From assembly GCA_900470285.1 (NCBI GenBank), contig UCAG01000003.1, positions 1-64,000 on the forward strand: DNA of 64,000 nucleotides. The letters run 5' to 3'. The translations under genes and the position numbers were made by a program. Source of the DNA: Hyphomicrobiales bacterium (GTDB lineage Bacteria; Pseudomonadota; Alphaproteobacteria; Rhizobiales; Rhizobiaceae). Of the stretch, positions 1-64,000 are shown one piece after another (the first letter of the stretch is position 1; every line of letters starts with the position of its first letter). A model generated the notes under the pieces. It was not told the DNA's origin, made no database searches, and saw only the letters and a program-made list of their open reading frames with translations.

Positions 1-1884
1 ACCACGGCAGCAAAGCCTGCCGGCAAAACAAAAACTGCTACTGTAAAGTCTGCAGATAAAGCAGCTGAAACCAAATCCGCTCCGAAAACCGGCAGCGTGA
101 AGCCTGTCGCTAAAGCCGCAGCCAAAGTTGCAAAATCCGAACCTGAAGTAAAAACTGCTGACAAGTCACCAAAACCGGCCGCGGCACCTGTTGCCAAGCC
201 TGTAAAAACAGCCAGTCCCTATGATGCCAAACCATGGCTCAGCAATTATCCGCAAGGAGTGGCGCACGCGCTTGACCCGTCCCCTTATCAGTCGATCACC
301 GATCTGATCCTCACATCCTGCAAAAAATATGCTGACCGCCCTGCTTTCACCTGCATGGACAAATCTCTGTCCTATAAAGAGCTGGATGAAAAATCGGCTG
401 CACTGGCAGCATGGCTACAATCACGCGGGCTGGTCAAAGGCGACCGCGTAGCTGTAATGATGCCGAATGTGTTGCAATATCCGGTTGCGATTACCGCAAT
501 TTTACGCGCAGGGCTGGTGGTTGTGAATGTCAATCCGCTCTACACACCGCGCGAGCTGGAACATCAGCTCAATGATGCCGGTGCCAAAGCGATTATTATT
601 CTTGAAAACTTTGCCCATACTCTGGAAAAAGTCCTGCCGAATTCATCGGTCAAGCATGTGGTTGTCGCCTCTATGGGCGATATGCACGGGCTCAAAGGTG
701 CAATCATCAATTTCGTCGTGCGCCGTGTTAAGAAAATGGTACCCGCATGGAATATTCCTGCACATAACAGCTTTAAATCTGTTTTGGCCAGCGGTGCAAA
801 ACTGACATTCAAACCGGTGACGATTGCACCGGATGATCTGGCCTTTCTGCAATATACAGGTGGCACGACCGGCATTTCCAAAGGTGCCATGCTCATGCAC
901 AGCAATATTCTTGCCAATGTTGAGCAGATGCGTCTGTGGCTGGATGTGGCTTTCCAGCATAAAGGCCGGCCGGAACATATCAATTATATCTGCGCATTGC
1001 CGCTCTATCATATTTTTGCTCTGACCGTGAATGCAATGATGGGTATTCAGCAAGGTGCCCGTAATCTGCTTATCCCAAATCCGCGGGATATTCCGGCTTT
1101 TGTGAAAGAGCTGCAAAAAGCACCGTTTCATATTTTCCCGGGGCTCAACACTTTGTTCAATGCCCTGATGGAAAATGCAGACTTCCGCAAACTGGATTTC
1201 AAACCGCTGATCCTGACCCTCGGCGGCGGCATGGCGGTTCAGCGCCCTGTCGCCGAACGCTGGGAAAAAATGACAGGCTGCCTGATTACCGAAGGTTACG
1301 GCCTTTCGGAAACCTCACCGGTTGCCACCGCCAATGTGCTCAATGCAACGGAGTTTTCGGGCACTATCGGTCTGCCGGTACCAGGTTCTGATGTAGCGAT
1401 CCGCGACGATGACGGCAATGATGTGCCGCTTGGTGAAGTGGGCGAAGTTTGTGTACGCGGTCCGCAGGTCATGAAAGGCTATTGGAACCGGCCTGAGGAA
1501 ACTACCAAGGCTATTTTCCCTGACGGTTTCTTCCGCACCGGCGATATGGGCTTCATGAATGAAGGCGGTTTCACCAAAATTGTGGATCGCAAAAAGGATA
1601 TGATCCTTGTCTCCGGCTTCAATGTCTATCCGAATGAGATTGAAGAAGTCGCGGCGGAACATCCCGGCGTTGTCGAGGCTGCCGCTATCGGTATTGCCAA
1701 TGAACATTCCGGCGAAGTGGTAAAGCTGTTTGTGGTACGCCGCGATCCCGAGCTGACCGAAGAGGTGCTGAAAGCTTTCTGTGCCGAGCGGCTGACCAAT
1801 TATAAGCGTCCGCGTATGATTGAATTCCGCGACAGTCTGCCGAAAAGCAATGTCGGTAAAATTCTGCGCCGCGAATTGCGCTGA
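1..1884 (+). CDS. fadD: Long-chain fatty acid--CoA ligase (FadD), 5' end outside window
   Basis: This enzyme activates fatty acids through an acyl-AMP intermediate to acyl-CoA, the entry step of beta-oxidation. The adenylate-forming family signatures are clear: the P-loop YTGGTTGISKGAM near 852-890, GYGLSETSP near 1293-1320, and the hinge/A8 region with RTGDMGF and VDRKKDMILVSG near 1530-1615. The reading frame is open to base 1, so the GTG at 97 is internal and the real start lies upstream. Before the usual FadD start (PWLSNYPQGV, about base 232) lie at least 75 codons made almost entirely of Ala, Lys, Pro, Thr and Ser. This low-complexity, histone-H1-like tail is not part of the normal enzyme. 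The catalytic part ends normally with KSNVGKILRREL and is followed by a terminator. The function of the core is certain; the role of the tail is unknown. Confidence 0.93.
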   Translation, partial: TTAAKPAGKTKTATVKSADKAAETKSAPKTGSVKPVAKAAAKVAKSEPEVKTADKSPKPAAAPVAKPVKTASPYDAKPWLSNYPQGVAHALDPSPYQSITDLILTSCKKYADRPAFTCMDKSLSYKELDEKSAALAAWLQSRGLVKGDRVAVMMPNVLQYPVAITAILRAGLVVVNVNPLYTPRELEHQLNDAGAKAIIILENFAHTLEKVLPNSSVKHVVVASMGDMHGLKGAIINFVVRRVKKMVPAWNIPAHNSFKSVLASGAKLTFKPVTIAPDDLAFLQYTGGTTGISKGAMLMHSNILANVEQMRLWLDVAFQHKGRPEHINYICALPLYHIFALTVNAMMGIQQGARNLLIPNPRDIPAFVKELQKAPFHIFPGLNTLFNALMENADFRKLDFKPLILTLGGGMAVQRPVAERWEKMTGCLITEGYGLSETSPVATANVLNATEFSGTIGLPVPGSDVAIRDDDGNDVPLGEVGEVCVRGPQVMKGYWNRPEETTKAIFPDGFFRTGDMGFMNEGGFTKIVDRKKDMILVSGFNVYPNEIEEVAAEHPGVVEAAAIGIANEHSGEVVKLFVVRRDPELTEEVLKAFCAERLTNYKRPRMIEFRDSLPKSNVGKILRRELR

Positions 1885-1916
1885 TGCCAATTCACCGAAA
1901 CGATTTGTCTTAACAA

Positions 1917-1947
1917 CAAAAAACCGGATCAAAGCATCCGGTTTTTA
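1917..1947 (+). terminator. Rho-independent terminator after fadD
   Basis: A nine-base-pair perfect stem (1921-1929 with 1936-1944, AAACCGGAT/ATCCGGTTT) with a six-base loop runs into a T tract, 33 bases after the fadD stop codon. Confidence 0.85.
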
Positions 1948-2113
1948 TCTGTCCCGCCAGAGAGCAACGTCAACAACAAGAAAACAAAATACGGCAGGTG
2001 GATTTTTCCGGTGATAAATTAATAGCTATCCCAATATTGCTATATTTCTATATAACGAAAATAATTTCAGAAATCGGGAAGTGTTCTGAAATCTGATAAA
2101 CGGGAAAATAGAA

Positions 2114-4153
2114 ATGGTGTTACGCGGCGCTGCTGTCTTTGTCTCTCTGGTGCTTTTCGGCGCTCAGGCACAGGCCGCATATGAAAAAGAACTTGGCCCT
2201 CTCGCAAATACAGTCAGCAGTCAGCTGCTCAAAGGCTGGAATGTAAAGCAACAGGACGGCTGGGTCTTACTGCAAAATTTCACGGCCAGCGAAAGCGAAC
2301 AATCGCTTTCGGTTCACGCCGGACAACCACCGGAAACCGGCCGTATCATCAGTGCAGCTATTGGGGTTTATTCGGAAAAACCCAATGCCTCCGTTGGTGT
2401 TACACTCGGCAATCGCGCCCGGAAAAGTGTCTGCCTTCTGGAAATTTCAGCCAATAAAACAGTGAATCTGTTTTGCACTGAGGGTGAGAAGCGACATAAT
2501 ATTGCATCCGTTCCGAACCTCGCCAAACTTGACGGTTCTGATATTGTAAAAATTATCGAAGTGCCGGGGGCTGCCCGCTTCCTTGTCAACGATCAGAAAA
2601 TCGGTGAGATCAGCGACATGCCTGCTCTCGGTGCTGAGGTTGGTATCATGGCTTATGATATCGGCACTTTTGCTGTTACCGGTTTCAACATTGATTCCAA
2701 CCTGAATACACAATTACCGCCCCGCCCTGAGGCAGGCGGCACGGCACCGGCTTCCGGTTCCGGCGTGGATGCATCCACGCCGGGCACAGGCCCGCTGCCT
2801 GAATTCGGCAATGATACGGTGCGCCTGATTTCCGTTTATATGGGCTTGGTGCAAAGTATTCTGATGCATGAATTCGGTCATGCGCTGATCGGTGAATTAC
2901 AATTGCCGTCTACCGGACCTGAAGAAGATGCGGTTGATGTTTATGCAGCCTTACAGGTTGTGCAGCCGACAATGTATCCAGATCCGAATAAAGAAGTGAA
3001 TGAGATCGCCAATGGCGCAGCAACCTATGCCGCGCTGCAATGGTATTACAGCGGTAAATTGTCGGAAATGAAGGGCGCGGATACTTCGCCATGGCAGGAT
3101 GAACATACCGCTGACCTTAAGCGCTTCCGCAATATGTTCTGTATCATGTATGGCGGTAATCCGGGGGTATTTGAGCCTGTCGCGCAAAGTGTGGGATTGG
3201 AAGAACGCACCAAAGCCCGATGCGGTGATGAATTCAACAAACAAAACCGCGCATGGCGTCGTATTCTCGCACCACATACCCGTGTCGGCACATGGAATCC
3301 TGATGGTGAAGTACCGGCTGATGCACCGGGGGCACCGATTTCGGCTGTTTTTGAGCCATCCCAGCGACGTGTCGGCAATCTGCTTGCCAACCATCTTTCC
3401 GGCGGATTGAAAGGCTATATTCAACGCCTCGGTGAGACCTATGTCATGCCACGTCCGGTGCAGATCACCTTCAAGGATTGTGGCCAACTGAATGCGTGGT
3501 ACAGCCCGCGTGAAGGCACTGTAACCATGTGCTATGACCTGATTGAGCATCTGGCCGTGATGATATCGGATATCGAGATGAAAACTGTCGGCGGCCACGT
3601 CTCAGCACCGGAAAGCGGTACAACACCTGTTTCCACCACAGGCGGCGGCAGCGGAAGCTCTGGCAGAGACACCACATCTGCTCCAAAAACCACCGCAACG
3701 ACCCAACGTTTTGATGAACTGGAAGATCTGGGCGTTCCGCAGACATACATGCTGTTTCCGGCACCTTATAAAGGACCGACACCGAACTATATCAAAAAAG
3801 CCAAAATTATTAAAACCGTTGATCTTGTTGATCTGCTGAAAACTGAGAAAAACATCCTGCTGATTGATACCGGCGGCTTACGGGAAACATTGCCCGATGC
3901 CTATTCTCTGGCTGATGCCGGTACTGACGGTAGTACCACGGATCGTTTTCAGTCCGCCCTGAATGAATGGCTGATGGATAAAACCAAAGGGCAACGGGAC
4001 GTAAAACTGGTCTTTTTCGGACAGAATATGCGGGAGCGCACTTCATTTAATGCTGCATTACGGGCAGGCACATTGGGTTGGCCGACCTATTGGTATCGCG
4101 GCGGACTGGAAGCGTGGGTCTCCAACGGCCTGCCAACAGTGATGCTGAAATAA
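2114..4153 (+). CDS. Secreted DUF4344-type metallopeptidase fused to a rhodanese-like domain
   Basis: This is a 679-residue exported protein of unknown physiological role. An N-terminal signal peptide ends near AQAQA (residues 1-21). Residues about 25-195 resemble a lectin/LamG-like beta-sandwich. Residues about 215-500 resemble the DUF4344 putative metallopeptidases, with HEFGH at residue 252 (bases 2867-2881), an HExxH zinc motif. A Gly/Ser/Thr-rich linker (about 495-530) leads to a C-terminal rhodanese-like fold ending YRGGLEAWVSNGLP, the typical rhodanese tail. The position where rhodaneses carry their catalytic Cys reads FFGQNMRERTS, with no cysteine, so sulfur transfer is unlikely and the domain is probably a binding module. 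The next gene starts 53 bases downstream, so the two are probably co-transcribed. The peptidase assignment is by motif only; activity is not proven. Confidence 0.75.
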   Translation: MVLRGAAVFVSLVLFGAQAQAAYEKELGPLANTVSSQLLKGWNVKQQDGWVLLQNFTASESEQSLSVHAGQPPETGRIISAAIGVYSEKPNASVGVTLGNRARKSVCLLEISANKTVNLFCTEGEKRHNIASVPNLAKLDGSDIVKIIEVPGAARFLVNDQKIGEISDMPALGAEVGIMAYDIGTFAVTGFNIDSNLNTQLPPRPEAGGTAPASGSGVDASTPGTGPLPEFGNDTVRLISVYMGLVQSILMHEFGHALIGELQLPSTGPEEDAVDVYAALQVVQPTMYPDPNKEVNEIANGAATYAALQWYYSGKLSEMKGADTSPWQDEHTADLKRFRNMFCIMYGGNPGVFEPVAQSVGLEERTKARCGDEFNKQNRAWRRILAPHTRVGTWNPDGEVPADAPGAPISAVFEPSQRRVGNLLANHLSGGLKGYIQRLGETYVMPRPVQITFKDCGQLNAWYSPREGTVTMCYDLIEHLAVMISDIEMKTVGGHVSAPESGTTPVSTTGGGSGSSGRDTTSAPKTTATTQRFDELEDLGVPQTYMLFPAPYKGPTPNYIKKAKIIKTVDLVDLLKTEKNILLIDTGGLRETLPDAYSLADAGTDGSTTDRFQSALNEWLMDKTKGQRDVKLVFFGQNMRERTSFNAALRAGTLGWPTYWYRGGLEAWVSNGLPTVMLK

Positions 4154-4206
4154 CCAATCACTACAGGTCAGAACCGGATGATGCGGATATTCAGGAACAG
4201 CACAAT

Positions 4207-4611
4207 ATGAACAGAAACAAACCAAGTATCTCGGGCAAACTGGCATTTACGGCCGCTGCCCTCAGTACAATTCTGATCAGCAATACCGGTTTTGCGCAGG
4301 AAAAACCCATTGATTCATATTATGCACGGCTGAGCAAAAAAGATCATTACAACTCATCAGGCAATCTCCTGACCAAAGTTGAAGGCATCATCCAGCAAGA
4401 TCGCGCCAATGTTTACGCACTGGGATATCGTGACCCCGAAGACAATCTGGATTTCTTTTTTGATATAAAGGAAAACCGTGCCTTAATCGGCAAGCTTATT
4501 GCCAACAGCCAGATCAGCGATGAAACAAGTGCCGCGATTATTAACGGCACACCGTTGGTTTTTGTGCAAATCTATAATGGCTATGTCAAAATCAAAGTCA
4601 TGCCTGAATAA
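4207..4611 (+). CDS. Small exported protein of unknown function
   Basis: This is a 134-residue protein that I do not recognise. The frame is open further upstream into the preceding gene, but the ATG at 4207 is preferred because it gives a clean signal peptide: MNRNK, a hydrophobic stretch AFTAAALSTILISN, and a cleavage site near GFAQE. The mature part is about 105 residues, mixed charged and hydrophobic, with no cysteines. It lies 53 bases behind the secreted metallopeptidase-rhodanese gene on the same strand and ends at a strong terminator. The pair may form a two-gene periplasmic unit, with the small protein as partner, inhibitor or substrate of the peptidase. That relation is inference from position only. 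Confidence 0.7.
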   Translation: MNRNKPSISGKLAFTAAALSTILISNTGFAQEKPIDSYYARLSKKDHYNSSGNLLTKVEGIIQQDRANVYALGYRDPEDNLDFFFDIKENRALIGKLIANSQISDETSAAIINGTPLVFVQIYNGYVKIKVMPE

Positions 4612-4641
4612 AAAAGGCCGGTGAAATCACCGGCCTTTTTT
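4612..4641. terminator. Bidirectional terminator
   Basis: A perfect stem AAAAAGGCCGGTG/CACCGGCCTTTTT with loop AAAT lies between convergent genes ending at 4611 and 4652. The A tract and T tract on both sides let it work on both strands. Confidence 0.9.
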
Positions 4642-4651
4642 ATTCCCGAAA

Positions 4652-5392
4652 TTACTTTCCGGCCAGATAATCCGGCAGATCTGCGATAGACGGCAGAACA
4701 ATATCGGCCAGAGGCTCCAGTACTTCACGCGGGCTGTTGCCGGTCAGTACACCAACCGCCAGACCGGCTTTAGCGGCTCTGGCACATTCCATATCATGCG
4801 GATTATCGCCAACCATTGCCACCTGCTCCGGTGCCACGCCGACTTCTGCCGCAAAATGCAGCAGCGGATCAGCATAAGGTTTGGCACGCGCTGCCGTATC
4901 ATAGCCGATAAAACCGGAAAACAGATCACTGATACCAAGTGCAGCAGCTGTTGCCCGTGCACCGGCCTCAGAATCATTGGTCGCAATGCCCAAGATAAAA
5001 CCGGCAGCTTTCAAGGTTTGCAGGGTCTGGCTCAATGCTTCAACAGCCACAGCCTGTTTGGCACCTTCCTCAACCCCGTAAACATCATATTCAGCGACGC
5101 GTGCACGGCGCTGCTCATCCGTATCCTGCGGATGCCAGAGCGCAACAATATCCTCAACTGTACCAGCGGCGATTGCAGAATTGGCACGGAATTTTTCCGT
5201 CTGCCAGTCATAGCCACCGGCATCCAGCAGTGATTTCGCCAAAACATCATCACCGGCAGCAGAGCGTCTGGCCAGTTCGCAGGAAATGGAAAACCATGTC
5301 CTGTTAAAATCAACCAGCGTACCATCCTTATCGAAAAGAATGGCACGGATCGTTTTTTCAGAGCCGGAAGGCACTGCTACTGTTGCTGACAT
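4652..5392 (-). CDS. HAD-superfamily phosphatase (phosphoglycolate phosphatase-like)
   Basis: This is a 246-residue haloacid dehalogenase-type hydrolase. HAD motif I is ILFDKDGTLVD near residue 20 (the family DxDGT, here DKDGT). Motif II is GIATND, and motif IV is MVGDNPHDMECARAAKAG, with the acidic residues that bind Mg2+. The large helical cap between motifs I and II places it in subfamily IA, with phosphoglycolate phosphatase and beta-phosphoglucomutase relatives. The substrate cannot be read from the sequence. Its ATG overlaps the stop codon of the upstream deacylase gene by one base (TAATG), so the two are translationally coupled and probably act together. Confidence 0.85.
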   Translation of the reverse strand: MSATVAVPSGSEKTIRAILFDKDGTLVDFNRTWFSISCELARRSAAGDDVLAKSLLDAGGYDWQTEKFRANSAIAAGTVEDIVALWHPQDTDEQRRARVAEYDVYGVEEGAKQAVAVEALSQTLQTLKAAGFILGIATNDSEAGARATAAALGISDLFSGFIGYDTAARAKPYADPLLHFAAEVGVAPEQVAMVGDNPHDMECARAAKAGLAVGVLTGNSPREVLEPLADIVLPSIADLPDYLAGK

Positions 5393-6453
5393 TATGCCTC
5401 CAGTGAACCGGCAGGTTTGCTTTGTGCTGATGGTTCATCGCCGATCAGCTTCATTACATCATCGCCGCGGCGCAGATAGCGCAGGCTGCGATAGGTTAAA
5501 ACGCGACCGGCCTGCGGTGCACAGAGCTTAATATCGTGCTCAGGTTCACCCGGCACGGTTACAATCGTTGCCAGCAGATCGCCTTTTTTGACGATATCAC
5601 CCAGCGCCACATGATACAGCACCATACCGCCCTGCGGCGCACGGATCATTTCCACACGAGAGAAAGGTGCAATCGGGCCGCTAAATGCCTCGCCGAGCTG
5701 GCTGGATGCATCTTCCACCACGCCGCGATGCACGAGGAAGCGATAGAGCCCTTCCGCATCGGCCAGACCGGTTGCCGGATCAACATCATTGAGGCCACGG
5801 AATTCAACGGTTGTTACCGCACGGCGGCGCATATCGCGCTCGCTCTGTTTCATATGTAAAAGCGGATTAACGCAAGCCTCTTCAAAAGCCGCACTCACCG
5901 TTGAATCACCGGCGAGAATTGCGGTCGAGCGCAATGCCGTTGCCAGATCACGCAGATCTTCCGCATAATTTTCATGTACATAGAGATAGTTTTCGCTCTC
6001 ATCATCACAATGCAGATCGAGCACAATCTCATGTTTCAAAGCCATACGAACCAGCATCGCTTTAATGCGCTTATCTAAAGATACCGGCGCATCAATCTGC
6101 GGCAGCGCAGAGGTATCAAAATTTTCCAGTAACGGAAAATTGCGATTGAAATTCACACCGGAAAAGAAATCAAACCGACCAAGATGCTGATGGCTCTGCC
6201 ACTGATTGGAAGCCACAGGATTGGCCTGCGGCACAATGGTGATATCGCCTTTAATCCGGCCTTCCTCTTCCGCTTTACGCAACATCGGAATCAGAAAATG
6301 CAACGCAGCCTGCCCCGGCAATTCAGCACCATGCAATGAGGACTGCAAATAAGCCGTCGGCGCGTTTGTATCTGCGCCTTCAAAACGCAGCACACGCATT
6401 TCCACCTGAATGCCCGGTACATCTCCGGCAAACTGTATATGATCCGTTTTCAT
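5392..6453 (-). CDS. Succinylglutamate desuccinylase/aspartoacylase-family (M14-like) hydrolase
   Basis: This is a 353-residue zinc-dependent amidohydrolase of the AstE/AspA family. Zinc-ligand motifs are HGAELPGQ near residue 40 (HxxE) and LDLHCDD near residue 145 (the second His). FNRNFPL gives the conserved Arg/Asn substrate residues. The last 75 residues form a beta-barrel biotinyl-like module (GMVLYHVALGDIVKKGDLL), as in the long DUF2817/AstE relatives. The family removes acyl groups from N-acyl amino acids or ectoine precursors; the substrate here is unknown. No arginine-catabolic ast genes or ectoine genes lie nearby. It is coupled to the HAD phosphatase gene immediately downstream. 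Confidence 0.82.
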   Translation of the reverse strand: MKTDHIQFAGDVPGIQVEMRVLRFEGADTNAPTAYLQSSLHGAELPGQAALHFLIPMLRKAEEEGRIKGDITIVPQANPVASNQWQSHQHLGRFDFFSGVNFNRNFPLLENFDTSALPQIDAPVSLDKRIKAMLVRMALKHEIVLDLHCDDESENYLYVHENYAEDLRDLATALRSTAILAGDSTVSAAFEEACVNPLLHMKQSERDMRRRAVTTVEFRGLNDVDPATGLADAEGLYRFLVHRGVVEDASSQLGEAFSGPIAPFSRVEMIRAPQGGMVLYHVALGDIVKKGDLLATIVTVPGEPEHDIKLCAPQAGRVLTYRSLRYLRRGDDVMKLIGDEPSAQSKPAGSLEA

Positions 6454-6599
6454 AAATGTCTTCCACCCATTGACCGCCGGACAGGAATTTCAATCACCTC
6501 ATTCCGGCAGTTACTCCATAAACCATTATCAACAAACACGAAAAACGGATGATTGTCACGTATCGACAAGCAGTTTTCGGTGTATGAGGATCAGGTTTT

Positions 6600-8252
6600 T
6601 TACGCCTGAGATGCCTGATGCAGATGTGCAATCAGACCCTGTGTTGAGGCATCGCGGCCACCGGCATTTTGTTTTCCGGTAACGACATCCAGCAATTCTG
6701 TTGCCAGTTCTTTGCCAAGCTCCACGCCCCACTGGTCAAACGCATTGATCCCGAAGAGCTGCGCCTCCACAAAAACACGGTGTTCATAAAGCGCGATCAG
6801 TCGTCCGAGGGCAAAAGGCGTCAGCTTGTCATAGAGAATAGTGACCGACGGGCGGTTGCCGGAGAAAACACGATGCGGAGCAATGCGCTCCACTTCCGCT
6901 TCCGGCAATTTACGCGCACGCAACTGTGCCTGCGCCTCTTCAAGCGTACGGCCTTTCATCAAAGCCTCGCTCTGGGCAAAACAATTGGCCAGCAACATCT
7001 GATGTTGCTCCAGCAGTTCCGGCTCATGCGTATGCACTGCGATCATAAATTCCAGCGGAATTGTATCGGTTCCCTGATGCAAAAGCTGGAAGAAAGCATG
7101 CTGCCCGTTGGTGCCGGGTTCGCCCCAGACCACGGGGCCGGTGACGCCGGAAACCGGCGTGCCGTCACGCTTCACGCTCTTGCCGTTGGATTCCATATCA
7201 AGCTGCTGCAAATAGGCAGGTAAACGCGCCAGATGCTGATCATAAGGAATAATCGCGCGGCTGCCGAAGCCGCAGATTTCACGATGCCAGTAACCGATCA
7301 CACCTAATATCATCGGCAGGTTCTGCTCGAATGGCGCGGTACGGAAATGCTCGTCCATAACATAGGCACCGGCGAGAAATTCGCGAAACCGTTCCGGACC
7401 AATGGCCAGCATGACCGGCAGACCGATAGACGACCACACGGAATAGCGACCGCCAACCCAATCCCAGAAACCGAAGACCCGTTCCGGCTGGATACCGAAG
7501 GTTGCTACTTTATCGAGTGCGGTAGAAACAGCCACAAAATGCGCACCGACAGCCTCTTCCCCCAGAGCATCGGCCACCCATTTGCGGGCGGTTTTTGCAT
7601 TGGTCATAGTTTCAATCGTGGTGAAAGTTTTAGACGCGATAATGATCAGCGTGGTTTCCGGATCAAGATCGCGCAACGTATCGGCAATATGCGCCGGATC
7701 AATATTGGAAACGAAATGCGTATTCGGCCCGTCATGATACGGTGTCAGCGCGAGTGTTGCCATCACCGGCCCGAGGTCTGAACCGCCTATACCGATATTC
7801 ACCACATCAGTGATAGTGCGGCCTGTGGCACCCGCCAGATCACCGGCGCGGATTGCCTCACTGAACAGGCTCATACGGTGCAGCACATCCTGCACCTGCG
7901 GCACGACATCCTCACCATCTGTTACAATAACATCATCCGGCTTTGCCCGCAGTGCCACATGGAGAACGGCACGGTTCTCGGTGGTGTTGATCGGCTCACC
8001 GGCAAACATAGCATTGCGCTGCCCTTCCACATTGCAGGCCATGGCCAGATCTTTGAGCAATGCCATTGTCTCATCATTGACACGGCATTTTGACCAGTCG
8101 AGCAGCAAGTCATTCAGTTTGAGGGAGTAGCGCTCAAAACGCTGCGGATCTGCGGCAAAGGCTTCACGCATATTCTGCTTTTGCGCAACTGTCTGCCAAT
8201 GTGCTTTCAAGGCTGTCACACCTGCCGCAATTGCCGCTTCATTCAATGCCAT
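6600..8252 (-). CDS. pgi: Glucose-6-phosphate isomerase
   Basis: This enzyme interconverts glucose-6-phosphate and fructose-6-phosphate. The protein is 550 residues, the normal length for the long bacterial form. Both family signatures are present: [12 protein letters not shown] and [13 protein letters not shown] in the SIS domains, and the C-terminal signature region [13 protein letters not shown] with its catalytic Lys. Conserved [13 protein letters not shown] is also seen. A GTG at 8261 is in frame, but the ATG at 8252 is preferred because GGGAG lies eight bases before it; for the GTG the same GGGAG would overlap the codon. The gene stands alone, on the strand opposite its downstream neighbour coxG. 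Confidence 0.96.
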
Positions 8253-8410
8253 GCCAACCACTCCCGGGTAAAGAATAACTGCTTCTCAATACAACCTATA
8301 ACACTTTAGATATGAACCGATTGAAGTGTTTTAAGGGCATGATAAATAAAAACAAAATTCAGACGTTGTTTTCTTGTGATTGAAACCGATATCATAGACG
8401 AAATATCAGG

Positions 8411-8468
8411 TGGAGCATGTCACAGTTCAATGATCAGGTTTAACACCCGTGACACAGCACATGCTCCA
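8411..8468. repeat. Palindromic intergenic element upstream of the coxG-like gene
   Basis: A ten-base perfect inverted repeat (TGGAGCATGT at 8411-8420, ACATGCTCCA at 8459-8468) closes a 38-base interior that contains a second nested repeat, GTCAC/GTGAC. CAGGTTTAA near 8436 can also pair with TTAAACCTG near 8496. The ends GAGCAT/ATGCTC and an internal GATCAG recall the elements at 29585 and 31332, but the rest differs. Confidence 0.55.
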
Positions 8469-8539
8469 AAAACAGAATTTAAAAATATTCTGCACTTAAA
8501 CCTGAGTGAACCGCAAGACATAAGTTTTAAGGGATAAAT

Positions 8540-9004
8540 ATGGATCTGACCGGCGAAGAGCGTATTCATGCCCCAAGACAGGCTGTTTGGGATGCAATGA
8601 ATGATGTGGACGTTCTCAAGCCCTGTATTCCGGGTTGCGAGACCCTGGAACGACTATCGGAAACCGACATTCAGGCAGCCATACTGGTTAATCTCAGCCT
8701 CATTAAAATCCGCTTTCACGGCTTGCTGATCCTCTCCAATCTCAATCCGCCATTTTCCTATACGATCAGTGGCGAGGGCCAGGGTTCAATCGCCGGTTTT
8801 GCGGCAGGCAGTGCTGATGTGGAACTTATCGAAGAAAGCCCTGATGTCACCATTCTGCGCTATACGATCAATGGGGATGCAGGCGGCAAAATTGCCCAGC
8901 TTGGCACCAAGCTGCTTGGCAATACGGCACGCAAAATTGCTGACCGGTTTTTCGCCAATATCGGCGAAGCCGCAACACAGAATGTACGCCAAGGCAGTGT
9001 TTAA
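8540..9004 (+). CDS. CoxG-like SRPBCC-family protein
   Basis: This is a 154-residue protein of the carbon-monoxide-dehydrogenase subunit G family (START/SRPBCC fold). It shows the typical start GEERIHAPRQAVWDAMNDVDVLKPCIPGCE split over two motifs (xAPxxxVWxxLND and CIPGCE), then GxGQGSIAGFAAGSADV and a C-terminal amphipathic helix ending KIADRFFANIG. CoxG anchors molybdenum hydroxylases to the membrane or binds lipid-like ligands. No coxS, coxM, coxL or coxDEF gene is in the window, so it is a stand-alone copy and its partner is unknown. An AAGGG lies seven bases before the ATG. It is preceded by a palindromic element. Confidence 0.83.
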   Translation: MDLTGEERIHAPRQAVWDAMNDVDVLKPCIPGCETLERLSETDIQAAILVNLSLIKIRFHGLLILSNLNPPFSYTISGEGQGSIAGFAAGSADVELIEESPDVTILRYTINGDAGGKIAQLGTKLLGNTARKIADRFFANIGEAATQNVRQGSV

Positions 9005-9405
9005 ATCAGCACTATTTTATGAGTATAATTATCATATTTTGACCATCTGATAAAAAATTTGACCTTCCGCAAAAATCTGTCATGCTGAGACTACAGAAGC
9101 AAAAAGCACACAAAGCAGTGCATCCCGAAAAGTGTGTAGCGGTTTTCGGATAAGATGCGCGCAAAGAATGCTCAGTTCTGACAGATTGCGGAACCGGCGT
9201 ATAATAAGGGAACCACGCCGTTTCCCCACCATGCAGCAATGAATCAATGCGGGACGCGCATCAACATGCGTTCTGAGACAGCATTTGCATAACCGGATTT
9301 TGCTTGGCGCACTTGCGCGAACAGCCGTCCGGCACCTCTGACATTGATTTTAAGCACCAGATCGCTTGTCTTAACTGCGACTGTGCCGGGAGGAGTGACA
9401 GGAGC
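9005..9405. other. Intergenic region between coxG-like gene and preT
   Basis: This 400-base gap has no convincing gene; the minus-strand ORF running through its right part is antisense to preT. It holds a dispersed palindromic repeat at 9105-9170 and a perfect TATAAT at 9200-9205, with TCTGAC 17 bases upstream, which is the best candidate promoter for preTA. No clear RutR-type palindrome was seen. AGGAG at 9391-9395 is the preT ribosome binding site. Confidence 0.5.
9105..9170. repeat. Dispersed intergenic palindrome, family A, copy 1
   Basis: The core pairs CCGAAAA with TTTTCGG, and outside it GTGCATC with GATGCGC. It is followed by AAAGAATGCTC. The same pattern (GCATCCCGAAAAGTG, AGCGGTTTTCGG, GCTC end) recurs near 34232, 54712 and 55726, so it is a dispersed element and not a local operator. 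Confidence 0.7.
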
Positions 9406-10890
9406 ATGAGTGACCAGCATTCGCATGACAAACAGAATAATGCAGCGGATATCCGGCCGAACCGTCTCGATAATTATCAGGATGTGTTTGCCGATCTGCA
9501 TCCGCCGCTCGACAAACATGAAGCACTGGTAGAAGCAGATCGCTGCTATTTCTGCTATGACGCACCATGTATGACGGCCTGCCCGACCCATATTGATATT
9601 CCGCAATTCATCCGCCAGATCGCAGGCGGCAATCCGCAGGGCGCAGCGCGTACCATTCTGAGCGAGAATATTCTCGGCGGCATGTGCGCCCGTGTCTGCC
9701 CGACTGAAACCCTGTGTGAAGAAGCCTGCGTACGTGAAGCGGCTGAAGGCAAACCGGTGCGCATCGGACTGTTGCAGCGCCATGCCACCGATCATCTGAT
9801 GGAAAGCGGTGTTCACCCTTTCACCCGTGCGCCGGTTACCGGCAAAAGCGTGGCGGTTGTTGGTGCAGGACCTGCCGGTCTTGCCTGCGCCCATGCACTG
9901 GCACGCGAAGGCCATACGGTGACAATTTTTGAAGCCCGCCCGAAAGGCGGCGGCCTCAATGAATATGGTATCGCCTCCTATAAAAGTGTTGATAATTTTG
10001 CTGCCCGCGAGTTGGAATTCATTCTGAAAATCGGCGGCATTACTATTGAAACCGGCAAAGCGCTGGGCAAAGACATTCAGCTCGATGCGTTACGCTCCGG
10101 TTATGATGCAGTGTTTCTGGGGCTCGGCCTTGGCGGCACAAACCGACTGCATATTGCCGGTGAAGATGCCGAGAATGTGCTGGATGCCGTGCGCACCATT
10201 GCAGAGTTACGTCAAAGCTCTGACCTTTCCCGCCTGAATATCGGTAAGAATATCGTCGTCATCGGCGGGGGAATGACTGCCATTGATATTGCTATCCAGA
10301 TCAAACGGCTGGGTGCGGAGAATGTAACGCTCGCCTATCGCCGTGACCGCGAACATATGAATGCCAGCCTCTATGAACAACAACTGGCGCAGATGGAAGG
10401 TGTGGTGATCCGTGATTGCCTGCAACCGGAAGAAATTCTGCTCAATGATCAGGGGCAGGCTGTTGCCATCTGTTTTGCGCAGACCGAGCAGCGCGAAGGC
10501 AAACTGGTTGCTACCGGTTCCACACTCACCTTAGCCGCCGATCAGATTTACAAAGCCATCGGCCAAAAGCTTGACGGCCAAGGTCTTGGTGCCAGCGGCA
10601 TGGAAATGTCCGGCGGACGCATCAAAATCGACACAGAAAACCGCACCAGTGTGAAAGGCATCTGGGCTGGCGGAGACTGTGTTGCAGGCGGTCAGGATCT
10701 GACTGTTGCCTCCGTGCAGGATGGCAAAATCGCAGCGCAATCCATCCATCAGCATCTCATGCAATTGCCGGAAGCCGTGAGCGGTTTTGCCGAGGCTGTA
10801 CTGGCAGCCAATCGCAAGGATTTGCCAAGCCTCTGGCCGCAAACTCCGTCCGTTCACACCCACGCGACCTCCCCGGCAAAGGATCACTGA
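9406..10890 (+). CDS. preT: NAD(P)-dependent dihydropyrimidine dehydrogenase, PreT subunit
   Basis: This is the electron-entry subunit of bacterial dihydropyrimidine dehydrogenase, which together with PreA reduces uracil and thymine to their 5,6-dihydro forms. Two N-terminal cysteine clusters for Fe-S centres are visible (CYFCYDAPCMTACPTHIDIP near residue 45, and CARVCPTETLCEEACVRE near 100). Two Rossmann motifs follow: VAVVGAGPAGLACAHAL for FAD and IVVIGGGMTAIDIA for NAD(P). The C-terminal GGDCVAGGQDLTVASVQDG closes the FAD site. The ATG at 9406 (494 aa) is chosen over an in-frame ATG at 9304 because AGGAG lies about ten bases upstream and the family begins here. preA starts one base after the stop codon. 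Confidence 0.93.
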   Translation: MSDQHSHDKQNNAADIRPNRLDNYQDVFADLHPPLDKHEALVEADRCYFCYDAPCMTACPTHIDIPQFIRQIAGGNPQGAARTILSENILGGMCARVCPTETLCEEACVREAAEGKPVRIGLLQRHATDHLMESGVHPFTRAPVTGKSVAVVGAGPAGLACAHALAREGHTVTIFEARPKGGGLNEYGIASYKSVDNFAARELEFILKIGGITIETGKALGKDIQLDALRSGYDAVFLGLGLGGTNRLHIAGEDAENVLDAVRTIAELRQSSDLSRLNIGKNIVVIGGGMTAIDIAIQIKRLGAENVTLAYRRDREHMNASLYEQQLAQMEGVVIRDCLQPEEILLNDQGQAVAICFAQTEQREGKLVATGSTLTLAADQIYKAIGQKLDGQGLGASGMEMSGGRIKIDTENRTSVKGIWAGGDCVAGGQDLTVASVQDGKIAAQSIHQHLMQLPEAVSGFAEAVLAANRKDLPSLWPQTPSVHTHATSPAKDH

Positions 10891-10891
10891 C

Positions 10892-12205
10892 ATGGCTGAT
10901 CTGACCACGAATTTTCTCGGTATCCGTTCCCCTAATCCGTTCTGGCTGGCCTCTGCCCCTCCAACTGACAAAGCCTACAATGTGGAGCGTGCTTTCAAGG
11001 CCGGTTGGGGTGGTGTTGTCTGGAAAACACTGGGGGCTGAAGGCCCGCCGGTCGTCAATGTCAACGGCCCGCGCTATGGTGCCATCTGGGGCGCTGATCG
11101 CAGATTGCTCGGTTTCAACAATATTGAGCTGATCACTGACCGCTCTCTGGAAATAAACCTGCGTGAGATGAAAGAGGTAAAAAGCCGCTGGCCTGACCGC
11201 GCGCTGATTGCTTCCATCATGGTACCTTGTGAAGAAGAGGCCTGGAAAGCTATTCTGCCACGGGTGGAAGAAACCGGTGCCGATGGTATTGAACTGAATT
11301 TCGGTTGTCCGCATGGTATGAGCGAGCGCGGCATGGGTGCCGCTGTCGGTCAGGTGCCGGAATATGTGGCGATGGTGGTGAAATGGTGCAAGCAATATAG
11401 CCGTATGCCGGTGATCACCAAGCTCACCCCGAATATCAGCGATATCCGTATGCCTGCGCGGGCTGCTAAAAATGCCGGAACCGATGCGGTATCGCTCATT
11501 AATACCATCAACTCCATTGTTTCCATTGACCTCGACAATTTTGCTCCGCAACCAAGCATTGACGGGCGCGGTTCCCATGGCGGCTATTGCGGCCCTGCGG
11601 TCAAACCGATTGCGCTCAATATGGTGGCGGAAATTGCCCGTGATCCGGAAACACGCGGATTGCCGATTTCCGGCATTGGCGGCATCACCACATGGCGCGA
11701 TGCAGCGGAATATATTTCGCTTGGCTGCGGCACGGTTCAGGTCTGCACGGCGGCCATGACCTATGGTTTCAAAGTTGTGCAGGAAATGATCGACGGCCTC
11801 TCCGACTGGATGGACAGCAAAGGCTACCACTCACTGGATGACTTCCGTGGCCGTGCTGCCCCGCAGGTCACCGACTGGCAATATCTCAACCTCAATTACA
11901 CTACCAAAGCGCGGATTGATCAGGATGCCTGCATCAAATGCGGCCGCTGTCACATTGCCTGCGAGGATACCTCCCATCAGGCAATTACTTCGATGGTGGA
12001 TGGCGTGCGCCATTTCGAGGTGATTGATGAAGAATGTGTCGGCTGCAATCTCTGCGTGAGCGTCTGTCCTGTGCAGGATTGTATCACCATGGAGCAGGTT
12101 TCAGGCATTGATCCGCGCACTAAAGAACCGATCAGCCCTGATTATGCCAACTGGACGACCCATCCGAACAATCCGATGGCCAAACACAAACAAGCGGCAG
12201 AATAG
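10892..12205 (+). CDS. preA: NAD-dependent dihydropyrimidine dehydrogenase, PreA subunit
   Basis: This is the catalytic FMN subunit, 437 residues. Residues 1-310 form a dihydroorotate-dehydrogenase-like barrel; GCPHGMSERGMGAAVGQ near residue 140 is the substrate loop with its conserved Cys, matching the NLSC region of mammalian DPD but with Gly in place of Ser. The C-terminus carries two [4Fe-4S] ferredoxin clusters, CIKCGRCHIAC and CVGCNLCVSVCPVQDC. The ATG at 10892, one base after the preT stop, is the correct start; the longer frame from 10787 would overlap preT. The two proteins form the PreTA complex. The gene ends convergently with the TetR regulator. Confidence 0.95.
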   Translation: MADLTTNFLGIRSPNPFWLASAPPTDKAYNVERAFKAGWGGVVWKTLGAEGPPVVNVNGPRYGAIWGADRRLLGFNNIELITDRSLEINLREMKEVKSRWPDRALIASIMVPCEEEAWKAILPRVEETGADGIELNFGCPHGMSERGMGAAVGQVPEYVAMVVKWCKQYSRMPVITKLTPNISDIRMPARAAKNAGTDAVSLINTINSIVSIDLDNFAPQPSIDGRGSHGGYCGPAVKPIALNMVAEIARDPETRGLPISGIGGITTWRDAAEYISLGCGTVQVCTAAMTYGFKVVQEMIDGLSDWMDSKGYHSLDDFRGRAAPQVTDWQYLNLNYTTKARIDQDACIKCGRCHIACEDTSHQAITSMVDGVRHFEVIDEECVGCNLCVSVCPVQDCITMEQVSGIDPRTKEPISPDYANWTTHPNNPMAKHKQAAE

Positions 12206-12251
12206 GAGCGGTAAACGGTGACAGGACAGGCAGTCATCACAACCCGTAAAA

Positions 12252-12285
12252 CAGAGAGCGGCAGAAATTATCCTGCCGCTGTCTT
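12252..12285. terminator. Probable terminator between preA and the TetR gene
   Basis: AGCGGCAG (12257-12264) pairs perfectly with CTGCCGCT (12273-12280) across an eight-base loop, followed by GTCTTTCCC. It lies between convergent genes; the T tract is short. Confidence 0.5.
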
Positions 12286-12307
12286 TCCCTGCTCAACCCC
12301 TCCCTGC

Positions 12308-12976
12308 TTAGCGGGGCCGGATACCGTTAAGCAGAATGGCACTGACCACCTGCACCGTGTTCTCACAGCAATCCGGCGCATCAAATTTTTCACCAAGCAC
12401 TGCGCGCAACTGCGTTTCAAAATCAGAATAATGCTGGGTTGTTGCCCAGATCGTAAAAATCAGATGATGCGGATCAGTCTTTGCCAACCTGCCCTCTTCC
12501 ATCCATTGCCCGATCATCGCCGCTTTCTCGTCCACCAGTTCGCGCATATCCTCTTTCAGGAACGCACCGATTGCCGGTGCGCCATGCATAATCTCATTCG
12601 CGAACAGGCGCGAAGCCGCAGGATTGCGAAACGCCATCTCGATCTTGTTACGGATATAAGCGCCAAGCTCTTCCAGCGGTTCGCCCTGCGGATCAATAGA
12701 CTGCAGCGAGGCCAGCCATTCTTCCATCGTCTGCTGCAAAACGGTGTTGTAAATATCTTCCTTGCGGCGGAAATAATACAGAAGATTAGGCTTCGACATG
12801 CCGGATTTCAGCGCGATCTGGTCGATGGTGGAACCGCGAAAACCATAGGTCGAGAACACATCCAACGCGGCTTCGAGAATGAGCTTGCGGTTCATTTCCT
12901 GAATACGCGACAGACTTTCAGGTTGTTCCTGCTGCATCACGGAAATGTCTTTAGCCGGTTTAGATTTCCGTACCAT
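12308..12976 (-). CDS. TetR-family regulator, RutR-like
   Basis: This is a 222-residue transcriptional regulator. The N-terminal helix-turn-helix reads ILEAALDVFSTYGFRGSTID, then IALKSGMSKPNLLYYFRRKEDIY, which is very close to RutR, the uracil/thymine-sensing regulator of E. coli. The C-terminal ligand domain has the RutR-like features FANEIMHGAP and WATTQHYSDFETQL. The ATG at 12976 is preferred to an upstream in-frame start at 13030 because GGGGAAGAG lies just before it. It sits between preTA and the downstream amidase/dihydropyrimidinase genes, so it most likely controls this pyrimidine cluster. The effector (uracil, thymine or a dihydro form) is inferred. Confidence 0.85.
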   Translation of the reverse strand: MVRKSKPAKDISVMQQEQPESLSRIQEMNRKLILEAALDVFSTYGFRGSTIDQIALKSGMSKPNLLYYFRRKEDIYNTVLQQTMEEWLASLQSIDPQGEPLEELGAYIRNKIEMAFRNPAASRLFANEIMHGAPAIGAFLKEDMRELVDEKAAMIGQWMEEGRLAKTDPHHLIFTIWATTQHYSDFETQLRAVLGEKFDAPDCCENTVQVVSAILLNGIRPR

Positions 12977-13330
12977 GCTGCTCTTCCCCGCATTTTCATA
13001 CTGCCTGCAAATATAATGCGTTACAGGCAAATTCGGCCACCGATATTCTCTTGTCCTGAACGGATTTTAGTGGATGATACAGCAGCCGGTTTCCGGCAAC
13101 GGAAGCAAGCCGGTTTCATAAAATACTCCGCAACAGAACGGAGCAGTAATCAACGTGTTTTTGGGGAAACAATCAAGGCTCTTTTTGTGCGGCCTCTGAC
13201 AAGGCTGCGCTTATTACGCCAAAACGCATCATCTTTCACGATGCGCTGAATGAGGAGGAAATCCACATGCCGTCTCCCCGCGCCTTTATGAACTTATCAT
13301 GATTAATACAGACCGCATACGGAAACAGAC
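12977..13330. other. Intergenic region between rutR-like gene and amidase, with a possible leader peptide
   Basis: These 354 bases separate two divergent genes. CTCCG-N8-CGGAG near 13125-13145 and CGCATC-N9-GATGCG near 13222-13243 are small hairpins. A strong ribosome binding site (GAGGAGG, 13252-13258) stands eight bases before an ATG at 13267 that opens an 11-codon frame (MPSPRAFMNLS) ending at 13302, 28 bases before the amidase start. No clear RutR-type dyad was found. Confidence 0.45.
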
Positions 13331-14581
13331 ATGAACACGCATCTGAACAGCAATCTCAAAACCAATGCTGACCGCCTCTGGGACAGCCTGATGGATATGG
13401 CCAAAATCGGCCCCGGCATCTCAACAGGCAATAATCGCCAGACACTGACCGATGAAGACCGTGAAGGCAGGCTGCTTTTTCAGAAGTGGTGTGAAGATGC
13501 CGGCATGACCATGAGCATCGACACGATGGGCAATATGTTTGCTCGCCGCGAGGGCAGTGATCCGTCGCTGCCGCCGGTGATGCTCGGCAGCCATCTCGAT
13601 ACACAGCCGACCGGCGGGAAATTCGACGGCGTGCTTGGCGTGCTCGGCGGGCTGGAAGTGGTGCGCACCCTCAATGATCTCGGCATTAAAACCCGCCATC
13701 CGATTGAAGTGGTGAACTGGACCAATGAAGAAGGTGCACGTTTTGCCCCTGCCATGCTTGCCTCCGGTGTTTTTGCCGGTCTTTTTGATGAAGCGTGGGC
13801 AAAATCCCGCACCGATGCGGAAGGTAAAACGGTTGGCGAAGAACTGAAGCGCATCGGCTTTGAAGGTTCTGTGCCAACGGCCAAGCGCCCGATCAAAGCC
13901 TATTATGAGCTGCATATTGAACAAGGCCCTATCCTTGAAGACGAAGGGCTGGATATCGGTATTGTCACCCATGGTCAGGGGCTGAAATGGCTGCAGATTA
14001 CACTGACCGGTAAGGAAGCCCATACCGGCTCAACGCCAATGCGCAAACGTGTGAATGCAGGACTTGGCATGGCACGCATTACCGAACGCGTGGATGAAAT
14101 CGCATGGGAACACGCGCCAAACGGCGTGGGTGCTGTCGGCTATGCCCATATCAGCCCGAATTCACGTAATATCATTCCGGGCACCGCTGTATTCGTCGCG
14201 GATTTCCGTAATCCGGACAAAGAGGAACTCGCCATTATGGTGCAAAAGCTGGAGAAATCCGTTGCAGAAATCTGCGAGAAAATCGGCCTGACCTATCAGA
14301 TTGAAGAAGTCGGTGCGTTTGATCCCGTTTCCTTTGATGAGGCCTGCCTCTCGACCATTCGTCAGGCAACCGAGCGTCTCGGACTGACACATCGCAATAT
14401 TATTTCCGGTGCCGGTCATGATGCCTGCTGGATTAATCAGGTTGCACCATCGGCCATGATTATGTGCCCTTGTGTTGATGGTCTGAGTCATAATGAGGCG
14501 GAAGATATCAGCAAAGAATGGGCTGGCAACGGCGCGGATGTGTTGTTGCATGCGGCATTGGAGACCGCTGAAATCGTATAA
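13331..14581 (+). CDS. Zn-dependent hydantoinase/carbamoylase-family amidase (beta-ureidopropionase type)
   Basis: This 416-residue enzyme of the M20/M28-like AmaB/PydC family hydrolyses N-carbamoyl amino acids; in this context the expected reaction is N-carbamoyl-beta-alanine to beta-alanine, CO2 and ammonia. Metal and substrate motifs are LGSHLDTQPTGGKFDGVLGV near residue 85, NWTNEEGARFAPAM near 130, YYELHIEQGPILE near 195, TGKEAHTGSTPM near 230, and GAGHDACWINQ plus GLSHNEAEDI near the C-terminus. Length and motifs are normal. It is followed 93 bases later by the dihydropyrimidinase gene, with which it performs the last two steps of reductive pyrimidine breakdown. Confidence 0.92.
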   Translation: MNTHLNSNLKTNADRLWDSLMDMAKIGPGISTGNNRQTLTDEDREGRLLFQKWCEDAGMTMSIDTMGNMFARREGSDPSLPPVMLGSHLDTQPTGGKFDGVLGVLGGLEVVRTLNDLGIKTRHPIEVVNWTNEEGARFAPAMLASGVFAGLFDEAWAKSRTDAEGKTVGEELKRIGFEGSVPTAKRPIKAYYELHIEQGPILEDEGLDIGIVTHGQGLKWLQITLTGKEAHTGSTPMRKRVNAGLGMARITERVDEIAWEHAPNGVGAVGYAHISPNSRNIIPGTAVFVADFRNPDKEELAIMVQKLEKSVAEICEKIGLTYQIEEVGAFDPVSFDEACLSTIRQATERLGLTHRNIISGAGHDACWINQVAPSAMIMCPCVDGLSHNEAEDISKEWAGNGADVLLHAALETAEIV

Positions 14582-14674
14582 ATATCTGCTCCGGTATGAG
14601 CCATTCATGCCGGAGCCTCACCCTTTCCTGTCAATTCGCATCTGTTCGCAAAAAACCATAAGGGGAAACGAACA

Positions 14675-16171
14675 ATGTCACATTCCGGATCGCATACCAA
14701 GTCACAGGCAGATAACAAAACCACACTGATTAAAGGCGGTAAAATCGTTACCGCAGACCGCTCTTACGATGCCGATATCCTGATCGCAGACGGCAAAATC
14801 GCCGCTATCGGCCATGATTTGCAAGGCGACACCACGATTGATGTGCATGGCTGTCTGATTATGCCGGGGGGCATTGATCCCCATACCCATCTGGAAATGC
14901 CGTTTATGGGCACCCATAGTTCCGATGATTTTGACAGCGGCACCGCAGCTGCACTGGCTGGCGGCACCACAATGGTGGTGGATTTTGTGCTACCCTCACC
15001 GGAGGGTAATTTGCTGGAAGCTTTGCAGGACTGGTTTCAGAAAGCAGGCAAAGCACGCATTGACTATTCCTTCCACATGGCTGTCACCGGCTGGAGCGAG
15101 CGCTGCTACAATGAAATGCCTGAAGTGGTGGCACGCGGCGTCAATACATTCAAACATTTCATGGCCTATAAAGGCGCATTGATGGTCAATGATGACGAGA
15201 TGTTTGCCTCTTTCCGCCGCTGTGCGGAAATCGGTGCCATGCCGCTCGTGCATGCAGAGAATGGCGATATTGTCGCCCAATTACAGCAAAATCTGCTGGC
15301 AGCAGGCAATACAGGACCTGAAGCGCATAGCTATTCCCGTCCGCCGGAAGTGGAAGGCGAAGCCACCAATCGCGCTATCATGATTGCCGATCAGGCAGGC
15401 GTACCACTTTATGTGGTGCATGTTTCCTGCGAACAGGCGCATGAAGCCATACGCCGTGCGCGCCAGAAAGGTATGCGTGTTTATGGCGAACCGCTGATAC
15501 AACATCTGACACTGGATGAGAGCGAATATCAGAATAAAAACTGGGACTATGCGGCACGGCGCGTGATGTCACCACCGTTTCGCGACAAGATCAATCAGGA
15601 CAGTCTCTGGGCGGGTTTAAGTGCCGGTAGCCTGCAATGTGTGGCCACCGACCATTGTGCCTTCACCACCGAACAAAAGCGACACGGTGTTGGCAATTTC
15701 ACCAAAATCCCCAACGGTACCGCAGGACTGGAAGAACGTCTGCCGGTACTCTGGACAACAGGTGTGCGCACCGGTCGTCTGACCGAGAATGAATTTGTCG
15801 CTGTCACCTCCACCAATGCGGCGAAAATTCTCAACATTTATCCGCGCAAAGGGGCAGTGCTGGAGGGTTCGGATGCCGACCTCATCATCTGGGATCCGAA
15901 TGCAACCAAGACAATCTCGGCGAAGCATCAGCATTCGGCGATTGATTACAATGTGTTTGAAGGTATGAAAGTGACCGGCCTGCCACGTATGACCATCAGC
16001 GGCGGGCGCGTTGCCTATGCGCAGGGAAAAATTCTGGCAGAGCCTGGTGACGGGCGCTTCATTGAGCGCGCACCGAACACACCACAGCAGCAGGCTTTGT
16101 CGGTCTGGAAAGAGGTAGTAGCACCACGCAAAGTGGAACGCGATCCGGCGCTGATGCCGATTGGTGTGTGA
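14675..16171 (+). CDS. hydA: Dihydropyrimidinase (D-hydantoinase)
   Basis: This 498-residue cyclic amidohydrolase opens dihydrouracil or dihydrothymine to the N-carbamoyl-beta-amino acid. Metal-centre motifs of the family are present: GGIDPHTHLEMPFMG near residue 65 (two His), HFMAYKGALM near 160 (the Lys that becomes carboxylated), LVHAENGD and VVHVSCEQAHEAI (two further His) and ATDHCAFT (Asp). The start at 14675 has AAGGGG about ten bases upstream. It completes the pathway PreTA, HydA, amidase encoded from 9.4 to 16.2 kb. It ends at a strong bidirectional terminator. Confidence 0.95.
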   Translation: MSHSGSHTKSQADNKTTLIKGGKIVTADRSYDADILIADGKIAAIGHDLQGDTTIDVHGCLIMPGGIDPHTHLEMPFMGTHSSDDFDSGTAAALAGGTTMVVDFVLPSPEGNLLEALQDWFQKAGKARIDYSFHMAVTGWSERCYNEMPEVVARGVNTFKHFMAYKGALMVNDDEMFASFRRCAEIGAMPLVHAENGDIVAQLQQNLLAAGNTGPEAHSYSRPPEVEGEATNRAIMIADQAGVPLYVVHVSCEQAHEAIRRARQKGMRVYGEPLIQHLTLDESEYQNKNWDYAARRVMSPPFRDKINQDSLWAGLSAGSLQCVATDHCAFTTEQKRHGVGNFTKIPNGTAGLEERLPVLWTTGVRTGRLTENEFVAVTSTNAAKILNIYPRKGAVLEGSDADLIIWDPNATKTISAKHQHSAIDYNVFEGMKVTGLPRMTISGGRVAYAQGKILAEPGDGRFIERAPNTPQQQALSVWKEVVAPRKVERDPALMPIGV

Positions 16172-16189
16172 CCACTTATAAAACTTATG

Positions 16190-16228
16190 AAAATGGCGGG
16201 ATTCTTCAATAAGAATCCCGCCATTTTT
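16190..16228. terminator. Bidirectional terminator between hydA and the RND permease gene
   Basis: A 17-base-pair perfect stem (16190-16206 with 16211-16227) with loop CAAT, flanked by A and T tracts, lies between two convergent genes. Confidence 0.93.
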
Positions 16229-16230
16229 AT

Positions 16231-19200
16231 TTATTCTGGTTTCATTTCCAACGTGGCCGCATGAGTCAGCTCACGATCCAGACGTTTTTCTTCATCGCTT
16301 TTCGGCTTGGTGAAACGACCAAGCAGCAGATAGGCAACCGGTGTCACATAAAGTGTGGCAATGGTTGCCAGACCGAGACCGCCAACAATAATCCAGCCCA
16401 GCGCGATACGGGCTTCCGCACCGGCGCCGGAAGCAATGACCAGCGGAATACCGCCAAGTACCGCACAGATCATCGTCATACAGACCGGACGCAGGCGGAT
16501 ATTCGACGCCTCTTCCACGGCCTCCCGCAAAGACAGACCACGATCACGCAGCTGATCGGCAAACTCCACGATAAGAATACCGTTTTTCGCCATGATACCG
16601 ACCAGCAGTACCAACCCGATCTGGCTGTAAACATTAAGACTGGTGCCGGTGAGGATCAGCGCCACAATGGCACAGCCCAATCCCAGCGGTACAGTCGCCA
16701 TTACGATCAGCGCGCTGATAAAACTTTCAAACTGCGCGGCCAGTACCAGCAGAATGATCACCACCGCAAAACCGAACACCAGAAACAGACCGGTCGAGGT
16801 TTCGCCCAGCGTTGCGGCTTCAGCCAGCGGCACCATCTGCACACCGGCAGGCAGCAATGGCGCTGCCAGTTCCTGCACGGTTTTATAGGCATCGCCCAGA
16901 GCAAAATCACTGCTCAGACCTGAGGTAATCGCAATGGAACGCAGGCGCTGTTCACGCGCCAGCTGCGGCGGCACTGCAATTTCCCTTACCGATGCAATCG
17001 TTGCCATCGAGACATAACGGCCGTCACCGGTACGCATAAAGACATTTTCCAGATCCGTCGGATCATTGATCGGATTGGACGTCGCCATCATCTTCACATC
17101 ATAGGAACGGTCACCGATATAGACCGCGCCGATCCTGCGGCCATCGAGCACCGACTGCACCGCATTGGCGAGACCGGTAATATCAATACCGAGATCCGAT
17201 GCCCGCTCGCGGTCAATCTGTACCGAAAGCTGCGGCTGCGTTGCGTCCACCGACAGGCGCGGCTGCTGAAAGCGCGGATCTTTCTCCATCTCCGCCAGCA
17301 AAGCGCGGGTTACCGGCTGGATCGTTGCATAATCATTGCCGACCAGCGTGAACTGCAAACCATTACCGGCACCGCGAATACCCAGACTGTTTGGTTGCAG
17401 AGTAAACGCACGCACGCCGGTGATCGGACGCAGACGCTGATTAATATCGGCAACAATCTCCTGTTGTTTACGGTCGCGCTCCGACCAGTCTGCCAGCGTC
17501 AGCACCATAAAGCCGTTATTGGATGCCCCGCCGGAACCGGCAATAGCATAGGAATTTACGATTTCGCCATTATCGCGCAACGGTTTGAGCACCGTGTCAA
17601 TCTGTTCAAGTTGCGAGCGCAGAAAATCAATACTGATGCCCTGCGGACCTGAAATACGCAGCATAACAGCAGAACGATCCTCATTCGGGGTCAGTTCCTG
17701 ACGCAAAGTCGTATAGGCACTTAACGAGAAGAAGGCGAAGACCAGAGCAGCCGCAACCACAATCCACGGTGCATTAAGACACCAATGCAGACTACGGCGA
17801 TAAAATTGTGCCAGACCGGTACTGACACGGTAGACAAGTCCGCGCGGTTTATCTGTTCCGGTTTCATGAGCGATACTTTCCGCCGTCAGAAACCGCGAGG
17901 CCAGCATCGGACAAAGCGTTAGCGCCACAACCGATGACAGCAGCACGGCAATAGCCAGCACAAAACCGAACTCACGGAACAAGCCGCCAGCCTGTCCGGG
18001 CAAGAAGGAGATCGGCACGAACACCGCAACCAGTGTCAGTGTTGTGGCAATAACCGCAAAGAACACTTCTTGTGTGCCGAGCACCGCAGCCGCACGCGGC
18101 CCCAGCCCCATTGAGCGACGGCGAACAATATTCTCCAGCACCACAATCGCATCATCCACCACCAGACCGGTTGCCAAAACCAGCGCCAGTAGGGTCAGAA
18201 TATTGATCGAAAAACCTGCCAGATAAATCGCCGCAACAGTACCGACCAGCGCCACAGGAATGGAAACCGTAGGGATCAATGTCGCACGGATATCGCGCAG
18301 GAACATATAGATGACAGCGATAACAATGAGGATCGCCGCTATCAGCGCGATTTCCACCTCATGCATAGCACCACGGATGAAGTTCGCATCATCACTGGTC
18401 ACCCGCATTGTCATGCCTTCGGGCAATGTCTTATTCAGGCGCTCAACTTCCGCACGAATACCGTCCGAAATATCCAAGGTGTTGGACTGTGCCTGACGGA
18501 TAATGCCAAGACCGATACTGTTACGGCCATTATTGAGCACTGCCGAACTTTCAATATCCGGCCCCAATGTGACATTGGCGACATCACGAATGCGGGTCTG
18601 CCCTTTGATGATAATATTCTCAAAATCCTGTGGCGAGGAAACCGACGCTGTGGCGCGTACCACAATCGCCTGAGAAGCGCTGCGCAATGATCCGGCGGGC
18701 TGATCCAGCGCCATAGAAGCAAGTGCTGAGCTGACATCGGCAAAGGTCAGGCCATAGCTGGCCAGACGTTTATGATCGATATCAATACGGAAAATCTTGT
18801 CACGATCGCCATAGGTTTCCACATCGGCAACACCGGGCACTGCGGAAAGCACATCGACAATCTGATCTTCCACAATCACCGTCATATCATCAACGCTGAG
18901 TGTTTCAGACGCAATCGCCAGACGCATTACCGCATCGGCATTGGAATCCGCCTTGATAATACGCGACGCATCAGCCTCTTCCGGCATCTGGTTGGCCACG
19001 CGCGAGATCGAGTCACGCATATCGGCGGCGGCAACATTGATGTCCACACCATCATTGAACTCAACCGTCACGCGGCTGCGGCCAAATGATGAAGTTGATG
19101 AAATATTCTTCACACCGGAAACACGGGCAACTTCATTTTCCAGAACCTGCGTGACCTCACGGTCAACAGTTTCTGCAGATGCACCGTCAAAAGTAGTACT

Positions 19201-19458
19201 GATCGAAATAACCGGGCGGTCAACATCCGGCAATTCGCGAATATCCACACCGCTCAGAGCGGCAAGACCTGCCACAACGATCAGCACATTGAGCACGAAA
19301 GCAAAAACCGGACGACGGATAAACAGTGCTGTAAAGCCGCCGGTCTGCGGATTATGCCCGCTGCCTTTTTGTTCAGCTGTGGTCACATCCTCAGCACTGG
19401 TTACATCTTCAGTAATTGTGTTTGTTTCAGCGGATGATTTGTCAGAATTCATCATCAT
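16231..19458 (-). CDS. RND-family multidrug efflux permease
   Basis: This is an inner-membrane proton-driven efflux pump of the AcrB/MexB/MdtB class, 1075 residues. After a cytoplasmic acidic head of about 45 residues it starts the usual TM1 (FIRRPVFAFVLNVLIVVAGLAAL), followed by the porter domain. TM4 holds the essential Asp pair in LATGLVVDDAIVVLENI. TM10-TM12 include GIMAKNGILIVEFADQLRDRG and the C-terminal IIVGGLGLATIATLYVTPVAYLL. The first of three consecutive ATGs overlaps the adaptor stop codon (ATGA), so the two are translationally coupled. No outer-membrane factor or regulator gene is next to it, so a TolC protein encoded elsewhere would be needed. Substrates cannot be read. Confidence 0.94.
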   Translation of the reverse strand: MMMNSDKSSAETNTITEDVTSAEDVTTAEQKGSGHNPQTGGFTALFIRRPVFAFVLNVLIVVAGLAALSGVDIRELPDVDRPVISISTTFDGASAETVDREVTQVLENEVARVSGVKNISSTSSFGRSRVTVEFNDGVDINVAAADMRDSISRVANQMPEEADASRIIKADSNADAVMRLAIASETLSVDDMTVIVEDQIVDVLSAVPGVADVETYGDRDKIFRIDIDHKRLASYGLTFADVSSALASMALDQPAGSLRSASQAIVVRATASVSSPQDFENIIIKGQTRIRDVANVTLGPDIESSAVLNNGRNSIGLGIIRQAQSNTLDISDGIRAEVERLNKTLPEGMTMRVTSDDANFIRGAMHEVEIALIAAILIVIAVIYMFLRDIRATLIPTVSIPVALVGTVAAIYLAGFSINILTLLALVLATGLVVDDAIVVLENIVRRRSMGLGPRAAAVLGTQEVFFAVIATTLTLVAVFVPISFLPGQAGGLFREFGFVLAIAVLLSSVVALTLCPMLASRFLTAESIAHETGTDKPRGLVYRVSTGLAQFYRRSLHWCLNAPWIVVAAALVFAFFSLSAYTTLRQELTPNEDRSAVMLRISGPQGISIDFLRSQLEQIDTVLKPLRDNGEIVNSYAIAGSGGASNNGFMVLTLADWSERDRKQQEIVADINQRLRPITGVRAFTLQPNSLGIRGAGNGLQFTLVGNDYATIQPVTRALLAEMEKDPRFQQPRLSVDATQPQLSVQIDRERASDLGIDITGLANAVQSVLDGRRIGAVYIGDRSYDVKMMATSNPINDPTDLENVFMRTGDGRYVSMATIASVREIAVPPQLAREQRLRSIAITSGLSSDFALGDAYKTVQELAAPLLPAGVQMVPLAEAATLGETSTGLFLVFGFAVVIILLVLAAQFESFISALIVMATVPLGLGCAIVALILTGTSLNVYSQIGLVLLVGIMAKNGILIVEFADQLRDRGLSLREAVEEASNIRLRPVCMTMICAVLGGIPLVIASGAGAEARIALGWIIVGGLGLATIATLYVTPVAYLLLGRFTKPKSDEEKRLDRELTHAATLEMKPE

Positions 19459-20594
19459 CCTGCCTGTTTACTGTTTGCCTGAGCTGTAGCCGGTTCTTTC
19501 GGGCTGGCGGTGTTGCCCGCGCCCTTAATCGTCACGCCGCCGCCTTCGCGCACACTCTGCACACCTTCGGTGACGATCGTATCACCTTCAGCCAGTGCAC
19601 CATCAACCAGCACGGCATTGGCATTGCGCTGGATAATCCGTGCAGCCACACGTTCGGCCTTGCCGTCCCTGGCAATGCGCCAGACATAGGAGCCGTCGCC
19701 ATCCCACTGCACAGAAAGCGGATCAACCGCCAGATACTGGTCGCCGGGGAAAAGAATAGTCACGGTAAAAGACATACCGGCACGCAGCACATCGCTCGGA
19801 TTGGTAATTTCCACACGAACCCGCAAAGTACGGCTGGCTGCGTCAATCATATTATCCATAGCGCTGACCTGCCCCTGAAAGCTTTTGCCAGGCAGAGCCG
19901 TCGGCATTGCTGTCACGGCCTGCCCCAATCGCAATTGCGGTGCAAACCGCTCCGGCACCCAGATATCAATCAGCAGTTTTGAACGATCATCAATCGTAGC
20001 AATCGTGGTGGAGGATGTTACATAATTCCCCGCATCCACCGGCAGAATACCGACAATACCGGCAATCGGTGCTGTAACCGAACGACGGTTCAGCGCCAGC
20101 TCCGCATCCTTCACAGCCAGTTTGGCATTGGCCAGAGCAAGCTCTGCCGCAACAACCTGTACCTGTGTTGCCGTATTCGATGCCCGCAAAGTTGCCATAC
20201 GCTGTTGTGTAATTTCCGCGTCTTTCAAAAGCACCTGTGCTTTTTCAACGGCAATCTGTTCTGTTTCCGCATCCAGTTCGGCAATGACCTGATCTTTTTG
20301 GACAGTAGTGCCTGCACTCACCAGAAACCGGCGTATAGTTCCGCTTGAATAAGGAGACACTGCAACCGTATTGAGCGCAACACCGCTGCCGATGGCGCTC
20401 AGCTTGTCATTGACGACCTGTTTCTGAGCTGGCTTTACAACCACCAAAGGCGCGTTGCGCGCGCCGCTTTGTCCTGCTGCCGGTGTGCCGCCGGTGACCG
20501 GTGTTGCGGAACGTTCAGTATTATACCAGCTCCAGCCCCCGAAGGCGGCGGCAGCCACGACCAAACAAACCGTGATTTGTTTCCAGTTTTTCAT
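19455..20594 (-). CDS. RND efflux periplasmic adaptor (membrane fusion protein)
   Basis: This 379-residue adaptor links the inner-membrane pump to the outer-membrane channel. It has an N-terminal anchor (KQITVCLVVAAAAFGGWSWY), the lipoyl halves (GTIRRFLVSAGTTVQKDQVIAELDAE and VTAPIAGIVGILPVDAGNYV, each given in part), a coiled-coil hairpin between them and a beta-barrel region (VRVEITNPSDVLRAGM). The start at the ATG 20594 is preferred over a TTG at 20615, as GGAAG lies just before the ATG. It is followed without a gap by the permease gene. Confidence 0.92.
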   Translation of the reverse strand: MKNWKQITVCLVVAAAAFGGWSWYNTERSATPVTGGTPAAGQSGARNAPLVVVKPAQKQVVNDKLSAIGSGVALNTVAVSPYSSGTIRRFLVSAGTTVQKDQVIAELDAETEQIAVEKAQVLLKDAEITQQRMATLRASNTATQVQVVAAELALANAKLAVKDAELALNRRSVTAPIAGIVGILPVDAGNYVTSSTTIATIDDRSKLLIDIWVPERFAPQLRLGQAVTAMPTALPGKSFQGQVSAMDNMIDAASRTLRVRVEITNPSDVLRAGMSFTVTILFPGDQYLAVDPLSVQWDGDGSYVWRIARDGKAERVAARIIQRNANAVLVDGALAEGDTIVTEGVQSVREGGGVTIKGAGNTASPKEPATAQANSKQAG

Positions 20595-20765
20595 TATCTT
20601 CCGATCTTGCCGCAACCTGAGTTAAATGCCTGCACAGACAGGCTCGCTGCATTCTGCCCTTAAAATGCGTAATCTGCGGTCTCAGGTCTAATTAAATTTC
20701 TGTAATCCTGTTGCGGCAAAGTGCCGGAAAGCCCGAAAAGCCGGTATCCGGCCCTGTTTAAACCA

Positions 20766-20784
20766 CATCTCATGCCCTGAGATG
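20766..20784. promoter_or_regulatory. Palindrome upstream of the efflux operon
   Basis: CATCTCA (20766-20772) and TGAGATG (20778-20784) form a perfect seven-base dyad with a five-base spacer, about 170 bases before the adaptor start. It could be an operator for the pump genes; no regulator gene is adjacent. Confidence 0.35.
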
Positions 20785-20825
20785 AGCCGATATGATTAAT
20801 AAGACCTTACCATGACATAGGTCTG

Positions 20826-20863
20826 ACAAAACAAAACGGGCGGAAACATGATGTTTCCGCCCG
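20826..20863 (-). terminator. Terminator after psuG
   Basis: A 12-base-pair stem (CGGGCGGAAACA/TGTTTCCGCCCG) with a three-base loop, followed on the minus strand by a T-rich run (TTTTGTTTTG). It lies 24 bases after the psuG stop codon. Confidence 0.88.
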
Positions 20864-20886
20864 CTGCACTCAGTATGACACTGTTT

Positions 20887-21804
20887 TTATACGATGGCCT
20901 TATAGGCAACGGCCATACGGGCTGCCAGTTTGGCATTGTTCAGTACCAGCGCAATATTGGCTTTCAGGCTGCGGCCTTCCGACAGTTCATTGATGCGCGC
21001 CAGCAGAAACGGCGTAACATCTTTACCGCCAACACCCTGATCTGCAGCTTCCTTAACAGCAGCTTCAATCGTGCCGTTAATGAATTCCGGTGTCAGTGCA
21101 TCTTCTTCAGGGATCGGATTGGCAATCAGAATGCCGGTGCCTGAACCAAGCGCATGATGCAGCGCCATCGCTTTCGCGATTTCTTCTGCACTGTTCAGAC
21201 GATGATCGGCTTTACAACCGCTCGAACGGGTAAAGAATGCCGGAAAATCATCGCTGCCATGCGCAATAATAGGCACGCGCTGGGTTTCAAGATATTCAAG
21301 GGTTTTCGGAATATCGAGAATGGATTTCACACCGGCGCAAACTACAGTGGTGTTGGTCATTCCCAGTTCGTTCAGGTCGGCGGAAATATCAAAGCTATCT
21401 TCCGCACCGCGATGCACACCGCCAACGCCGCCGGTGGCGAAAATTTCAATACCGGCCAGCGCAGCAATACGCATGGTTGCGGAAACAGTGGTGCCGGCAG
21501 TCAGTCCCTGCACCATGTCTGCCGCCAGATCACGGCTCGATGTTTTTACCGCATCGGTGGTCTGTGCAAGCTGTTCCAGCTGAGTGTCGCCGAGGCCGAC
21601 ATGGATTTCACCTTTGAGCACAGCGATAGTTGCCGGTGTTGCACCGTTTTCGCGGATAACAGCTTCAACCTTGCGTGCCATTTCCAGATTCTGCGGAAAA
21701 GGCATGCCATGGGTGATGATCGTGGATTCAAGAGCAACAACAGGTGCGCCTTTATCGAGAGCGGCACGAACTTCATCGCTGAAATGCATAGTCAAACGGG
21801 TCAT
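20887..21804 (-). CDS. psuG: Pseudouridine-5'-phosphate glycosidase
   Basis: This enzyme cleaves the C-glycosidic bond of pseudouridine 5'-phosphate, giving uracil and ribose 5-phosphate. The 305-residue length and motifs match the family: ALESTIITHGMPFPQN at the start, ATGGVGGVHRGAEDSFDISADL (split, near residue 125) with catalytic and metal residues, VVCAGVKSILDIPKTLEYLET, and SGCKADHRLNSAEEIA. It follows psuK on the same strand after 67 bases. The released uracil could enter the PreTA/HydA pathway encoded at 9.4-16.2 kb; this metabolic link is inference. Confidence 0.95.
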   Translation of the reverse strand: MTRLTMHFSDEVRAALDKGAPVVALESTIITHGMPFPQNLEMARKVEAVIRENGATPATIAVLKGEIHVGLGDTQLEQLAQTTDAVKTSSRDLAADMVQGLTAGTTVSATMRIAALAGIEIFATGGVGGVHRGAEDSFDISADLNELGMTNTTVVCAGVKSILDIPKTLEYLETQRVPIIAHGSDDFPAFFTRSSGCKADHRLNSAEEIAKAMALHHALGSGTGILIANPIPEEDALTPEFINGTIEAAVKEAADQGVGGKDVTPFLLARINELSEGRSLKANIALVLNNAKLAARMAVAYKAIV

Positions 21805-21843
21805 AGCTGGAGCAGCCTTTCTGGGGATGGTTATATTTTAAAA

Positions 21844-21892
21844 TTCAGTCGCTTACGCGATAGCTTTTTAATCAGCCGCTTACGCGATAGCG
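21844..21892. repeat. Tandem duplication over the psuK stop codon
   Basis: The 3' end of psuK including its stop codon is repeated once immediately downstream. Both copies contain CGCTTACGCGATAGC on the plus strand, preceded by TCAG[TC]. The copies start 27 bases apart. The outer copy is non-coding. Confidence 0.8.
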
Positions 21893-23035
21893 GTTCGCTT
21901 CGAGAAAATGTGCTGATAAATCAGGATGAACACTGGCTTCGCTTTCCGTTGTCAGCGTGGCCAGCAGAGTGCCGGTGCGCACTGCATCGGGCAGTTCCTT
22001 CCGGTCGAGCAGACAATAAAGCGTACCGGAAATCAGAGCATCACCCGCGCCGGTAATATCCACCGGCTGCGCAGGCACACTGGCAATATGACGGATACCG
22101 CTTTCATCGCCGATATGAACACCTGCGGCACCCATAGTCATAACAATTTTGGCAACGCCGCGTGCATGTAAGGCATTGATCGCCTGCTCGGCTGTCAGGC
22201 GCGGGGTGCCCGCAGGGTGGCGCAACAGGCTATGCGCCTCATCCAGATTGAGGAACAATAAATCCACACCACTGAGGTCCTGCGGGAGGCGCAGTGCTTT
22301 CGGTGCGGAAACCGTATCAACGGCCAAACGGAAACGACTGCCTGTTTTCTTCGCCAGCAAGGTTTCCAGTGTTGCCTGCGGCAGATTGCAATCGGCAAAA
22401 ACCCAGTCAGCCGAAGCCAGATGCGGCCAGACCGCTTCCAGTGTTTCAGACTTGAACAGGTCGAAAATGCCCATATCGGCAATACCGAGTGCCAGCTCAT
22501 TATCCGGCCCAAGAATGGCAGCATATTCAGCTGTTGGTGCCTCATTCGTGACGATTGCACGGCTGACATCAACACCAAGCAGACGCAGATGATCGAGAAT
22601 AGCGCGTCCGGTTTCATCGTCGCCAAGAATGGAAACAAAACCAATATTCACACCGAGCCGCGCCAGATTTTCCGTGACATTGCGGGCAACACCGCCATGG
22701 CTGCGATAGCCGCTCACCGGATTGGAAGTCTCGCTGATAAGCGGGGCATGGGCATGATATTTACGGTCAAAGACCGCGCCGCCAATGCAGACAATACGCT
22801 TGTTCTCCGGCAGATAATAACCGCGCCCGAGAACAAAGCCCTTCTGGGTCAGCTGCACAATATGCGCGGCAACAGTAGAACGCGCCAGTTTCAGCGCATC
22901 GGCAATCTGCTGCTGACCGACAAACGGATTGGCGGCAATCATCTCCAGAACAGCACGTTCCTGCGCGGAGAGATCCTGCAGATTTTGCGCACCGGCTTTC
23001 GCTGACTGGTTCACATCCTGATCGCCCTGCACCAT
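21872..23035 (-). CDS. psuK: Pseudouridine kinase with N-terminal helix-turn-helix
   Basis: This 387-residue protein is a PfkB-type sugar kinase that, from its position before psuG, should phosphorylate pseudouridine. The kinase part has ICIGGAVFDRKYHA near residue 75, the glycine-rich GGVARNVTENLARLG, and the catalytic signature DITGAGDALISG with its Asp base. In front lies a winged helix-turn-helix of about 60 residues (LSAQERAVLEMIAANPF, then QQQIADALKLARSTVAAHI), as in the YeiI-type kinases, which suggests that the protein also binds DNA. The ATG at 23035 has GGAG seven bases upstream and is preferred to the longer frame from 23095. Auto-control of the psu genes is inference. Confidence 0.9.
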   Translation of the reverse strand: MVQGDQDVNQSAKAGAQNLQDLSAQERAVLEMIAANPFVGQQQIADALKLARSTVAAHIVQLTQKGFVLGRGYYLPENKRIVCIGGAVFDRKYHAHAPLISETSNPVSGYRSHGGVARNVTENLARLGVNIGFVSILGDDETGRAILDHLRLLGVDVSRAIVTNEAPTAEYAAILGPDNELALGIADMGIFDLFKSETLEAVWPHLASADWVFADCNLPQATLETLLAKKTGSRFRLAVDTVSAPKALRLPQDLSGVDLLFLNLDEAHSLLRHPAGTPRLTAEQAINALHARGVAKIVMTMGAAGVHIGDESGIRHIASVPAQPVDITGAGDALISGTLYCLLDRKELPDAVRTGTLLATLTTESEASVHPDLSAHFLEANRYRVSG

Positions 23036-23373
23036 TGCCGTTCTCCGTTTCAAGCATCCTGAGTAAGAGCCATATAGCAGAGCAATTTCAGACAATCAAA
23101 CAAAAGTTACAATAAAAACTTTTGTTTTAAGTTTTTTCCAAAGGGAACTTCATCATCATCGCATAATAAATAAACTCCACACGAAAATTTGAAATTTCGC
23201 ATTAAAGCACTTATATTACAGACTTGCAGGATTTTAGCCTTTGTGGGGACAGGCTTGCGGTCAGGCATATTTATGCAACTGGACAATCCGTGACCCGGGC
23301 CGCGACCTAAGCCGTGACCTGTTTTGGTCCGTGGGTGGAGACGGGGGACAGGCACAACCTGTCAGCCTGACGG
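23036..23373. other. Intergenic region with three 12-base-spaced direct repeats
   Basis: The left half is AT-rich and should contain the psuK promoter. The right half has three direct repeats starting at 23288, 23300 and 23312 (CCGTGACC, CCGCGACC, CCGTGACC) with an exact 12-base period. A small hairpin GACAGG-N5-CCTGTC follows at about 23347-23363, just before the histidine kinase start. No gene is seen here. Confidence 0.5.
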
Positions 23374-25080
23374 ATGGGTGAAATGACCTTTATGAAAAGC
23401 AAGGATTTTCAAAGGCCTGCTGACAAAGCCTCTGCAGAATCAGAAAAGAAGCGCGCCGAGGAATTACAGGCGCGCAGCCGTGAACAGACTGATCTGACAG
23501 CAGAAGGCACCGGCGCGACCTCCGGTTCCAAAACATCCCTCTCCGCGATTGCCGCCAATGCGCCTTTAAGTACAGGCATTCCGCCGGTCTTCACCAATAA
23601 CGGATCGGAATTTGCAGCGGATGATCCTGATGATCTGCATATTCCGCTGCGTCACCGGCTCTCCAGCAAATTACTTTTGATGACAATTCTGGCTGTCCTG
23701 ATCGCTGAGGTTATCATTCTTGCGCCTTCACTGGCGAATATGCGCAATCAATGGCTGAATGCCAAACATACCATGATTGCCACCTCCAGCCTGTTATTGC
23801 TCGATGCGAATCCTGACACGACGCTGGAATTGCAGATTCAGGATCAGCTGCTGCGTTCCACCGGCGCACAATCCATCACGATCACCCGCAACGGTAGCAG
23901 CCGTGTTTTGGCCGCTTCACCGGAAGCTGTACAGATCGACGAATATATTGATCTGACAACAGCAACGCCACTGAGTGATTTCTGGGGCGCTTTGCGCACT
24001 CTGACCAGTGGCGGTAATAAAACAATGCAGGTTTCAGGCCCGCCTGATTATAGCGGCACCGCGGTTGAATTTGTGATGAGTGATGACGCCCTGCATAACA
24101 GGCTGGTTAAAAATTCCCGTATTATTGCAGCCATATCGCTGCTGATTTCGCTGATTGCGGCCGCGCTGATTTATTTCATCATTCACCGCCTGCTGCTGCG
24201 CCCTGTCGGCCATATGTATGAAAATATGTTCGCCTTCGGGCAAAAACCGGATGATCCAACGCTGATTATTGACGGCTCCTGCCGCAAAGATGAGCTTGGG
24301 TATGCCCAGAACAGGCTGGCACAGATGCAGACACATCTGCAGCATTTGTTTCAGGAGCGTAAACATCTGGCCGATCTTGGTCTGGCCGTATCCAAGATCA
24401 ATCACGATATGCGCAATATTCTGGCCTCAGCACAGCTGATGTCTGACAGCCTCGCTGATACGGATGATCCGGTTGTGCAACGCTTCTCGCCAAAGCTTAT
24501 CCGGACGCTAAACCGCGCCATCACCTATTCCGAGACTGTAATCGCTTACGGACGGACACAGGAAGCCGTGCCTGTTCGCCAGCAACGTCTGCTGCGTCCG
24601 CTGATTCATGAAGTGGAAGATATGCTCGTGCTTCCGCCGGATGTGCAGATTGCCTTCCGCAATATGGTTCCTGTCGATTTTGAAGCTTATATCGATAAAG
24701 AACAGATGCTGCGGGTGCTGAATAATCTTTGTCGCAATGCAGTACAGGCAATGAGCGCATATCACCGGCAGCCGGAAACCGAAAAATGTCTGACAATCAG
24801 CGCATGGCGTATAGGCAGCACCTGTTATATTGCTGTGGCGGATACCGGCCCCGGCCTGCCTAAGAAAGCACGGGACAATCTTTTTACCGCATTTCGCGGA
24901 TCAACGCGCAGCGACGGCACCGGACTGGGGTTGGTTATTGCTCAGGAACTGGTGCGCGCCCATGGCGGAACCATAGAATTGCGTGATGATTACAAAGACG
25001 GTGCATTATTTGAGATTCGCGTCCCGGATATGCCCGTCTATCCGTCACCGTTTCAGCGCTCACAACGCAATATGGTGTAA
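23374..25080 (+). CDS. Orphan membrane sensor histidine kinase
   Basis: This 568-residue protein has an unusual cytoplasmic head of about 95 residues rich in Ala, Ser and Lys, then TM1 (LLLMTILAVLIAEVIILAPSL), a periplasmic sensor of about 130 residues, TM2 (IIAAISLLISLIAAALIYFII) and a HAMP-like linker. The phospho-acceptor region is SKINHDMRNILASAQL (His near residue 347). The ATP-binding domain has NNLCRNAVQAM (N box), VADTGPGLP (G1) and GTGLGLVIAQELVRAHGG (G2). No response regulator is adjacent. The start is uncertain because ATGs at 23374, 23383 and 23392 are in frame and none has a good ribosome binding site. The signal is unknown. Confidence 0.88.
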   Translation: MGEMTFMKSKDFQRPADKASAESEKKRAEELQARSREQTDLTAEGTGATSGSKTSLSAIAANAPLSTGIPPVFTNNGSEFAADDPDDLHIPLRHRLSSKLLLMTILAVLIAEVIILAPSLANMRNQWLNAKHTMIATSSLLLLDANPDTTLELQIQDQLLRSTGAQSITITRNGSSRVLAASPEAVQIDEYIDLTTATPLSDFWGALRTLTSGGNKTMQVSGPPDYSGTAVEFVMSDDALHNRLVKNSRIIAAISLLISLIAAALIYFIIHRLLLRPVGHMYENMFAFGQKPDDPTLIIDGSCRKDELGYAQNRLAQMQTHLQHLFQERKHLADLGLAVSKINHDMRNILASAQLMSDSLADTDDPVVQRFSPKLIRTLNRAITYSETVIAYGRTQEAVPVRQQRLLRPLIHEVEDMLVLPPDVQIAFRNMVPVDFEAYIDKEQMLRVLNNLCRNAVQAMSAYHRQPETEKCLTISAWRIGSTCYIAVADTGPGLPKKARDNLFTAFRGSTRSDGTGLGLVIAQELVRAHGGTIELRDDYKDGALFEIRVPDMPVYPSPFQRSQRNMV

Positions 25081-25114
25081 TTATTTCAACGCTCTGCGCG
25101 AAAAACGCTTTCAG

Positions 25115-25145
25115 GAAAACCACGCAATCGCGTGGTTTTCTTATA
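25115..25145 (+). terminator. Terminator after the histidine kinase gene
   Basis: GAAAACCACGC pairs with GCGTGGTTTTC (25115-25125 with 25130-25140), loop AATC, followed by TTATATTTA. Confidence 0.85.
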
Positions 25146-25268
25146 TTTATCCCCAACCTTCAAAAAAAATACAAATTTCTGAAAGTTTTTCACCATAAGC
25201 CCTTGCAATGCCAAACAGAACCCTTTAGAGAGCGCTTACCGCACCGAAACGGAGCGGTTCTAGGGCAA

Positions 25269-25345
25269 GCACCCGTAGCTCAGCTGGATAGAGCACCAGA
25301 CTACGAATCTGGGGGTCAGAGGTTCGAATCCTTTCGGGTGCGCCA
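25269..25345 (+). tRNA. tRNA-Arg (anticodon ACG)
   Basis: A complete cloverleaf of 77 bases with encoded CCA. The acceptor stem GCACCCG/CGGGTGC pairs perfectly. The D-arm region is TAGCTCAGCTGGATAGAGCA, the anticodon loop is CTACGAA (ACG, read as ICG after deamination), and the T loop is GGTTCGAATCC. Two small hairpins, CTTCTC-N6-GAGAAG and CTTTCTG-N5-CAGAAAG at 25349-25389, follow directly and may end the transcript. Confidence 0.97.
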
Positions 25346-25720
25346 TTCCTTCTCAAAATTGAGAAGTTGACTTTCTGAAGATCAGAAAGCTACCTATCAT
25401 TTTTCATGATTTTACATATACAATGTGCTTTCTTTAGGCACAGACCGTTTATGCTTTATTCTGACAGGCATGGCCGGACAACAATGTTCGAATCGTCTTG
25501 ATACGTTGTGTTTTCTCTGCTGAAGATCAAAACTCTCCGTGCTTTTCATAATTATACATACAGATTTAAATAAATATTCTCGAAATCTAAATTAGAAATA
25601 AAATGATTATTTTTGGAAAAGAAAATTCAATTTCAAATATAAAATAATTAAAATTTATTTTGCATATGCAACCACAACACTTAATGTTCATGTCATTGTG
25701 ATTTGCTGGAGATATGCTCT
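25346..25720. other. AT-rich intergenic region behind tRNA-Arg
   Basis: These 375 bases have no gene. Two short hairpins (25349-25366 and 25371-25389) follow the tRNA. The stretch from about 25540 to 25690 is strongly AT-rich and differs from the surrounding sequence. No copy of the tRNA 3' end, which would indicate an attachment-site duplication, was seen here. Confidence 0.5.
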
Positions 25721-27583
25721 TTGTTTACTTTCAAAAAAATCAAATCAGAAAATTCAAATCATATTTTTTCGGTTACGTCTTTATTGTTCGCGGCCTCTGC
25801 GACAATCATGCCGCAATATGCAACCGCAGCGACAGTCACCATATCACCGGATTGCAGACCGATGCAGGCACTGCAAGTGCAGCAATTTCAGGCAACGGTC
25901 ACTCCTGCATCGAATAGTAACGTTATCTGGATGGTTGACGGAGTAAAAGGCGGTGCGCCTGCAATAGGAACCATAACGAATTCCGGCCTGTATACAGCTC
26001 CGGCCAATATGGACGAATCTGTCAATGTCACTATTTCCGCAGTCTCCGCAGAAGATGAAACGGAAATTGCCAATGTCCGGATTTGTAATGCTGCCTATAG
26101 CCGACCCGGGACAGTTTACTATGTCGCGACCACAGGCGCAGACAGCAATATAGGCAGCTATTCTGCACCATGGCGCAGCATTCAGCATGCCGTCGATCAG
26201 GTACAGGCCGGCGATACAATTGCTGTGCGTGGCGGCATCTATAATGAGACCATAACATTCAACAAGTCAGGCTCTGCGGAGAACGGTTTTATTACTCTCA
26301 CTCAGTATGCCAATGAAAAACCAATCATCGACGGCAGCGGATTGATTACAGAACCCTATGGCATGAGGGGGCTCATCAGTCTCAACAGTGCAAGCTATAT
26401 ACGTATTAAAGGGTTTGAAATCCGCAACTACAAATCTGGCACCGAATTCATTGCCATTGGCGTTCTTGCTCAGGGTACCGGAAAATATATTGAGATCAGA
26501 AACAATATTATTCATGGAATTGAAGCGAACAACCTGCCAGCAAACGGCAATGCAAATGCTCTAGGAATAGCCGTTTACGGACAACAGCCAATACCAATAC
26601 AGAATGTCATCGTTGATGGTAATGAGTTATATAATCTGAAAACCGGAACCAGTGAATCCCTGACCATTGGGGGCAATGTCGATGGCTGGCAGGTTACCAA
26701 CAATCTGGTGCATGACAATAATTTCATCGGTATTGATGCAACCGGCTATTACAGCAACAATCCTGCGGACTATAATCGTGCCAAGAACGGCTGGATTGCA
26801 CAAAACAAAGTTTACAACCTGTCAACGGAAGGCAATCAGGCTCTGACATTTGCAGCCGCCGCGATTGGCATTTATGTTGATGGCGGGCAGAATATTACCG
26901 TTGAGCGCAATATCTCTGATGCGAATGACGGAGGGATATGGTTACTCAGCGAAAATCCTGGCAAACTGACTGACTATGTAACGGTACGCAATAATCTTAT
27001 CCGCTTTAACCGGAATGCCGGTATTCTTACCGGTGGTTACGATGCGATCCAGTCAGGTGGTGCCGCCCACATCTCAATTACCAACAACACTTTATATCAG
27101 AATAATCACCGTGACAGCGCAGGTATAAATTCCGGCGAACTTCAAATCGGATACAATGTCAGCAATATAAGCTTCATCAATAATATTCTTTTTGCCGGAA
27201 CGAAAGGATATGTCATTACCAGCTTTATTCCCTCAGTACCGGATACAGTAAAACTGGCCAATAATTTATATTACACAACGTCCGGCAGCAGTTATACACG
27301 CTGGTTCTGGAACAATACAAACTACTACAATGACGGCACCTCTTCGCATAATTTCAGCGCATTCACAGCCGTTAGCGGTGATACAGGCAGCATCATAGAT
27401 AACCCTGCCTTCATCAATGCCAGCGCATCGGACTTTCGTCTTGCTGCGGGTTCCCCGGGCAGAAACAATGGCAGATTTACTGCAACAACAGGATTTCCTG
27501 CCACGGGCATCAAGGATTTTGCGATGAACCCGCGCATTATTGGCACTATGATCGACAGGGGTGCCTATGAACATGTTGAATAG
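25721..27583 (+). CDS. Exported right-handed beta-helix (pectate-lyase-like) protein
   Basis: This is a protein of about 620 residues. A signal peptide (hydrophobic FSVTSLLFAASATIM, cleavage near YATAA) is followed by a bacterial Ig-like domain (residues about 45-125, TNSGLYTAPANM). Then comes the DUF1565/pectate-lyase-like start VYYVATTGADSNIG, SAPWRSIQHAVDQVQAGDTI, and many parallel beta-helix coils with IxxNxI repeats (IEIRNNIIHG, ITVERNISD, VTVRNNLIRFN, ISITNNTLYQNN). The end RNNGRFTATTGFP, DRGAYEHVE resembles choice-of-anchor-Q proteins. No ATG fits: the frame opens with TTG at 25703 and TTG at 25721; the latter has GGAG nine bases upstream. Codon use looks more AT-rich than neighbours, and it sits next to a tRNA. 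The substrate is probably a polysaccharide, but this is not proven. Confidence 0.8.
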   Translation: MFTFKKIKSENSNHIFSVTSLLFAASATIMPQYATAATVTISPDCRPMQALQVQQFQATVTPASNSNVIWMVDGVKGGAPAIGTITNSGLYTAPANMDESVNVTISAVSAEDETEIANVRICNAAYSRPGTVYYVATTGADSNIGSYSAPWRSIQHAVDQVQAGDTIAVRGGIYNETITFNKSGSAENGFITLTQYANEKPIIDGSGLITEPYGMRGLISLNSASYIRIKGFEIRNYKSGTEFIAIGVLAQGTGKYIEIRNNIIHGIEANNLPANGNANALGIAVYGQQPIPIQNVIVDGNELYNLKTGTSESLTIGGNVDGWQVTNNLVHDNNFIGIDATGYYSNNPADYNRAKNGWIAQNKVYNLSTEGNQALTFAAAAIGIYVDGGQNITVERNISDANDGGIWLLSENPGKLTDYVTVRNNLIRFNRNAGILTGGYDAIQSGGAAHISITNNTLYQNNHRDSAGINSGELQIGYNVSNISFINNILFAGTKGYVITSFIPSVPDTVKLANNLYYTTSGSSYTRWFWNNTNYYNDGTSSHNFSAFTAVSGDTGSIIDNPAFINASASDFRLAAGSPGRNNGRFTATTGFPATGIKDFAMNPRIIGTMIDRGAYEHVE

Positions 27584-27647
27584 AACACGGCGATAAGTAT
27601 AACCCGGTGCCGGAGCCCTGCCCTTCCGCAACGGCACCAAGCGGTCT

Positions 27648-28367
27648 TTAATAATCTTTATCCCCGTCATCGGCTGCAACATAGCGCCAGCGTACAGATG
27701 TCACCAGTGGCTCAAGACTCAGCCGCCCGATAATCTGCTCCAGAAGCGGATCCTGATTATTATCGGCACGAAACAATGCATTGACCTCAACACGATTGCT
27801 GTCTTCAATATTGGTGCTTTCCAGATCCTGAATATGCAGGACAGTGCCGAGATCACGCAGCAACAAAGCCCGCACATGCGCTTCGGCATCCCCCATACAG
27901 ACAATACTGACAGCATAGCGGGTACCAAACTCCCCACCGCTGGCGGGTTGCCGGTCTATCAGATGCACCAGCGGGCGCAGAAACAAATTAACGCTGATAA
28001 TAAATAAGGTGGCAATCGCTGCATGGAGATAAAAACCCGCGCCGCACATAACGCCGACTGCCGCCGAACACCATAAAGTCGCGGCGGTATTCAACCCGCG
28101 AACATTAAAGCCTTCCTTGAAAATAATACCTGCGCCCAGAAAACCAATGCCGGAAACGATTTGCGCTGCCACCCGCGTCGGGCTGGTATCACCATCAACC
28201 AGCGAGGCAAAAAGTACGAAAGTAGCAGCACCAACCGCTACAAGTGTATTCGTCCGCAACCCTGCAAGCCTTTGTCGCCATTGCCGCTCAAAGCCAATAA
28301 TCCCGCCGAGAATAAAAGCGGCTGCGAGGCTGGAAAATGTATTCAAAAGGCTTTCAACAGTGGCCAT
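27648..28367 (-). CDS. MgtC/SapB-family membrane protein
   Basis: This is a 239-residue inner-membrane protein. The hydrophobic first half has four to five membrane segments with the MgtC signatures ILGGIIGFERQWRQRLAGLRTN (split) and VSGIGFLGAGIIFKEG, NVRGLNTAATLWCSAAVG. The soluble C-terminal domain (residues about 150-239) is the ACT-like domain of longer MgtC proteins. MgtC aids growth at low magnesium and survival in macrophages in several pathogens, including Brucella relatives. The start has GGAAGAG three bases before the ATG. A possible structured leader precedes it. It faces the beta-helix gene convergently. Confidence 0.9.
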   Translation of the reverse strand: MATVESLLNTFSSLAAAFILGGIIGFERQWRQRLAGLRTNTLVAVGAATFVLFASLVDGDTSPTRVAAQIVSGIGFLGAGIIFKEGFNVRGLNTAATLWCSAAVGVMCGAGFYLHAAIATLFIISVNLFLRPLVHLIDRQPASGGEFGTRYAVSIVCMGDAEAHVRALLLRDLGTVLHIQDLESTNIEDSNRVEVNALFRADNNQDPLLEQIIGRLSLEPLVTSVRWRYVAADDGDKDY

Positions 28368-28560
28368 AATCTCTTCCGTTTTTCCTTCTGATAGCAGCGG
28401 CGCATCTCAGCTTTATGAAGGAAATGCTCCACACACCAATGCTGTGTGAATGCAGCACCGGCAGCAGAGCCCTCTTCACCCGCAAGACGCAGTGTCCTGA
28501 CTTTGTCCCTGTTTCCTGCAAGGTTGCACCCTATATGGAAGATCAACAAGCCGGATCATT
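28368..28560 (-). promoter_or_regulatory. Possible structured leader of the mgtC-like gene
   Basis: On the minus strand this 190-base stretch holds several nested pairings: TGCTG-N8-CAGCA, and TTCCTTC paired with GAAGGAA just before the ribosome binding site of mgtC. The sequence GGGTGAAGAGGGCTC loosely recalls the start of Mg2+-sensing M-box leaders, but the M-box core cannot be matched by eye. A 68-codon frame through it overlaps mgtC and does not look like a protein. Confidence 0.3.
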
Positions 28561-28590
28561 CCAATCTGTAAACCGGCACAGGAGGATATG

Positions 28591-29544
28591 ATGTCACCCA
28601 ATCTGACAGGTATTCATCACCTGACTGCAATCACTGCACAGGCGAAAGAAAACAAAAAATTCTACACCGAACTTCTCGGGATGCGACTGGTCAAGAAAAC
28701 CGTCAATCAGGATGATACCAGTGCCTATCACCTGTTCTATGCCGATGGTCAGGCCTCCCCCGGTTCTGACCTCACCTTCTTCGACTGGCCGACTGCACCG
28801 GAAAAACGCGGTACTCATTCCATCAGCCGCACTGGTTTGCGTGTCTCCGGTCAGGACTCGCTGGAATATTGGCGCAAGCGACTGAGTGATGCACATGTGC
28901 AGGCCGGCGATATTCAGCTCATCGACGGACGCGCCTCTCTGGATTTTGAGGATTTCGAAGGCCAGCGTTTTCGCTTGCTGGATGACGGTAAAACCGGTGA
29001 ATCGTATCCTTGGGAGAAAAGCCCTGTTCCCGCAGATCATCAAATCCGCGGTCTCGGGCCGATCACGATCAGCGTACCGGATCTGAAATATACAGAACCG
29101 TTTCTCATCAAGCTTATGAATATGCGCAAGACCCATGACTATGCCTCACCGGATGGCCATGGTCAGGTCCATGTTTATGAAATGGGTGAAGGCGGGCCTG
29201 CTGCAGAACTGCATGTAGCCGTGCAGCCTGATCTGCCTGCCGCACAACAGGGTGCAGGAGCTGCCCACCATGTCGCGTTCCGTACACCGGATGAGGCTGG
29301 CATGCAGGAGTGGCTGCGCGTGCTTAATGACCATAAGATCCGCTCTTCCGGCGAGATCGACCGGTTTTATTTCCGCTCGCTCTATTTCCGCGAAGGTAAT
29401 GGTGTGCTGTTTGAAATCGCCACGGATGGACCGGGCTTTGCAAGCGATGAGCCAATGGAAAGTCTGGGAGAGAGCCTCTCTCTGCCACCGTTTCTTGAAG
29501 GTCGTCGCGCTGCCATTGAGCGTAATCTTAAAGCCTTAGACTAA
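28591..29544 (+). CDS. VOC-family ring-cleaving dioxygenase-like protein
   Basis: This 317-residue protein has two vicinal-oxygen-chelate halves, like LinE/MhqA/MhqO-type hydroquinone dioxygenases. The first half starts GIHHLTAITAQAKENKKFYTELLGMRLVKK (in parts), with the first metal His in HHLTAI. The second half gives AAHHVAFRTPDEAGMQEW, and its Glu ligand is in GVLFEIATDGPGF. The reaction is probably Fe2+-dependent cleavage of hydroquinone-type rings; many relatives respond to quinone stress. Two consecutive ATGs exist at 28588 and 28591; the second is chosen since GGAGG at 28581-28585 leaves five bases. It ends at a strong terminator. Confidence 0.85.
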   Translation: MSPNLTGIHHLTAITAQAKENKKFYTELLGMRLVKKTVNQDDTSAYHLFYADGQASPGSDLTFFDWPTAPEKRGTHSISRTGLRVSGQDSLEYWRKRLSDAHVQAGDIQLIDGRASLDFEDFEGQRFRLLDDGKTGESYPWEKSPVPADHQIRGLGPITISVPDLKYTEPFLIKLMNMRKTHDYASPDGHGQVHVYEMGEGGPAAELHVAVQPDLPAAQQGAGAAHHVAFRTPDEAGMQEWLRVLNDHKIRSSGEIDRFYFRSLYFREGNGVLFEIATDGPGFASDEPMESLGESLSLPPFLEGRRAAIERNLKALD

Positions 29545-29546
29545 AT

Positions 29547-29579
29547 AAAAAGCGGAGAGGCTTCCCTCTCCGCTTTTTA
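29547..29579 (+). terminator. Terminator after the VOC dioxygenase gene
   Basis: A 14-base-pair stem AAAAAGCGGAGAGG/CCTCTCCGCTTTTT (29547-29560 with 29565-29578) with a four-base loop. Confidence 0.92.
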
Positions 29580-29584
29580 TTTCC

Positions 29585-29655
29585 AGAGCATAATTCCTTA
29601 AACTTGGATCAGTTTAAAGTAACATTATGCTCTAATTTTTAAAGTGTTAGAGCGC
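29585..29655. repeat. Dispersed intergenic palindrome, family B, copy 1
   Basis: A perfect ten-base inverted repeat AGAGCATAAT/ATTATGCTCT (29585-29594 with 29624-29633) encloses a GGATCAG core; it is followed by TTTTTAAAGTGTTAGAGCG. The same arrangement recurs at 31332. Confidence 0.8.
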
Positions 29656-29686
29656 TGTGATCCAATCTGGACGTAATCCGCTCTAG
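29647..29686 (-). repeat. Dispersed intergenic element, family C, copy 1
   Basis: Read on the minus strand this 40-base unit begins CTAGAGCGGATTACGTCC and goes on AGATTGGATCACAGCGCTC. It matches the plus-strand sequence at 54608-54644 with two differences in the first 37 bases. Confidence 0.8.
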
Positions 29687-29695
29687 TCCGTTATA

Positions 29696-31132
29696 TCAGC
29701 CTGCCAGCGTATAGGCGGTTTTGACGGTGGTATAGAATTCTGCTGCATAGCGACCCTGCTCACGCGAACCGTAACTGGAGCCTTTGCGACCACCGAAAGG
29801 CACGTGGAAATCCACGCCTGCGGTTGGCAAGTTGACCATCACCATGCCTGCATCGGAATTGCGTTTGAAATGCGTGGCATATTTCAGGCTAGTTGTTGCA
29901 ATGCCGGAGGAAAGGCCGAAAGCCGTGTCATTAGCCGTTGCCAGCGCTTCTTCATAGGATTTAACACGGATGACGCTGGCCACAGGGCCGAAGATTTCCT
30001 CGCGGGAAATACGCATCTGGTTTGTCGCCTCTGTGAAGAGGGCCGGACGCAGATAGAAGCCCGGTGTGCCGCGCTCCAGTTGCTCACCGCCAAAGGCAAG
30101 TTTTGCGCCTTCCTGTGTACCAAGTGCAATATAATCCAAGTCCTGCTTCAGCTGACTGTCGTCTACCACAGGGCCGATATGCGTGCCGGATTTCAGCGCA
30201 TCATCAATCACCAGCGTTTTCATGCGGGCAACCAGTGCATCAACAAAACGGTCATGGATACCGTCCTGCACAATCAGACGGGAAGATGCAGTGCAACGCT
30301 GACCGGTTGAGAAGAAAGACGAATTGAGCGCTGCTTCAACGGCCACATCGAGATCGGCATCATCCAGAATAACAAAAGGATTTTTACCACCCATTTCCAG
30401 TTGAAATTTGCGGTTATGCACGATAGAAGCCGCAGCAACACGCTGGCCGGTGCCGGTGGAGCCTGTGAATGTCAGGGCATGCACATCCGCGCTATCCAGA
30501 ATAGCCTGACCAACAACCGACCCTTTGCCCATCACCAGATTGAGCACGCCTTTTGGCAGGCCTGCGCGGTGCAGAATATCAACAATCGCATGGGCGCAGC
30601 CCGGCACCAGATCGGCTGGTTTGAACACCACCGTGTTCCCGTAGCACAGTGCCGGCGCAATCTTCCATGCCGGAATAGCAATCGGGAAATTCCACGGCGT
30701 GATAATGCCGACCACCCCAACCGGTTCGCGGGTGATTTCCACACCGATATTCGGACGTACAGATGGCAGAACTTCACCGGCAAGGCGCAGAGCTTCATTG
30801 GCAAAGAAGTCAAAAATCTGCGCAGCGCGCATGGTTTCGCCTATGGCTTCCGGCAGAGTTTTACCCTCTTCGCGTGCCAGCAAGCGACCGAGCTCTTCCT
30901 TACGTGCCAGAATCTCATCCGAGGTTTTGCGCAGAATTGCATGACGCTCCATGATGCCGGAGCGTGACCATGACGGAAATGCTGCCTTGGCGGCTGCAAT
31001 TGCGCTCAATGCATCAGCCTGAGAGGCGCGGGCATATTCACCCACCACATCATTGGTATCAGACGGGCTGATATTCGGGATCGCCTCGCCGCCAACCCAT
31101 TCGCCGTCAATCAGATTCTTATGCAATGTCAT
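29696..31132 (-). CDS. Aldehyde dehydrogenase, alpha-ketoglutaric semialdehyde dehydrogenase type
   Basis: This NAD(P)-dependent enzyme of 478 residues belongs to the aldehyde dehydrogenase superfamily. Signatures are TPWNFPIAIPAWKIAPAL, FTGSTGTGQRV, LEMGGKNPFVILDDADLD with the general base Glu, and FFSTGQRCTASSRLIV with the catalytic Cys. The protein looks closest to the 2,5-dioxopentanoate (alpha-ketoglutaric semialdehyde) dehydrogenases of pentose and glucarate oxidation, but no partner dehydratase is nearby and the substrate is inferred. The ATG at 31132 has GGGGAG ten bases upstream and is preferred over the TTG at 31141. It sits between two intergenic repeats. Confidence 0.85.
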   Translation of the reverse strand: MTLHKNLIDGEWVGGEAIPNISPSDTNDVVGEYARASQADALSAIAAAKAAFPSWSRSGIMERHAILRKTSDEILARKEELGRLLAREEGKTLPEAIGETMRAAQIFDFFANEALRLAGEVLPSVRPNIGVEITREPVGVVGIITPWNFPIAIPAWKIAPALCYGNTVVFKPADLVPGCAHAIVDILHRAGLPKGVLNLVMGKGSVVGQAILDSADVHALTFTGSTGTGQRVAAASIVHNRKFQLEMGGKNPFVILDDADLDVAVEAALNSSFFSTGQRCTASSRLIVQDGIHDRFVDALVARMKTLVIDDALKSGTHIGPVVDDSQLKQDLDYIALGTQEGAKLAFGGEQLERGTPGFYLRPALFTEATNQMRISREEIFGPVASVIRVKSYEEALATANDTAFGLSSGIATTSLKYATHFKRNSDAGMVMVNLPTAGVDFHVPFGGRKGSSYGSREQGRYAAEFYTTVKTAYTLAG

Positions 31133-31509
31133 ATTCTGCAAACTCCCCTTTGCGAATAGCCGGTCACTCGTTCCGCCAGCACCATGTCATATATGATGCA
31201 TCAAACTAATATCATTTAAAGCATTGTGACTATGGTTCAGGCCTCATAAAGCGATGCTCATTCGGAATGATCCTGATATATCAGTATCTACAGGAAAAAC
31301 ATGCGGCTGTCATCACCCAATATAATTTTTCGAGCATAATTCCTTAGGTTGGGATCAGCTCAAGGTACGATTATGCTCTCATTTTAAAATGTTAGAGCGA
31401 GTTTTATGCGTCAGTCAGGCGCGCGATACTCTAATCTCAGCACAGCATCTTTGATAAAGCCCTGCGTACCCTATATAAATAGCAAGACAAGAAACAAAGC
31501 GGAGCAGTC
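31133..31509. other. Intergenic region between aldehyde dehydrogenase and cueR
   Basis: These 377 bases between divergent genes hold the family B repeat at 31332 and should carry both promoters. No gene is seen. Confidence 0.5.
31332..31400. repeat. Dispersed intergenic palindrome, family B, copy 2
   Basis: GAGCATAAT (31332-31340) and ATTATGCTC (31370-31378) enclose GGGATCAG and are followed by TTTTAAAATGTTAGAGCG, the same order of parts as in the copy at 29585. Confidence 0.8.
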
Positions 31510-31965
31510 ATGATTATCGGCGAAGCAGAAAAAGCATCCGGCATTTCAGCCAAGATGATCCGCTACTATGAATCCATCGGCCTGATTGATGCAGCTGACC
31601 GCACAGCCTCCGGCTACCGTGTCTATTCCGACCGTGACGTGCAAAATCTGCGTTTCATACGCCAGTGCCGCGATCTCGGCCTGTCACTGGAGCGAATTAA
31701 ACTCTTGCTCAATCTCTGGCGTAATGATCAGCGTGCATCATCTGAAGTAAAACAGATTGCGCTGGCGCATGTGGCTGAACTGGAAACCAAAATCGCAGAT
31801 ATGCGCTCCATGGCGGATACATTGCAAAAACTGGCAGACCGCTGCCATGGCGATAATGATCCGGATTGCGCAATTATCAATGCTTTGTCGCTGCAAAATC
31901 AGATGACACTCAATAAGAAAACCAACGGCTCAAAAAGCAGCGCTAAAAAACAGCAACCGCACTAA
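31510..31965 (+). CDS. cueR: Cu(I)-responsive MerR-family regulator CueR
   Basis: This 151-residue regulator has the MerR winged helix at the N-terminus (IGEAEKASGISAKMIRYYESIGLI and GYRVYSDRDVQNLRFIRQ, in parts), a dimerisation helix, and the CueR metal loop with two cysteines eight residues apart in DRCHGDNDPDC. It should activate copper-tolerance promoters that have a 19-base spacer. No copper ATPase or chaperone gene is adjacent; the only CueR-like operator found in the window is at 39023-39053, 7 kb away. The C-terminal tail is Lys/Ser-rich. It converges on the HWE kinase gene. Confidence 0.9.
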   Translation: MIIGEAEKASGISAKMIRYYESIGLIDAADRTASGYRVYSDRDVQNLRFIRQCRDLGLSLERIKLLLNLWRNDQRASSEVKQIALAHVAELETKIADMRSMADTLQKLADRCHGDNDPDCAIINALSLQNQMTLNKKTNGSKSSAKKQQPH

Positions 31966-32004
31966 TCTTGCAAAAGTGTTTGCCTTGAGCAATCCGCCCC
32001 TGCT

Positions 32005-34032
32005 TTACACGCGGCTTTCTGCAGGCATATCAGGCAATGGCAGTTCAATAACAAAAACAAGGCCGTTTTTGTCCCATATTTCCTCAAACGATCCGCGCAT
32101 CTGCACATCAATACTGAGCTGTTTGAGACGGGAGCCAAAACCACGCTGTGACGGCTCCTGAATAATTTGGGGACCGCCGGTCTCCCGCCACTCAATCCGC
32201 ATAAAATCCTCATGTCCGGACAGCTTGATACGGACATGCCCCTGCGGCACGGACAATGCTCCGTGCTTAACAGAATTTGTCATCAGTTCATGGAAAACCA
32301 AACTCATCGGCGTTACATGCTCAACCGGGCATAAAAGTGCATCCCCTTCTATGGAAATGCGCTCCTGATCCGAAAATACATAAGGCTGTGTAAGACGGGT
32401 CAGCAAATCATTCAGCGAGATATTGATATGTTGTCCGGTTGCAGCTGATGTTTTCTGATAGGTCAGCTCAAATGCACCCGCCAGTGCTGTCATGCGTTCC
32501 CGCATCTGGCCGACATAATCCTGCACATCCGTTTTGCCCCGTGCAGACAAGCTCATCAGGCTGATAATCACCGCGAACATATTTTTCAGCCGGTGGTTCA
32601 GTTCCTGCGCTACCACTTCCCGCTGCTCCAGCGCCAGCTGTTCAGCGGTCACATTCACAATCAGTCCGAGAACCGAAGGTTTTCCGATATCCGTATAGAT
32701 ACGCCTGCCAATACCTGTGACCCATACCGGATGCGGTTGTTCCGTATCACGGATACGGAAAGTCTCTCGGACAATATCACCTGACGTCAGTGCATTGCTC
32801 AGAGCCGTTTCCACACGCAGCTTATCTTCCTCGTGCACAAGAGGCATAAAATCAGTCACAAAATTGATTTTACGTCTGTCTTTAAATGCCAGCATATGAC
32901 TGGCGCGACCATCCAGACTGACTTCGGCATCCTCAGGATTATACTCCCAGACACCAATATTACCGGCATCCAGCGCCATTTGCAGGCGCAGTTGCGCTTC
33001 CAGAAGTTTCAGCTCTTTTGCACGGTTGCGCTTATCGGCCTGTATCAGCGCCTCACTGACAACATCCAGCTCGCTAATGCCCGAGCCCAGCGGCTTTATC
33101 GCCTGCACATCCCCCACAGCCATAGCCTGCGCTGCCAGTTTTCTGACCGGCTTCGAAATCCGGCGTCCGAAAAAGCCCGCCAGCAAAGCGCTCAGCAATA
33201 ATGTGCCCAGCAGCAGAATAATAAAATATGCAAAAGCTACCCAAACCGGCCAGTTCAGCTCCGAGCGATTGACACCGATCGCAATCCGCCAGTCACTCAA
33301 CGGAGAACGGACATAATAACCGACTACCTGCTTGCCATCCAGAATCTGCCCGCGCCAGCGCCCCTGCACATCCTTGGTTTCCGCACGTAACTTATCCGGT
33401 ATCTGACGTCCCGTATAATCATCGCTGTTATTATTGCGTGCCAGAACCTGATCGTTCTGATCCACCACAACCGCAATCCAGTTTTTGGAAATACCGCTCA
33501 AATTCAAAAGATCGGTAATACGCTGTGCTTCCATACTCAGCGCCAGAAAATAATGAATTTTCCCGTCAACAAAGACCGGCCTTACCACTGTAAAACAATA
33601 GGGCGTATTCTCATGAACACGCCGGACACCAGTGACATAGGGTTTTCCTGCCGCTTTGGCGGCCGCCAGATCTGTTTTTGTCAGCAGCGGTAAATCACTG
33701 ACCCGCGCAGGATCCGAGGCAACCAGCAATTTCGCCTCAGGATCATAGACCGTAATATTGATGTTTAATTCCTGCGCCATATCATGCAGGGTTGTCTGAA
33801 GAATATCAAAACGGCCATTCTTCAGAATATTGGAATAGCTGATAATTTCAGCAGCACGCTGAAGACCGTAGACTTCCCGGTCAATTGTAATGGCGAGTGA
33901 CTGGGTGACATCAAAAGCCTGATTTTCAATATGGCTTCTTTCCTGCAAAACCAGCAGCCATAAGAAAAAGCCGACCAATATAATCAGAGGAAGCAACAGG
34001 GCGAGCGCAAACAGCGTAAGATGTCGCTTCAA
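32005..34032 (-). CDS. HWE-family sensor histidine kinase (Cache-HAMP-PAS)
   Basis: This is a 675-residue membrane sensor. TM1 (LTLFALALLLPLIILVGFFLWLL, in part) is followed by a periplasmic Cache-type sensor of about 240 residues, TM2 (VWVAFAYFIILLLGTLLLSAL), a HAMP segment starting GRRISKPVRKLAAQAMAVGD, and a PAS domain (GNIGVWEYN, then FRIRDTEQPHPVWVTGIGR). The kinase core has the HWE features: NHRLKNMFAVI with the phospho-His, FHELMTNSVKHGAL, and IEWRETGGP with the Trp-x-Glu that names the family. HWE kinases are enriched in alphaproteobacteria and often act in the general stress response. No response regulator is adjacent. The ligand is unknown. Confidence 0.93.
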   Translation of the reverse strand: MKRHLTLFALALLLPLIILVGFFLWLLVLQERSHIENQAFDVTQSLAITIDREVYGLQRAAEIISYSNILKNGRFDILQTTLHDMAQELNINITVYDPEAKLLVASDPARVSDLPLLTKTDLAAAKAAGKPYVTGVRRVHENTPYCFTVVRPVFVDGKIHYFLALSMEAQRITDLLNLSGISKNWIAVVVDQNDQVLARNNNSDDYTGRQIPDKLRAETKDVQGRWRGQILDGKQVVGYYVRSPLSDWRIAIGVNRSELNWPVWVAFAYFIILLLGTLLLSALLAGFFGRRISKPVRKLAAQAMAVGDVQAIKPLGSGISELDVVSEALIQADKRNRAKELKLLEAQLRLQMALDAGNIGVWEYNPEDAEVSLDGRASHMLAFKDRRKINFVTDFMPLVHEEDKLRVETALSNALTSGDIVRETFRIRDTEQPHPVWVTGIGRRIYTDIGKPSVLGLIVNVTAEQLALEQREVVAQELNHRLKNMFAVIISLMSLSARGKTDVQDYVGQMRERMTALAGAFELTYQKTSAATGQHINISLNDLLTRLTQPYVFSDQERISIEGDALLCPVEHVTPMSLVFHELMTNSVKHGALSVPQGHVRIKLSGHEDFMRIEWRETGGPQIIQEPSQRGFGSRLKQLSIDVQMRGSFEEIWDKNGLVFVIELPLPDMPAESRV

Positions 34033-34231
34033 ATCTGCCCCTCCCTGATCGGTTCAGTGCAGATGCCGGTCATTTTGCGGGATAAACCCGTTCTGATGGC
34101 AGTCAGACAAAGAACGATAGTCGCAATCTTTGACCGAACATAAAAAAATTATACCATCATAGCAAGTCAGTAAAAATACGAACTCTCAATCCGGTCAGAG
34201 TGTTTCCGGTTAAAAACTGAAACGTTAAAAT

Positions 34232-34300
34232 CGCTCTGATCTTTTGTTTTTACGCGTATCCTATCCAGAAACTGCCTCACATTTTTCGGGATATTTTCTA
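34232..34300 (-). repeat. Dispersed intergenic palindrome, family A, copy 2
   Basis: On the plus strand the order GCTCT, CTTTTGTTTTTACGCGTATCC, GAAACTGCCTCAC, ATTTTTCGGGAT matches the reverse complement of the elements at 9105, 54712 and 55726. It ends on the stop codon of the phosphoglycerol-transferase-like gene. Confidence 0.65.
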
Positions 34301-36391
34301 ATACTGCGATGTAACCTGTTTTTTGTTGTCCTGACCGGTTGTCGCATAGATACCGGCACTCAGAAACGGAAAGATCTTTTCTTTAGAATAGCTGCTTCCG
34401 AACATCATATCATACTGAACCTGACGGTAATCCTGCAAAATCTGCGGCATCACCGGTTGCTGCATCCATCCGGCATGCGGCGTATAATCTTTATCCAGCA
34501 GCAAATGGCCGTCAATCACGCTGTATTCCTGATGCACCTTGCCCAGAAAACCGGTGTAATAAGGGTGCTGGAGGCCAGCCATTTCCAGAACATAAAGCGG
34601 CAGAAAAGACGGGCTGATTGTGCCGACACCACGCAGGCTGTCTGTACGGCTGGACCACAATACCAGCGGCGTTTCATGCTGCGCCAGCATATGATCTGCC
34701 GTATCAACGCGACTGGCCGTACGGTTCTTCATATAACCGCTCTCAACATAGACATCACCAAGCGGTGGCAGATGATCACCGAAGAAAACAATAATTGTCT
34801 CCCGCTCGCGTTTCTTTGCCCACGCCATCAATCGTCCGAGATTGATATCCGCATCCTGTGCACCCTGTGCAAAAGCCCGAACAGACCCTTTGGATGCCTC
34901 ACTCACAGCACTATCTGCATTGGTGACAACCTTGATCTGGCTGTCCGGATAACGGCTTGGCGCATAAGGACCATGCCCCTGCAGGGATACACCGAACAGG
35001 AACAGCGGTTTTTCCGCCTCTTCAGCCGAGCGGATAATCTCGCTGGTAAATTCCTCATCTGACGCCAGATGGCCTTTTTTCATCAGCTCCGGCAGATTTT
35101 CTTCGGACAGGAACTTATCAAAGCCGAAATTTTCATAGACAGAGCCACGGTTCCAGAACCATTGGCGATAGGGATGCAGCGCACGGGTTTCATAACCCTG
35201 CTCACTGAAGAATGAGGCCAGCGAAGGCACTGGTCTGCGCACATATTGCTGATAAGGAATGCTGCCATAAGGCAAAAAGGCATTCGAAAATCCGGTCAGC
35301 GCTTCAAATTCAACATTCGCGGTCATACCGCCGAATTCTGGAGAAAACACATGGCCGGACTGGTTGGCACGCACATTTTTGATCGGATCTTCATCAAAGG
35401 CCACACCCGGAAGACGGGATGGATCCCAGAAAGATTCACTCATGATCACAATAACATCCGGCTTTTCGTCATTACGTGCAACAACCGGAACAATAGTATT
35501 GCCATGAACGGATGATGATCCGCCCAGCAGGCTGCTGTCAGCATCAGCAGGGAATAAATATTCCGCAATACTCGCAATCCGCTCCTGCGAATAGCCGTTC
35601 GGCGCTGAGACATTGGCCATAGGAATATTGAAAATAAACGCCACAACCAAACCGTTATGAGCGTAATTTTCTTTCTGATCCCACATCATCGGCACAATGC
35701 CCATGCGGTCACGGATATAGGAGAAGCTAGAATAATCAGAAATACTGCCGAACCAGATCAAAGCGGGCAAAGCCGCAGCAAGACGCACTCCGCGCGCCGC
35801 CCAGCTGAGACGTGGCACAGAACGCCGGAAAAAGCGCCAGCAAAAATACAAAGCCGCAAGTGCTGCCATCGAAGCGAGCACGATCAGCACCGCATCCAGC
35901 GGTCTGTCGCGCACCAGCAACGGCATCAGATCAACGACCTGACGGGTATAAAGCAGGTCACTCGGGTAGAGCGGATCACCAAGATACATGCCCTTTTGCC
36001 GGTTGAACCAGGCAAGTCCGAGCAAAACCGGCGCAACAATCAAAATACCTTGCCACAAACGCCCCAGCAGGCTGTCCAGCAAAAACAGTGTTAGGAAAAC
36101 AAGAGCTAATGTTGTCCAAAGCGGACGATGTGTCAGCGTAAAATACTGTTTCCACGATGCTGCAGAACCCCGCATCAGCCACTCGGTCAGCATGACTACA
36201 GACACAGTGAGGAACAGTGTGCCGGCTGTGGCAATCAATGCGCGCCAGAACCAATGCCTGCTGGCAAAATATGCACAAAACCGGCCAGTGCGGCGCGCCG
36301 CCTTCCGCTTATCCCCGTGATTCAGCGTGCTGTCAGAATAAGGGACAGCATGCGATGCATGATGAGGGACCGGCGTCGCAAGATTGCTCAA
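34298..36391 (-). CDS. LTA-synthase-like membrane sulfatase (phosphoglycerol transferase family)
   Basis: This is a 697-residue inner-membrane enzyme with about five N-terminal membrane helices (for example ALIATAGTLFLTVSVVML and LWTTLALVFLTLFLLDSLLG) and a large periplasmic alkaline-phosphatase-fold domain. The catalytic-domain motifs are VIVIMSESFWDPSRLPG, FSPEFGGMTANVEFEALTG (the Thr/metal region), LHPYRQWFWNRG and IIVFFGDHLPPLG (metal-binding Asp-His). In Gram-negatives this family transfers phosphoglycerol from phosphatidylglycerol to periplasmic glucans (OpgB type). The start is a TTG at 36391 with GGAAG seven bases before it; no ATG fits ahead of the first helix. A Pho-box-like triple repeat lies upstream. 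Confidence 0.85.
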   Translation of the reverse strand: MSNLATPVPHHASHAVPYSDSTLNHGDKRKAARRTGRFCAYFASRHWFWRALIATAGTLFLTVSVVMLTEWLMRGSAASWKQYFTLTHRPLWTTLALVFLTLFLLDSLLGRLWQGILIVAPVLLGLAWFNRQKGMYLGDPLYPSDLLYTRQVVDLMPLLVRDRPLDAVLIVLASMAALAALYFCWRFFRRSVPRLSWAARGVRLAAALPALIWFGSISDYSSFSYIRDRMGIVPMMWDQKENYAHNGLVVAFIFNIPMANVSAPNGYSQERIASIAEYLFPADADSSLLGGSSSVHGNTIVPVVARNDEKPDVIVIMSESFWDPSRLPGVAFDEDPIKNVRANQSGHVFSPEFGGMTANVEFEALTGFSNAFLPYGSIPYQQYVRRPVPSLASFFSEQGYETRALHPYRQWFWNRGSVYENFGFDKFLSEENLPELMKKGHLASDEEFTSEIIRSAEEAEKPLFLFGVSLQGHGPYAPSRYPDSQIKVVTNADSAVSEASKGSVRAFAQGAQDADINLGRLMAWAKKRERETIIVFFGDHLPPLGDVYVESGYMKNRTASRVDTADHMLAQHETPLVLWSSRTDSLRGVGTISPSFLPLYVLEMAGLQHPYYTGFLGKVHQEYSVIDGHLLLDKDYTPHAGWMQQPVMPQILQDYRQVQYDMMFGSSYSKEKIFPFLSAGIYATTGQDNKKQVTSQY

Positions 36392-36880
36392 TGGGCAGCT
36401 TCCAAAATAACAGGAACTTTCCGGTTCCTACAGCGTTACATCATGTGTCTGCTTGTCTGCCTCTGCCGGCTATTTGCCCGGTCATAACGGATAAAAAGCA
36501 GTCACAAAGACGTCACAAAAACTTCACACAGGCGTTAGCTTTTAGGTAAACAGGCAGTCCGAAGCAAGAGATGACAAAGACCAAAGACAACAAATTCTGT
36601 TACCGGATATGCTTCGGTAGTGTTTTGCAGCCAAAACAGCAAAATCGTAAAAAACTGCACCAAGTAACGGAATATAGCCGGCACGATAATTCTCTATATT
36701 TTTCAAATAGATGCAAATTCATCCGATATTTCCCCTCAGAAATATCCGGAAAAAAATTATCGCAAACTTGTAATGTAGTTTTAAGATTTGTGATGTGTCG
36801 TGTAGGCTTATCACGCGGCCCAAACAACCGCACGGCACTGCCGGGCATTTTGTTTGCCAACTAAAAGACACGGAGCCTTT
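36392..36880. other. Intergenic region between divergent phosphoglycerol-transferase and GGDEF-EAL genes
   Basis: These 489 bases contain no convincing gene. The left part has a Pho-box-like direct repeat at 36501-36533. The middle (about 36570-36800) is AT-rich and should hold the promoter of the GGDEF-EAL gene. Short frames on both strands lack ribosome binding sites or family features. Confidence 0.5.
36501..36533 (+). promoter_or_regulatory. Pho-box-like 11-base direct repeats
   Basis: Three units with an exact 11-base period: GTCACAAAGAC, GTCACAAAAAC, TTCACACAGGC. PhoB boxes consist of such 11-base direct repeats with a GTCA/TTCA-type heptamer. The site lies 110 bases before the phosphoglycerol-transferase-like gene on the other strand. 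Confidence 0.4.
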
Positions 36881-38980
36881 ATGACAACTGCCCCGCTGAA
36901 TAGTCAGATTGACTCCCCGCTGTATTTTCAGCCTGCTTTATCAGAGAATGATTTTCGTCTGCTCTTCACACAACATCCTATTCCGATGTGGCTGTATGAT
37001 CCCATTTCTCTCAAGTTTTTATTGCTGAATGACGCTGCTTTTGAATTTTACGGTTATACGCCGGAGCAGATGAGCCGGATGACCGTGCTGGATATCCGCC
37101 CTGAATCCGAGCACGAACGCATGATTGCTGCCATCCATACGGAAAGTGATTTCGGAAAGCCGCAAGTCTGGAAACACTTGAAAGCCAATGGCGAGACGAT
37201 TGAAGTCATCACCTATGGGCGACGCACCAGTTTCAACGGTCAGCCTGCTATTCTCGCGGTTATTCAGGATCAGACAGAAATCCGCAAAGCACGTAATGAA
37301 ATCAGCCAAACCCGCTCATTGCTCGACAGCCTGATCAAAAACCTGCCGATCGGGGTTTTCATTAAAGATATGCAGGATAGCGGGCGCTATGTCCTGTTTA
37401 ATGAAACGGCCAGTGCGATTACCGGCAAAGAATCTGCACATGTTATCGGCAGAGCCGATCATCAGGTTTTCAGTGAAGAAGATGCACGCAACTTTGTCAC
37501 TCAGGATCAGTATGTCATGGAAAGTGACAGTGTTTTTACTGTTGAAAGTGAAATCCCGTTGCAGAGCCACAGCCGTCATGTACGGGTGATGAAACGTACA
37601 ATTCCGGCGCAAAACGGAGAAAAGCCGCGTTATCTGATCGGACTGATGGAGGATATTACGGAAGAACAGGCTTTGCAGGCACATCTGACCTATACGGCCA
37701 TGCACGACTCGCTGACCAATCTGCCGAACCGTGTCTATTTTTCGCGTCACACAACGGGTTTATTTTCTCAAAAGGAAACAGCCCAGAGCCATGCTCTGCT
37801 GTTTCTCGATGTCGATCACTTCAAACATATCAATGACAGTATCGGCCATGCGGCAGGCGATGCCCTGCTCTGTCAGGTTGCCCGCCGTCTCAGCGCCTTT
37901 CTGAAACCGCAGGATTTTATCGCCCGCCTTGGCGGCGATGAATTTGCGATCATCCATCCTTTTGATCCGGATAATCCCGATCACCGGCAGGAAATAGGCC
38001 ATTTTGCCGAAGAAATTACCAACCTGTTCAGCAAGCCGTTTCATCTGGACGGCAGTCCTGAATATGTCGGCTGCACCATTGGTGTTGTCATTGCGCCGGA
38101 TGATGGCGAGGATATTGATACGCTGTTACGCAATGCTGATCTGGCGCTTTATGCTGCCAAGGCAGACCGGCGCGGCGTCTACCGCTTCTATGAAAGATCC
38201 ATGCGCGAGGCGGTCGAAAAACGCCACCGTACCGCGCTGGAACTGCACACAGCTCTGCAAAATAATGAATTTGTATTGTTTTATCAGCCGATCTTCTCAC
38301 TGACGACAGATCTTATTACCGGTTGTGAAGCCCTGCTGCGCTGGCAACACCCGACACGCGGACTGGTCACCCCGGATGATTTCATACCGATTGCCGAAGA
38401 TACCGGCATCATTTCTGCGATCGGCGCCTGGGTTTTGCGGCAGGCCTGTCAGGATGCCATTTCATGGCCGGAAAAAATTAAGGTTTCGGTCAATCTGTCG
38501 CCGGTACAGTTTAACAGCCGCAACATGCTGGATATGGTGAAATCTGCCCTTGAAGAAAGCGGATTACAGGCCAGCCGTCTGGAGCTGGAAATTACCGAAA
38601 CCGTATTGCTCTCCAATACCGAACATAATACCGAACTGTTATTCGAGTTACGCAATCTTGGCGTGAGCATTGCTATGGATGATTTTGGCACCGGCTATTC
38701 ATCCCTCAATTATTTGCGAACCTTCCCTTTTGATAAGATCAAGATTGATCGCAGTTTTGTGTCGAATATTGATGACGACAAACGTAATCTGGCGATCATT
38801 CAGGCTGTGGTTTCGCTGGGCAGTGCATTCAATATTGTGACGACAGCAGAAGGTGTGGAAACACAGGAACAGCTCACCCGTCTGAAAGATGAACAATTCG
38901 GTGAGGTACAGGGGTTTTTCACCGGAAAACCAATGTCACAGCGTGATGTTTGTGACTTCATCGCGGAATATGACGGATAA
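36881..38980 (+). CDS. PAS-PAS-GGDEF-EAL cyclic-di-GMP enzyme
   Basis: This protein of 699 residues is predicted to make and/or break cyclic di-GMP. Two PAS domains come first (residues about 20-150 and 155-275; LLNDAAFEFYGYTPEQM and LIKNLPIGVFIKDMQD). The GGDEF domain reads FLDVDHFKHINDSIGHAAGD and ARLGGDEFAII, so the active-site motif is intact, while the inhibitory RxxD site reads KPQD with Lys. The EAL domain has CEALLRWQHPTRG, VNLSPVQF, LEITETVLL and AMDDFGTGYSSLNYLRTFP, so it also looks intact. No membrane segment is seen, so it is cytosolic. The ATG at 36881 has GGAG five bases ahead and is preferred to 36854. Which activity dominates cannot be told. Confidence 0.94.
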   Translation: MTTAPLNSQIDSPLYFQPALSENDFRLLFTQHPIPMWLYDPISLKFLLLNDAAFEFYGYTPEQMSRMTVLDIRPESEHERMIAAIHTESDFGKPQVWKHLKANGETIEVITYGRRTSFNGQPAILAVIQDQTEIRKARNEISQTRSLLDSLIKNLPIGVFIKDMQDSGRYVLFNETASAITGKESAHVIGRADHQVFSEEDARNFVTQDQYVMESDSVFTVESEIPLQSHSRHVRVMKRTIPAQNGEKPRYLIGLMEDITEEQALQAHLTYTAMHDSLTNLPNRVYFSRHTTGLFSQKETAQSHALLFLDVDHFKHINDSIGHAAGDALLCQVARRLSAFLKPQDFIARLGGDEFAIIHPFDPDNPDHRQEIGHFAEEITNLFSKPFHLDGSPEYVGCTIGVVIAPDDGEDIDTLLRNADLALYAAKADRRGVYRFYERSMREAVEKRHRTALELHTALQNNEFVLFYQPIFSLTTDLITGCEALLRWQHPTRGLVTPDDFIPIAEDTGIISAIGAWVLRQACQDAISWPEKIKVSVNLSPVQFNSRNMLDMVKSALEESGLQASRLELEITETVLLSNTEHNTELLFELRNLGVSIAMDDFGTGYSSLNYLRTFPFDKIKIDRSFVSNIDDDKRNLAIIQAVVSLGSAFNIVTTAEGVETQEQLTRLKDEQFGEVQGFFTGKPMSQRDVCDFIAEYDG

Positions 38981-39022
38981 AATCATATATTTAAATTAAG
39001 TGCATCTCTTTCGGAAAATCCC

Positions 39023-39053
39023 TTTACCTTCCCATCATGGGAAGATCCATCTT
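39023..39053 (+). promoter_or_regulatory. CueR-type operator/promoter
   Basis: ACCTTCCC-N5-GGGAAGAT (39026-39046) is a near-perfect dyad (seven of eight pairs) matching the CueR operator of copA promoters (ACCTTCC-N7-GGAAGGT). As in copA promoters the dyad begins inside a -35 box (TTTACC, 39023-39028), and a -10-like CATCTT (39048-39053) follows at the 19-base spacing typical of MerR-controlled promoters. Confidence 0.7.
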
Positions 39054-39155
39054 CTTGTTACCATCAACAAAAGCGCCGACATGCGCCTGAAACTGACAAG
39101 AAAGGCAGGATTCTCTCCGATACGATTTTCCGTGTGAACATGCCTGAAGATCATC

Positions 39156-39308
39156 ATGACACAATCCGTTTCCTCAACCGTTCTGCTCTATCCGTTCTAC
39201 GGCATCGCGCTTTCACCGGTTCTGGCAGCGGCAGCCATGGCACTGTCCGGCATCTTCGTGCTGATCAATGCGCTGCGTCTGCACAGTTTCACCAGCACAC
39301 GCCTATAA
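39156..39308 (+). CDS. 50-residue membrane protein equal to the C-terminal end of CopA-type Cu+-ATPase
   Basis: The ATG at 39156 opens a 50-codon frame. After a short head MTQSVSST it reads LYPFYGIALSPVLAAAAMAL and then SGIFVLINALRLHSF, which is the end of P1B-type copper ATPases (family pattern LYP-F-G-LLSP-AAAAMALSS-NALRLR). The MALSS motif of the last membrane helix reads MALSG. All other ATPase parts (metal-binding domain, CPC, DKTGT) are absent. It lies 100 bases after a CueR-like operator and 34 bases before a strong terminator, so it forms a complete small transcription unit. Either it is a functional membrane microprotein or a copA reduced by internal deletion. A weak GAAG lies six bases before the ATG. 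A longer frame in another register (39134-39331) has no family features. Confidence 0.6.
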   Translation: MTQSVSSTVLLYPFYGIALSPVLAAAAMALSGIFVLINALRLHSFTSTRL

Positions 39309-39342
39309 AAGCTCCATCCTCTCAAGGTTGATGCTTTTAAAC

Positions 39343-39374
39343 AAAACGCCGTCCGTAACAGGGCGGCGTTTTCA
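39343..39374 (+). terminator. Terminator of the small copper-type transcription unit
   Basis: AAAACGCCGTCC (39343-39354) pairs with GGGCGGCGTTTT (39361-39372) across a six-base loop, with one G-T pair, ending in a T run. Confidence 0.85.
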
Positions 39375-39552
39375 TTGATCAGAGAATTGATTTACTTATT
39401 GTTTTACAGAATTTCCCGCGCTTTTTCCTGTCAGAATTAACTGTATCTGTGTCGATTCATTTGTTCTATTTTCAAATAAATGTTTCGAAGCACTTCCCGC
39501 TGTGCTTTACTGATCTATATTCTTCCCCATTCAATAAATAAGGGGTAGCATT

Positions 39553-41910
39553 GTGTTAGTTTCATTAACAGCCATCCTCTTTGCGTTCATAGGCATCGCA
39601 CTTGGCTATGGTGGCATAAAACTCGCCCTGCTGGGCGGCAGCCTTTATTACATTATTACCGCGGCCGGTTTCTTACTGACCGCCATTCTGCTTTTTACCC
39701 GCCGCGCTGCGGCGCTGTGGGTCTATGCCCTGATCATTCTCGGTACACTCGGCTGGGCGATCTATGAGGTCGGCTTTGACTGGTGGCCGCTCGGTTCGCG
39801 CGGCGGCATTATTGTGTTGCTCGGTCTATGGCTGTTGCTGCCGCCTATCCGCAAAGCACTGAGCCCTGCCAGCAGAGAAATTGCACCTACTGTTGAGCAG
39901 GCACGCGCTGGCAATGCCAGCCCTTTGCCATTGCTGGCGGCAGTTGCTGCTGCACTGATTGTTGCCGGTGTTGCAATCTCAAAAGACCCGCATAATCTTG
40001 ATGGTTCCCTGCCGACAGAAGAAGTGGCGGCTGCGCCCGATACCGGCAATGTTGTGCCGGATGGTGAATGGCATCAATATGGCCGCACGCAATATGGTCA
40101 GCGCTATTCTCCGCTCACGCAAATCACACCGGAGAACGTGGCCAAGCTTGAACTGGCCTGGCAATATCGCACCGGCGATGTGCGCCAGCCGCAGGATGTG
40201 ACAGAAACAACCTATCAGGTCACACCGCTCAAGATTGAAGACACGCTCTATCTCTGTACCCCGCATAATATTGCCATTGCGCTGGATGCGGATACGGGCA
40301 AGGAAAAATGGCGTTATAATCCGGAGGTCAGCGCCAATACACAGCGCCAGCACCAGACCTGCCGTGGTGTGACCTATTGGAAGGACCAGACAGTTGCCGC
40401 AGAGCAGGCCTGCTATGAGCGGGTTTATCTGCCGACATCGGATGCGCATCTGATCGCACTGGATGCCAAAACCGGCCAGATCTGCGAGAACTTTGCCGAC
40501 AAGGGCGTGCTCGATCTGACCCGTGGCATGAAATATAATCCGTCCGGCTATTATTATTCCACCTCTCCGCCAACCGCGATTGACGGCAAGATTATTGTCG
40601 GCGGCGCGGTGAATGATAATTTCTCGACTGAGGAACAGTCGGGCGTTATCCGCGCGTTTGACATTCTGACCGGTCAGTTGTTGTGGAACTGGGATTCCGG
40701 CAATCCCGATGTCACCACACCGATTGCCGAGGGCGAACATTACACAACCAACTCACCAAACAGCTGGTCGGTTTTCAGCGCCGATGAAAAGCTCGGCCTG
40801 ATTTATATACCGCTCGGCAATCAGGTGCCGGATCAGCTCGGCATGGGGCGCAGCGAAGCGGTAGAGAAATATTCCTCATCCATCACCGCTCTTGATGTGA
40901 ATACCGGTCAGGTACGCTGGGTGCGCCAGACTGTGCATCATGATCTGTGGGATATGGATGTGCCTGCACAGCCGGTACTGCTCGATATCACCAAGGACGG
41001 ACAAGCCGTGCCTGCACTGGTTGGGCCAACCAAACAGGGTGATATTTACGTGCTCGACCGGCGCACCGGTGAGCCAATTATTCCGGTGACAGAAGTTGCA
41101 GCGCCGAAAGGTGCAATACCGGAGGATTTCTCGGCTCCGACACAGCCGCTTTCCGGCCTGACATTTAACCCGCCACCATTGACGGAAGCTAATATGTGGG
41201 GAGCGACGATGTTCGATCAGCTCGCCTGCCGCATCCAGTTCCGCTCGCTGCGCTACGAAGGCCGCTACACCCCGCCATCCTTACAAGGCACAATTGTCTA
41301 TCCCGGCAATTTCGGGGTGTTCAACTGGGGTAGTGTGGCCGTTGATCCGAAACGTCAGGTAATGTTCGGTATGCCGACCTATCTGGCCTTCACCTCGCGC
41401 CTTGTGCCTGCGGATCAGATTCCGCCGAAAGGTGAAGATGAAAAAGCCAGCGAACAAGGGCTGAACCGCAATGACGGCGCACCTTACGGCGTGTTTATGG
41501 GACCATTCCTGTCGCCGCTCGGCATTCCGTGCCAGTCGCCGCCATGGGGCTATGTAGCGGGTGTTGATCTGCGCACCGGTAAAATCGCCTATAAGCATAA
41601 AAACGGTACGGTTGAAGATATGGCACCGGTGCCAATTCCGCTGAAACTCGGCGTGCCGGGTATTGGTGGCCCGCTGATCACCGCAGGCGGCGTTGCCTTC
41701 CTCGGTGCGGCGGTTGATGATTATCTGCGCGCTTATGATCTCACCACCGGCAAGCAGCTCTGGCAAACCCGCCTGCCCGCAGGCGGTCAGTCCACACCGA
41801 TGAGCTATACCGGCAAAGACGGCAAACAATATGTGCTGATCGTTGCCGGTGGTCACGGTTCAGTCGGCACTAAAGCCGGTGATTATGTGATGTCCTATAA
41901 ATTGCCATAA
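39553..41910 (+). CDS. gcd: Membrane-bound PQQ-dependent glucose dehydrogenase
   Basis: This quinoprotein oxidises glucose (or related aldoses) to gluconolactone in the periplasm and passes electrons to ubiquinone. Its 785 residues have the standard layout: five N-terminal membrane helices (residues 1-140; LALLGGSLYYIITAAGFLL and VYALIILGTLGWAI) and an eight-bladed propeller. Motifs include GEWHQYGRTQYGQRYSPLTQ, QTCRGVTYWKD, TVHHDLWDMDVPAQPVL, and the C-terminal GQSTPMSYTGKDGKQYVLIVAGGHG (in part) of the family. The start is the GTG at 39553, with AGGGG eight bases ahead. No pqq biosynthesis genes are in the window. It ends at a strong terminator. Confidence 0.95.
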   Translation: MLVSLTAILFAFIGIALGYGGIKLALLGGSLYYIITAAGFLLTAILLFTRRAAALWVYALIILGTLGWAIYEVGFDWWPLGSRGGIIVLLGLWLLLPPIRKALSPASREIAPTVEQARAGNASPLPLLAAVAAALIVAGVAISKDPHNLDGSLPTEEVAAAPDTGNVVPDGEWHQYGRTQYGQRYSPLTQITPENVAKLELAWQYRTGDVRQPQDVTETTYQVTPLKIEDTLYLCTPHNIAIALDADTGKEKWRYNPEVSANTQRQHQTCRGVTYWKDQTVAAEQACYERVYLPTSDAHLIALDAKTGQICENFADKGVLDLTRGMKYNPSGYYYSTSPPTAIDGKIIVGGAVNDNFSTEEQSGVIRAFDILTGQLLWNWDSGNPDVTTPIAEGEHYTTNSPNSWSVFSADEKLGLIYIPLGNQVPDQLGMGRSEAVEKYSSSITALDVNTGQVRWVRQTVHHDLWDMDVPAQPVLLDITKDGQAVPALVGPTKQGDIYVLDRRTGEPIIPVTEVAAPKGAIPEDFSAPTQPLSGLTFNPPPLTEANMWGATMFDQLACRIQFRSLRYEGRYTPPSLQGTIVYPGNFGVFNWGSVAVDPKRQVMFGMPTYLAFTSRLVPADQIPPKGEDEKASEQGLNRNDGAPYGVFMGPFLSPLGIPCQSPPWGYVAGVDLRTGKIAYKHKNGTVEDMAPVPIPLKLGVPGIGGPLITAGGVAFLGAAVDDYLRAYDLTTGKQLWQTRLPAGGQSTPMSYTGKDGKQYVLIVAGGHGSVGTKAGDYVMSYKLP

Positions 41911-41925
41911 GCAAAACCGAAAAAG

Positions 41926-41954
41926 AAAAAGGGCGGAAATTTCCGCCCTTTTTT
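41926..41954. terminator. Bidirectional terminator after gcd
   Basis: A perfect palindrome AAAAAGGGCGGAA-AT-TTCCGCCCTTTTT lies between convergent gcd and the DUF779 gene and suits both strands. Confidence 0.92.
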
Positions 41955-41993
41955 ACGTCACACGGTTTTACAAAGTGTCTTGGGAGAGACAAT

Positions 41994-42359
41994 TTAAATT
42001 TTACAAATTGTTGAGCGGGTCAAAAAACGCACTTCACGGCCATTATCCAGCGAAAACATACCGCCCCGCCCCGGCACAACATCAATGATCAGATCGGTAT
42101 GTTTCCACGCTTCATATTGCGAACGGCTGATATAAAACGGCGCACCGCCAATCTCACCCAGTTGCACATCCTGATCACCGATCAGAAAGTCCCCCTGCGC
42201 ATAACACATCGGCGATGAGCCATCACAGCAACCGCCGGACTGATGAAACATCACCGGCCCGTATTCGCTCTGTAATTCGGCAATCAGTTTGAGAGCGTCA
42301 GGTGTCGCAGTCACCTTGTTCAGCGATGCAGTATCCGCATTATGATCTGCTTCAGTCAT
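41994..42359 (-). CDS. DUF779 family protein
   Basis: This is a 121-residue protein of unknown function. The family hallmark is the cysteine-rich motif FHQSGGCCDGSSPMCY near residue 40, followed by a conserved beta-rich part (GAPFYISRSQYEAWKHTDL) and GRGGMFSLDNG. DUF779 genes are usually found beside aldehyde dehydrogenase genes, and the same holds here: adhP lies 20 bases upstream and an aldehyde dehydrogenase before that, all on the minus strand. The CC and C residues could bind a metal or a thiol adduct. A role in alcohol/aldehyde metabolism is inferred from this context. Confidence 0.85.
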   Translation of the reverse strand: MTEADHNADTASLNKVTATPDALKLIAELQSEYGPVMFHQSGGCCDGSSPMCYAQGDFLIGDQDVQLGEIGGAPFYISRSQYEAWKHTDLIIDVVPGRGGMFSLDNGREVRFLTRSTICKI

Positions 42360-42379
42360 GACACCCTCCTCTTTGTAGT

Positions 42380-43414
42380 CTACTTGGTCATATCCATCAC
42401 GATACGGCCTTCGATTTCCCCTTTGCGCATCTTGTCGAAAATCGCGTTGATATTCTCCAGCCGGTCAGTGCTGATCGTCGCCTTCACTTTACCATCAGCA
42501 GCAAAATCAATCGACTCCTGTAAATCCAGCCTTGTGCCGACAATAGAACCGCGCAAAGTCACGCCGTTCAGCACCATATTGAAAATCGACACCGGAAACT
42601 CACCGGCAGGCAAACCATTGAAAGCAATCGTGCCGCCGCGCGACATCATCCCCAGCGCCTGCTGAAACGCTTTTGGCGAAACCGCCGTCACCAATGCGCC
42701 CTGCGCACCGCCATCGGTCAGTTTCTTCACTTCCGCTGCCGGATCATTACTGGTTTTAGCATTAACCGTTGCAACAGCCCCAAGCCGCCGCGCCAGATCA
42801 AGTTTGGCATCATCAATATCGACAGCCACAACATTCAGCCCCATGGCCTTGGCATATTGCACTGCCATATGGCCGAGCCCGCCGATACCGGAAATCACCA
42901 TCCAGTCACCAGGTTTCGTGTCGGTAACTTTCAGCCCTTTATAGACAGTCACACCGGCGCAAAGCACAGGCGCGATTTCATTAAACTCAATATTTTTCGG
43001 CAAATGACCGACGAAATTCGGATCGGCCACCACATAATCAGCAAAACCGCCATTCACCGAATAGCCGGTATTTTCCTGAGATTCACACAAGGTCTCCCAA
43101 CCACCAAGACAATGACGACAATAGCCGCAAGCAGTGTAAAGCCACGGAATACCAACGCGGTCACCTTCCTTGACATTTTTAACACCGGCACCGACAGCGG
43201 AGACAAAGCCCACACCTTCGTGCCCCGGAATAAACGGCGGGTTCGGCTTGACCGGCCAGTCGCCTTCTGCGGCATGTAAGTCCGTATGGCAAACACCGGA
43301 AGCCTGAATGGCAACCTGAATTTGCCCCGGACCCGGCACTGGTACCGGCACTTCATCAATTGTCAGTGGTTTTCCGAATTCCCGCACGACGGCGGCTTTC
43401 ATCGTCTTTGCCAT
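42380..43414 (-). CDS. adhP: Zinc-dependent alcohol dehydrogenase
   Basis: This 344-residue medium-chain enzyme interconverts primary alcohols such as ethanol and their aldehydes with NAD. The catalytic zinc ligands are in SGVCHTDLHAAEGDWP and PGHEGVGFV. The structural zinc site has four cysteines in CGYCRHCLGGWETLCESQ. The Rossmann motif is SGIGGLGHMAVQYAKAMG. Length and sequence match the AdhP group. AGGAG stands six bases before the ATG. A nine-base stem (CAGAAAGAG-N4-CTCTTTCTG, 43430-43451) lies just upstream of the ribosome binding site. It works with the aldehyde dehydrogenase gene encoded just before it. Confidence 0.94.
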   Translation of the reverse strand: MAKTMKAAVVREFGKPLTIDEVPVPVPGPGQIQVAIQASGVCHTDLHAAEGDWPVKPNPPFIPGHEGVGFVSAVGAGVKNVKEGDRVGIPWLYTACGYCRHCLGGWETLCESQENTGYSVNGGFADYVVADPNFVGHLPKNIEFNEIAPVLCAGVTVYKGLKVTDTKPGDWMVISGIGGLGHMAVQYAKAMGLNVVAVDIDDAKLDLARRLGAVATVNAKTSNDPAAEVKKLTDGGAQGALVTAVSPKAFQQALGMMSRGGTIAFNGLPAGEFPVSIFNMVLNGVTLRGSIVGTRLDLQESIDFAADGKVKATISTDRLENINAIFDKMRKGEIEGRIVMDMTK

Positions 43415-43429
43415 AACATTCTCCTATTA

Positions 43430-43506
43430 CAGAAAGAGGGCACTCTTTCTGCTCCATTTATGAAGTCAGCATTACGAAAGGAGGATGATCCGAATTCATC
43501 GGATCA
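43430..43506 (-). other. Two intercistronic hairpins between the aldehyde and alcohol dehydrogenase genes
   Basis: CAGAAAGAG-N4-CTCTTTCTG (43430-43451) and TGATCCGA-N5-TCGGATCA (43486-43506) lie in the 106-base gap. Neither has a T run on the minus strand, so they more likely affect mRNA stability or partial termination. Confidence 0.5.
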
Positions 43507-43520
43507 CCCTGTAGGTCTTA

Positions 43521-45038
43521 TCAGAAGAAACCCAGTTTTTTAGGGCTGTAGCTCACCAGCATATTTTTGGTCTGCTGATAATGATCGAGCATTTTCAGGT
43601 GGTTTTCACGCCCGATACCGGACTGTTTGTAACCACCGAAAGCCGCATGTGCCGGATAAGCATGGTAGCAGTTTGTCCAGACACGGCCTGCCTGAATACC
43701 GCGGCCAAAGCGGTAAGCGCGGTTGCCATTCCGTGTCCACACACCGGAACCCAGACCGTAAAGCGTGTCATTGGCGATGGACAGTGCTTCTTCATCGGTT
43801 TTGAAGGTCGTGACCGAAACCACAGGGCCGAAGATTTCTTCCTGAAAAATCCGCATCTTATTATGGCCTTTGAAGACCGTCGGCTTCACATAGAACCCAC
43901 CGGCCAGATCACCGCCAAGCTGGTTGCGTTCACCACCGGTCAGCACTTCCGCACCTTCCTGACGACCGATATCCATATAGCTGAGGATTTTTTCCAGCTG
44001 TTCCTGCGAGGCCTGTGCACCGATCATCGTTGCCGGATTGAGCGGATCACCCTGCACAATGGCTTCTACACGTTTCAGAGCTTTTTCCATGAATTTATCG
44101 TAGATTTTCTCATGGATCAGCGCTCGGCTCGGACAGGTACAAACCTCACCCTGATTGAGGGCAAACATCACAAAACCTTCAATGGCTTTGTCGAGATAAT
44201 CATCATCTTCCGCTGTCACATCTTCAAAGAAGATATTCGGCGATTTACCGCCCAGTTCCAGTGTCACCGGAATGAGATTCTGGCTGGCATATTGCATAAT
44301 CAGACGGCCGGTGGTGGTTTCACCGGTAAAGGCGATTTTGGCAATGCGCGGGCTGGAAGCCAGTGGCTTACCAGCTTCGAGGCCAAAACCATTGACAATA
44401 TTCAGCACACCGGCAGGCAGCAGATCACCGATCAGTTCTGCCAGCACCAGAATAGATGCCGGTGTCTGTTCAGCCGGTTTCAGCACCACGCAGTTACCCG
44501 CAGCCAGTGCCGGCGCCAGCTTCCACACGGCCATCAGGATCGGGAAGTTCCACGGAATAATCTGCCCGACAACACCCAGCGGCTCATGGAAATGATAGGC
44601 AACCGTATCATGATCAATCTCGGAAATACCGCCTTCCTGTGCACGGATAGCGCCCGCAAAATAACGGAAATGGTCAATTGCCAGCGGCATATCGGCATTG
44701 GTGGTTTCGCGGATCGGTTTGCCGTTATCCCAGGTTTCAGCCTCGGCCAGCAATGCCAGATTGTCCTGCATGCGGTCAGCGATTTTGTTGAGGATCAGCG
44801 CACGTTCTGCGGCACTGGTGCGTCCCCATGCGTCTTTGGCTGCGTGAGCTGCATCCAGTGCCAGCTCGACATCCGCGGCATCAGAGCGGGCAACTTCGCA
44901 AAGAACCTGCCCATTGACCGGTGAAATATTCTCGAAATAACGTCCAGATTTTGGTTCAACCCATTTGCCGCCGATAAAATTACCATAGCGTTTAGCAAAT
45001 TTCGGGTGAACAGTACGGCTTACTTCAACCTTGTTCAT
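43521..45038 (-). CDS. NAD-dependent aldehyde dehydrogenase (acetaldehyde/ExaC type)
   Basis: This 505-residue enzyme oxidises acetaldehyde or similar aldehydes to the acid. Family motifs are [47 protein letters not shown] (general-base Glu) and [16 protein letters not shown] with the catalytic Cys. The CTCPSRALI form and the C-terminal [19 protein letters not shown] are typical of the ExaC/AldA group that accompanies DUF779 and ethanol oxidation. It is the first gene of an aldA-adhP-DUF779 minus-strand cluster. A GGGAGAGAG ribosome binding site precedes the ATG. The regulator gene upstream is on the same strand. Confidence 0.93.
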
Positions 45039-45071
45039 CGTCTCTCTCCCTGTTTTCCTTCGGTCATAGCT

Positions 45072-45217
45072 TTCGCATCTCTCCTCAGATGCGAACGCCT
45101 GAACTCGAAGATAGTGTTGCGGGAAACACCCCGCTTGTCATGAGGCCAGCGGTGCCTGCACAACAAACTCTTGCCGGTAATGTCGCAAGAATGAGACAGT
45201 TTAAGAGACAGTTTTAA
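45072..45217 (-). promoter_or_regulatory. Repeats in the aldehyde dehydrogenase promoter region
   Basis: A nine-base perfect inverted repeat TTCGCATCT-N6-AGATGCGAA lies at 45072-45095, 34 bases before the gene. Farther up are TGTC-N10-GACA (45181-45198) and two tandem copies of GAGACAGTTTAA (45193-45204 and, with one extra T, 45205-45217). These are candidate sites for the adjacent GAF-Fis regulator. Confidence 0.45.
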
Positions 45218-45271
45218 ATGCCGCGCATGATGGCCGAGACCACATCATTTTTTACGCGTGTGCTTACAGGC

Positions 45272-46273
45272 TCAGTCGTTGCGTCTGATCTGCAAACGGT
45301 TGAGCTTGCGGTGCAAAGTTGCACGGCTCATGCCCAAAATTTTAGCCGCGAGGGAAATTTTTCCCTCAGAGCGGGCAAGAGCGCGGATAATCACACCACG
45401 CTCTGCCTCGGCCATATCGGTTGTTTTCTCAGCTAAAACACCAAAGAAATCGGTTGCAGGCACCGGCTCTTTCAACCCGTCTTCGCCTAAGCCCAGCGCC
45501 AGTCGTGCGGAGCGGCTGGCACCGATCACCATATCATCACGATCAATTGCCAGTAATGCGCCGTTATTATGCTCGGCAACAGGTGCCAGAACAATGCGGG
45601 CTTTCTGGAAATGATAGCGGAAATAATCTGTCTCAATCTTGCGTGCCGCCTCATTAACTGCGGCAAATATTAATCCTGCATAACCCTCTGTCAGATCGGA
45701 CCGGCAGGATGATACATCAAGCACGGCAACCAGCCGTCCCGTATGATCGTGAATCGGTGCGACCGAGCAGGAAAGCCCGGCATTTCTGGCATGAAAGTGC
45801 TGATCACGGTGTATTGTCACCGCGCGCTGTTCAACGATACAGGTGCCTATGCCATTGGTGCCTTCACAAGCCTCACTCCAGACTGCACCCGTCCACAAAC
45901 CCCATTGATGAAACACATCATCATCGGCAACAGCACCGCGCCGCTCCACCGGCACACCATTACCGTCAGCCAGCAATACACAACAGCCAATACCGCCAAC
46001 GGACTGAAACAACCGGTCCAGCACCGGCTGTGCCAGATGGGTCAGCGGCTCAACATGCTCCTGAACTTCACGCAGTTCTTGTGCGGTGATGGTTTGAGGT
46101 CTGCCGGAATCCTGCGGCTTCAGCCCATGCAAGCGGGCAGAGCGCTGCCATGAGGCGACAAGCGCAGACCGCGCCGCACCACTGCCACGAATGGCAGAGT
46201 GAACCCGCTCCGCATGAGCGCTAAAGACTGACTGTCCTGCCGCGGCGGATATTTTGCCTGACTGAATGCTCAT
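45272..46273 (-). CDS. AcoR-like GAF/Fis regulator lacking the sigma-54 AAA+ domain
   Basis: This 333-residue regulator resembles AcoR-type activators of alcohol and acetoin catabolism, but the central sigma-54-interacting AAA+ domain (GAFTGA, Walker A) is missing. It keeps the N-terminal SWQRSARLHGLKP region and a GAF sensor with GTNGIGTCIVEQRAV and HFHARNAGLSCSVAPIHDHTG. The C-terminal Fis-type helix-turn-helix reads ERGVIIRALARSEGKISLAA, then KILGMSRATLHRKLNRL. The ATG at 46273 is chosen because GAGGAG stands six bases upstream; the frame continues to 46369. The ribosome binding site lies in a palindrome. It should control the aldehyde/alcohol dehydrogenase genes directly downstream, presumably by a sigma-54-independent mechanism. 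Confidence 0.85.
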   Translation of the reverse strand: MSIQSGKISAAAGQSVFSAHAERVHSAIRGSGAARSALVASWQRSARLHGLKPQDSGRPQTITAQELREVQEHVEPLTHLAQPVLDRLFQSVGGIGCCVLLADGNGVPVERRGAVADDDVFHQWGLWTGAVWSEACEGTNGIGTCIVEQRAVTIHRDQHFHARNAGLSCSVAPIHDHTGRLVAVLDVSSCRSDLTEGYAGLIFAAVNEAARKIETDYFRYHFQKARIVLAPVAEHNNGALLAIDRDDMVIGASRSARLALGLGEDGLKEPVPATDFFGVLAEKTTDMAEAERGVIIRALARSEGKISLAAKILGMSRATLHRKLNRLQIRRND

Positions 46274-46276
46274 CAG

Positions 46277-46293
46277 CTGCTCCTCAGGAGCAG
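46277..46293 (-). promoter_or_regulatory. Palindrome covering the ribosome binding site of the GAF-Fis regulator
   Basis: CTGCTCC-TCA-GGAGCAG is a perfect seven-base-pair hairpin in which the Shine-Dalgarno GAGGAG of the regulator is half of the stem. Folding would hide the site and limit translation. Confidence 0.5.
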
Positions 46294-46502
46294 TTTCAGG
46301 AAAAGTGTTTACGGTTTTCCGTTCGAAACTGCGTAATACAAAGAGAAAGAGCGGTTTTCTGCGTCCCAATATCCGTCAAAATGAAAACTGCTTTTATGCT
46401 TCACTCAGAGTCTGCACAAAGAATGGTAGTCCAGATTTATGCTGCTGTGAAGAGCGTTAGGATGAGACTGAAAGGAGGAGAAACTATGATCACAAAAGCA
46501 AA

Positions 46503-46532
46503 CAGCGCAGCCTGATAAATCAGGCTGCGCTG
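46503..46532 (-). terminator. Terminator after glpD
   Basis: A 13-base-pair perfect stem (CAGCGCAGCCTGA/TCAGGCTGCGCTG) with loop TAAA, followed on the minus strand by a T-rich tail (TTTGCTTTTG). Confidence 0.88.
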
Positions 46533-46562
46533 TAAACTTAAATCAAAATAAGAGAGCCGGTT

Positions 46563-48077
46563 TTATGCTGCTTTCTCATCATAACCGGTTTCAGTTTTCA
46601 TAAACTGATCCAGCGCCGCGATCTCGCTTCCTGTCATGACCAGTCCGCGTTTGCTACGCCGCCAGACAATATCTTCTGCGGTCAGCGCCCATTCCTGCAC
46701 CATCATATAGCGCACTTCAACCTCATAAAGATCAGCACCGAAATGCTGACCAAGGTCTTTATAATCCGTTGCATTGCCTAAAATCCATTGCGCACGCGTC
46801 CCGTACATACGAAACAGACGCGCCGCATGAGACGGTGCCAGAAAAGGATAATGCGCAGCAAATTTCGCGCTCATCCGGTTAAAATCCTGTACCGGAAAAT
46901 CACCACCCGGCAGCGGTGCTTTGTGCGTCCAAGGTGCGCCTTTTTTGCCGAGAAAATGCTCGATCTTTTGCATCATGTGCTCGGACAAACGGCGATAGGT
47001 TGTGATCTTGCCGCCGAAAATATTAATCAGCGGCGCTTTACCCTCACCGGCATCATCTTTCAGAACATAATCGCGCGTTGCTTCCTGTGCTTTATCCGCA
47101 CCGTCATCATAGAGCGGACGCACACCGGAATAAGCCCAGACAATATCTTCGCGCTTAACCGGCTCACGGAAATATTCGCTGGCAGCCGAGCACAGATAAT
47201 CGCTCTCGGCCTCAGTGATTTCCACTTTCGCCGGATCGCCGTGATAGTCCTGATCCGTGGTGCCAATCAGTGTGAAATCATTCTCGTAAGGAATAGCGAA
47301 AATGATACGGCCGTCATTATTCTGGAAGAAGTAAGAACGGTCACCATCAAATTTCTTGCGTACAATAATATGGCTGCCCTGCACAAGACGCACATTATGC
47401 ACCTCAGCCAATCCTTCCACACCAGCGAGCACACGGTCCACCCACGGGCCTGCCGCATTGACCAGCAAACGTGAGGTCACTTCATTGGTTTTGCCGGTAC
47501 GCAAATCCTGCAATGTAATATGCCAGATATCTCCGGCGCGGCGTGCAGCGGTTACTTTAGTACGGGTACGGATTTCCGCACCGCGTTCTTTGGCATCCAT
47601 CGCATTGAGTGCCACAAAACGGGCATCATCAACCCAAGCGTCTGAATATTCAAAAGCCTTGGTGAACAGGTCTTTGAGCGGTGCCGCGGCCTTGTCCGTT
47701 TTCATATTCAGTGTGCGGGTTGCAGGCAGCAATTTGCGCCCGCCAATATGATCATAAAGGAACAGCCCCAACCGCAGAAGCCATGCCGGACGCACACCGC
47801 CGCGATGATAAGGCAGAATAAAGCGCATTGGCTTAACCACATGCGGGGCATTGGCCCAGATCACTTCGCGCTCCATCAGGGCTTCGCGCACCAGACGAAA
47901 CTCATAATGCTCAAGATAGCGCAAACCACCGTGAATCAGCTTGGTGGCGCGGGAGGATGTGCCGCTGGCCAGATCTTTCATTTCAGCCAGACCGGTACGA
48001 AAACCACGACCGACCGCGTCGCGTGCAATACCACAACCATTAATACCGCCGCCAATAATGAAAATATCGTAGTCCAT
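46563..48077 (-). CDS. glpD: Aerobic glycerol-3-phosphate dehydrogenase
   Basis: This FAD enzyme oxidises glycerol-3-phosphate to dihydroxyacetone phosphate at the inner membrane, with electrons going to quinone. The first residues DYDIFIIGGGINGCGIARDA form the FAD-binding fold; then come SGTSSRATKLIHGGLRYLEH (GlpD signature), AAGPWVDRVL, and GGKITTYRRLSEHM. The ATG at 48077 (504 aa) begins the conserved MDYDIFIIGGG; a longer frame from 48113 exists, and neither has a strong ribosome binding site. GlpR lies upstream on the same strand, and 23-base-spaced repeats that fit a DeoR-type operator lie between. No glpK or glpF is in the window. Confidence 0.94.
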   Translation of the reverse strand: MDYDIFIIGGGINGCGIARDAVGRGFRTGLAEMKDLASGTSSRATKLIHGGLRYLEHYEFRLVREALMEREVIWANAPHVVKPMRFILPYHRGGVRPAWLLRLGLFLYDHIGGRKLLPATRTLNMKTDKAAAPLKDLFTKAFEYSDAWVDDARFVALNAMDAKERGAEIRTRTKVTAARRAGDIWHITLQDLRTGKTNEVTSRLLVNAAGPWVDRVLAGVEGLAEVHNVRLVQGSHIIVRKKFDGDRSYFFQNNDGRIIFAIPYENDFTLIGTTDQDYHGDPAKVEITEAESDYLCSAASEYFREPVKREDIVWAYSGVRPLYDDGADKAQEATRDYVLKDDAGEGKAPLINIFGGKITTYRRLSEHMMQKIEHFLGKKGAPWTHKAPLPGGDFPVQDFNRMSAKFAAHYPFLAPSHAARLFRMYGTRAQWILGNATDYKDLGQHFGADLYEVEVRYMMVQEWALTAEDIVWRRSKRGLVMTGSEIAALDQFMKTETGYDEKAA

Positions 48078-48232
48078 ATTTGCAACCACGTCGCAAGCTC
48101 CGCCGAAAATCATGTCAATTCAATACGTAACTGCTTGAAGCACGGTAAATTGACACGGCTGTGACACATGAAAAACGGTGCACCGGAATCGTCTGCAATC
48201 CGGCCACATCCGAAATATGAAAGCAATATAGT

Positions 48233-48268
48233 AAAAAACGAAACTAAATCGAGCGAAAAAACGAAACT
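48233..48268 (-). promoter_or_regulatory. Candidate GlpR operator upstream of glpD
   Basis: AAAAAACGAAACT occurs twice, at 48233-48245 and 48256-48268, as perfect direct repeats with a 23-base period (minus strand AGTTTCGTTTTTT). TTTCG-type repeats are typical of DeoR/GlpR-family operators. They lie 156 bases before the glpD start and just after glpR. Confidence 0.6.
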
Positions 48269-48327
48269 TCACAAAAATAAGAATGTTTGAGAAACACATG
48301 CCGTGGCAACAGAAAGCCCGCAGGGTC

Positions 48328-49095
48328 TCAAAGCTTCAAAGCCTCAATCAGTTGTACATCATGATCGGCGCAAATCTGACGCAATGACGGTTCAATGCAC
48401 TGATCGGTGATGAAAGTATCAATCTGCGATAGATGCCCCATCCGCACCGGCGCGCTGCGCTCCATTTTGGTGGAGTCCGCAACCAGAATAACATGGCGGG
48501 CATTGGCAATAATCGCCTGTGCAACTTTTACCTCACGATAATCAAAGTCGAGTAAAGCGCCATCGGCATCAATCGCTGAAACGCCGATAATTGCATAATC
48601 CACTTTGAACTGGCGGATAAAGTCGACAGCAGCTTCACCGACAATACCGCCGTCACTGGCGCGTACAACGCCACCGGCAATGATGACTTCAAGACCTGAA
48701 TAGACGCGCAACCGGCTGGCCACATTGATATTATTGGTAATCACCATCAACTGGTTATGCGACAGCAAATGCTGGCTTACAGCTTCAGTGGTGGTGCCAA
48801 TATTAATGAAAAGCGAAGCGCCTTCAGGGATCAGTTCGGCCGCGGCCTGCCCGATCGCCTGTTTTTCCGAGGCTGCAATCTGCCTGCGCGCTTCATATTC
48901 CAGATTTTCCACACCGGAGGGAAACAACGCACCGCCATGGGTGCGTGTCAGCAATTGCGCCCGACACAAATCATTGAGATCTTTACGGATTGTCTGCGGG
49001 CTGACCTGAAATTGTTCAGCCAGATCATCAACCAGCACCTGACCTTTCAGCTTGGCCTGTTCCAGAATGGCACGATGACGCGGAGAGTGCTGCAT
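48328..49095 (-). CDS. glpR: DeoR-family glycerol-3-phosphate regulon repressor
   Basis: This 255-residue repressor has the DeoR N-terminal helix-turn-helix (VLVDDLAEQFQVSPQTIRKD and LNDLCRAQLLTRTHGGA) and the sugar-phosphate-binding DeoRC domain (LFINIGTTTEAVSQHL, GGVVRASDGGIVGEAA, AIIGVSAIDADGALLDFDYREV, VADSTKMERSAPVR). The GGVVRxSDGGIVG and DFDYRE features match the GlpR branch, whose inducer is glycerol-3-phosphate. The ATG at 49095 is chosen as the usual start just before HRAIL; a start at 49119 is also in frame. It lies directly upstream of glpD and probably represses it. Confidence 0.9.
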   Translation of the reverse strand: MQHSPRHRAILEQAKLKGQVLVDDLAEQFQVSPQTIRKDLNDLCRAQLLTRTHGGALFPSGVENLEYEARRQIAASEKQAIGQAAAELIPEGASLFINIGTTTEAVSQHLLSHNQLMVITNNINVASRLRVYSGLEVIIAGGVVRASDGGIVGEAAVDFIRQFKVDYAIIGVSAIDADGALLDFDYREVKVAQAIIANARHVILVADSTKMERSAPVRMGHLSQIDTFITDQCIEPSLRQICADHDVQLIEALKL

Positions 49096-49323
49096 AAAGA
49101 TCTGCCTGATTTTACCCATTAAACGGACAAAACGTGCCGCATACGGATTTATCCTCCGCGCCCGCTCTGATTTTTTTGAAGGCAGCTTCAGGAAACCGGC
49201 TTGCGCTCCTCCTGAAACAGCTTTGCATATCAGGATAACTAATCAGTGGCTGAACACAAGCAGATCAACCTCATATTCAAATAAGTTTGTTTTGTATCAG
49301 CATAATTCCACAGGCAATTCCTT

Positions 49324-51669
49324 TCAGACAGACAGAACTGCTCTCTCAGATCTGCCTGAGTTGCCCGCCACAGACGTGTCTGCTACTTTTGCCGTGACTT
49401 GCAAATATAATGTCAAAGCACTGACCAGATGATAGAGGATTGAAGCCGGTACATGGTCGGAGCAATGACTTCCGTTCTTATCAACACGGTCAATCCACAA
49501 GCCGCGTTTTGCCGGATGTAAATGCCAGCGAAATAAAGTAGCAATCCTTGCTTCAATTTCCGGCTTCATATTCTGACCATTATAGCCATCAAGCATGATC
49601 GCGGCTTTGATCGCCTCACATTGCTGCCAGCTGCGGCTGCCGCTATCCACCGGCCTGCCCTCGCGCGACACCACATTATATGCCAGACCTGTTGTCCGGT
49701 TAATCCCGCTGGAAATCGCATTCGTATAAAAACGGTGTGCCATCCGGCTTGTATTCGGGCAACCGGTGCGATTGGCATAATCACTAAGCAGGGCAGCCCA
49801 TTCAAAAGCATGGCCAGGCTCTGTATGGTCGCCCCGCTCACCCTGCAGTCGCTGCCAGTTTGCAATGAAATATTCTCCCAGACACCAATAATCACGATCA
49901 AAAAAGTAACATTCACACAGAGCTACAATCTCGGCTGCACGATGGAGAAACACAATATCTCCGCTCACTTCGTACCATGCCAGACAAGCTTCAAGGTAAT
50001 GCATATGCGCATTGCTGCTGAGAACAGCCTGCTGATTGCTACGATCAGCAGATGTTTCGTAGAAACCGCCTTTTGGATGAGCCAATCTGGCATCCAGAAA
50101 TGCAAAAGTTTCCTGCGCTAATTGCAGAGCCTGATTATGTCCGGCCTGATAAGCACAGCTTAATGCCAGCAACATACAGGTCTGGTCGTAGAAACTTTCC
50201 TGACTTTCCGCCACACGCCCATCAATATGAAAGGACTGCACCCAGCCGCCATTACGACTGCGCCCTTTTGCCTGCATGAAGAGTAAACCATGCGCGATCA
50301 GGCCAGCAGCCTCTCCGCTCCATCCCGCCTGATAACTTTTAGCAAAACTATAAATCTGCCGTGCCATCGTTCGTGTCCGGCGTGGCCCTGCAATCGGCAG
50401 TCCCTGTAATGAAAGGCTCTCATAAAAACCGCCATGCCGGTGATCTGTGCCCTTGAGTGCCCAATAGGGCAGCGCCTTTTCAAACAACCAGTCTTTAACA
50501 TGCTGACGATGCATATCCGGCACATATACCGACTGCTCATAATATAATTCTGCACGCTTCCGTTGTGTCAGCTCTTTGACGATCGCCTGCACATGCTGAC
50601 TCTGTTCCAGCGGAGCTACAAAGGTTGCATCATGAGTGGCAATAACAGCCATATCCTTCAAACCGGACACCGCGAGCAACCCACTGTCGCTGCGGATATA
50701 GCTATTGCTGCAATCATGCGCGATAACATCGCCGATCAGAACATTGCCACGCTCGTCCTGATTGTCACGATGCTGCTCAAGTTTGCACAGAGATTGCCAT
50801 GAGCCTAGGTCACTCCAGCGGAATGAAGCCGGTATAAGTACCCGTCTGTCTGCTTCTTCCATAATCGCATGATCGAAGGAAATCGCAGGTACAAACGGAT
50901 ACAGATGTTCCGGTAATTTTATCGTATTATGATTGCACTCTGCCTCATCAAGTGCAGCCTGCACAGCCAGCCAGATATCCGGTGCATGTTCCAGAAAGAT
51001 GTCGCGCATAATGCTTGCCCGAAACAGGAATATGCCGGAATTCCAAAAGTAATTTCTCTGCCGGATAAATAGCGAAGCGGCAGCATAATCCGGCTTCTCG
51101 ATAAAACAACTGATAACATAACCAGTCCCGTGCGGTTCACCGGTCTGAATATAGCCATAACCGGTTTCCGGCCGTTCCGGCAAAAGCCCGAAGGTGACAA
51201 TCGCTCCTTGCACTGCTGCGGAAATACCCTGCGCTACGCTTTGCCAAAACTGCTCTGTGGTCGAGATTGCATGATCGGCGGGACAAAGCAGGATTAAAGC
51301 ATCATCACAGTCCGATAATGCAGACAGTGATGCGAGCGCCGCAACCGCAGCAGTATTACGCGCCACAGGCTCTAAAATTGCCCTGATATCCCCTACATCA
51401 GACATAGCAGAAATTGTTTGTGCAATTTGCTCGGAATGAGCCTGTGCACCGATCACAGAGATTCTATTCTCGGAAGCAAATTGCAGGCGCTTTAAAGTCG
51501 CAAGCAAGAGACTCTCATCGCCGGACAAATGATGAAATTGTTTCGGCTTATCACTTCTGGAGAGCGGCCATAAACGTGAGCCACTGCCACCACTCATCAC
51601 AAAACTGAGGAACGGCAAATTCGTACTATGAATACCGTTAAAATTTTCATTTTCCCGATCAAATGCCAT
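49324..51669 (-). CDS. Fusion of mannose-1-phosphate guanylyltransferase and AGE-family epimerase/isomerase
   Basis: This is a 781-residue bifunctional protein. Residues about 18-370 are a ManC-type guanylyltransferase: FVMSGGSGSRLWPLSRSDKP with KQF binds GTP, followed by PADHAI, ERPETGYGYIQ, and SFRWSDLGSW near 305. Where common ManC proteins carry a cupin phosphomannose isomerase, this one has an AGE (N-acylglucosamine 2-epimerase) alpha/alpha-barrel (residues about 395-770), with RHGGFYE, GDHTEPGHAFEWAALL (catalytic His) and VPASILYHLV. The AGE part may therefore isomerise mannose-6-phosphate or a related sugar, giving GDP-mannose from fructose-6-phosphate together with the phosphomannomutase encoded just upstream. 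The exact reaction of the AGE half is inferred. Confidence 0.88.
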   Translation of the reverse strand: MAFDRENENFNGIHSTNLPFLSFVMSGGSGSRLWPLSRSDKPKQFHHLSGDESLLLATLKRLQFASENRISVIGAQAHSEQIAQTISAMSDVGDIRAILEPVARNTAAVAALASLSALSDCDDALILLCPADHAISTTEQFWQSVAQGISAAVQGAIVTFGLLPERPETGYGYIQTGEPHGTGYVISCFIEKPDYAAASLFIRQRNYFWNSGIFLFRASIMRDIFLEHAPDIWLAVQAALDEAECNHNTIKLPEHLYPFVPAISFDHAIMEEADRRVLIPASFRWSDLGSWQSLCKLEQHRDNQDERGNVLIGDVIAHDCSNSYIRSDSGLLAVSGLKDMAVIATHDATFVAPLEQSQHVQAIVKELTQRKRAELYYEQSVYVPDMHRQHVKDWLFEKALPYWALKGTDHRHGGFYESLSLQGLPIAGPRRTRTMARQIYSFAKSYQAGWSGEAAGLIAHGLLFMQAKGRSRNGGWVQSFHIDGRVAESQESFYDQTCMLLALSCAYQAGHNQALQLAQETFAFLDARLAHPKGGFYETSADRSNQQAVLSSNAHMHYLEACLAWYEVSGDIVFLHRAAEIVALCECYFFDRDYWCLGEYFIANWQRLQGERGDHTEPGHAFEWAALLSDYANRTGCPNTSRMAHRFYTNAISSGINRTTGLAYNVVSREGRPVDSGSRSWQQCEAIKAAIMLDGYNGQNMKPEIEARIATLFRWHLHPAKRGLWIDRVDKNGSHCSDHVPASILYHLVSALTLYLQVTAKVADTSVAGNSGRSERAVLSV

Positions 51670-51702
51670 AGCTAATGCCCCCGCCTAAGCTATTCACAAA
51701 AT

Positions 51703-53244
51703 TTATAAATTACTCTCAAAACCGGACAATTCCTCTGCCCCGAATTGTCTCAAAACATCATTGATAGCACTCAGCATGTCATTGCACCTCTCAAGCGAAA
51801 CCGGACTTTCAGCAACCACCACCAGATCCGGCTTGTTTGAAGATGCACGGATCAATCCCCATGTACCGTCAGCCACAGTGACACGCGCACCATTGACGGT
51901 CAGAAGCTCTGTCACCGTCTGTCCTGCAAATGAGCCACCAACCTTGAACAGATTTGTAAAATAGTCCTGTATCCGGCTGACCAGCCCATATTTCTCAACG
52001 TCACAACAAGGAATATTCAGTGTCGGTGTTGCAAAGCTTTGCGGCAATTGCCGGTGGAGCGTGGCGAGTGTCTGATCCGCATGCGCAGCCAGCATTTCAC
52101 AAACCGCAATCGCAGTGGCCAGACCATCATCATAACCCAGCCCCAATGGCTGGTTCAGAAATACATGACCAGACTTTTCAAAGCCGGCCAGTGCGTGCGT
52201 TTCCCCCATACGCCGCTTCATGTAAGAATGGCCAGTTTTCCAATATTCAACCGTCGCCTGATTGGCCTGCAAAACCGGATCGTTGCGGAATAGCCCGCTC
52301 GATTTCACATCAACAATAAAATGCGACCCGTAATGCTTTCGGGATAACTCTCGCGCCAATAGCAAACCAACACGATCAGCATAGATAATATTACCCTCAT
52401 GATCCGCCACACCGCAGCGATCGCCGTCACCATCAAAGCCGAAAGCCAGATCCGCCCCATAGGCTCTGACAGCCTCCGCCATTGCTTTTTGCATGGGAGC
52501 GGCTTCCGGATCAGGATTATAATGCGGAAAATTCCAGTCGGGCGCGCAATCAACTTCCACAACATCGCAACCAATCCGGCGCAGAATTTGCGGCGCGAAC
52601 AGACCAGCTGTGCCGTTTCCGCAGACGACTGCAACTTTCAGATGACGCTTTAAAAAGCGACCTTTTGTTAAGGCTGCGGAATAAAGCTTTTCAATATTAT
52701 TGATGAAATTATAGCGCCCGCCTTTAGCCGGCTCAGTCCGTTGTTCCGAAACAATTGATTTCAGCTCAGCCATATCCGCCGGCCCGAATGTATAAGGGCG
52801 TTCACAGCCCATTTTCACCCCTGTCCAGCCATTTTCATTATGCGATGCAGTTACCATCGCAACGGACGGTACATTCAGTGCAAATTGCGCATAATAAGCC
52901 ATGGGTGACAGGGCAAGTCCAATGTCAAAGACCTGCATTCCGCCGGATATCAGGCTTTTGATGAGCGCTGTTTTAATCTCGAACGAATAGCTGCGCAGAT
53001 CATGACCGACGATTATTGCCGGCTCGACACCACGTTGCCGTATCATATATGCCAGACCTGCTCCGACAGCCGTTATGCCTGCGAGATTAATCTCCGGCGT
53101 CCGTTGCGAACCGGAACAACCATACCACCAGCGCGCGTCATATTCCCGAAACCCTTCCGGACGGATCAATATTGCCTCATCCGCCGGAGACTCACTTGTA
53201 AAATATTGAACGGACTGCCCTGTATTCATCGCAGTGGATTGCAT
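51703..53244 (-). CDS. manB: Phosphomannomutase/phosphoglucomutase
   Basis: This alpha-D-phosphohexomutase has 513 residues. The phosphoserine loop reads MVTASHNENGWTGVKMG, the Mg2+ loop FGFDGDGDRCGVADHEG, the sugar-binding loop GFEKSGHVFLN, and the C-terminal phosphate loop SSNKPDLVVVAE. It converts mannose-6-phosphate to mannose-1-phosphate, the substrate of the guanylyltransferase gene that follows 33 bases later, so manB and the fusion gene form a GDP-mannose operon for O-antigen or exopolysaccharide. The ATG at 53244 has AGGGG in front and is preferred to the frame opening at 53274; another ATG lies at 53229. Confidence 0.9.
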   Translation of the reverse strand: MQSTAMNTGQSVQYFTSESPADEAILIRPEGFREYDARWWYGCSGSQRTPEINLAGITAVGAGLAYMIRQRGVEPAIIVGHDLRSYSFEIKTALIKSLISGGMQVFDIGLALSPMAYYAQFALNVPSVAMVTASHNENGWTGVKMGCERPYTFGPADMAELKSIVSEQRTEPAKGGRYNFINNIEKLYSAALTKGRFLKRHLKVAVVCGNGTAGLFAPQILRRIGCDVVEVDCAPDWNFPHYNPDPEAAPMQKAMAEAVRAYGADLAFGFDGDGDRCGVADHEGNIIYADRVGLLLARELSRKHYGSHFIVDVKSSGLFRNDPVLQANQATVEYWKTGHSYMKRRMGETHALAGFEKSGHVFLNQPLGLGYDDGLATAIAVCEMLAAHADQTLATLHRQLPQSFATPTLNIPCCDVEKYGLVSRIQDYFTNLFKVGGSFAGQTVTELLTVNGARVTVADGTWGLIRASSNKPDLVVVAESPVSLERCNDMLSAINDVLRQFGAEELSGFESNL

Positions 53245-53653
53245 TATCTGCCCCTGAAAAGAATCAAAGAACATGCATGACCTGAACGGATGTCATTCCG
53301 AACGGCTAAAACTCATTCAAAGCTGTTTTGTATTCCTCATTTGACCATAGGATCGGGAAATCATTTTTGCCAAGCGATATTTTGTAAAAAACGGAGAAAT
53401 CCAATAAATTTTAATTTGAAAATTTAGTCATTAAATAATTGATTATATTGATTTATTTATAAATTCATAATCAAGATCAATGCGTATATTGCTTTAAAGA
53501 CGAGGGGCTTTCCGAACAAAAACCTATTCTTACCGCAGCGAAAATCAGGTACAAAAAGCCCATAAATTTCAATAATAAACAGTTGTTTTGATTTTTTTGC
53601 ATAATTCGCTTGCAGGGAGCAAAATGCGGCGCTATAAGCCGCCTCACGGTCAA
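53245..53653. other. AT-rich intergenic region upstream of manB and tRNA-Pro
   Basis: These 409 bases carry no gene that can be supported. The stretch 53395-53470 is strongly AT-rich and probably contains the promoter of the GDP-mannose operon. A minus-strand frame across 53457-53681 runs into the tRNA and is not believed. Confidence 0.5.
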
Positions 53654-53730
53654 CGGAGCGTAGCGCAGCCTGGTAGCGCACCTGATTTGGGATCAGGGGG
53701 TCGGAGGTTCGAATCCTCTCGCTCCGACCA
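53654..53730 (+). tRNA. tRNA-Pro (anticodon TGG)
   Basis: A complete 77-base cloverleaf with encoded CCA. The acceptor stem CGGAGCG/CGCTCCG pairs perfectly; the D arm is TAGCGCAGCCTGGTAGCGCA; the anticodon stem CCTGA/TCAGG has loop TTTGGGA (anticodon TGG); the T arm is GGAGGTTCGAATCCTC. Confidence 0.97.
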
Positions 53731-54028
53731 TCACACCTTAAGAAGTGTTTATAAATTCCCTATAGAATTCAGTGTTTTGAACGTGGATGAGATAATCATC
53801 GCACGTTATTTTTATATTTGAGCACCGGTACCGGCGACTGCGTTTTTAACGCAAGATTAACTACGCCAGCAAACATAGTCATTCAAAACCTGTTTGCACC
53901 ACATTTTGCCGAAGTTTTTCACGTTATGATTTTCAGCATTACCACTTTGCTGTGTTGCGGATCGTCTTTTCCGCAAGACAGAATGTTTCATTTCGCCCCA
54001 GAGATTGCCTGCCTGAAAGATCGCCTAA

Positions 54029-54607
54029 ATGAAAAAACTTCTTATTATTTTTGCTGTTTTTCTGGCTGGCTGCGCCTCTGCACCCAAATCAGTCAATAAT
54101 GCCTGTGCGATTTTCGATCAGCGCGACGGCTGGGTAAATAACTGGCATAAAGATGCCAAAAAAGCCGAGCGCGATTTTGGCGTGCCGATCCCGATCATGA
54201 TGGCGACGATTTATACAGAATCAAGTTTCCAGCCCTATGCACGACCACCGCGCACTAAATTGCTTGGTTTCATCCCATGGAAGCGTCAGTCTTCTGCCTA
54301 TGGCTATTCTCAGGCACTGGACGGCACATGGGAGCGTTATACGCGTGAAACCGGTCGTTACGGCGCAAGCCGTACCAATTTCGGTGATGCGATCCATTTT
54401 GTCGGCTGGTATCACAAACAGAGCAATGTCAGTAACGGCATCTCTCTGAATGATCCGTATAATCTGTATCTGGCTTATTATTCCGGCCATGGCGGCTATG
54501 CAAAAGGCAGCTGGCGCGGCAATGCCATGGTGCAGCGCGCAGCCAAAAAAGCCACGAATATTTCGCAGCGTTATGCAGCACAGCTTCGCAATTGCGGACG
54601 TATGTAA
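54029..54607 (+). CDS. SLT-domain-like lipoprotein
   Basis: This 192-residue exported lipoprotein has a short signal peptide and lipobox (KKLLIIFAVFLAGCAS, Cys at residue 15). The mature part looks like a small lysozyme-fold lytic transglycosylase: VPIPIMMATIYTESSFQPYA holds the likely catalytic Glu, SSAYGYSQALDGTWERY matches the GLMQ/GYSQ-type motif, and LYLAYYSGHGGY corresponds to the AYN/AYYSG motif of the fold. It would act on peptidoglycan at the inner face of the outer membrane. It stands alone between tRNA-Pro and repeat elements. The catalytic role is inferred from motifs. Confidence 0.8.
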   Translation: MKKLLIIFAVFLAGCASAPKSVNNACAIFDQRDGWVNNWHKDAKKAERDFGVPIPIMMATIYTESSFQPYARPPRTKLLGFIPWKRQSSAYGYSQALDGTWERYTRETGRYGASRTNFGDAIHFVGWYHKQSNVSNGISLNDPYNLYLAYYSGHGGYAKGSWRGNAMVQRAAKKATNISQRYAAQLRNCGRM

Positions 54608-54644
54608 CTAGAGCGGTTTACGTCCAGATTGGATCATAGCGCTC
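54608..54644 (+). repeat. Dispersed intergenic element, family C, copy 2
   Basis: CTAGAGCGGTTTACGTCC followed by AGATTGGATCATAGCGCTC matches the minus-strand element at 29647-29686 in 35 of 37 bases. It begins right after the lipoprotein stop codon. Confidence 0.8.
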
Positions 54645-54711
54645 GCTCTGGATTCTATTTGATCGCATTATCACTGCCGTCAAGTTGATCCTAATTGACG
54701 GCGAACTGCCC

Positions 54712-54783
54712 CAGAGCGTGTCGCGGAAAAGCGGGCACCGGTTTTCCGATAACGACATGCGTAAAAACAAAAAAGACAGAGCA
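54712..54783 (+). repeat. Dispersed intergenic palindrome, family A, copy 3
   Basis: AGAGCGTGTCGCGGAAAAGCGGGC, CACCGGTTTTCCGATAACG, ACATGCGTAAAAACAAAAAAG, AGAGCA: the same order of parts as at 55726 and, reversed, at 34232. The GGAAAA and TTTTCC halves pair. Confidence 0.72.
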
Positions 54784-54817
54784 TTTCCTATGATCCAAGA
54801 TAAACTGGAAATGCTCT
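54778..54817. repeat. Perfect inverted repeat with GATCC core (family B-like)
   Basis: AGAGCATTTCC (54778-54788) pairs perfectly with GGAAATGCTCT (54807-54817) around a loop containing GATCC. It may also serve as terminator of cysQ, whose stop codon is at 54833. Confidence 0.7.
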
Positions 54818-54832
54818 GACATTTGAGCCGGT

Positions 54833-55651
54833 TCAAACCGGCTCGGCACCGCCATAAGCGATAAAAAACGGATTGGCATAGTCGCAGTCAGACGGCTGGT
54901 TGCGCTTACCATAGGTCAGCGGCAGGTCATCCAGCGTCAGTGTTTTACCGCCCGCTGCCCGCAGCACCGCATCACCTGCTGCTGTATCCCACTCCATTGT
55001 CCGGCTGAAACGCGGATAGACATCGGCCTGACCCGCAGCAAGCAAACAAAATTTTAAAGACGAGCCAACAGTCACACAAGAAGCAATGGCCTGTTCTTGT
55101 AAATAAGCATTTGTTTCCGGTGTATTATGGGAGCGACTGGCTACAGCGGTTTTTTGCTCACCGCATTCACGCACATGCAAACGTATTTTACCTGCCAGAA
55201 CATCCGGCTGCACGTCATATTGCCATGCACCGGCCGGTGATCCGCAATAAAGCCTGCCGCTAACCGGCGCGTAAACCACACCACTGACCGGCACACCATT
55301 TTCAATCAATGCAATATTGACGGTGAAATCACCATTGCGCAGTACAAATTCTTTAGTGCCATCCAGAGGGTCAACAAGAAAAAAACGCTCGCGGATTTCA
55401 ACGGGACCGTCACCGGCCGCCATCTCCTCTTCCGCAACCACAGGCACATCAGGCAGAAAAGCGCGTAAAGCTTTTAGAATAACCTCTTCGGCAACATGAT
55501 CAGCTTCGCTCACAGGAGACGCATCCGGCTTCAGACTGATCTCACAGCCCGTCTCATAAAATCGCATAATCTCGCGACCGGCCTCAAGCGCGGCCTGTTG
55601 CATCACTGCCATGAGATCATCATTGGCCAGTGACGTCTTTTCAATGCTCAT
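54833..55651 (-). CDS. cysQ: 3'(2'),5'-bisphosphate nucleotidase CysQ
   Basis: This 272-residue Mg2+-dependent phosphatase of the inositol-monophosphatase fold converts 3'-phosphoadenosine 5'-phosphate to AMP and so recycles PAP from sulfate assimilation. Metal motifs are VVAEEEMAAGDG near residue 70, FLVDPLDGTKEFVLRNGDFT near 95 and MEWDTAAGDAVLRAAGG near 220. The ATG at 55651 has GAGGA nine bases ahead and is preferred to the frame from 55699. It is downstream of cysNC on the same strand; the 176-base gap is filled by a repeat element, and another cluster of repeats follows the gene. Confidence 0.92.
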   Translation of the reverse strand: MSIEKTSLANDDLMAVMQQAALEAGREIMRFYETGCEISLKPDASPVSEADHVAEEVILKALRAFLPDVPVVAEEEMAAGDGPVEIRERFFLVDPLDGTKEFVLRNGDFTVNIALIENGVPVSGVVYAPVSGRLYCGSPAGAWQYDVQPDVLAGKIRLHVRECGEQKTAVASRSHNTPETNAYLQEQAIASCVTVGSSLKFCLLAAGQADVYPRFSRTMEWDTAAGDAVLRAAGGKTLTLDDLPLTYGKRNQPSDCDYANPFFIAYGGAEPV

Positions 55652-55725
55652 GCTAAGTTCCTCACACCCGATCAGGGCGACATATAACATTTTCCCCATC
55701 GAAGGAACATGGATATCTGGGCGTT

Positions 55726-55793
55726 AGAGCATTTCCAGCAAAAGTGTGAAGCGGTTTTGCGTCGGATAATGCGATAAAAACAAAGAGATAGAG
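55726..55793 (+). repeat. Dispersed intergenic palindrome, family A, copy 4
   Basis: AGAGCATTTCCAGCAAAAGTG, GAAGCGGTTTTGCGTCGG, ATAATGCGATAAAAACAAAG, AGATAGAGCGG follow in the same order as in the copy at 54712. It fills most of the cysNC-cysQ gap; TAGAGCGGTTCC and GGAGCCGCTCTA at 55789-55830 form a second inverted pair. Confidence 0.72.
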
Positions 55794-55827
55794 CGGTTCC
55801 AACGTTTCACTCTTAACTGGAGCCGCT

Positions 55828-57780
55828 CTAAATCGACCAGCCCTCATCGACCAGACTGTTCATCAGGCCACGTTGATTGAGATATTTTTCTATCTCATCG
55901 GCCAGATCATCCACACTGCCTGTCTGCCCGTGCAAATGCAGTTCCGGCGCTTCCGGTCGCTCATAAGGGGCATCAATACCAGTGAAATCACGAATTTCAC
56001 CGGCGCGGGCTTTGGCATAAAGCCCTTTCACATCTCTGGCTTCGCAGACCTCCAGCGGCGTATCGACAAAAATCTCAACAAAATCATGCTCTCCGGCAAG
56101 ATGACGCCCCAAAGCACGATCTTGCGCCAAGGGTGAAATCACTGATACCAGCACGATCAATCCCGCATCCAGCATCAGGCGCGATGTCTCAGCCACGCGA
56201 CGGATATTCTCGCTGCGCTCCTCAATTGAAAAGCCCAGATCGCTGTTGAGTCCATGACGCAGATTATCACCGTCGAGAATGAATGTATGTTTCCCCGCCA
56301 GATGCAGACGCTGTTCCAGCACTGTGGCCAAGGCCGACTTACCAGAGCCGGACAGGCCGGTGAACCATAACAGCGCCGGTTTTTGATATTTCTGTTCAGC
56401 CCGCTCTGCCGGCGTAACCTTTGCCGCCTGCACATGGATATGCGAGGCCTTGCGCAGAGAATGATCAATCAGTCCGGCAGCAACGGTAGCATTGGTCAGC
56501 CTGTCGATCAGAATGAAAGAACCGGTCGCACGATTTTTCCCGTAAGGATCAAAGGCCAGCGGCGCGGAAAGCTGCAACGCTACCTGCCCAATTTCATTCA
56601 TCTGCAATTGCTCGGCCGGTTCCTGCGCGAATTGTTTTTCCGTATTTTCAATATCAATCCGGTAATTGAGCGTATTGACGGTCACACTGACCTGATCAGT
56701 CTGACTGCGCAGCCAATATTGCCGCCCTGCCCGTAACGGCTCCTGTGCGAACCAGACCAGCTTAGCCGCCAAGCGATCACTCACTTGCGGGCGGGATTGC
56801 GGATGCGTCAGCATATCGCCGCGGGAAATATCGCGTTCGTCTTCCAGTACCAGCGTTACTGCCTGACCGGCATGAGCTGTTTCCAGTTCGCCGTCAGCGG
56901 TCACAATATAGCGGATCGCAGAACTTACACCGGAACGGGCGACCGTAATTTCATCACCGACTCTAATCTGCCCCGATGCAACCGTGCCTGCAAATCCGCG
57001 AAAATCCGCATGGGGGCGGCTGACATATTGCACCGGAAAACGAAAATCCAACTCTTCGTCAGATGCATTATCGGCTGCCACAGTCTCCAGCCACTCCAGC
57101 AGCGAAGCCCCCTGATACCAAGGCATATTCTCTGAAGCTGTGCGGATATTATCGCCAAAGCGCGCCGATACCGGAATAGCCTGAATGGTGCTGAAACCAA
57201 GCTCCTGCGCAAAGGTCTGATAATCCTGCACAATCTGATTAAAAACCGTCTCATCATAGCCAATCAGATCAATCTTATTCACTGCCAGCACAATGTGACG
57301 AATGCCTAATAGTGAAGCAATAAAACTATGGCGGCGCGTCTGCTCCAGTAGACCTTTACGGGCATCGACCAGCACAATGGCGAGGTCTGCGGTAGAGGCT
57401 CCCGTCACCATATTGCGCGTATATTGCAGATGCCCCGGTGTATCGGCGACGATAAAGCGTCGCTTCGGTGTTGCGAAAAAGCGGTAGGCCACATCAATGG
57501 TGATACCCTGCTCACGCTCAGCTTCCAGCCCGTCCACCAGCAATGCAAAATCAATATCATCGCCTGCCGTACCATGATTACGGCTGTCCTGATGCAGTTG
57601 TGATATCTGATCTTCAAACAGGGTTTTGGCATCATAGAGCAGCCGCCCGATCAGCGTGGATTTACCATCATCCACAGAACCGCAAGTCAGAAACCGCAAA
57701 TGCGATTTGTGCTCCTGCGCCTCCAGATAATCCGTAATCACTGCATCTGAATGGTCTGTACGGGTGATTGTCTCCGTCAT
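55828..57780 (-). CDS. cysN: Bifunctional sulfate adenylyltransferase subunit 1/adenylylsulfate kinase
   Basis: This 650-residue CysNC fusion activates sulfate. Residues about 25-450 are the GTPase subunit of ATP sulfurylase: [17 protein letters not shown] (Walker A), [19 protein letters not shown], and [10 protein letters not shown]. Residues about 460-640 are APS kinase: [19 protein letters not shown] and [17 protein letters not shown], with DPYG-like and [14 protein letters not shown]-like segments. With CysD it makes APS and then PAPS. Its ATG overlaps the cysD stop codon (TGATG), so translation is coupled. The fused form is common in rhizobia, where PAPS is used for assimilation or sulfation. 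No cysH or sulfotransferase gene is in the window. Confidence 0.95.
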
Positions 57781-58757
57781 CAGAAATATCCTTCCCGCTT
57801 TTTCTTCTCCATGGAACCGGCTTCATCACGATCAATGAGCCGCCCCTGCCGCTCCGATGTACGCGTCAGCAACATTTCTTCCAATATTTGCGGCAGTGTT
57901 TGCGCCTGCGATTCAATTGCGGCCGTCAGCGGATAGCAGCCCAATGTGCGAAACCGCACCATACGGGTTTCAATCTTTTCACCCGCGCGCAATTGCAGCC
58001 GGTCATCATCAGCCAGAATAAGCATATTATCGCGCTCAACCACCGGACGGGGTGCCGCAAAATAGAGCGGGACAATCGGGATATTTTCCTGATGGATGTA
58101 ATGCCAGATATCGGCCTCCGTCCAGTTGGACAGCGGAAAGACCCGGATCGACTCGCCCGTCTGAATACGTGTATTGTAGATATTCCACATTTCAGGACGC
58201 TGGTTTTTCGGATCCCAGCTATGGGTCGCATTGCGGAAAGAAAAAACCCGTTCCTTGGCGCGGGATTTCTCCTCATCGCGCCGTGCGCCGCCAAAGGCAG
58301 CATCAAAACCGTATTTATCCAATGCCTGACGCAGGGCTTGCGTTTTCATCACATCCGTATGCACGCTTGATCCGTGAACAAACGGATTAATACCGGCCTC
58401 AACGCCTTGGCTATTAATATGCACACGCAGATCAAGCTTATATGCTTTGGCCTGCGCATCACGGAAGGCGATCATTTCCTTGAATTTCCATGTTGTATCA
58501 ACATGAAGAAACGGAAATGGCGGTGGTGCCGGATAAAAAGCCTTGCGCGCAAGGTGCAGCATCACACTTGAATCTTTACCGACAGAATAGAGCATGACCG
58601 GCTTTGCAAAACTGGCTGCCACCTCACGAAAGATATGGATAGCCTCGGCTTCCAGCCTTTGCAGATGGGTCAGAGGCCGAATGTTGTGATCGACACCGGT
58701 TGCCGGATAATCAGAGGGAAGCGGCACAAGATCCGCCACATGCAGTGCAAGGCTCAT
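57780..58757 (-). CDS. cysD: Sulfate adenylyltransferase subunit 2
   Basis: This 325-residue catalytic subunit of ATP sulfurylase makes APS from sulfate and ATP. Motifs are [27 protein letters not shown] (the PP-loop SVGKDSS), [32 protein letters not shown] (in parts), and [17 protein letters not shown]. The ATG at 57780+977 (58757) is preferred; a GTG ten codons upstream is possible. It precedes and is coupled to cysN(C). A separate promoter must lie in the 285 bases before it, where no known leader motif was seen. Confidence 0.95.
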
Positions 58758-59042
58758 ACTCAATTCCGTATTTTTATCCGGCACTAAATTTCACGCTGAA
58801 AAATACTATCCGGAAAGGAAACATGCGCATCATCATGCCGAAAGACCGCACAAGTGAGAAAGGATGATATCTTTAAGTTTGCCGGCGAATGTCATTTTCA
58901 TTGCGCCGGACCGACCGCAAATGGAATGCCGTTCTCCGGCACGGGAAATCCTGATTTTCACTGATATGCGCTGTGCTTTTGTCTTGCACACTGTCTGCCG
59001 CTCAGCATAACCTGCCGCCGGAGATCAGGACGGGGATGATTT

Positions 59043-60170
59043 ATGGAAAAAACAGCTTGTGTGATTGCCGGAGCCGGTGTGGTTGGTCTGGCAATTGCCC
59101 GTGAAATGGCCATGCGCGGTTTTGAAACACTGGTGCTTGAAGCCGAGCATATGATCGGTACGCATACATCGTCCCGTAATTCCGAAGTCATCCATGCCGG
59201 TATCTATTACGAACCCGATAGTCTGAAAGCCCGTTTCTGCGTTGAGGGCAAAGAGCGTCTTTATGCTTATGCCGCGGCACAAGGCATTCCGCACAAACGC
59301 TGCGGCAAGCTGATTGTTGCGACCTCCGAAGCTCAACATGCGGCACTGGATAAAATTGTGGCGCGTGCAACAGCCTGTGGTGTACATGATCTGCAACGGC
59401 TGAGTGCGGCAGAAGCGCAGGCGCTGGAACCCGCCATCCGCTGCACTGCCGCTTTGTTCTCCCCCTCTACCGGTATTATCGACAGTCACGCGCTAATGCT
59501 GAACCTGCAAGGCGATGCGGAAAATCATGGTGCGGCCATTGCCTTCAACACCGAGATTCTGCGTATTGAGCAAATTGACGGGGGCTTTTCCATTACCACC
59601 CGCGACCGTGAAAGCGGCGAAGAATTCACTTTGGAGACCGAACGCTTTATCAATGCTGCCGGTCTAGGAGCGCAGACTATTGCAGCAACCATTAACGGGC
59701 TGGCATCGGAGCATATTCCGGCACTACATTTTGCCAAGGGTAATTATTTCTCAGCATCCGGCAAAAATCCGTTCTCGCATCTGATCTATCCGGTGCCGGA
59801 AGATGGCGGCTTGGGCGTTCATCTGACGCTTGATCTTAACGGGCAAATGCGTTTCGGACCTGATGTCGAATGGCTCGGCAAAGAGATATCGCCCGCCAAT
59901 CTCGACTATTCCGTTGATCCGCAGCGGGGTGACCATTTCTATGCCGCAATACGCCAATACTGGCCGGAACTGCCGGACGGTGTTTTACAGGCAACCTATA
60001 GCGGCATCCGCCCGAAACTGAGTGGTAAAGGTGAATTCGCAGCGGACTTCCGGATTTCCGGCAGTGCTGATCACGGTATAACAGGGCTTATCAACCTGTT
60101 CGGCATTGAAAGTCCCGGGCTGACCTCCAGCCTTGCCATTGCCGCTCATGTCAGCAGATTGATGCAATAA
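59043..60170 (+). CDS. FAD-dependent oxidoreductase, L-2-hydroxyglutarate oxidase-like
   Basis: This 375-residue protein of the DAO/GlpA fold resembles LhgO/L2HGDH, which oxidises L-2-hydroxyglutarate to 2-oxoglutarate. The FAD fold is [21 protein letters not shown] at the start, followed by the LhgO-like motif [21 protein letters not shown] (in part; the family has HSGIYY), [24 protein letters not shown], and the C-terminal [14 protein letters not shown]. The start has GGGGATG a few bases ahead. It is divergent from cysD. The substrate remains inferred, since relatives can act on other 2-hydroxy acids. Confidence 0.85.
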
Positions 60171-60219
60171 AACGCTACAAATATCGCAGCGATACTTGTA
60201 CCTGAATATGAAAGTCGCG

Positions 60220-60249
60220 GAATTTACCGGACAAACGGCCGGTAAATTC
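60220..60249. terminator. Hairpin between convergent genes
   Basis: GAATTTACCGG (60220-60230) and CCGGTAAATTC (60239-60249) pair perfectly with an eight-base loop. There is no T run, so termination is only likely. Confidence 0.5.
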
Positions 60250-60261
60250 ACAATTCCAATA

Positions 60262-60474
60262 TTATTTTTTTACCTGCTTAGATGCTGTTTTCTTTTTAGC
60301 AGACTGGGTTGTTGAAACAGCTTTTTTGCCTTTGACAATTTTTCCAGCAGCCGTTTTCTGAGCAACAGACTTCTGCACATGCGCTGACACAGATGCACTG
60401 GCAACAGGTGCAGCCTGTGCAACAACCGGAGCAATCATACCAAGGGCCGCAATTGCAATAATGAAACGTTTCAT
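60262..60474 (-). CDS. Small exported Lys/Ala-rich peptide
   Basis: This 70-residue protein has a clear signal peptide (KRFIIAIAALGMIAPVVAQA, cleavage before APVAS). The mature part of about 48 residues is made mostly of Lys, Ala, Ser, Thr and Val (VQKSVAQKTAAGKIVKGKKA and KKKTASKQVKK), so it is strongly basic and probably unfolded. The ATG at 60474 has AGGTGA in front; an ATG three codons earlier is also in frame. No family is recognised. It could bind nucleic acid, lipopolysaccharide or peptidoglycan in the periplasm, but this is a guess from composition. Confidence 0.7.
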   Translation of the reverse strand: MKRFIIAIAALGMIAPVVAQAAPVASASVSAHVQKSVAQKTAAGKIVKGKKAVSTTQSAKKKTASKQVKK

Positions 60475-60600
60475 AAAAATCACCTTTTATAAATATTAAA
60501 CTCTACCACAATTCATTCTCTGTAAAAAAGCAATGAAATGCTTTGAAAAAATATATCCGAATACATGAATGGAAAATGAACAAAATATTCTTATATTTTT

Positions 60601-60642
60601 ATTTAACGCCTTGAATAAATTACTTTATTCAAGGCGTTAAAT
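60601..60642 (-). terminator. Long hairpin directly after metH
   Basis: A 42-base perfect palindrome: ATTTAACGCCTTGAATAAA pairs with its complement across loop TTAC, starting two bases after the metH stop codon. On the minus strand it is followed by an A/T-rich but not T-only sequence, so it acts as terminator or mRNA stabiliser. Confidence 0.7.
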
Positions 60643-60643
60643 A

Positions 60644-63600
60644 TTATTCTGGAATATAATTCAATATAGGACCAAGCCAGCGCTCGACATCTGCAACCGG
60701 CATAGTCTTACGACCTGCATAATCCTCCACCTGATCACGCTCAACCTTGGCCACACCGAAATAATAACTGTCCGGATGCGAGAGATAGAGGCCGGAAACC
60801 GAAGAACCCGGCCACATCGCATAGCTTTCCGTCAGTTCCACACCTGTGGTTGCCGTGGCATCCAGCAGGCGGAACAGAGCCGTCTTTTCCGTATGATCAG
60901 GTTGTGCCGGATAGCCTGGTGCCGGACGGATCCCCGCATAAGGTTCACCGACAAGCTGATCGGGCGTAAAGGTCTCATCCTTCGCATAGCCCCAGAATTC
61001 TTTACGCACCCGCTCATGCATCGCCTCGGCAAAAGCTTCAGCAAAACGATCTGCCAGCGCTTTAACCAGAATGGAGGAGTAATCGTCATTGGCGCGTTCA
61101 AAACGCTCGGCAATCGCCACTTCCTCAATACCGGCAGTAACAACAAAACCGCCGATATAATCCGCCTTGCCGCTATCCTTAGGCGCCACGAAATCCGATA
61201 GCGCCACATTCGGACGGCCGTCGCGTTTCGATAGCTGCTGACGCAGGGTGTAGAACGTATCCGTATGCTCGAGACGGGTTTCATCCTTATAAAGATGAAT
61301 ATCATCGCCCGTCACATTGGCCGGCCAGAAGCCGATGACCGCACGCGGTGCAAACCATTTCTCGTCAATGATCTTTTTCAGCATGGCCTGCGCATCTTCA
61401 TAAAGCTGACGCGCGGCAGGACCTTGTTTGTCATCATCGAGAATGGCTGGGAACCGGCCTTTCAGTTCCCATGTCTGGAAGAACGGCGTCCAGTCAATAT
61501 AGCGCGCCAGTTCTTGCAAATCATAGGTTTCAAAGACTTTGGTGCCGAGGAAAGACGGCTTCGGCGGGGTATAGTTTTCCCAATCCAGTTTTTCGCTATT
61601 TTCACGGGCGCGAGCCAGCGGCAGGCGTTTTTTCTCCGCTTCGCTCCGTTCATGAGCAGCTGTCACCTTGGCGTATTCCGCGCGAATATCGGCGACATAG
61701 CCGTCTTTCTGCTCCGGCGATAGCAGCTGTGACACAACACCAACGGCGCGGCTGGCATCCAGCACATAGACGGTCTGGCCACGCTGATATTTCGGATGGA
61801 TTTTCACCGCCGTATGCACACGGCTGGTCGTAGCGCCGCCAATCAGCAATGGCAGGTCAAAGCCCTCACGCTCCATCTCTGCGGCCACATGCACCATTTC
61901 ATCCAGCGAGGGTGTGATCAGACCGGACAGACCGATAATGTCCACCTTCTCGTCTTTTGCCACCTGCAGGATTTTCGCGGCTGGCACCATCACACCGAGA
62001 TCGATGATTTCATAATTGTTGCAGGCCAGCACAACACCGACAATATTCTTGCCGATATCATGCACGTCGCCCTTCACAGTCGCCATCAGAATTTTACCGG
62101 CACTCTGGCGCTCTTCCCCGCCATTCTGCGCCTTTTCTTCTTCCATATAAGGCAGCAAAACTGCCACGGCCTGTTTCATCACACGGGCGGATTTTACCAC
62201 CTGCGGCAGGAACATTTTGCCTGAGCCGAACAGATCACCCACCACATTCATACCGGCCATCAACGGGCCTTCAATCACATGCAACGGACGCTCGGCGCTC
62301 TGACGAGCTTCTTCCGTATCGGCCTCAATATATTCGGTAATACCGTTGACCAGCGCGTGTTCAATACGCTTCTCAACGCTCCACTCACGCCAGCTGAGAT
62401 CTTTCTCTTTGGCTTCTTTACCTGCAGTGCCGCGAAAACGCTCGGCAATTTCCAATAGGCGTTCGGTCGCATCCTCACGACGGTTCAGCACCACATCTTC
62501 GCAGGCTTCACGTAACTCCGGATCAATAGATTCATAAACCGCCAGCTGCCCTGCATTGACGATCCCCATATCCATACCAACCTGAATGGCATGATAAAGA
62601 AACACCGCATGCATCGCCTCGCGCACCGGCTCATTACCGCGGAACGAGAAGGACAGGTTGGAAACACCGCCGGAAATATGCACATGCGGCAGGGTTTCAA
62701 TGATCTCCTTGGTCGCATCAATAAAATCATTACCGTAATTATTATGCTCTTCGATCCCTGTCGCCACGGCAAACACGTTCGGATCGAAGATGATATCTTC
62801 CGGCGGGAAACCGACCTGCTCGGTCAGAATTTTATAAGCGCGGGTACAAATCTCAACTTTGCGCTCTTTAGTATCCGCCTGCCCCACCTCGTCAAAAGCC
62901 ATCACCACCACGGCAGCACCATAGGCACGCACCAGCTTGGCATGATGAATAAAGGCTTCTTCGCCCTCTTTCATTGAGATGGAGTTGACCAGCGGCTTGC
63001 CCTGCACGCATTTCAGGCCGGCCTCGATCACATCCCATTTGGAACTGTCAATCATCACCGGCACACGGGCAATATCCGGCTCGGCAGCAACCAGATTGAG
63101 ATAATCAACCATCACCTTCTGGCTGTCGATCAGACCTTCATCCATATTGATGTCGATGATCTGTGCACCATTATTCACCTGATCGCGGGCAACATCGAGC
63201 GCCGTAGTGTAATCACCGGCGGTAATCAGCTTTTTGAAACGCGCAGAACCCGTGACATTGGTACGCTCACCGACATTCACAAACGGAATATCCTTGGTCA
63301 GCGTAAACGGCTCAAGACCACTCAAACGCATCAGTGGTGCCAGTTTCACCGGCTTGCGCGGTTCGTATTTGCCTGTGGCTTCAGCAATAGCGGTAATATG
63401 TTCCGGCGTAGAACCGCAGCAGCCGCCTACCACATTGACCAGGCCTTCACGCGCAAAATCTTCCATCTGCGCGGCCATCACCTCCGGCGTCTCATCATAA
63501 CGGCCGAACTCATTCGGCAGGCCGGCATTCGGATAGGCGCAGACAAAAGTATCAGCAACACCTGAAATTTCCGCCAGATGCGCGCGCATGGCATTGGCAC

Positions 63601-64000
63601 CCAGCGCACAATTGAGACCGATTGTGAACGGGCGCGCATGGCGCAGCGAATACCAGAAAGCTGTCGGCGTCTGACCGGAAAGTGTGCGGCCAGAGAGATC
63701 AGTAATCGTACCGGAAATCATCAGCGGCAAACGGATGCCTTTTTCCGCAAAAACCTGTTCGCAGGCAAAGACCGCAGCCTTGGCATTGAGCGTATCGAAG
63801 ATGGTTTCGATCAGAATAATATCCGAACCACCATCAACCAGACCATGAATCTGCTCGGCATAGGCAATACGCAGATCATCAAATGTCACGGCGCGGAAAC
63901 CCGGATTATTCACATCCGGCGACAGGGAAGCCGTACGGTTTGTCGGCCCCAAAGCTCCGGCAACAAAACGGCGACGGCCATCCTTTTGTTGTGCACGCAG
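60644..64000 (-). CDS. metH: Cobalamin-dependent methionine synthase, N-terminus outside window
   Basis: MetH transfers the methyl group of methyltetrahydrofolate through cobalamin to homocysteine. About 1119 residues are in the window; the frame runs open through base 64000, and the first visible residues ([12 protein letters not shown]) match about residue 120-150 of the family, so that much is missing. The homocysteine domain has GLNCALGA and [11 protein letters not shown], the zinc cysteines. The pterin domain has [11 protein letters not shown] and [10 protein letters not shown]. The cobalamin domain has [20 protein letters not shown] with the axial His. The C-terminal activation domain has [12 protein letters not shown] and [17 protein letters not shown], which binds S-adenosylmethionine. 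The gene requires B12 and flavodoxin-type reduction. Confidence 0.97.

Follow-up and report, generated by a model that had tools for sequence, protein, structure and literature searches.

The window, by which we mean the whole 64,000-nucleotide stretch of DNA analysed here, carries at 39023-39374 a compact group of features lying between a gene encoding a PAS-GGDEF-EAL protein (36854-38980) and the membrane PQQ glucose dehydrogenase gene gcd (39553-41910; TIGR03074, 1152.7 bits, cut-off 832.65), and all of the window features described here are on the forward strand. Leftmost is a promoter of the CueR type, TTTACC-N19-CATCTT (39023-39053), over which lies an operator dyad, ACCTTCCC-N5-GGGAAGAT, in which N5 is ATCAT (39026-39046). 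A 50-codon open reading frame (ORF) follows, with its ATG at 39156 and a GAAG upstream of it, and its termination codon at 39306-39308. A hairpin terminator, with a folding energy of -21.3 kcal/mol (z -5.57) that none of 200 shuffles equalled, is situated at about 39343-39372, in agreement with the strong terminator originally predicted after the ORF; the corresponding hairpin of Pseudochrobactrum saccharolyticum folds at -23.8 kcal/mol. An Rfam search gave one match, inside gcd, at 17.5 bits compared with a gathering score of 75. An intact cueR gene is located farther upstream (31510-31965).

The ORF product is derived from two genes. It begins MTQSVSSTVLL, the same sequence as residues 1-11 of the P. 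saccharolyticum copZ product, a 75-aa HMA protein (L035), and then continues as YPFYG... from copA, such that the first 9-11 codons are those of copZ and the last 39-41 codons are the end of copA. The copZ stub, consisting of the start codon and these first codons, occupies 39156-39189, and the copA 3' end, fused to it in frame, occupies 39183-39308. A reading in which the ORF starts as copA was ruled out, because the first 9-11 codons belong to copZ. The hydrophobic part had been predicted to correspond to the C-terminal segment of CopA, and this is borne out by matches to positions 798-835 of 838 in NCBIfam NF007952 (E 4.9e-8, 31.6 bits, where the whole-protein cut-off is 1316), to positions 510-541 of 542 in TIGR01511 (below cut-off), and to another CopA of the same genome, encoded on contig C8, with 74% identity over residues 9-46 (E 2.0e-11). 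Judged on these alignments the likeness to CopA is not a matter of chance; a Pfam search of the 50-aa product at E 0.001 gave no match.

A functional CopA P1B ATPase has a catalytic core with a DKTGT phosphorylation site and a CPC membrane motif, in a layout of metal-binding, actuator, phosphorylation and nucleotide-binding parts together with several membrane segments. The likeness of the ORF to the Cu+-translocating P1B-type ATPase CopA consists of about 38 residues that match the C-terminal end of the TIGR01511 and NF007952 profiles, this end being all that is covered, and the ORF differs in being without the metal-binding, actuator, phosphorylation and nucleotide-binding parts and most of the membrane segments. 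The HMA domain with a CxxC metal site that characterizes CopZ is likewise absent, as the stub ends before the GMGCG(S/A)C segment of six related genomes.

The corresponding operon in other Pseudochrobactrum genomes

Seven Pseudochrobactrum genomes were searched, including that of the window, and the six relatives are P. asaccharolyticum DSM 25619 (G001), P. kiredjianiae CCUG 49584 (G002), P. saccharolyticum CCUG 33852 (G003), G004, Pseudochrobactrum sp. sp1633 (G005), and a Brucellaceae MAG that is 61% complete (G006). In each of the six the space between the PAS-GGDEF-EAL gene and gcd is occupied by a full-length copA preceded by a CueR-type promoter and a CopZ-like gene of 75 aa, and the best match of the ORF (86-88% identity) falls inside an open frame of 842-853 aa. 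The DNA at 38900-39600 matches the same place in all six, and local alignment of 36700-42000 recovers both flanks, in unchanged order and separated by extra DNA, again in every relative. The 75-aa HMA protein of P. saccharolyticum, the closest relative, passes TIGR00003 (65.4 bits, cut-off 62), and its copA product passes TIGR01511 (603.2 versus 397 bits) and lies below the equivalog NF007952 (756.9 versus 1316). The original prediction had held that a full copA at the syntenic place in relatives would support a deletion, and this is what the six congeners contain.

We also note that a record titled Bacillus subtilis strain SK6B4 (JAHREI010000001.1; L050) encodes a CopA that is 94% identical to that of P. 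saccharolyticum, as seen among the best 80 of 294 matches, and the title of this record looks wrong.

Compared with the Pseudochrobactrum CueR-type copZ-copA operon, as represented by P. saccharolyticum CCUG 33852 (NZ_VZPG01000001.1), the window has the same genomic place and promoter architecture and keeps the first copZ codons, the last copA codons and the terminator hairpin, but it lacks about 2.6 kb that includes nearly all of copZ, the intergenic gap and copA except its end, and its promoter hexamers are altered. In the alignment with P. saccharolyticum, query positions 1-290 correspond to 948330-948630 and positions 284-700 to 951227-951643, with about 2.6 kb between, and the same seven bases, CTGCTCT, fit both ends; in window coordinates the left match ends at 39189 and the right match begins at 39183, placing the junction at 39183-39189. 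The corresponding points lie 2603 bases apart in P. saccharolyticum and 2603, 2604 or 2703 bases apart in the other five relatives. CTGCTCT is present at both edges of the gap in four of the six (L035, L038, L039 and L040), with L036 and L037 differing at the left edge, and the rough chance of a 7-bp edge identity for random breakpoints is 5e-4. The left alignment reaches the junction in four relatives (to 39189, and to 39205 in L037) and ends at 39109 in L036 and L040, for which the copZ start was aligned separately.

An intact syntenic unit in six of six congeners, the preservation of both ends and a short direct repeat at the junction are the marks of a deletion remnant, and the locus, as represented by one assembly of one strain, is almost certainly a natural deletion in a standard CueR-type copZ-copA operon. 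The proposal that a copA gene had lost its middle but kept its promoter, start and end is therefore upheld for the deletion, which is apparent against all six congeners, and for the end, but not for the start, which is that of copZ, a separate upstream gene.

We infer a short-repeat mechanism in which the CTGCTCT copies in copZ codons 10-12 and in the last copA membrane segment would have recombined, or slipped during replication, such that everything between them was removed. What would have survived is the promoter and the terminator and, between them, the copZ start with its 9-11 codons joined to the final 39-41 codons of copA, in frame by chance; copZ and copA can be in different frames, and roughly one such fusion in three is expected to be in frame. 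Neither a metal site nor an ATPase core remains, and the unit is probably drifting, with changes in the hexamers and in residues of the tail. A partial check of titles and abstract openings in the Pseudochrobactrum copper and copA/CueR literature revealed no report of this deletion.

Promoter, regulator and constraint on the remnant

CueR usually controls CopA and CopZ, and copZ usually shares an operon with its ATPase, as outlined in PMC9470648, and a 19-bp spacer is known for the Escherichia coli copA promoter, according to PMC7911910. The window promoter fits the CueR type in its architecture, with a dyad in the 19-bp spacer between the -35 and -10 hexamers. A CueR-like dyad over a -35/-10 pair with 19-base spacing had been predicted, and it is unique in the window: a scan of the 64 kb for ACCTTCCC-N5-GGGAAG with up to two mismatches gave two matches, which are one site on both strands (0 and 1 mismatch), whereas 0.13 are expected from shuffled controls and 1 of 100 shuffles reached two matches. 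The assignment of the gene at 31510 as cueR was likewise correct, its product scoring 163.1 bits with TIGR02044 (cut-off 147.4). It is 98% identical to the CueR of P. saccharolyticum, so the regulator has not decayed, and it lies about 7.5 kb upstream of the promoter, compared with 7.4 kb in P. saccharolyticum.

The congener promoter is TTGACC-N19-TATCTT in six of six genomes, and the window copy has one change in each hexamer, at position 3 of the -35 and position 1 of the -10. Over the 31-bp promoter core the window has four substitutions of its own at columns that are uniform in the six relatives, each of which has no private change, and a search of the window with the P. saccharolyticum 31-mer at up to three mismatches found no match, the window copy differing at four positions. 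The dyad of the window exceeds that of the relatives in symmetry by one base, and the -10 of the C8 copA promoter, CATGCT, also has C in the first position, such that this base need not abolish activity. The promoter core is identical to P. saccharolyticum at 27 of 31 positions (87%), compared with 33 of 42 and 81 of 102 (both 79%) in the non-coding DNA on either side, and the copZ stub at 32 of 34; the excess of promoter changes relative to P. saccharolyticum alone has a one-sided Fisher p of 0.056. Because the core and the stub are less diverged than their non-coding neighbours, it would seem that constraint lasted for much of the lineage, and it may not be wholly gone from the unit.

In the 41-codon tail there are five window-only nonsynonymous changes in four residues (L to A, S to G, T to I, and R to H) and five synonymous ones, versus one private nonsynonymous and eight synonymous changes in the six other tails together (one-sided Fisher p 0.09), and the excess of window-only substitutions is suggestive, not significant. 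Relative to P. saccharolyticum, dN is 0.059 for the tail, 0.015 for the EAL gene and 0.021 for gcd, and dS is 0.41 for the tail and 0.42 for the EAL gene. Pairwise dN/dS values for the tail run from 0.12 to 0.24 across the six relatives (0.15 with P. saccharolyticum), a range that includes all of the time before the deletion and is compatible with constraint. The block at 39183-39332 is 86% identical to P. saccharolyticum and shows 84-87% identity with every one of the five relatives in the comparison.

The non-coding stretch that follows this block is 97-99% identical to P. saccharolyticum, as is the window over 39333-39626, and from about 39627 through gcd it is mostly closer to P. asaccharolyticum (91-98%) and G004 (89-99%). 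The dS of gcd is 0.52 to P. saccharolyticum, and to P. asaccharolyticum and G004 the values are about 1.5 for the EAL gene and 0.20-0.22 for gcd. These comparisons suggest recombination of gcd.

Conservation as a free-standing small gene had been put forward as a sign of function and is not seen. The six congeners contain no free-standing syntenic orthologue of the ORF, and among 73 matches (E up to 1e-5) in 61 genomes of the family, sampled from a larger group, 68 are in frames of at least 735 aa, two are in frames of 398 and 528 aa, and three are in frames shorter than 200 aa, these being the window, the G082 tail and one at the edge of a contig (G053). Within the genus, 2 of 20 matches are in short frames, that of the window and a 49% identical tail in Pseudochrobactrum sp. 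sp1633 (contig 28, about 1500-1617; L022), in which a 43-aa frame with the CopA tail follows the 3' end of another metal ATPase gene (the gene being called by eye). G082 belongs to another genus of the family, and its contig 23 (about 2474-2919, minus strand; L129) resembles the window in that a CopA tail comes straight after an HMA fragment, without the part in between, but differs in that the two parts are in different frames and at another genomic place; this looks like an independent loss of the copA middle. From their contexts the short CopA-tail frames look like debris and not a conserved gene, and a conserved microprotein was rejected on this absence of a conserved free-standing homologue from the six congeners and the 61 family genomes sampled. 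A scan of genome contigs with the 50-aa ORF as query gave no match, and phage records gave four weak ones, two labelled as cation ATPases and two without annotation. There were 2867 matching plasmid records, and the best 20 of these 2867 comprise 17 labelled as metal or silver ATPases and three without a label; window positions 36800-42000 match a single plasmid record, in gcd only.

It is nonetheless conceivable that a copper-induced fusion microprotein, composed of a copZ leader and the last CopA helix, is made from the CueR promoter and acts on the CopA pumps that remain, by packing against them or regulating them. The open frame, the ATG with its upstream GAAG, the dyad, the 19-bp spacer and the hairpin are all present, cueR is intact, the genome has other CopA-like ATPases, and the promoter core has diverged less than its surroundings. 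However, the arrangement occurs in one of the seven genus genomes and has no conserved form in the family sample, both promoter hexamers are altered, and four residues differ at positions that do not vary among the six relatives. That a frame of such length is open is, moreover, expected after modest drift, because a stop codon arises from 9 of 450 single substitutions, and 10 random substitutions would leave about 82% of frames free of one, with indels ignored. The earlier argument that an intact terminator, operator and open frame favour use of the product is correspondingly weak: the deletion does not reach the terminator, which the relatives have as well, the frame is not easily closed, and both hexamers, uniform in six of six relatives, have changed in the window. 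Expression of a microprotein is without positive support and we regard it as improbable; slightly less probable again is that a deletion-born, copper-inducible fusion microprotein is translated and modulates the remaining metal ATPases, as a young gene formed by operon collapse. The remnant has most likely lost its function, and a natural deletion together with a non-functional, decaying remnant is, taken jointly, very likely.

The assembly is a draft of 23 contigs from a single strain, and the gap might reflect an assembly error in a strain that has an intact operon, but this is very unlikely. There is no detached copy in the genome: the copZ product has its best other match, at 44%, within the C8 ATPase frame, and other matches to the CopA tail are at most 74%. 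Normal assembly does not collapse repeats as short as 7 bp, and for this reason and the lack of a detached copZ or copA-tail copy an assembly collapse was rejected. That a stand-alone CopA-tail gene is ancestral, with copZ-copA completed or inserted later in the relatives, is a formally possible order of events with nothing further to recommend it, and is exceedingly improbable given that the complete unit is present in six of six relatives including the closest, that the junction lies inside two different genes such that an insertion would need an exact match, and that tail matches in the family are mostly in full-length ATPases.

Other copper genes and implications of the loss

Contig C8 contains an 860-aa CopA frame next to a cueR-like gene (55% identity to the window CueR), together with a divergently oriented small HMA gene (27% to copZ), and a CueR-type promoter with TTGACC and TTGACCTTCC-N7-GGAAG is located directly before the likely copA start. 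This cluster is at about 75.2-78.5 kb (L041), and over 71% of its length L041 shares 93.3% identity with three records of a 432-kb P. algeriensis plasmid; the C8 cluster is a second copper module, possibly plasmid-linked. A related ATPase with a CueR-like site directly upstream is present on contig C12. A strict CueR promoter pattern found no sites in the window's own genome, and a laxer pattern with one mismatch found four there and four in P. saccharolyticum, compared with one each in a backward-read control, although one of the four in the window's genome (C23) does not look like a dyad.

A single short-repeat deletion can thus leave an operator, a start, an open frame and a terminator that together resemble a purposeful microprotein gene, and it is comparison with relatives that resolves such a look-alike. 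For the organism, one copper chaperone and pump pair has been lost and the CueR of 31510 has been kept. The loss is of one of several copper routes, and the remaining copA units presumably carry copper export and cover for it.
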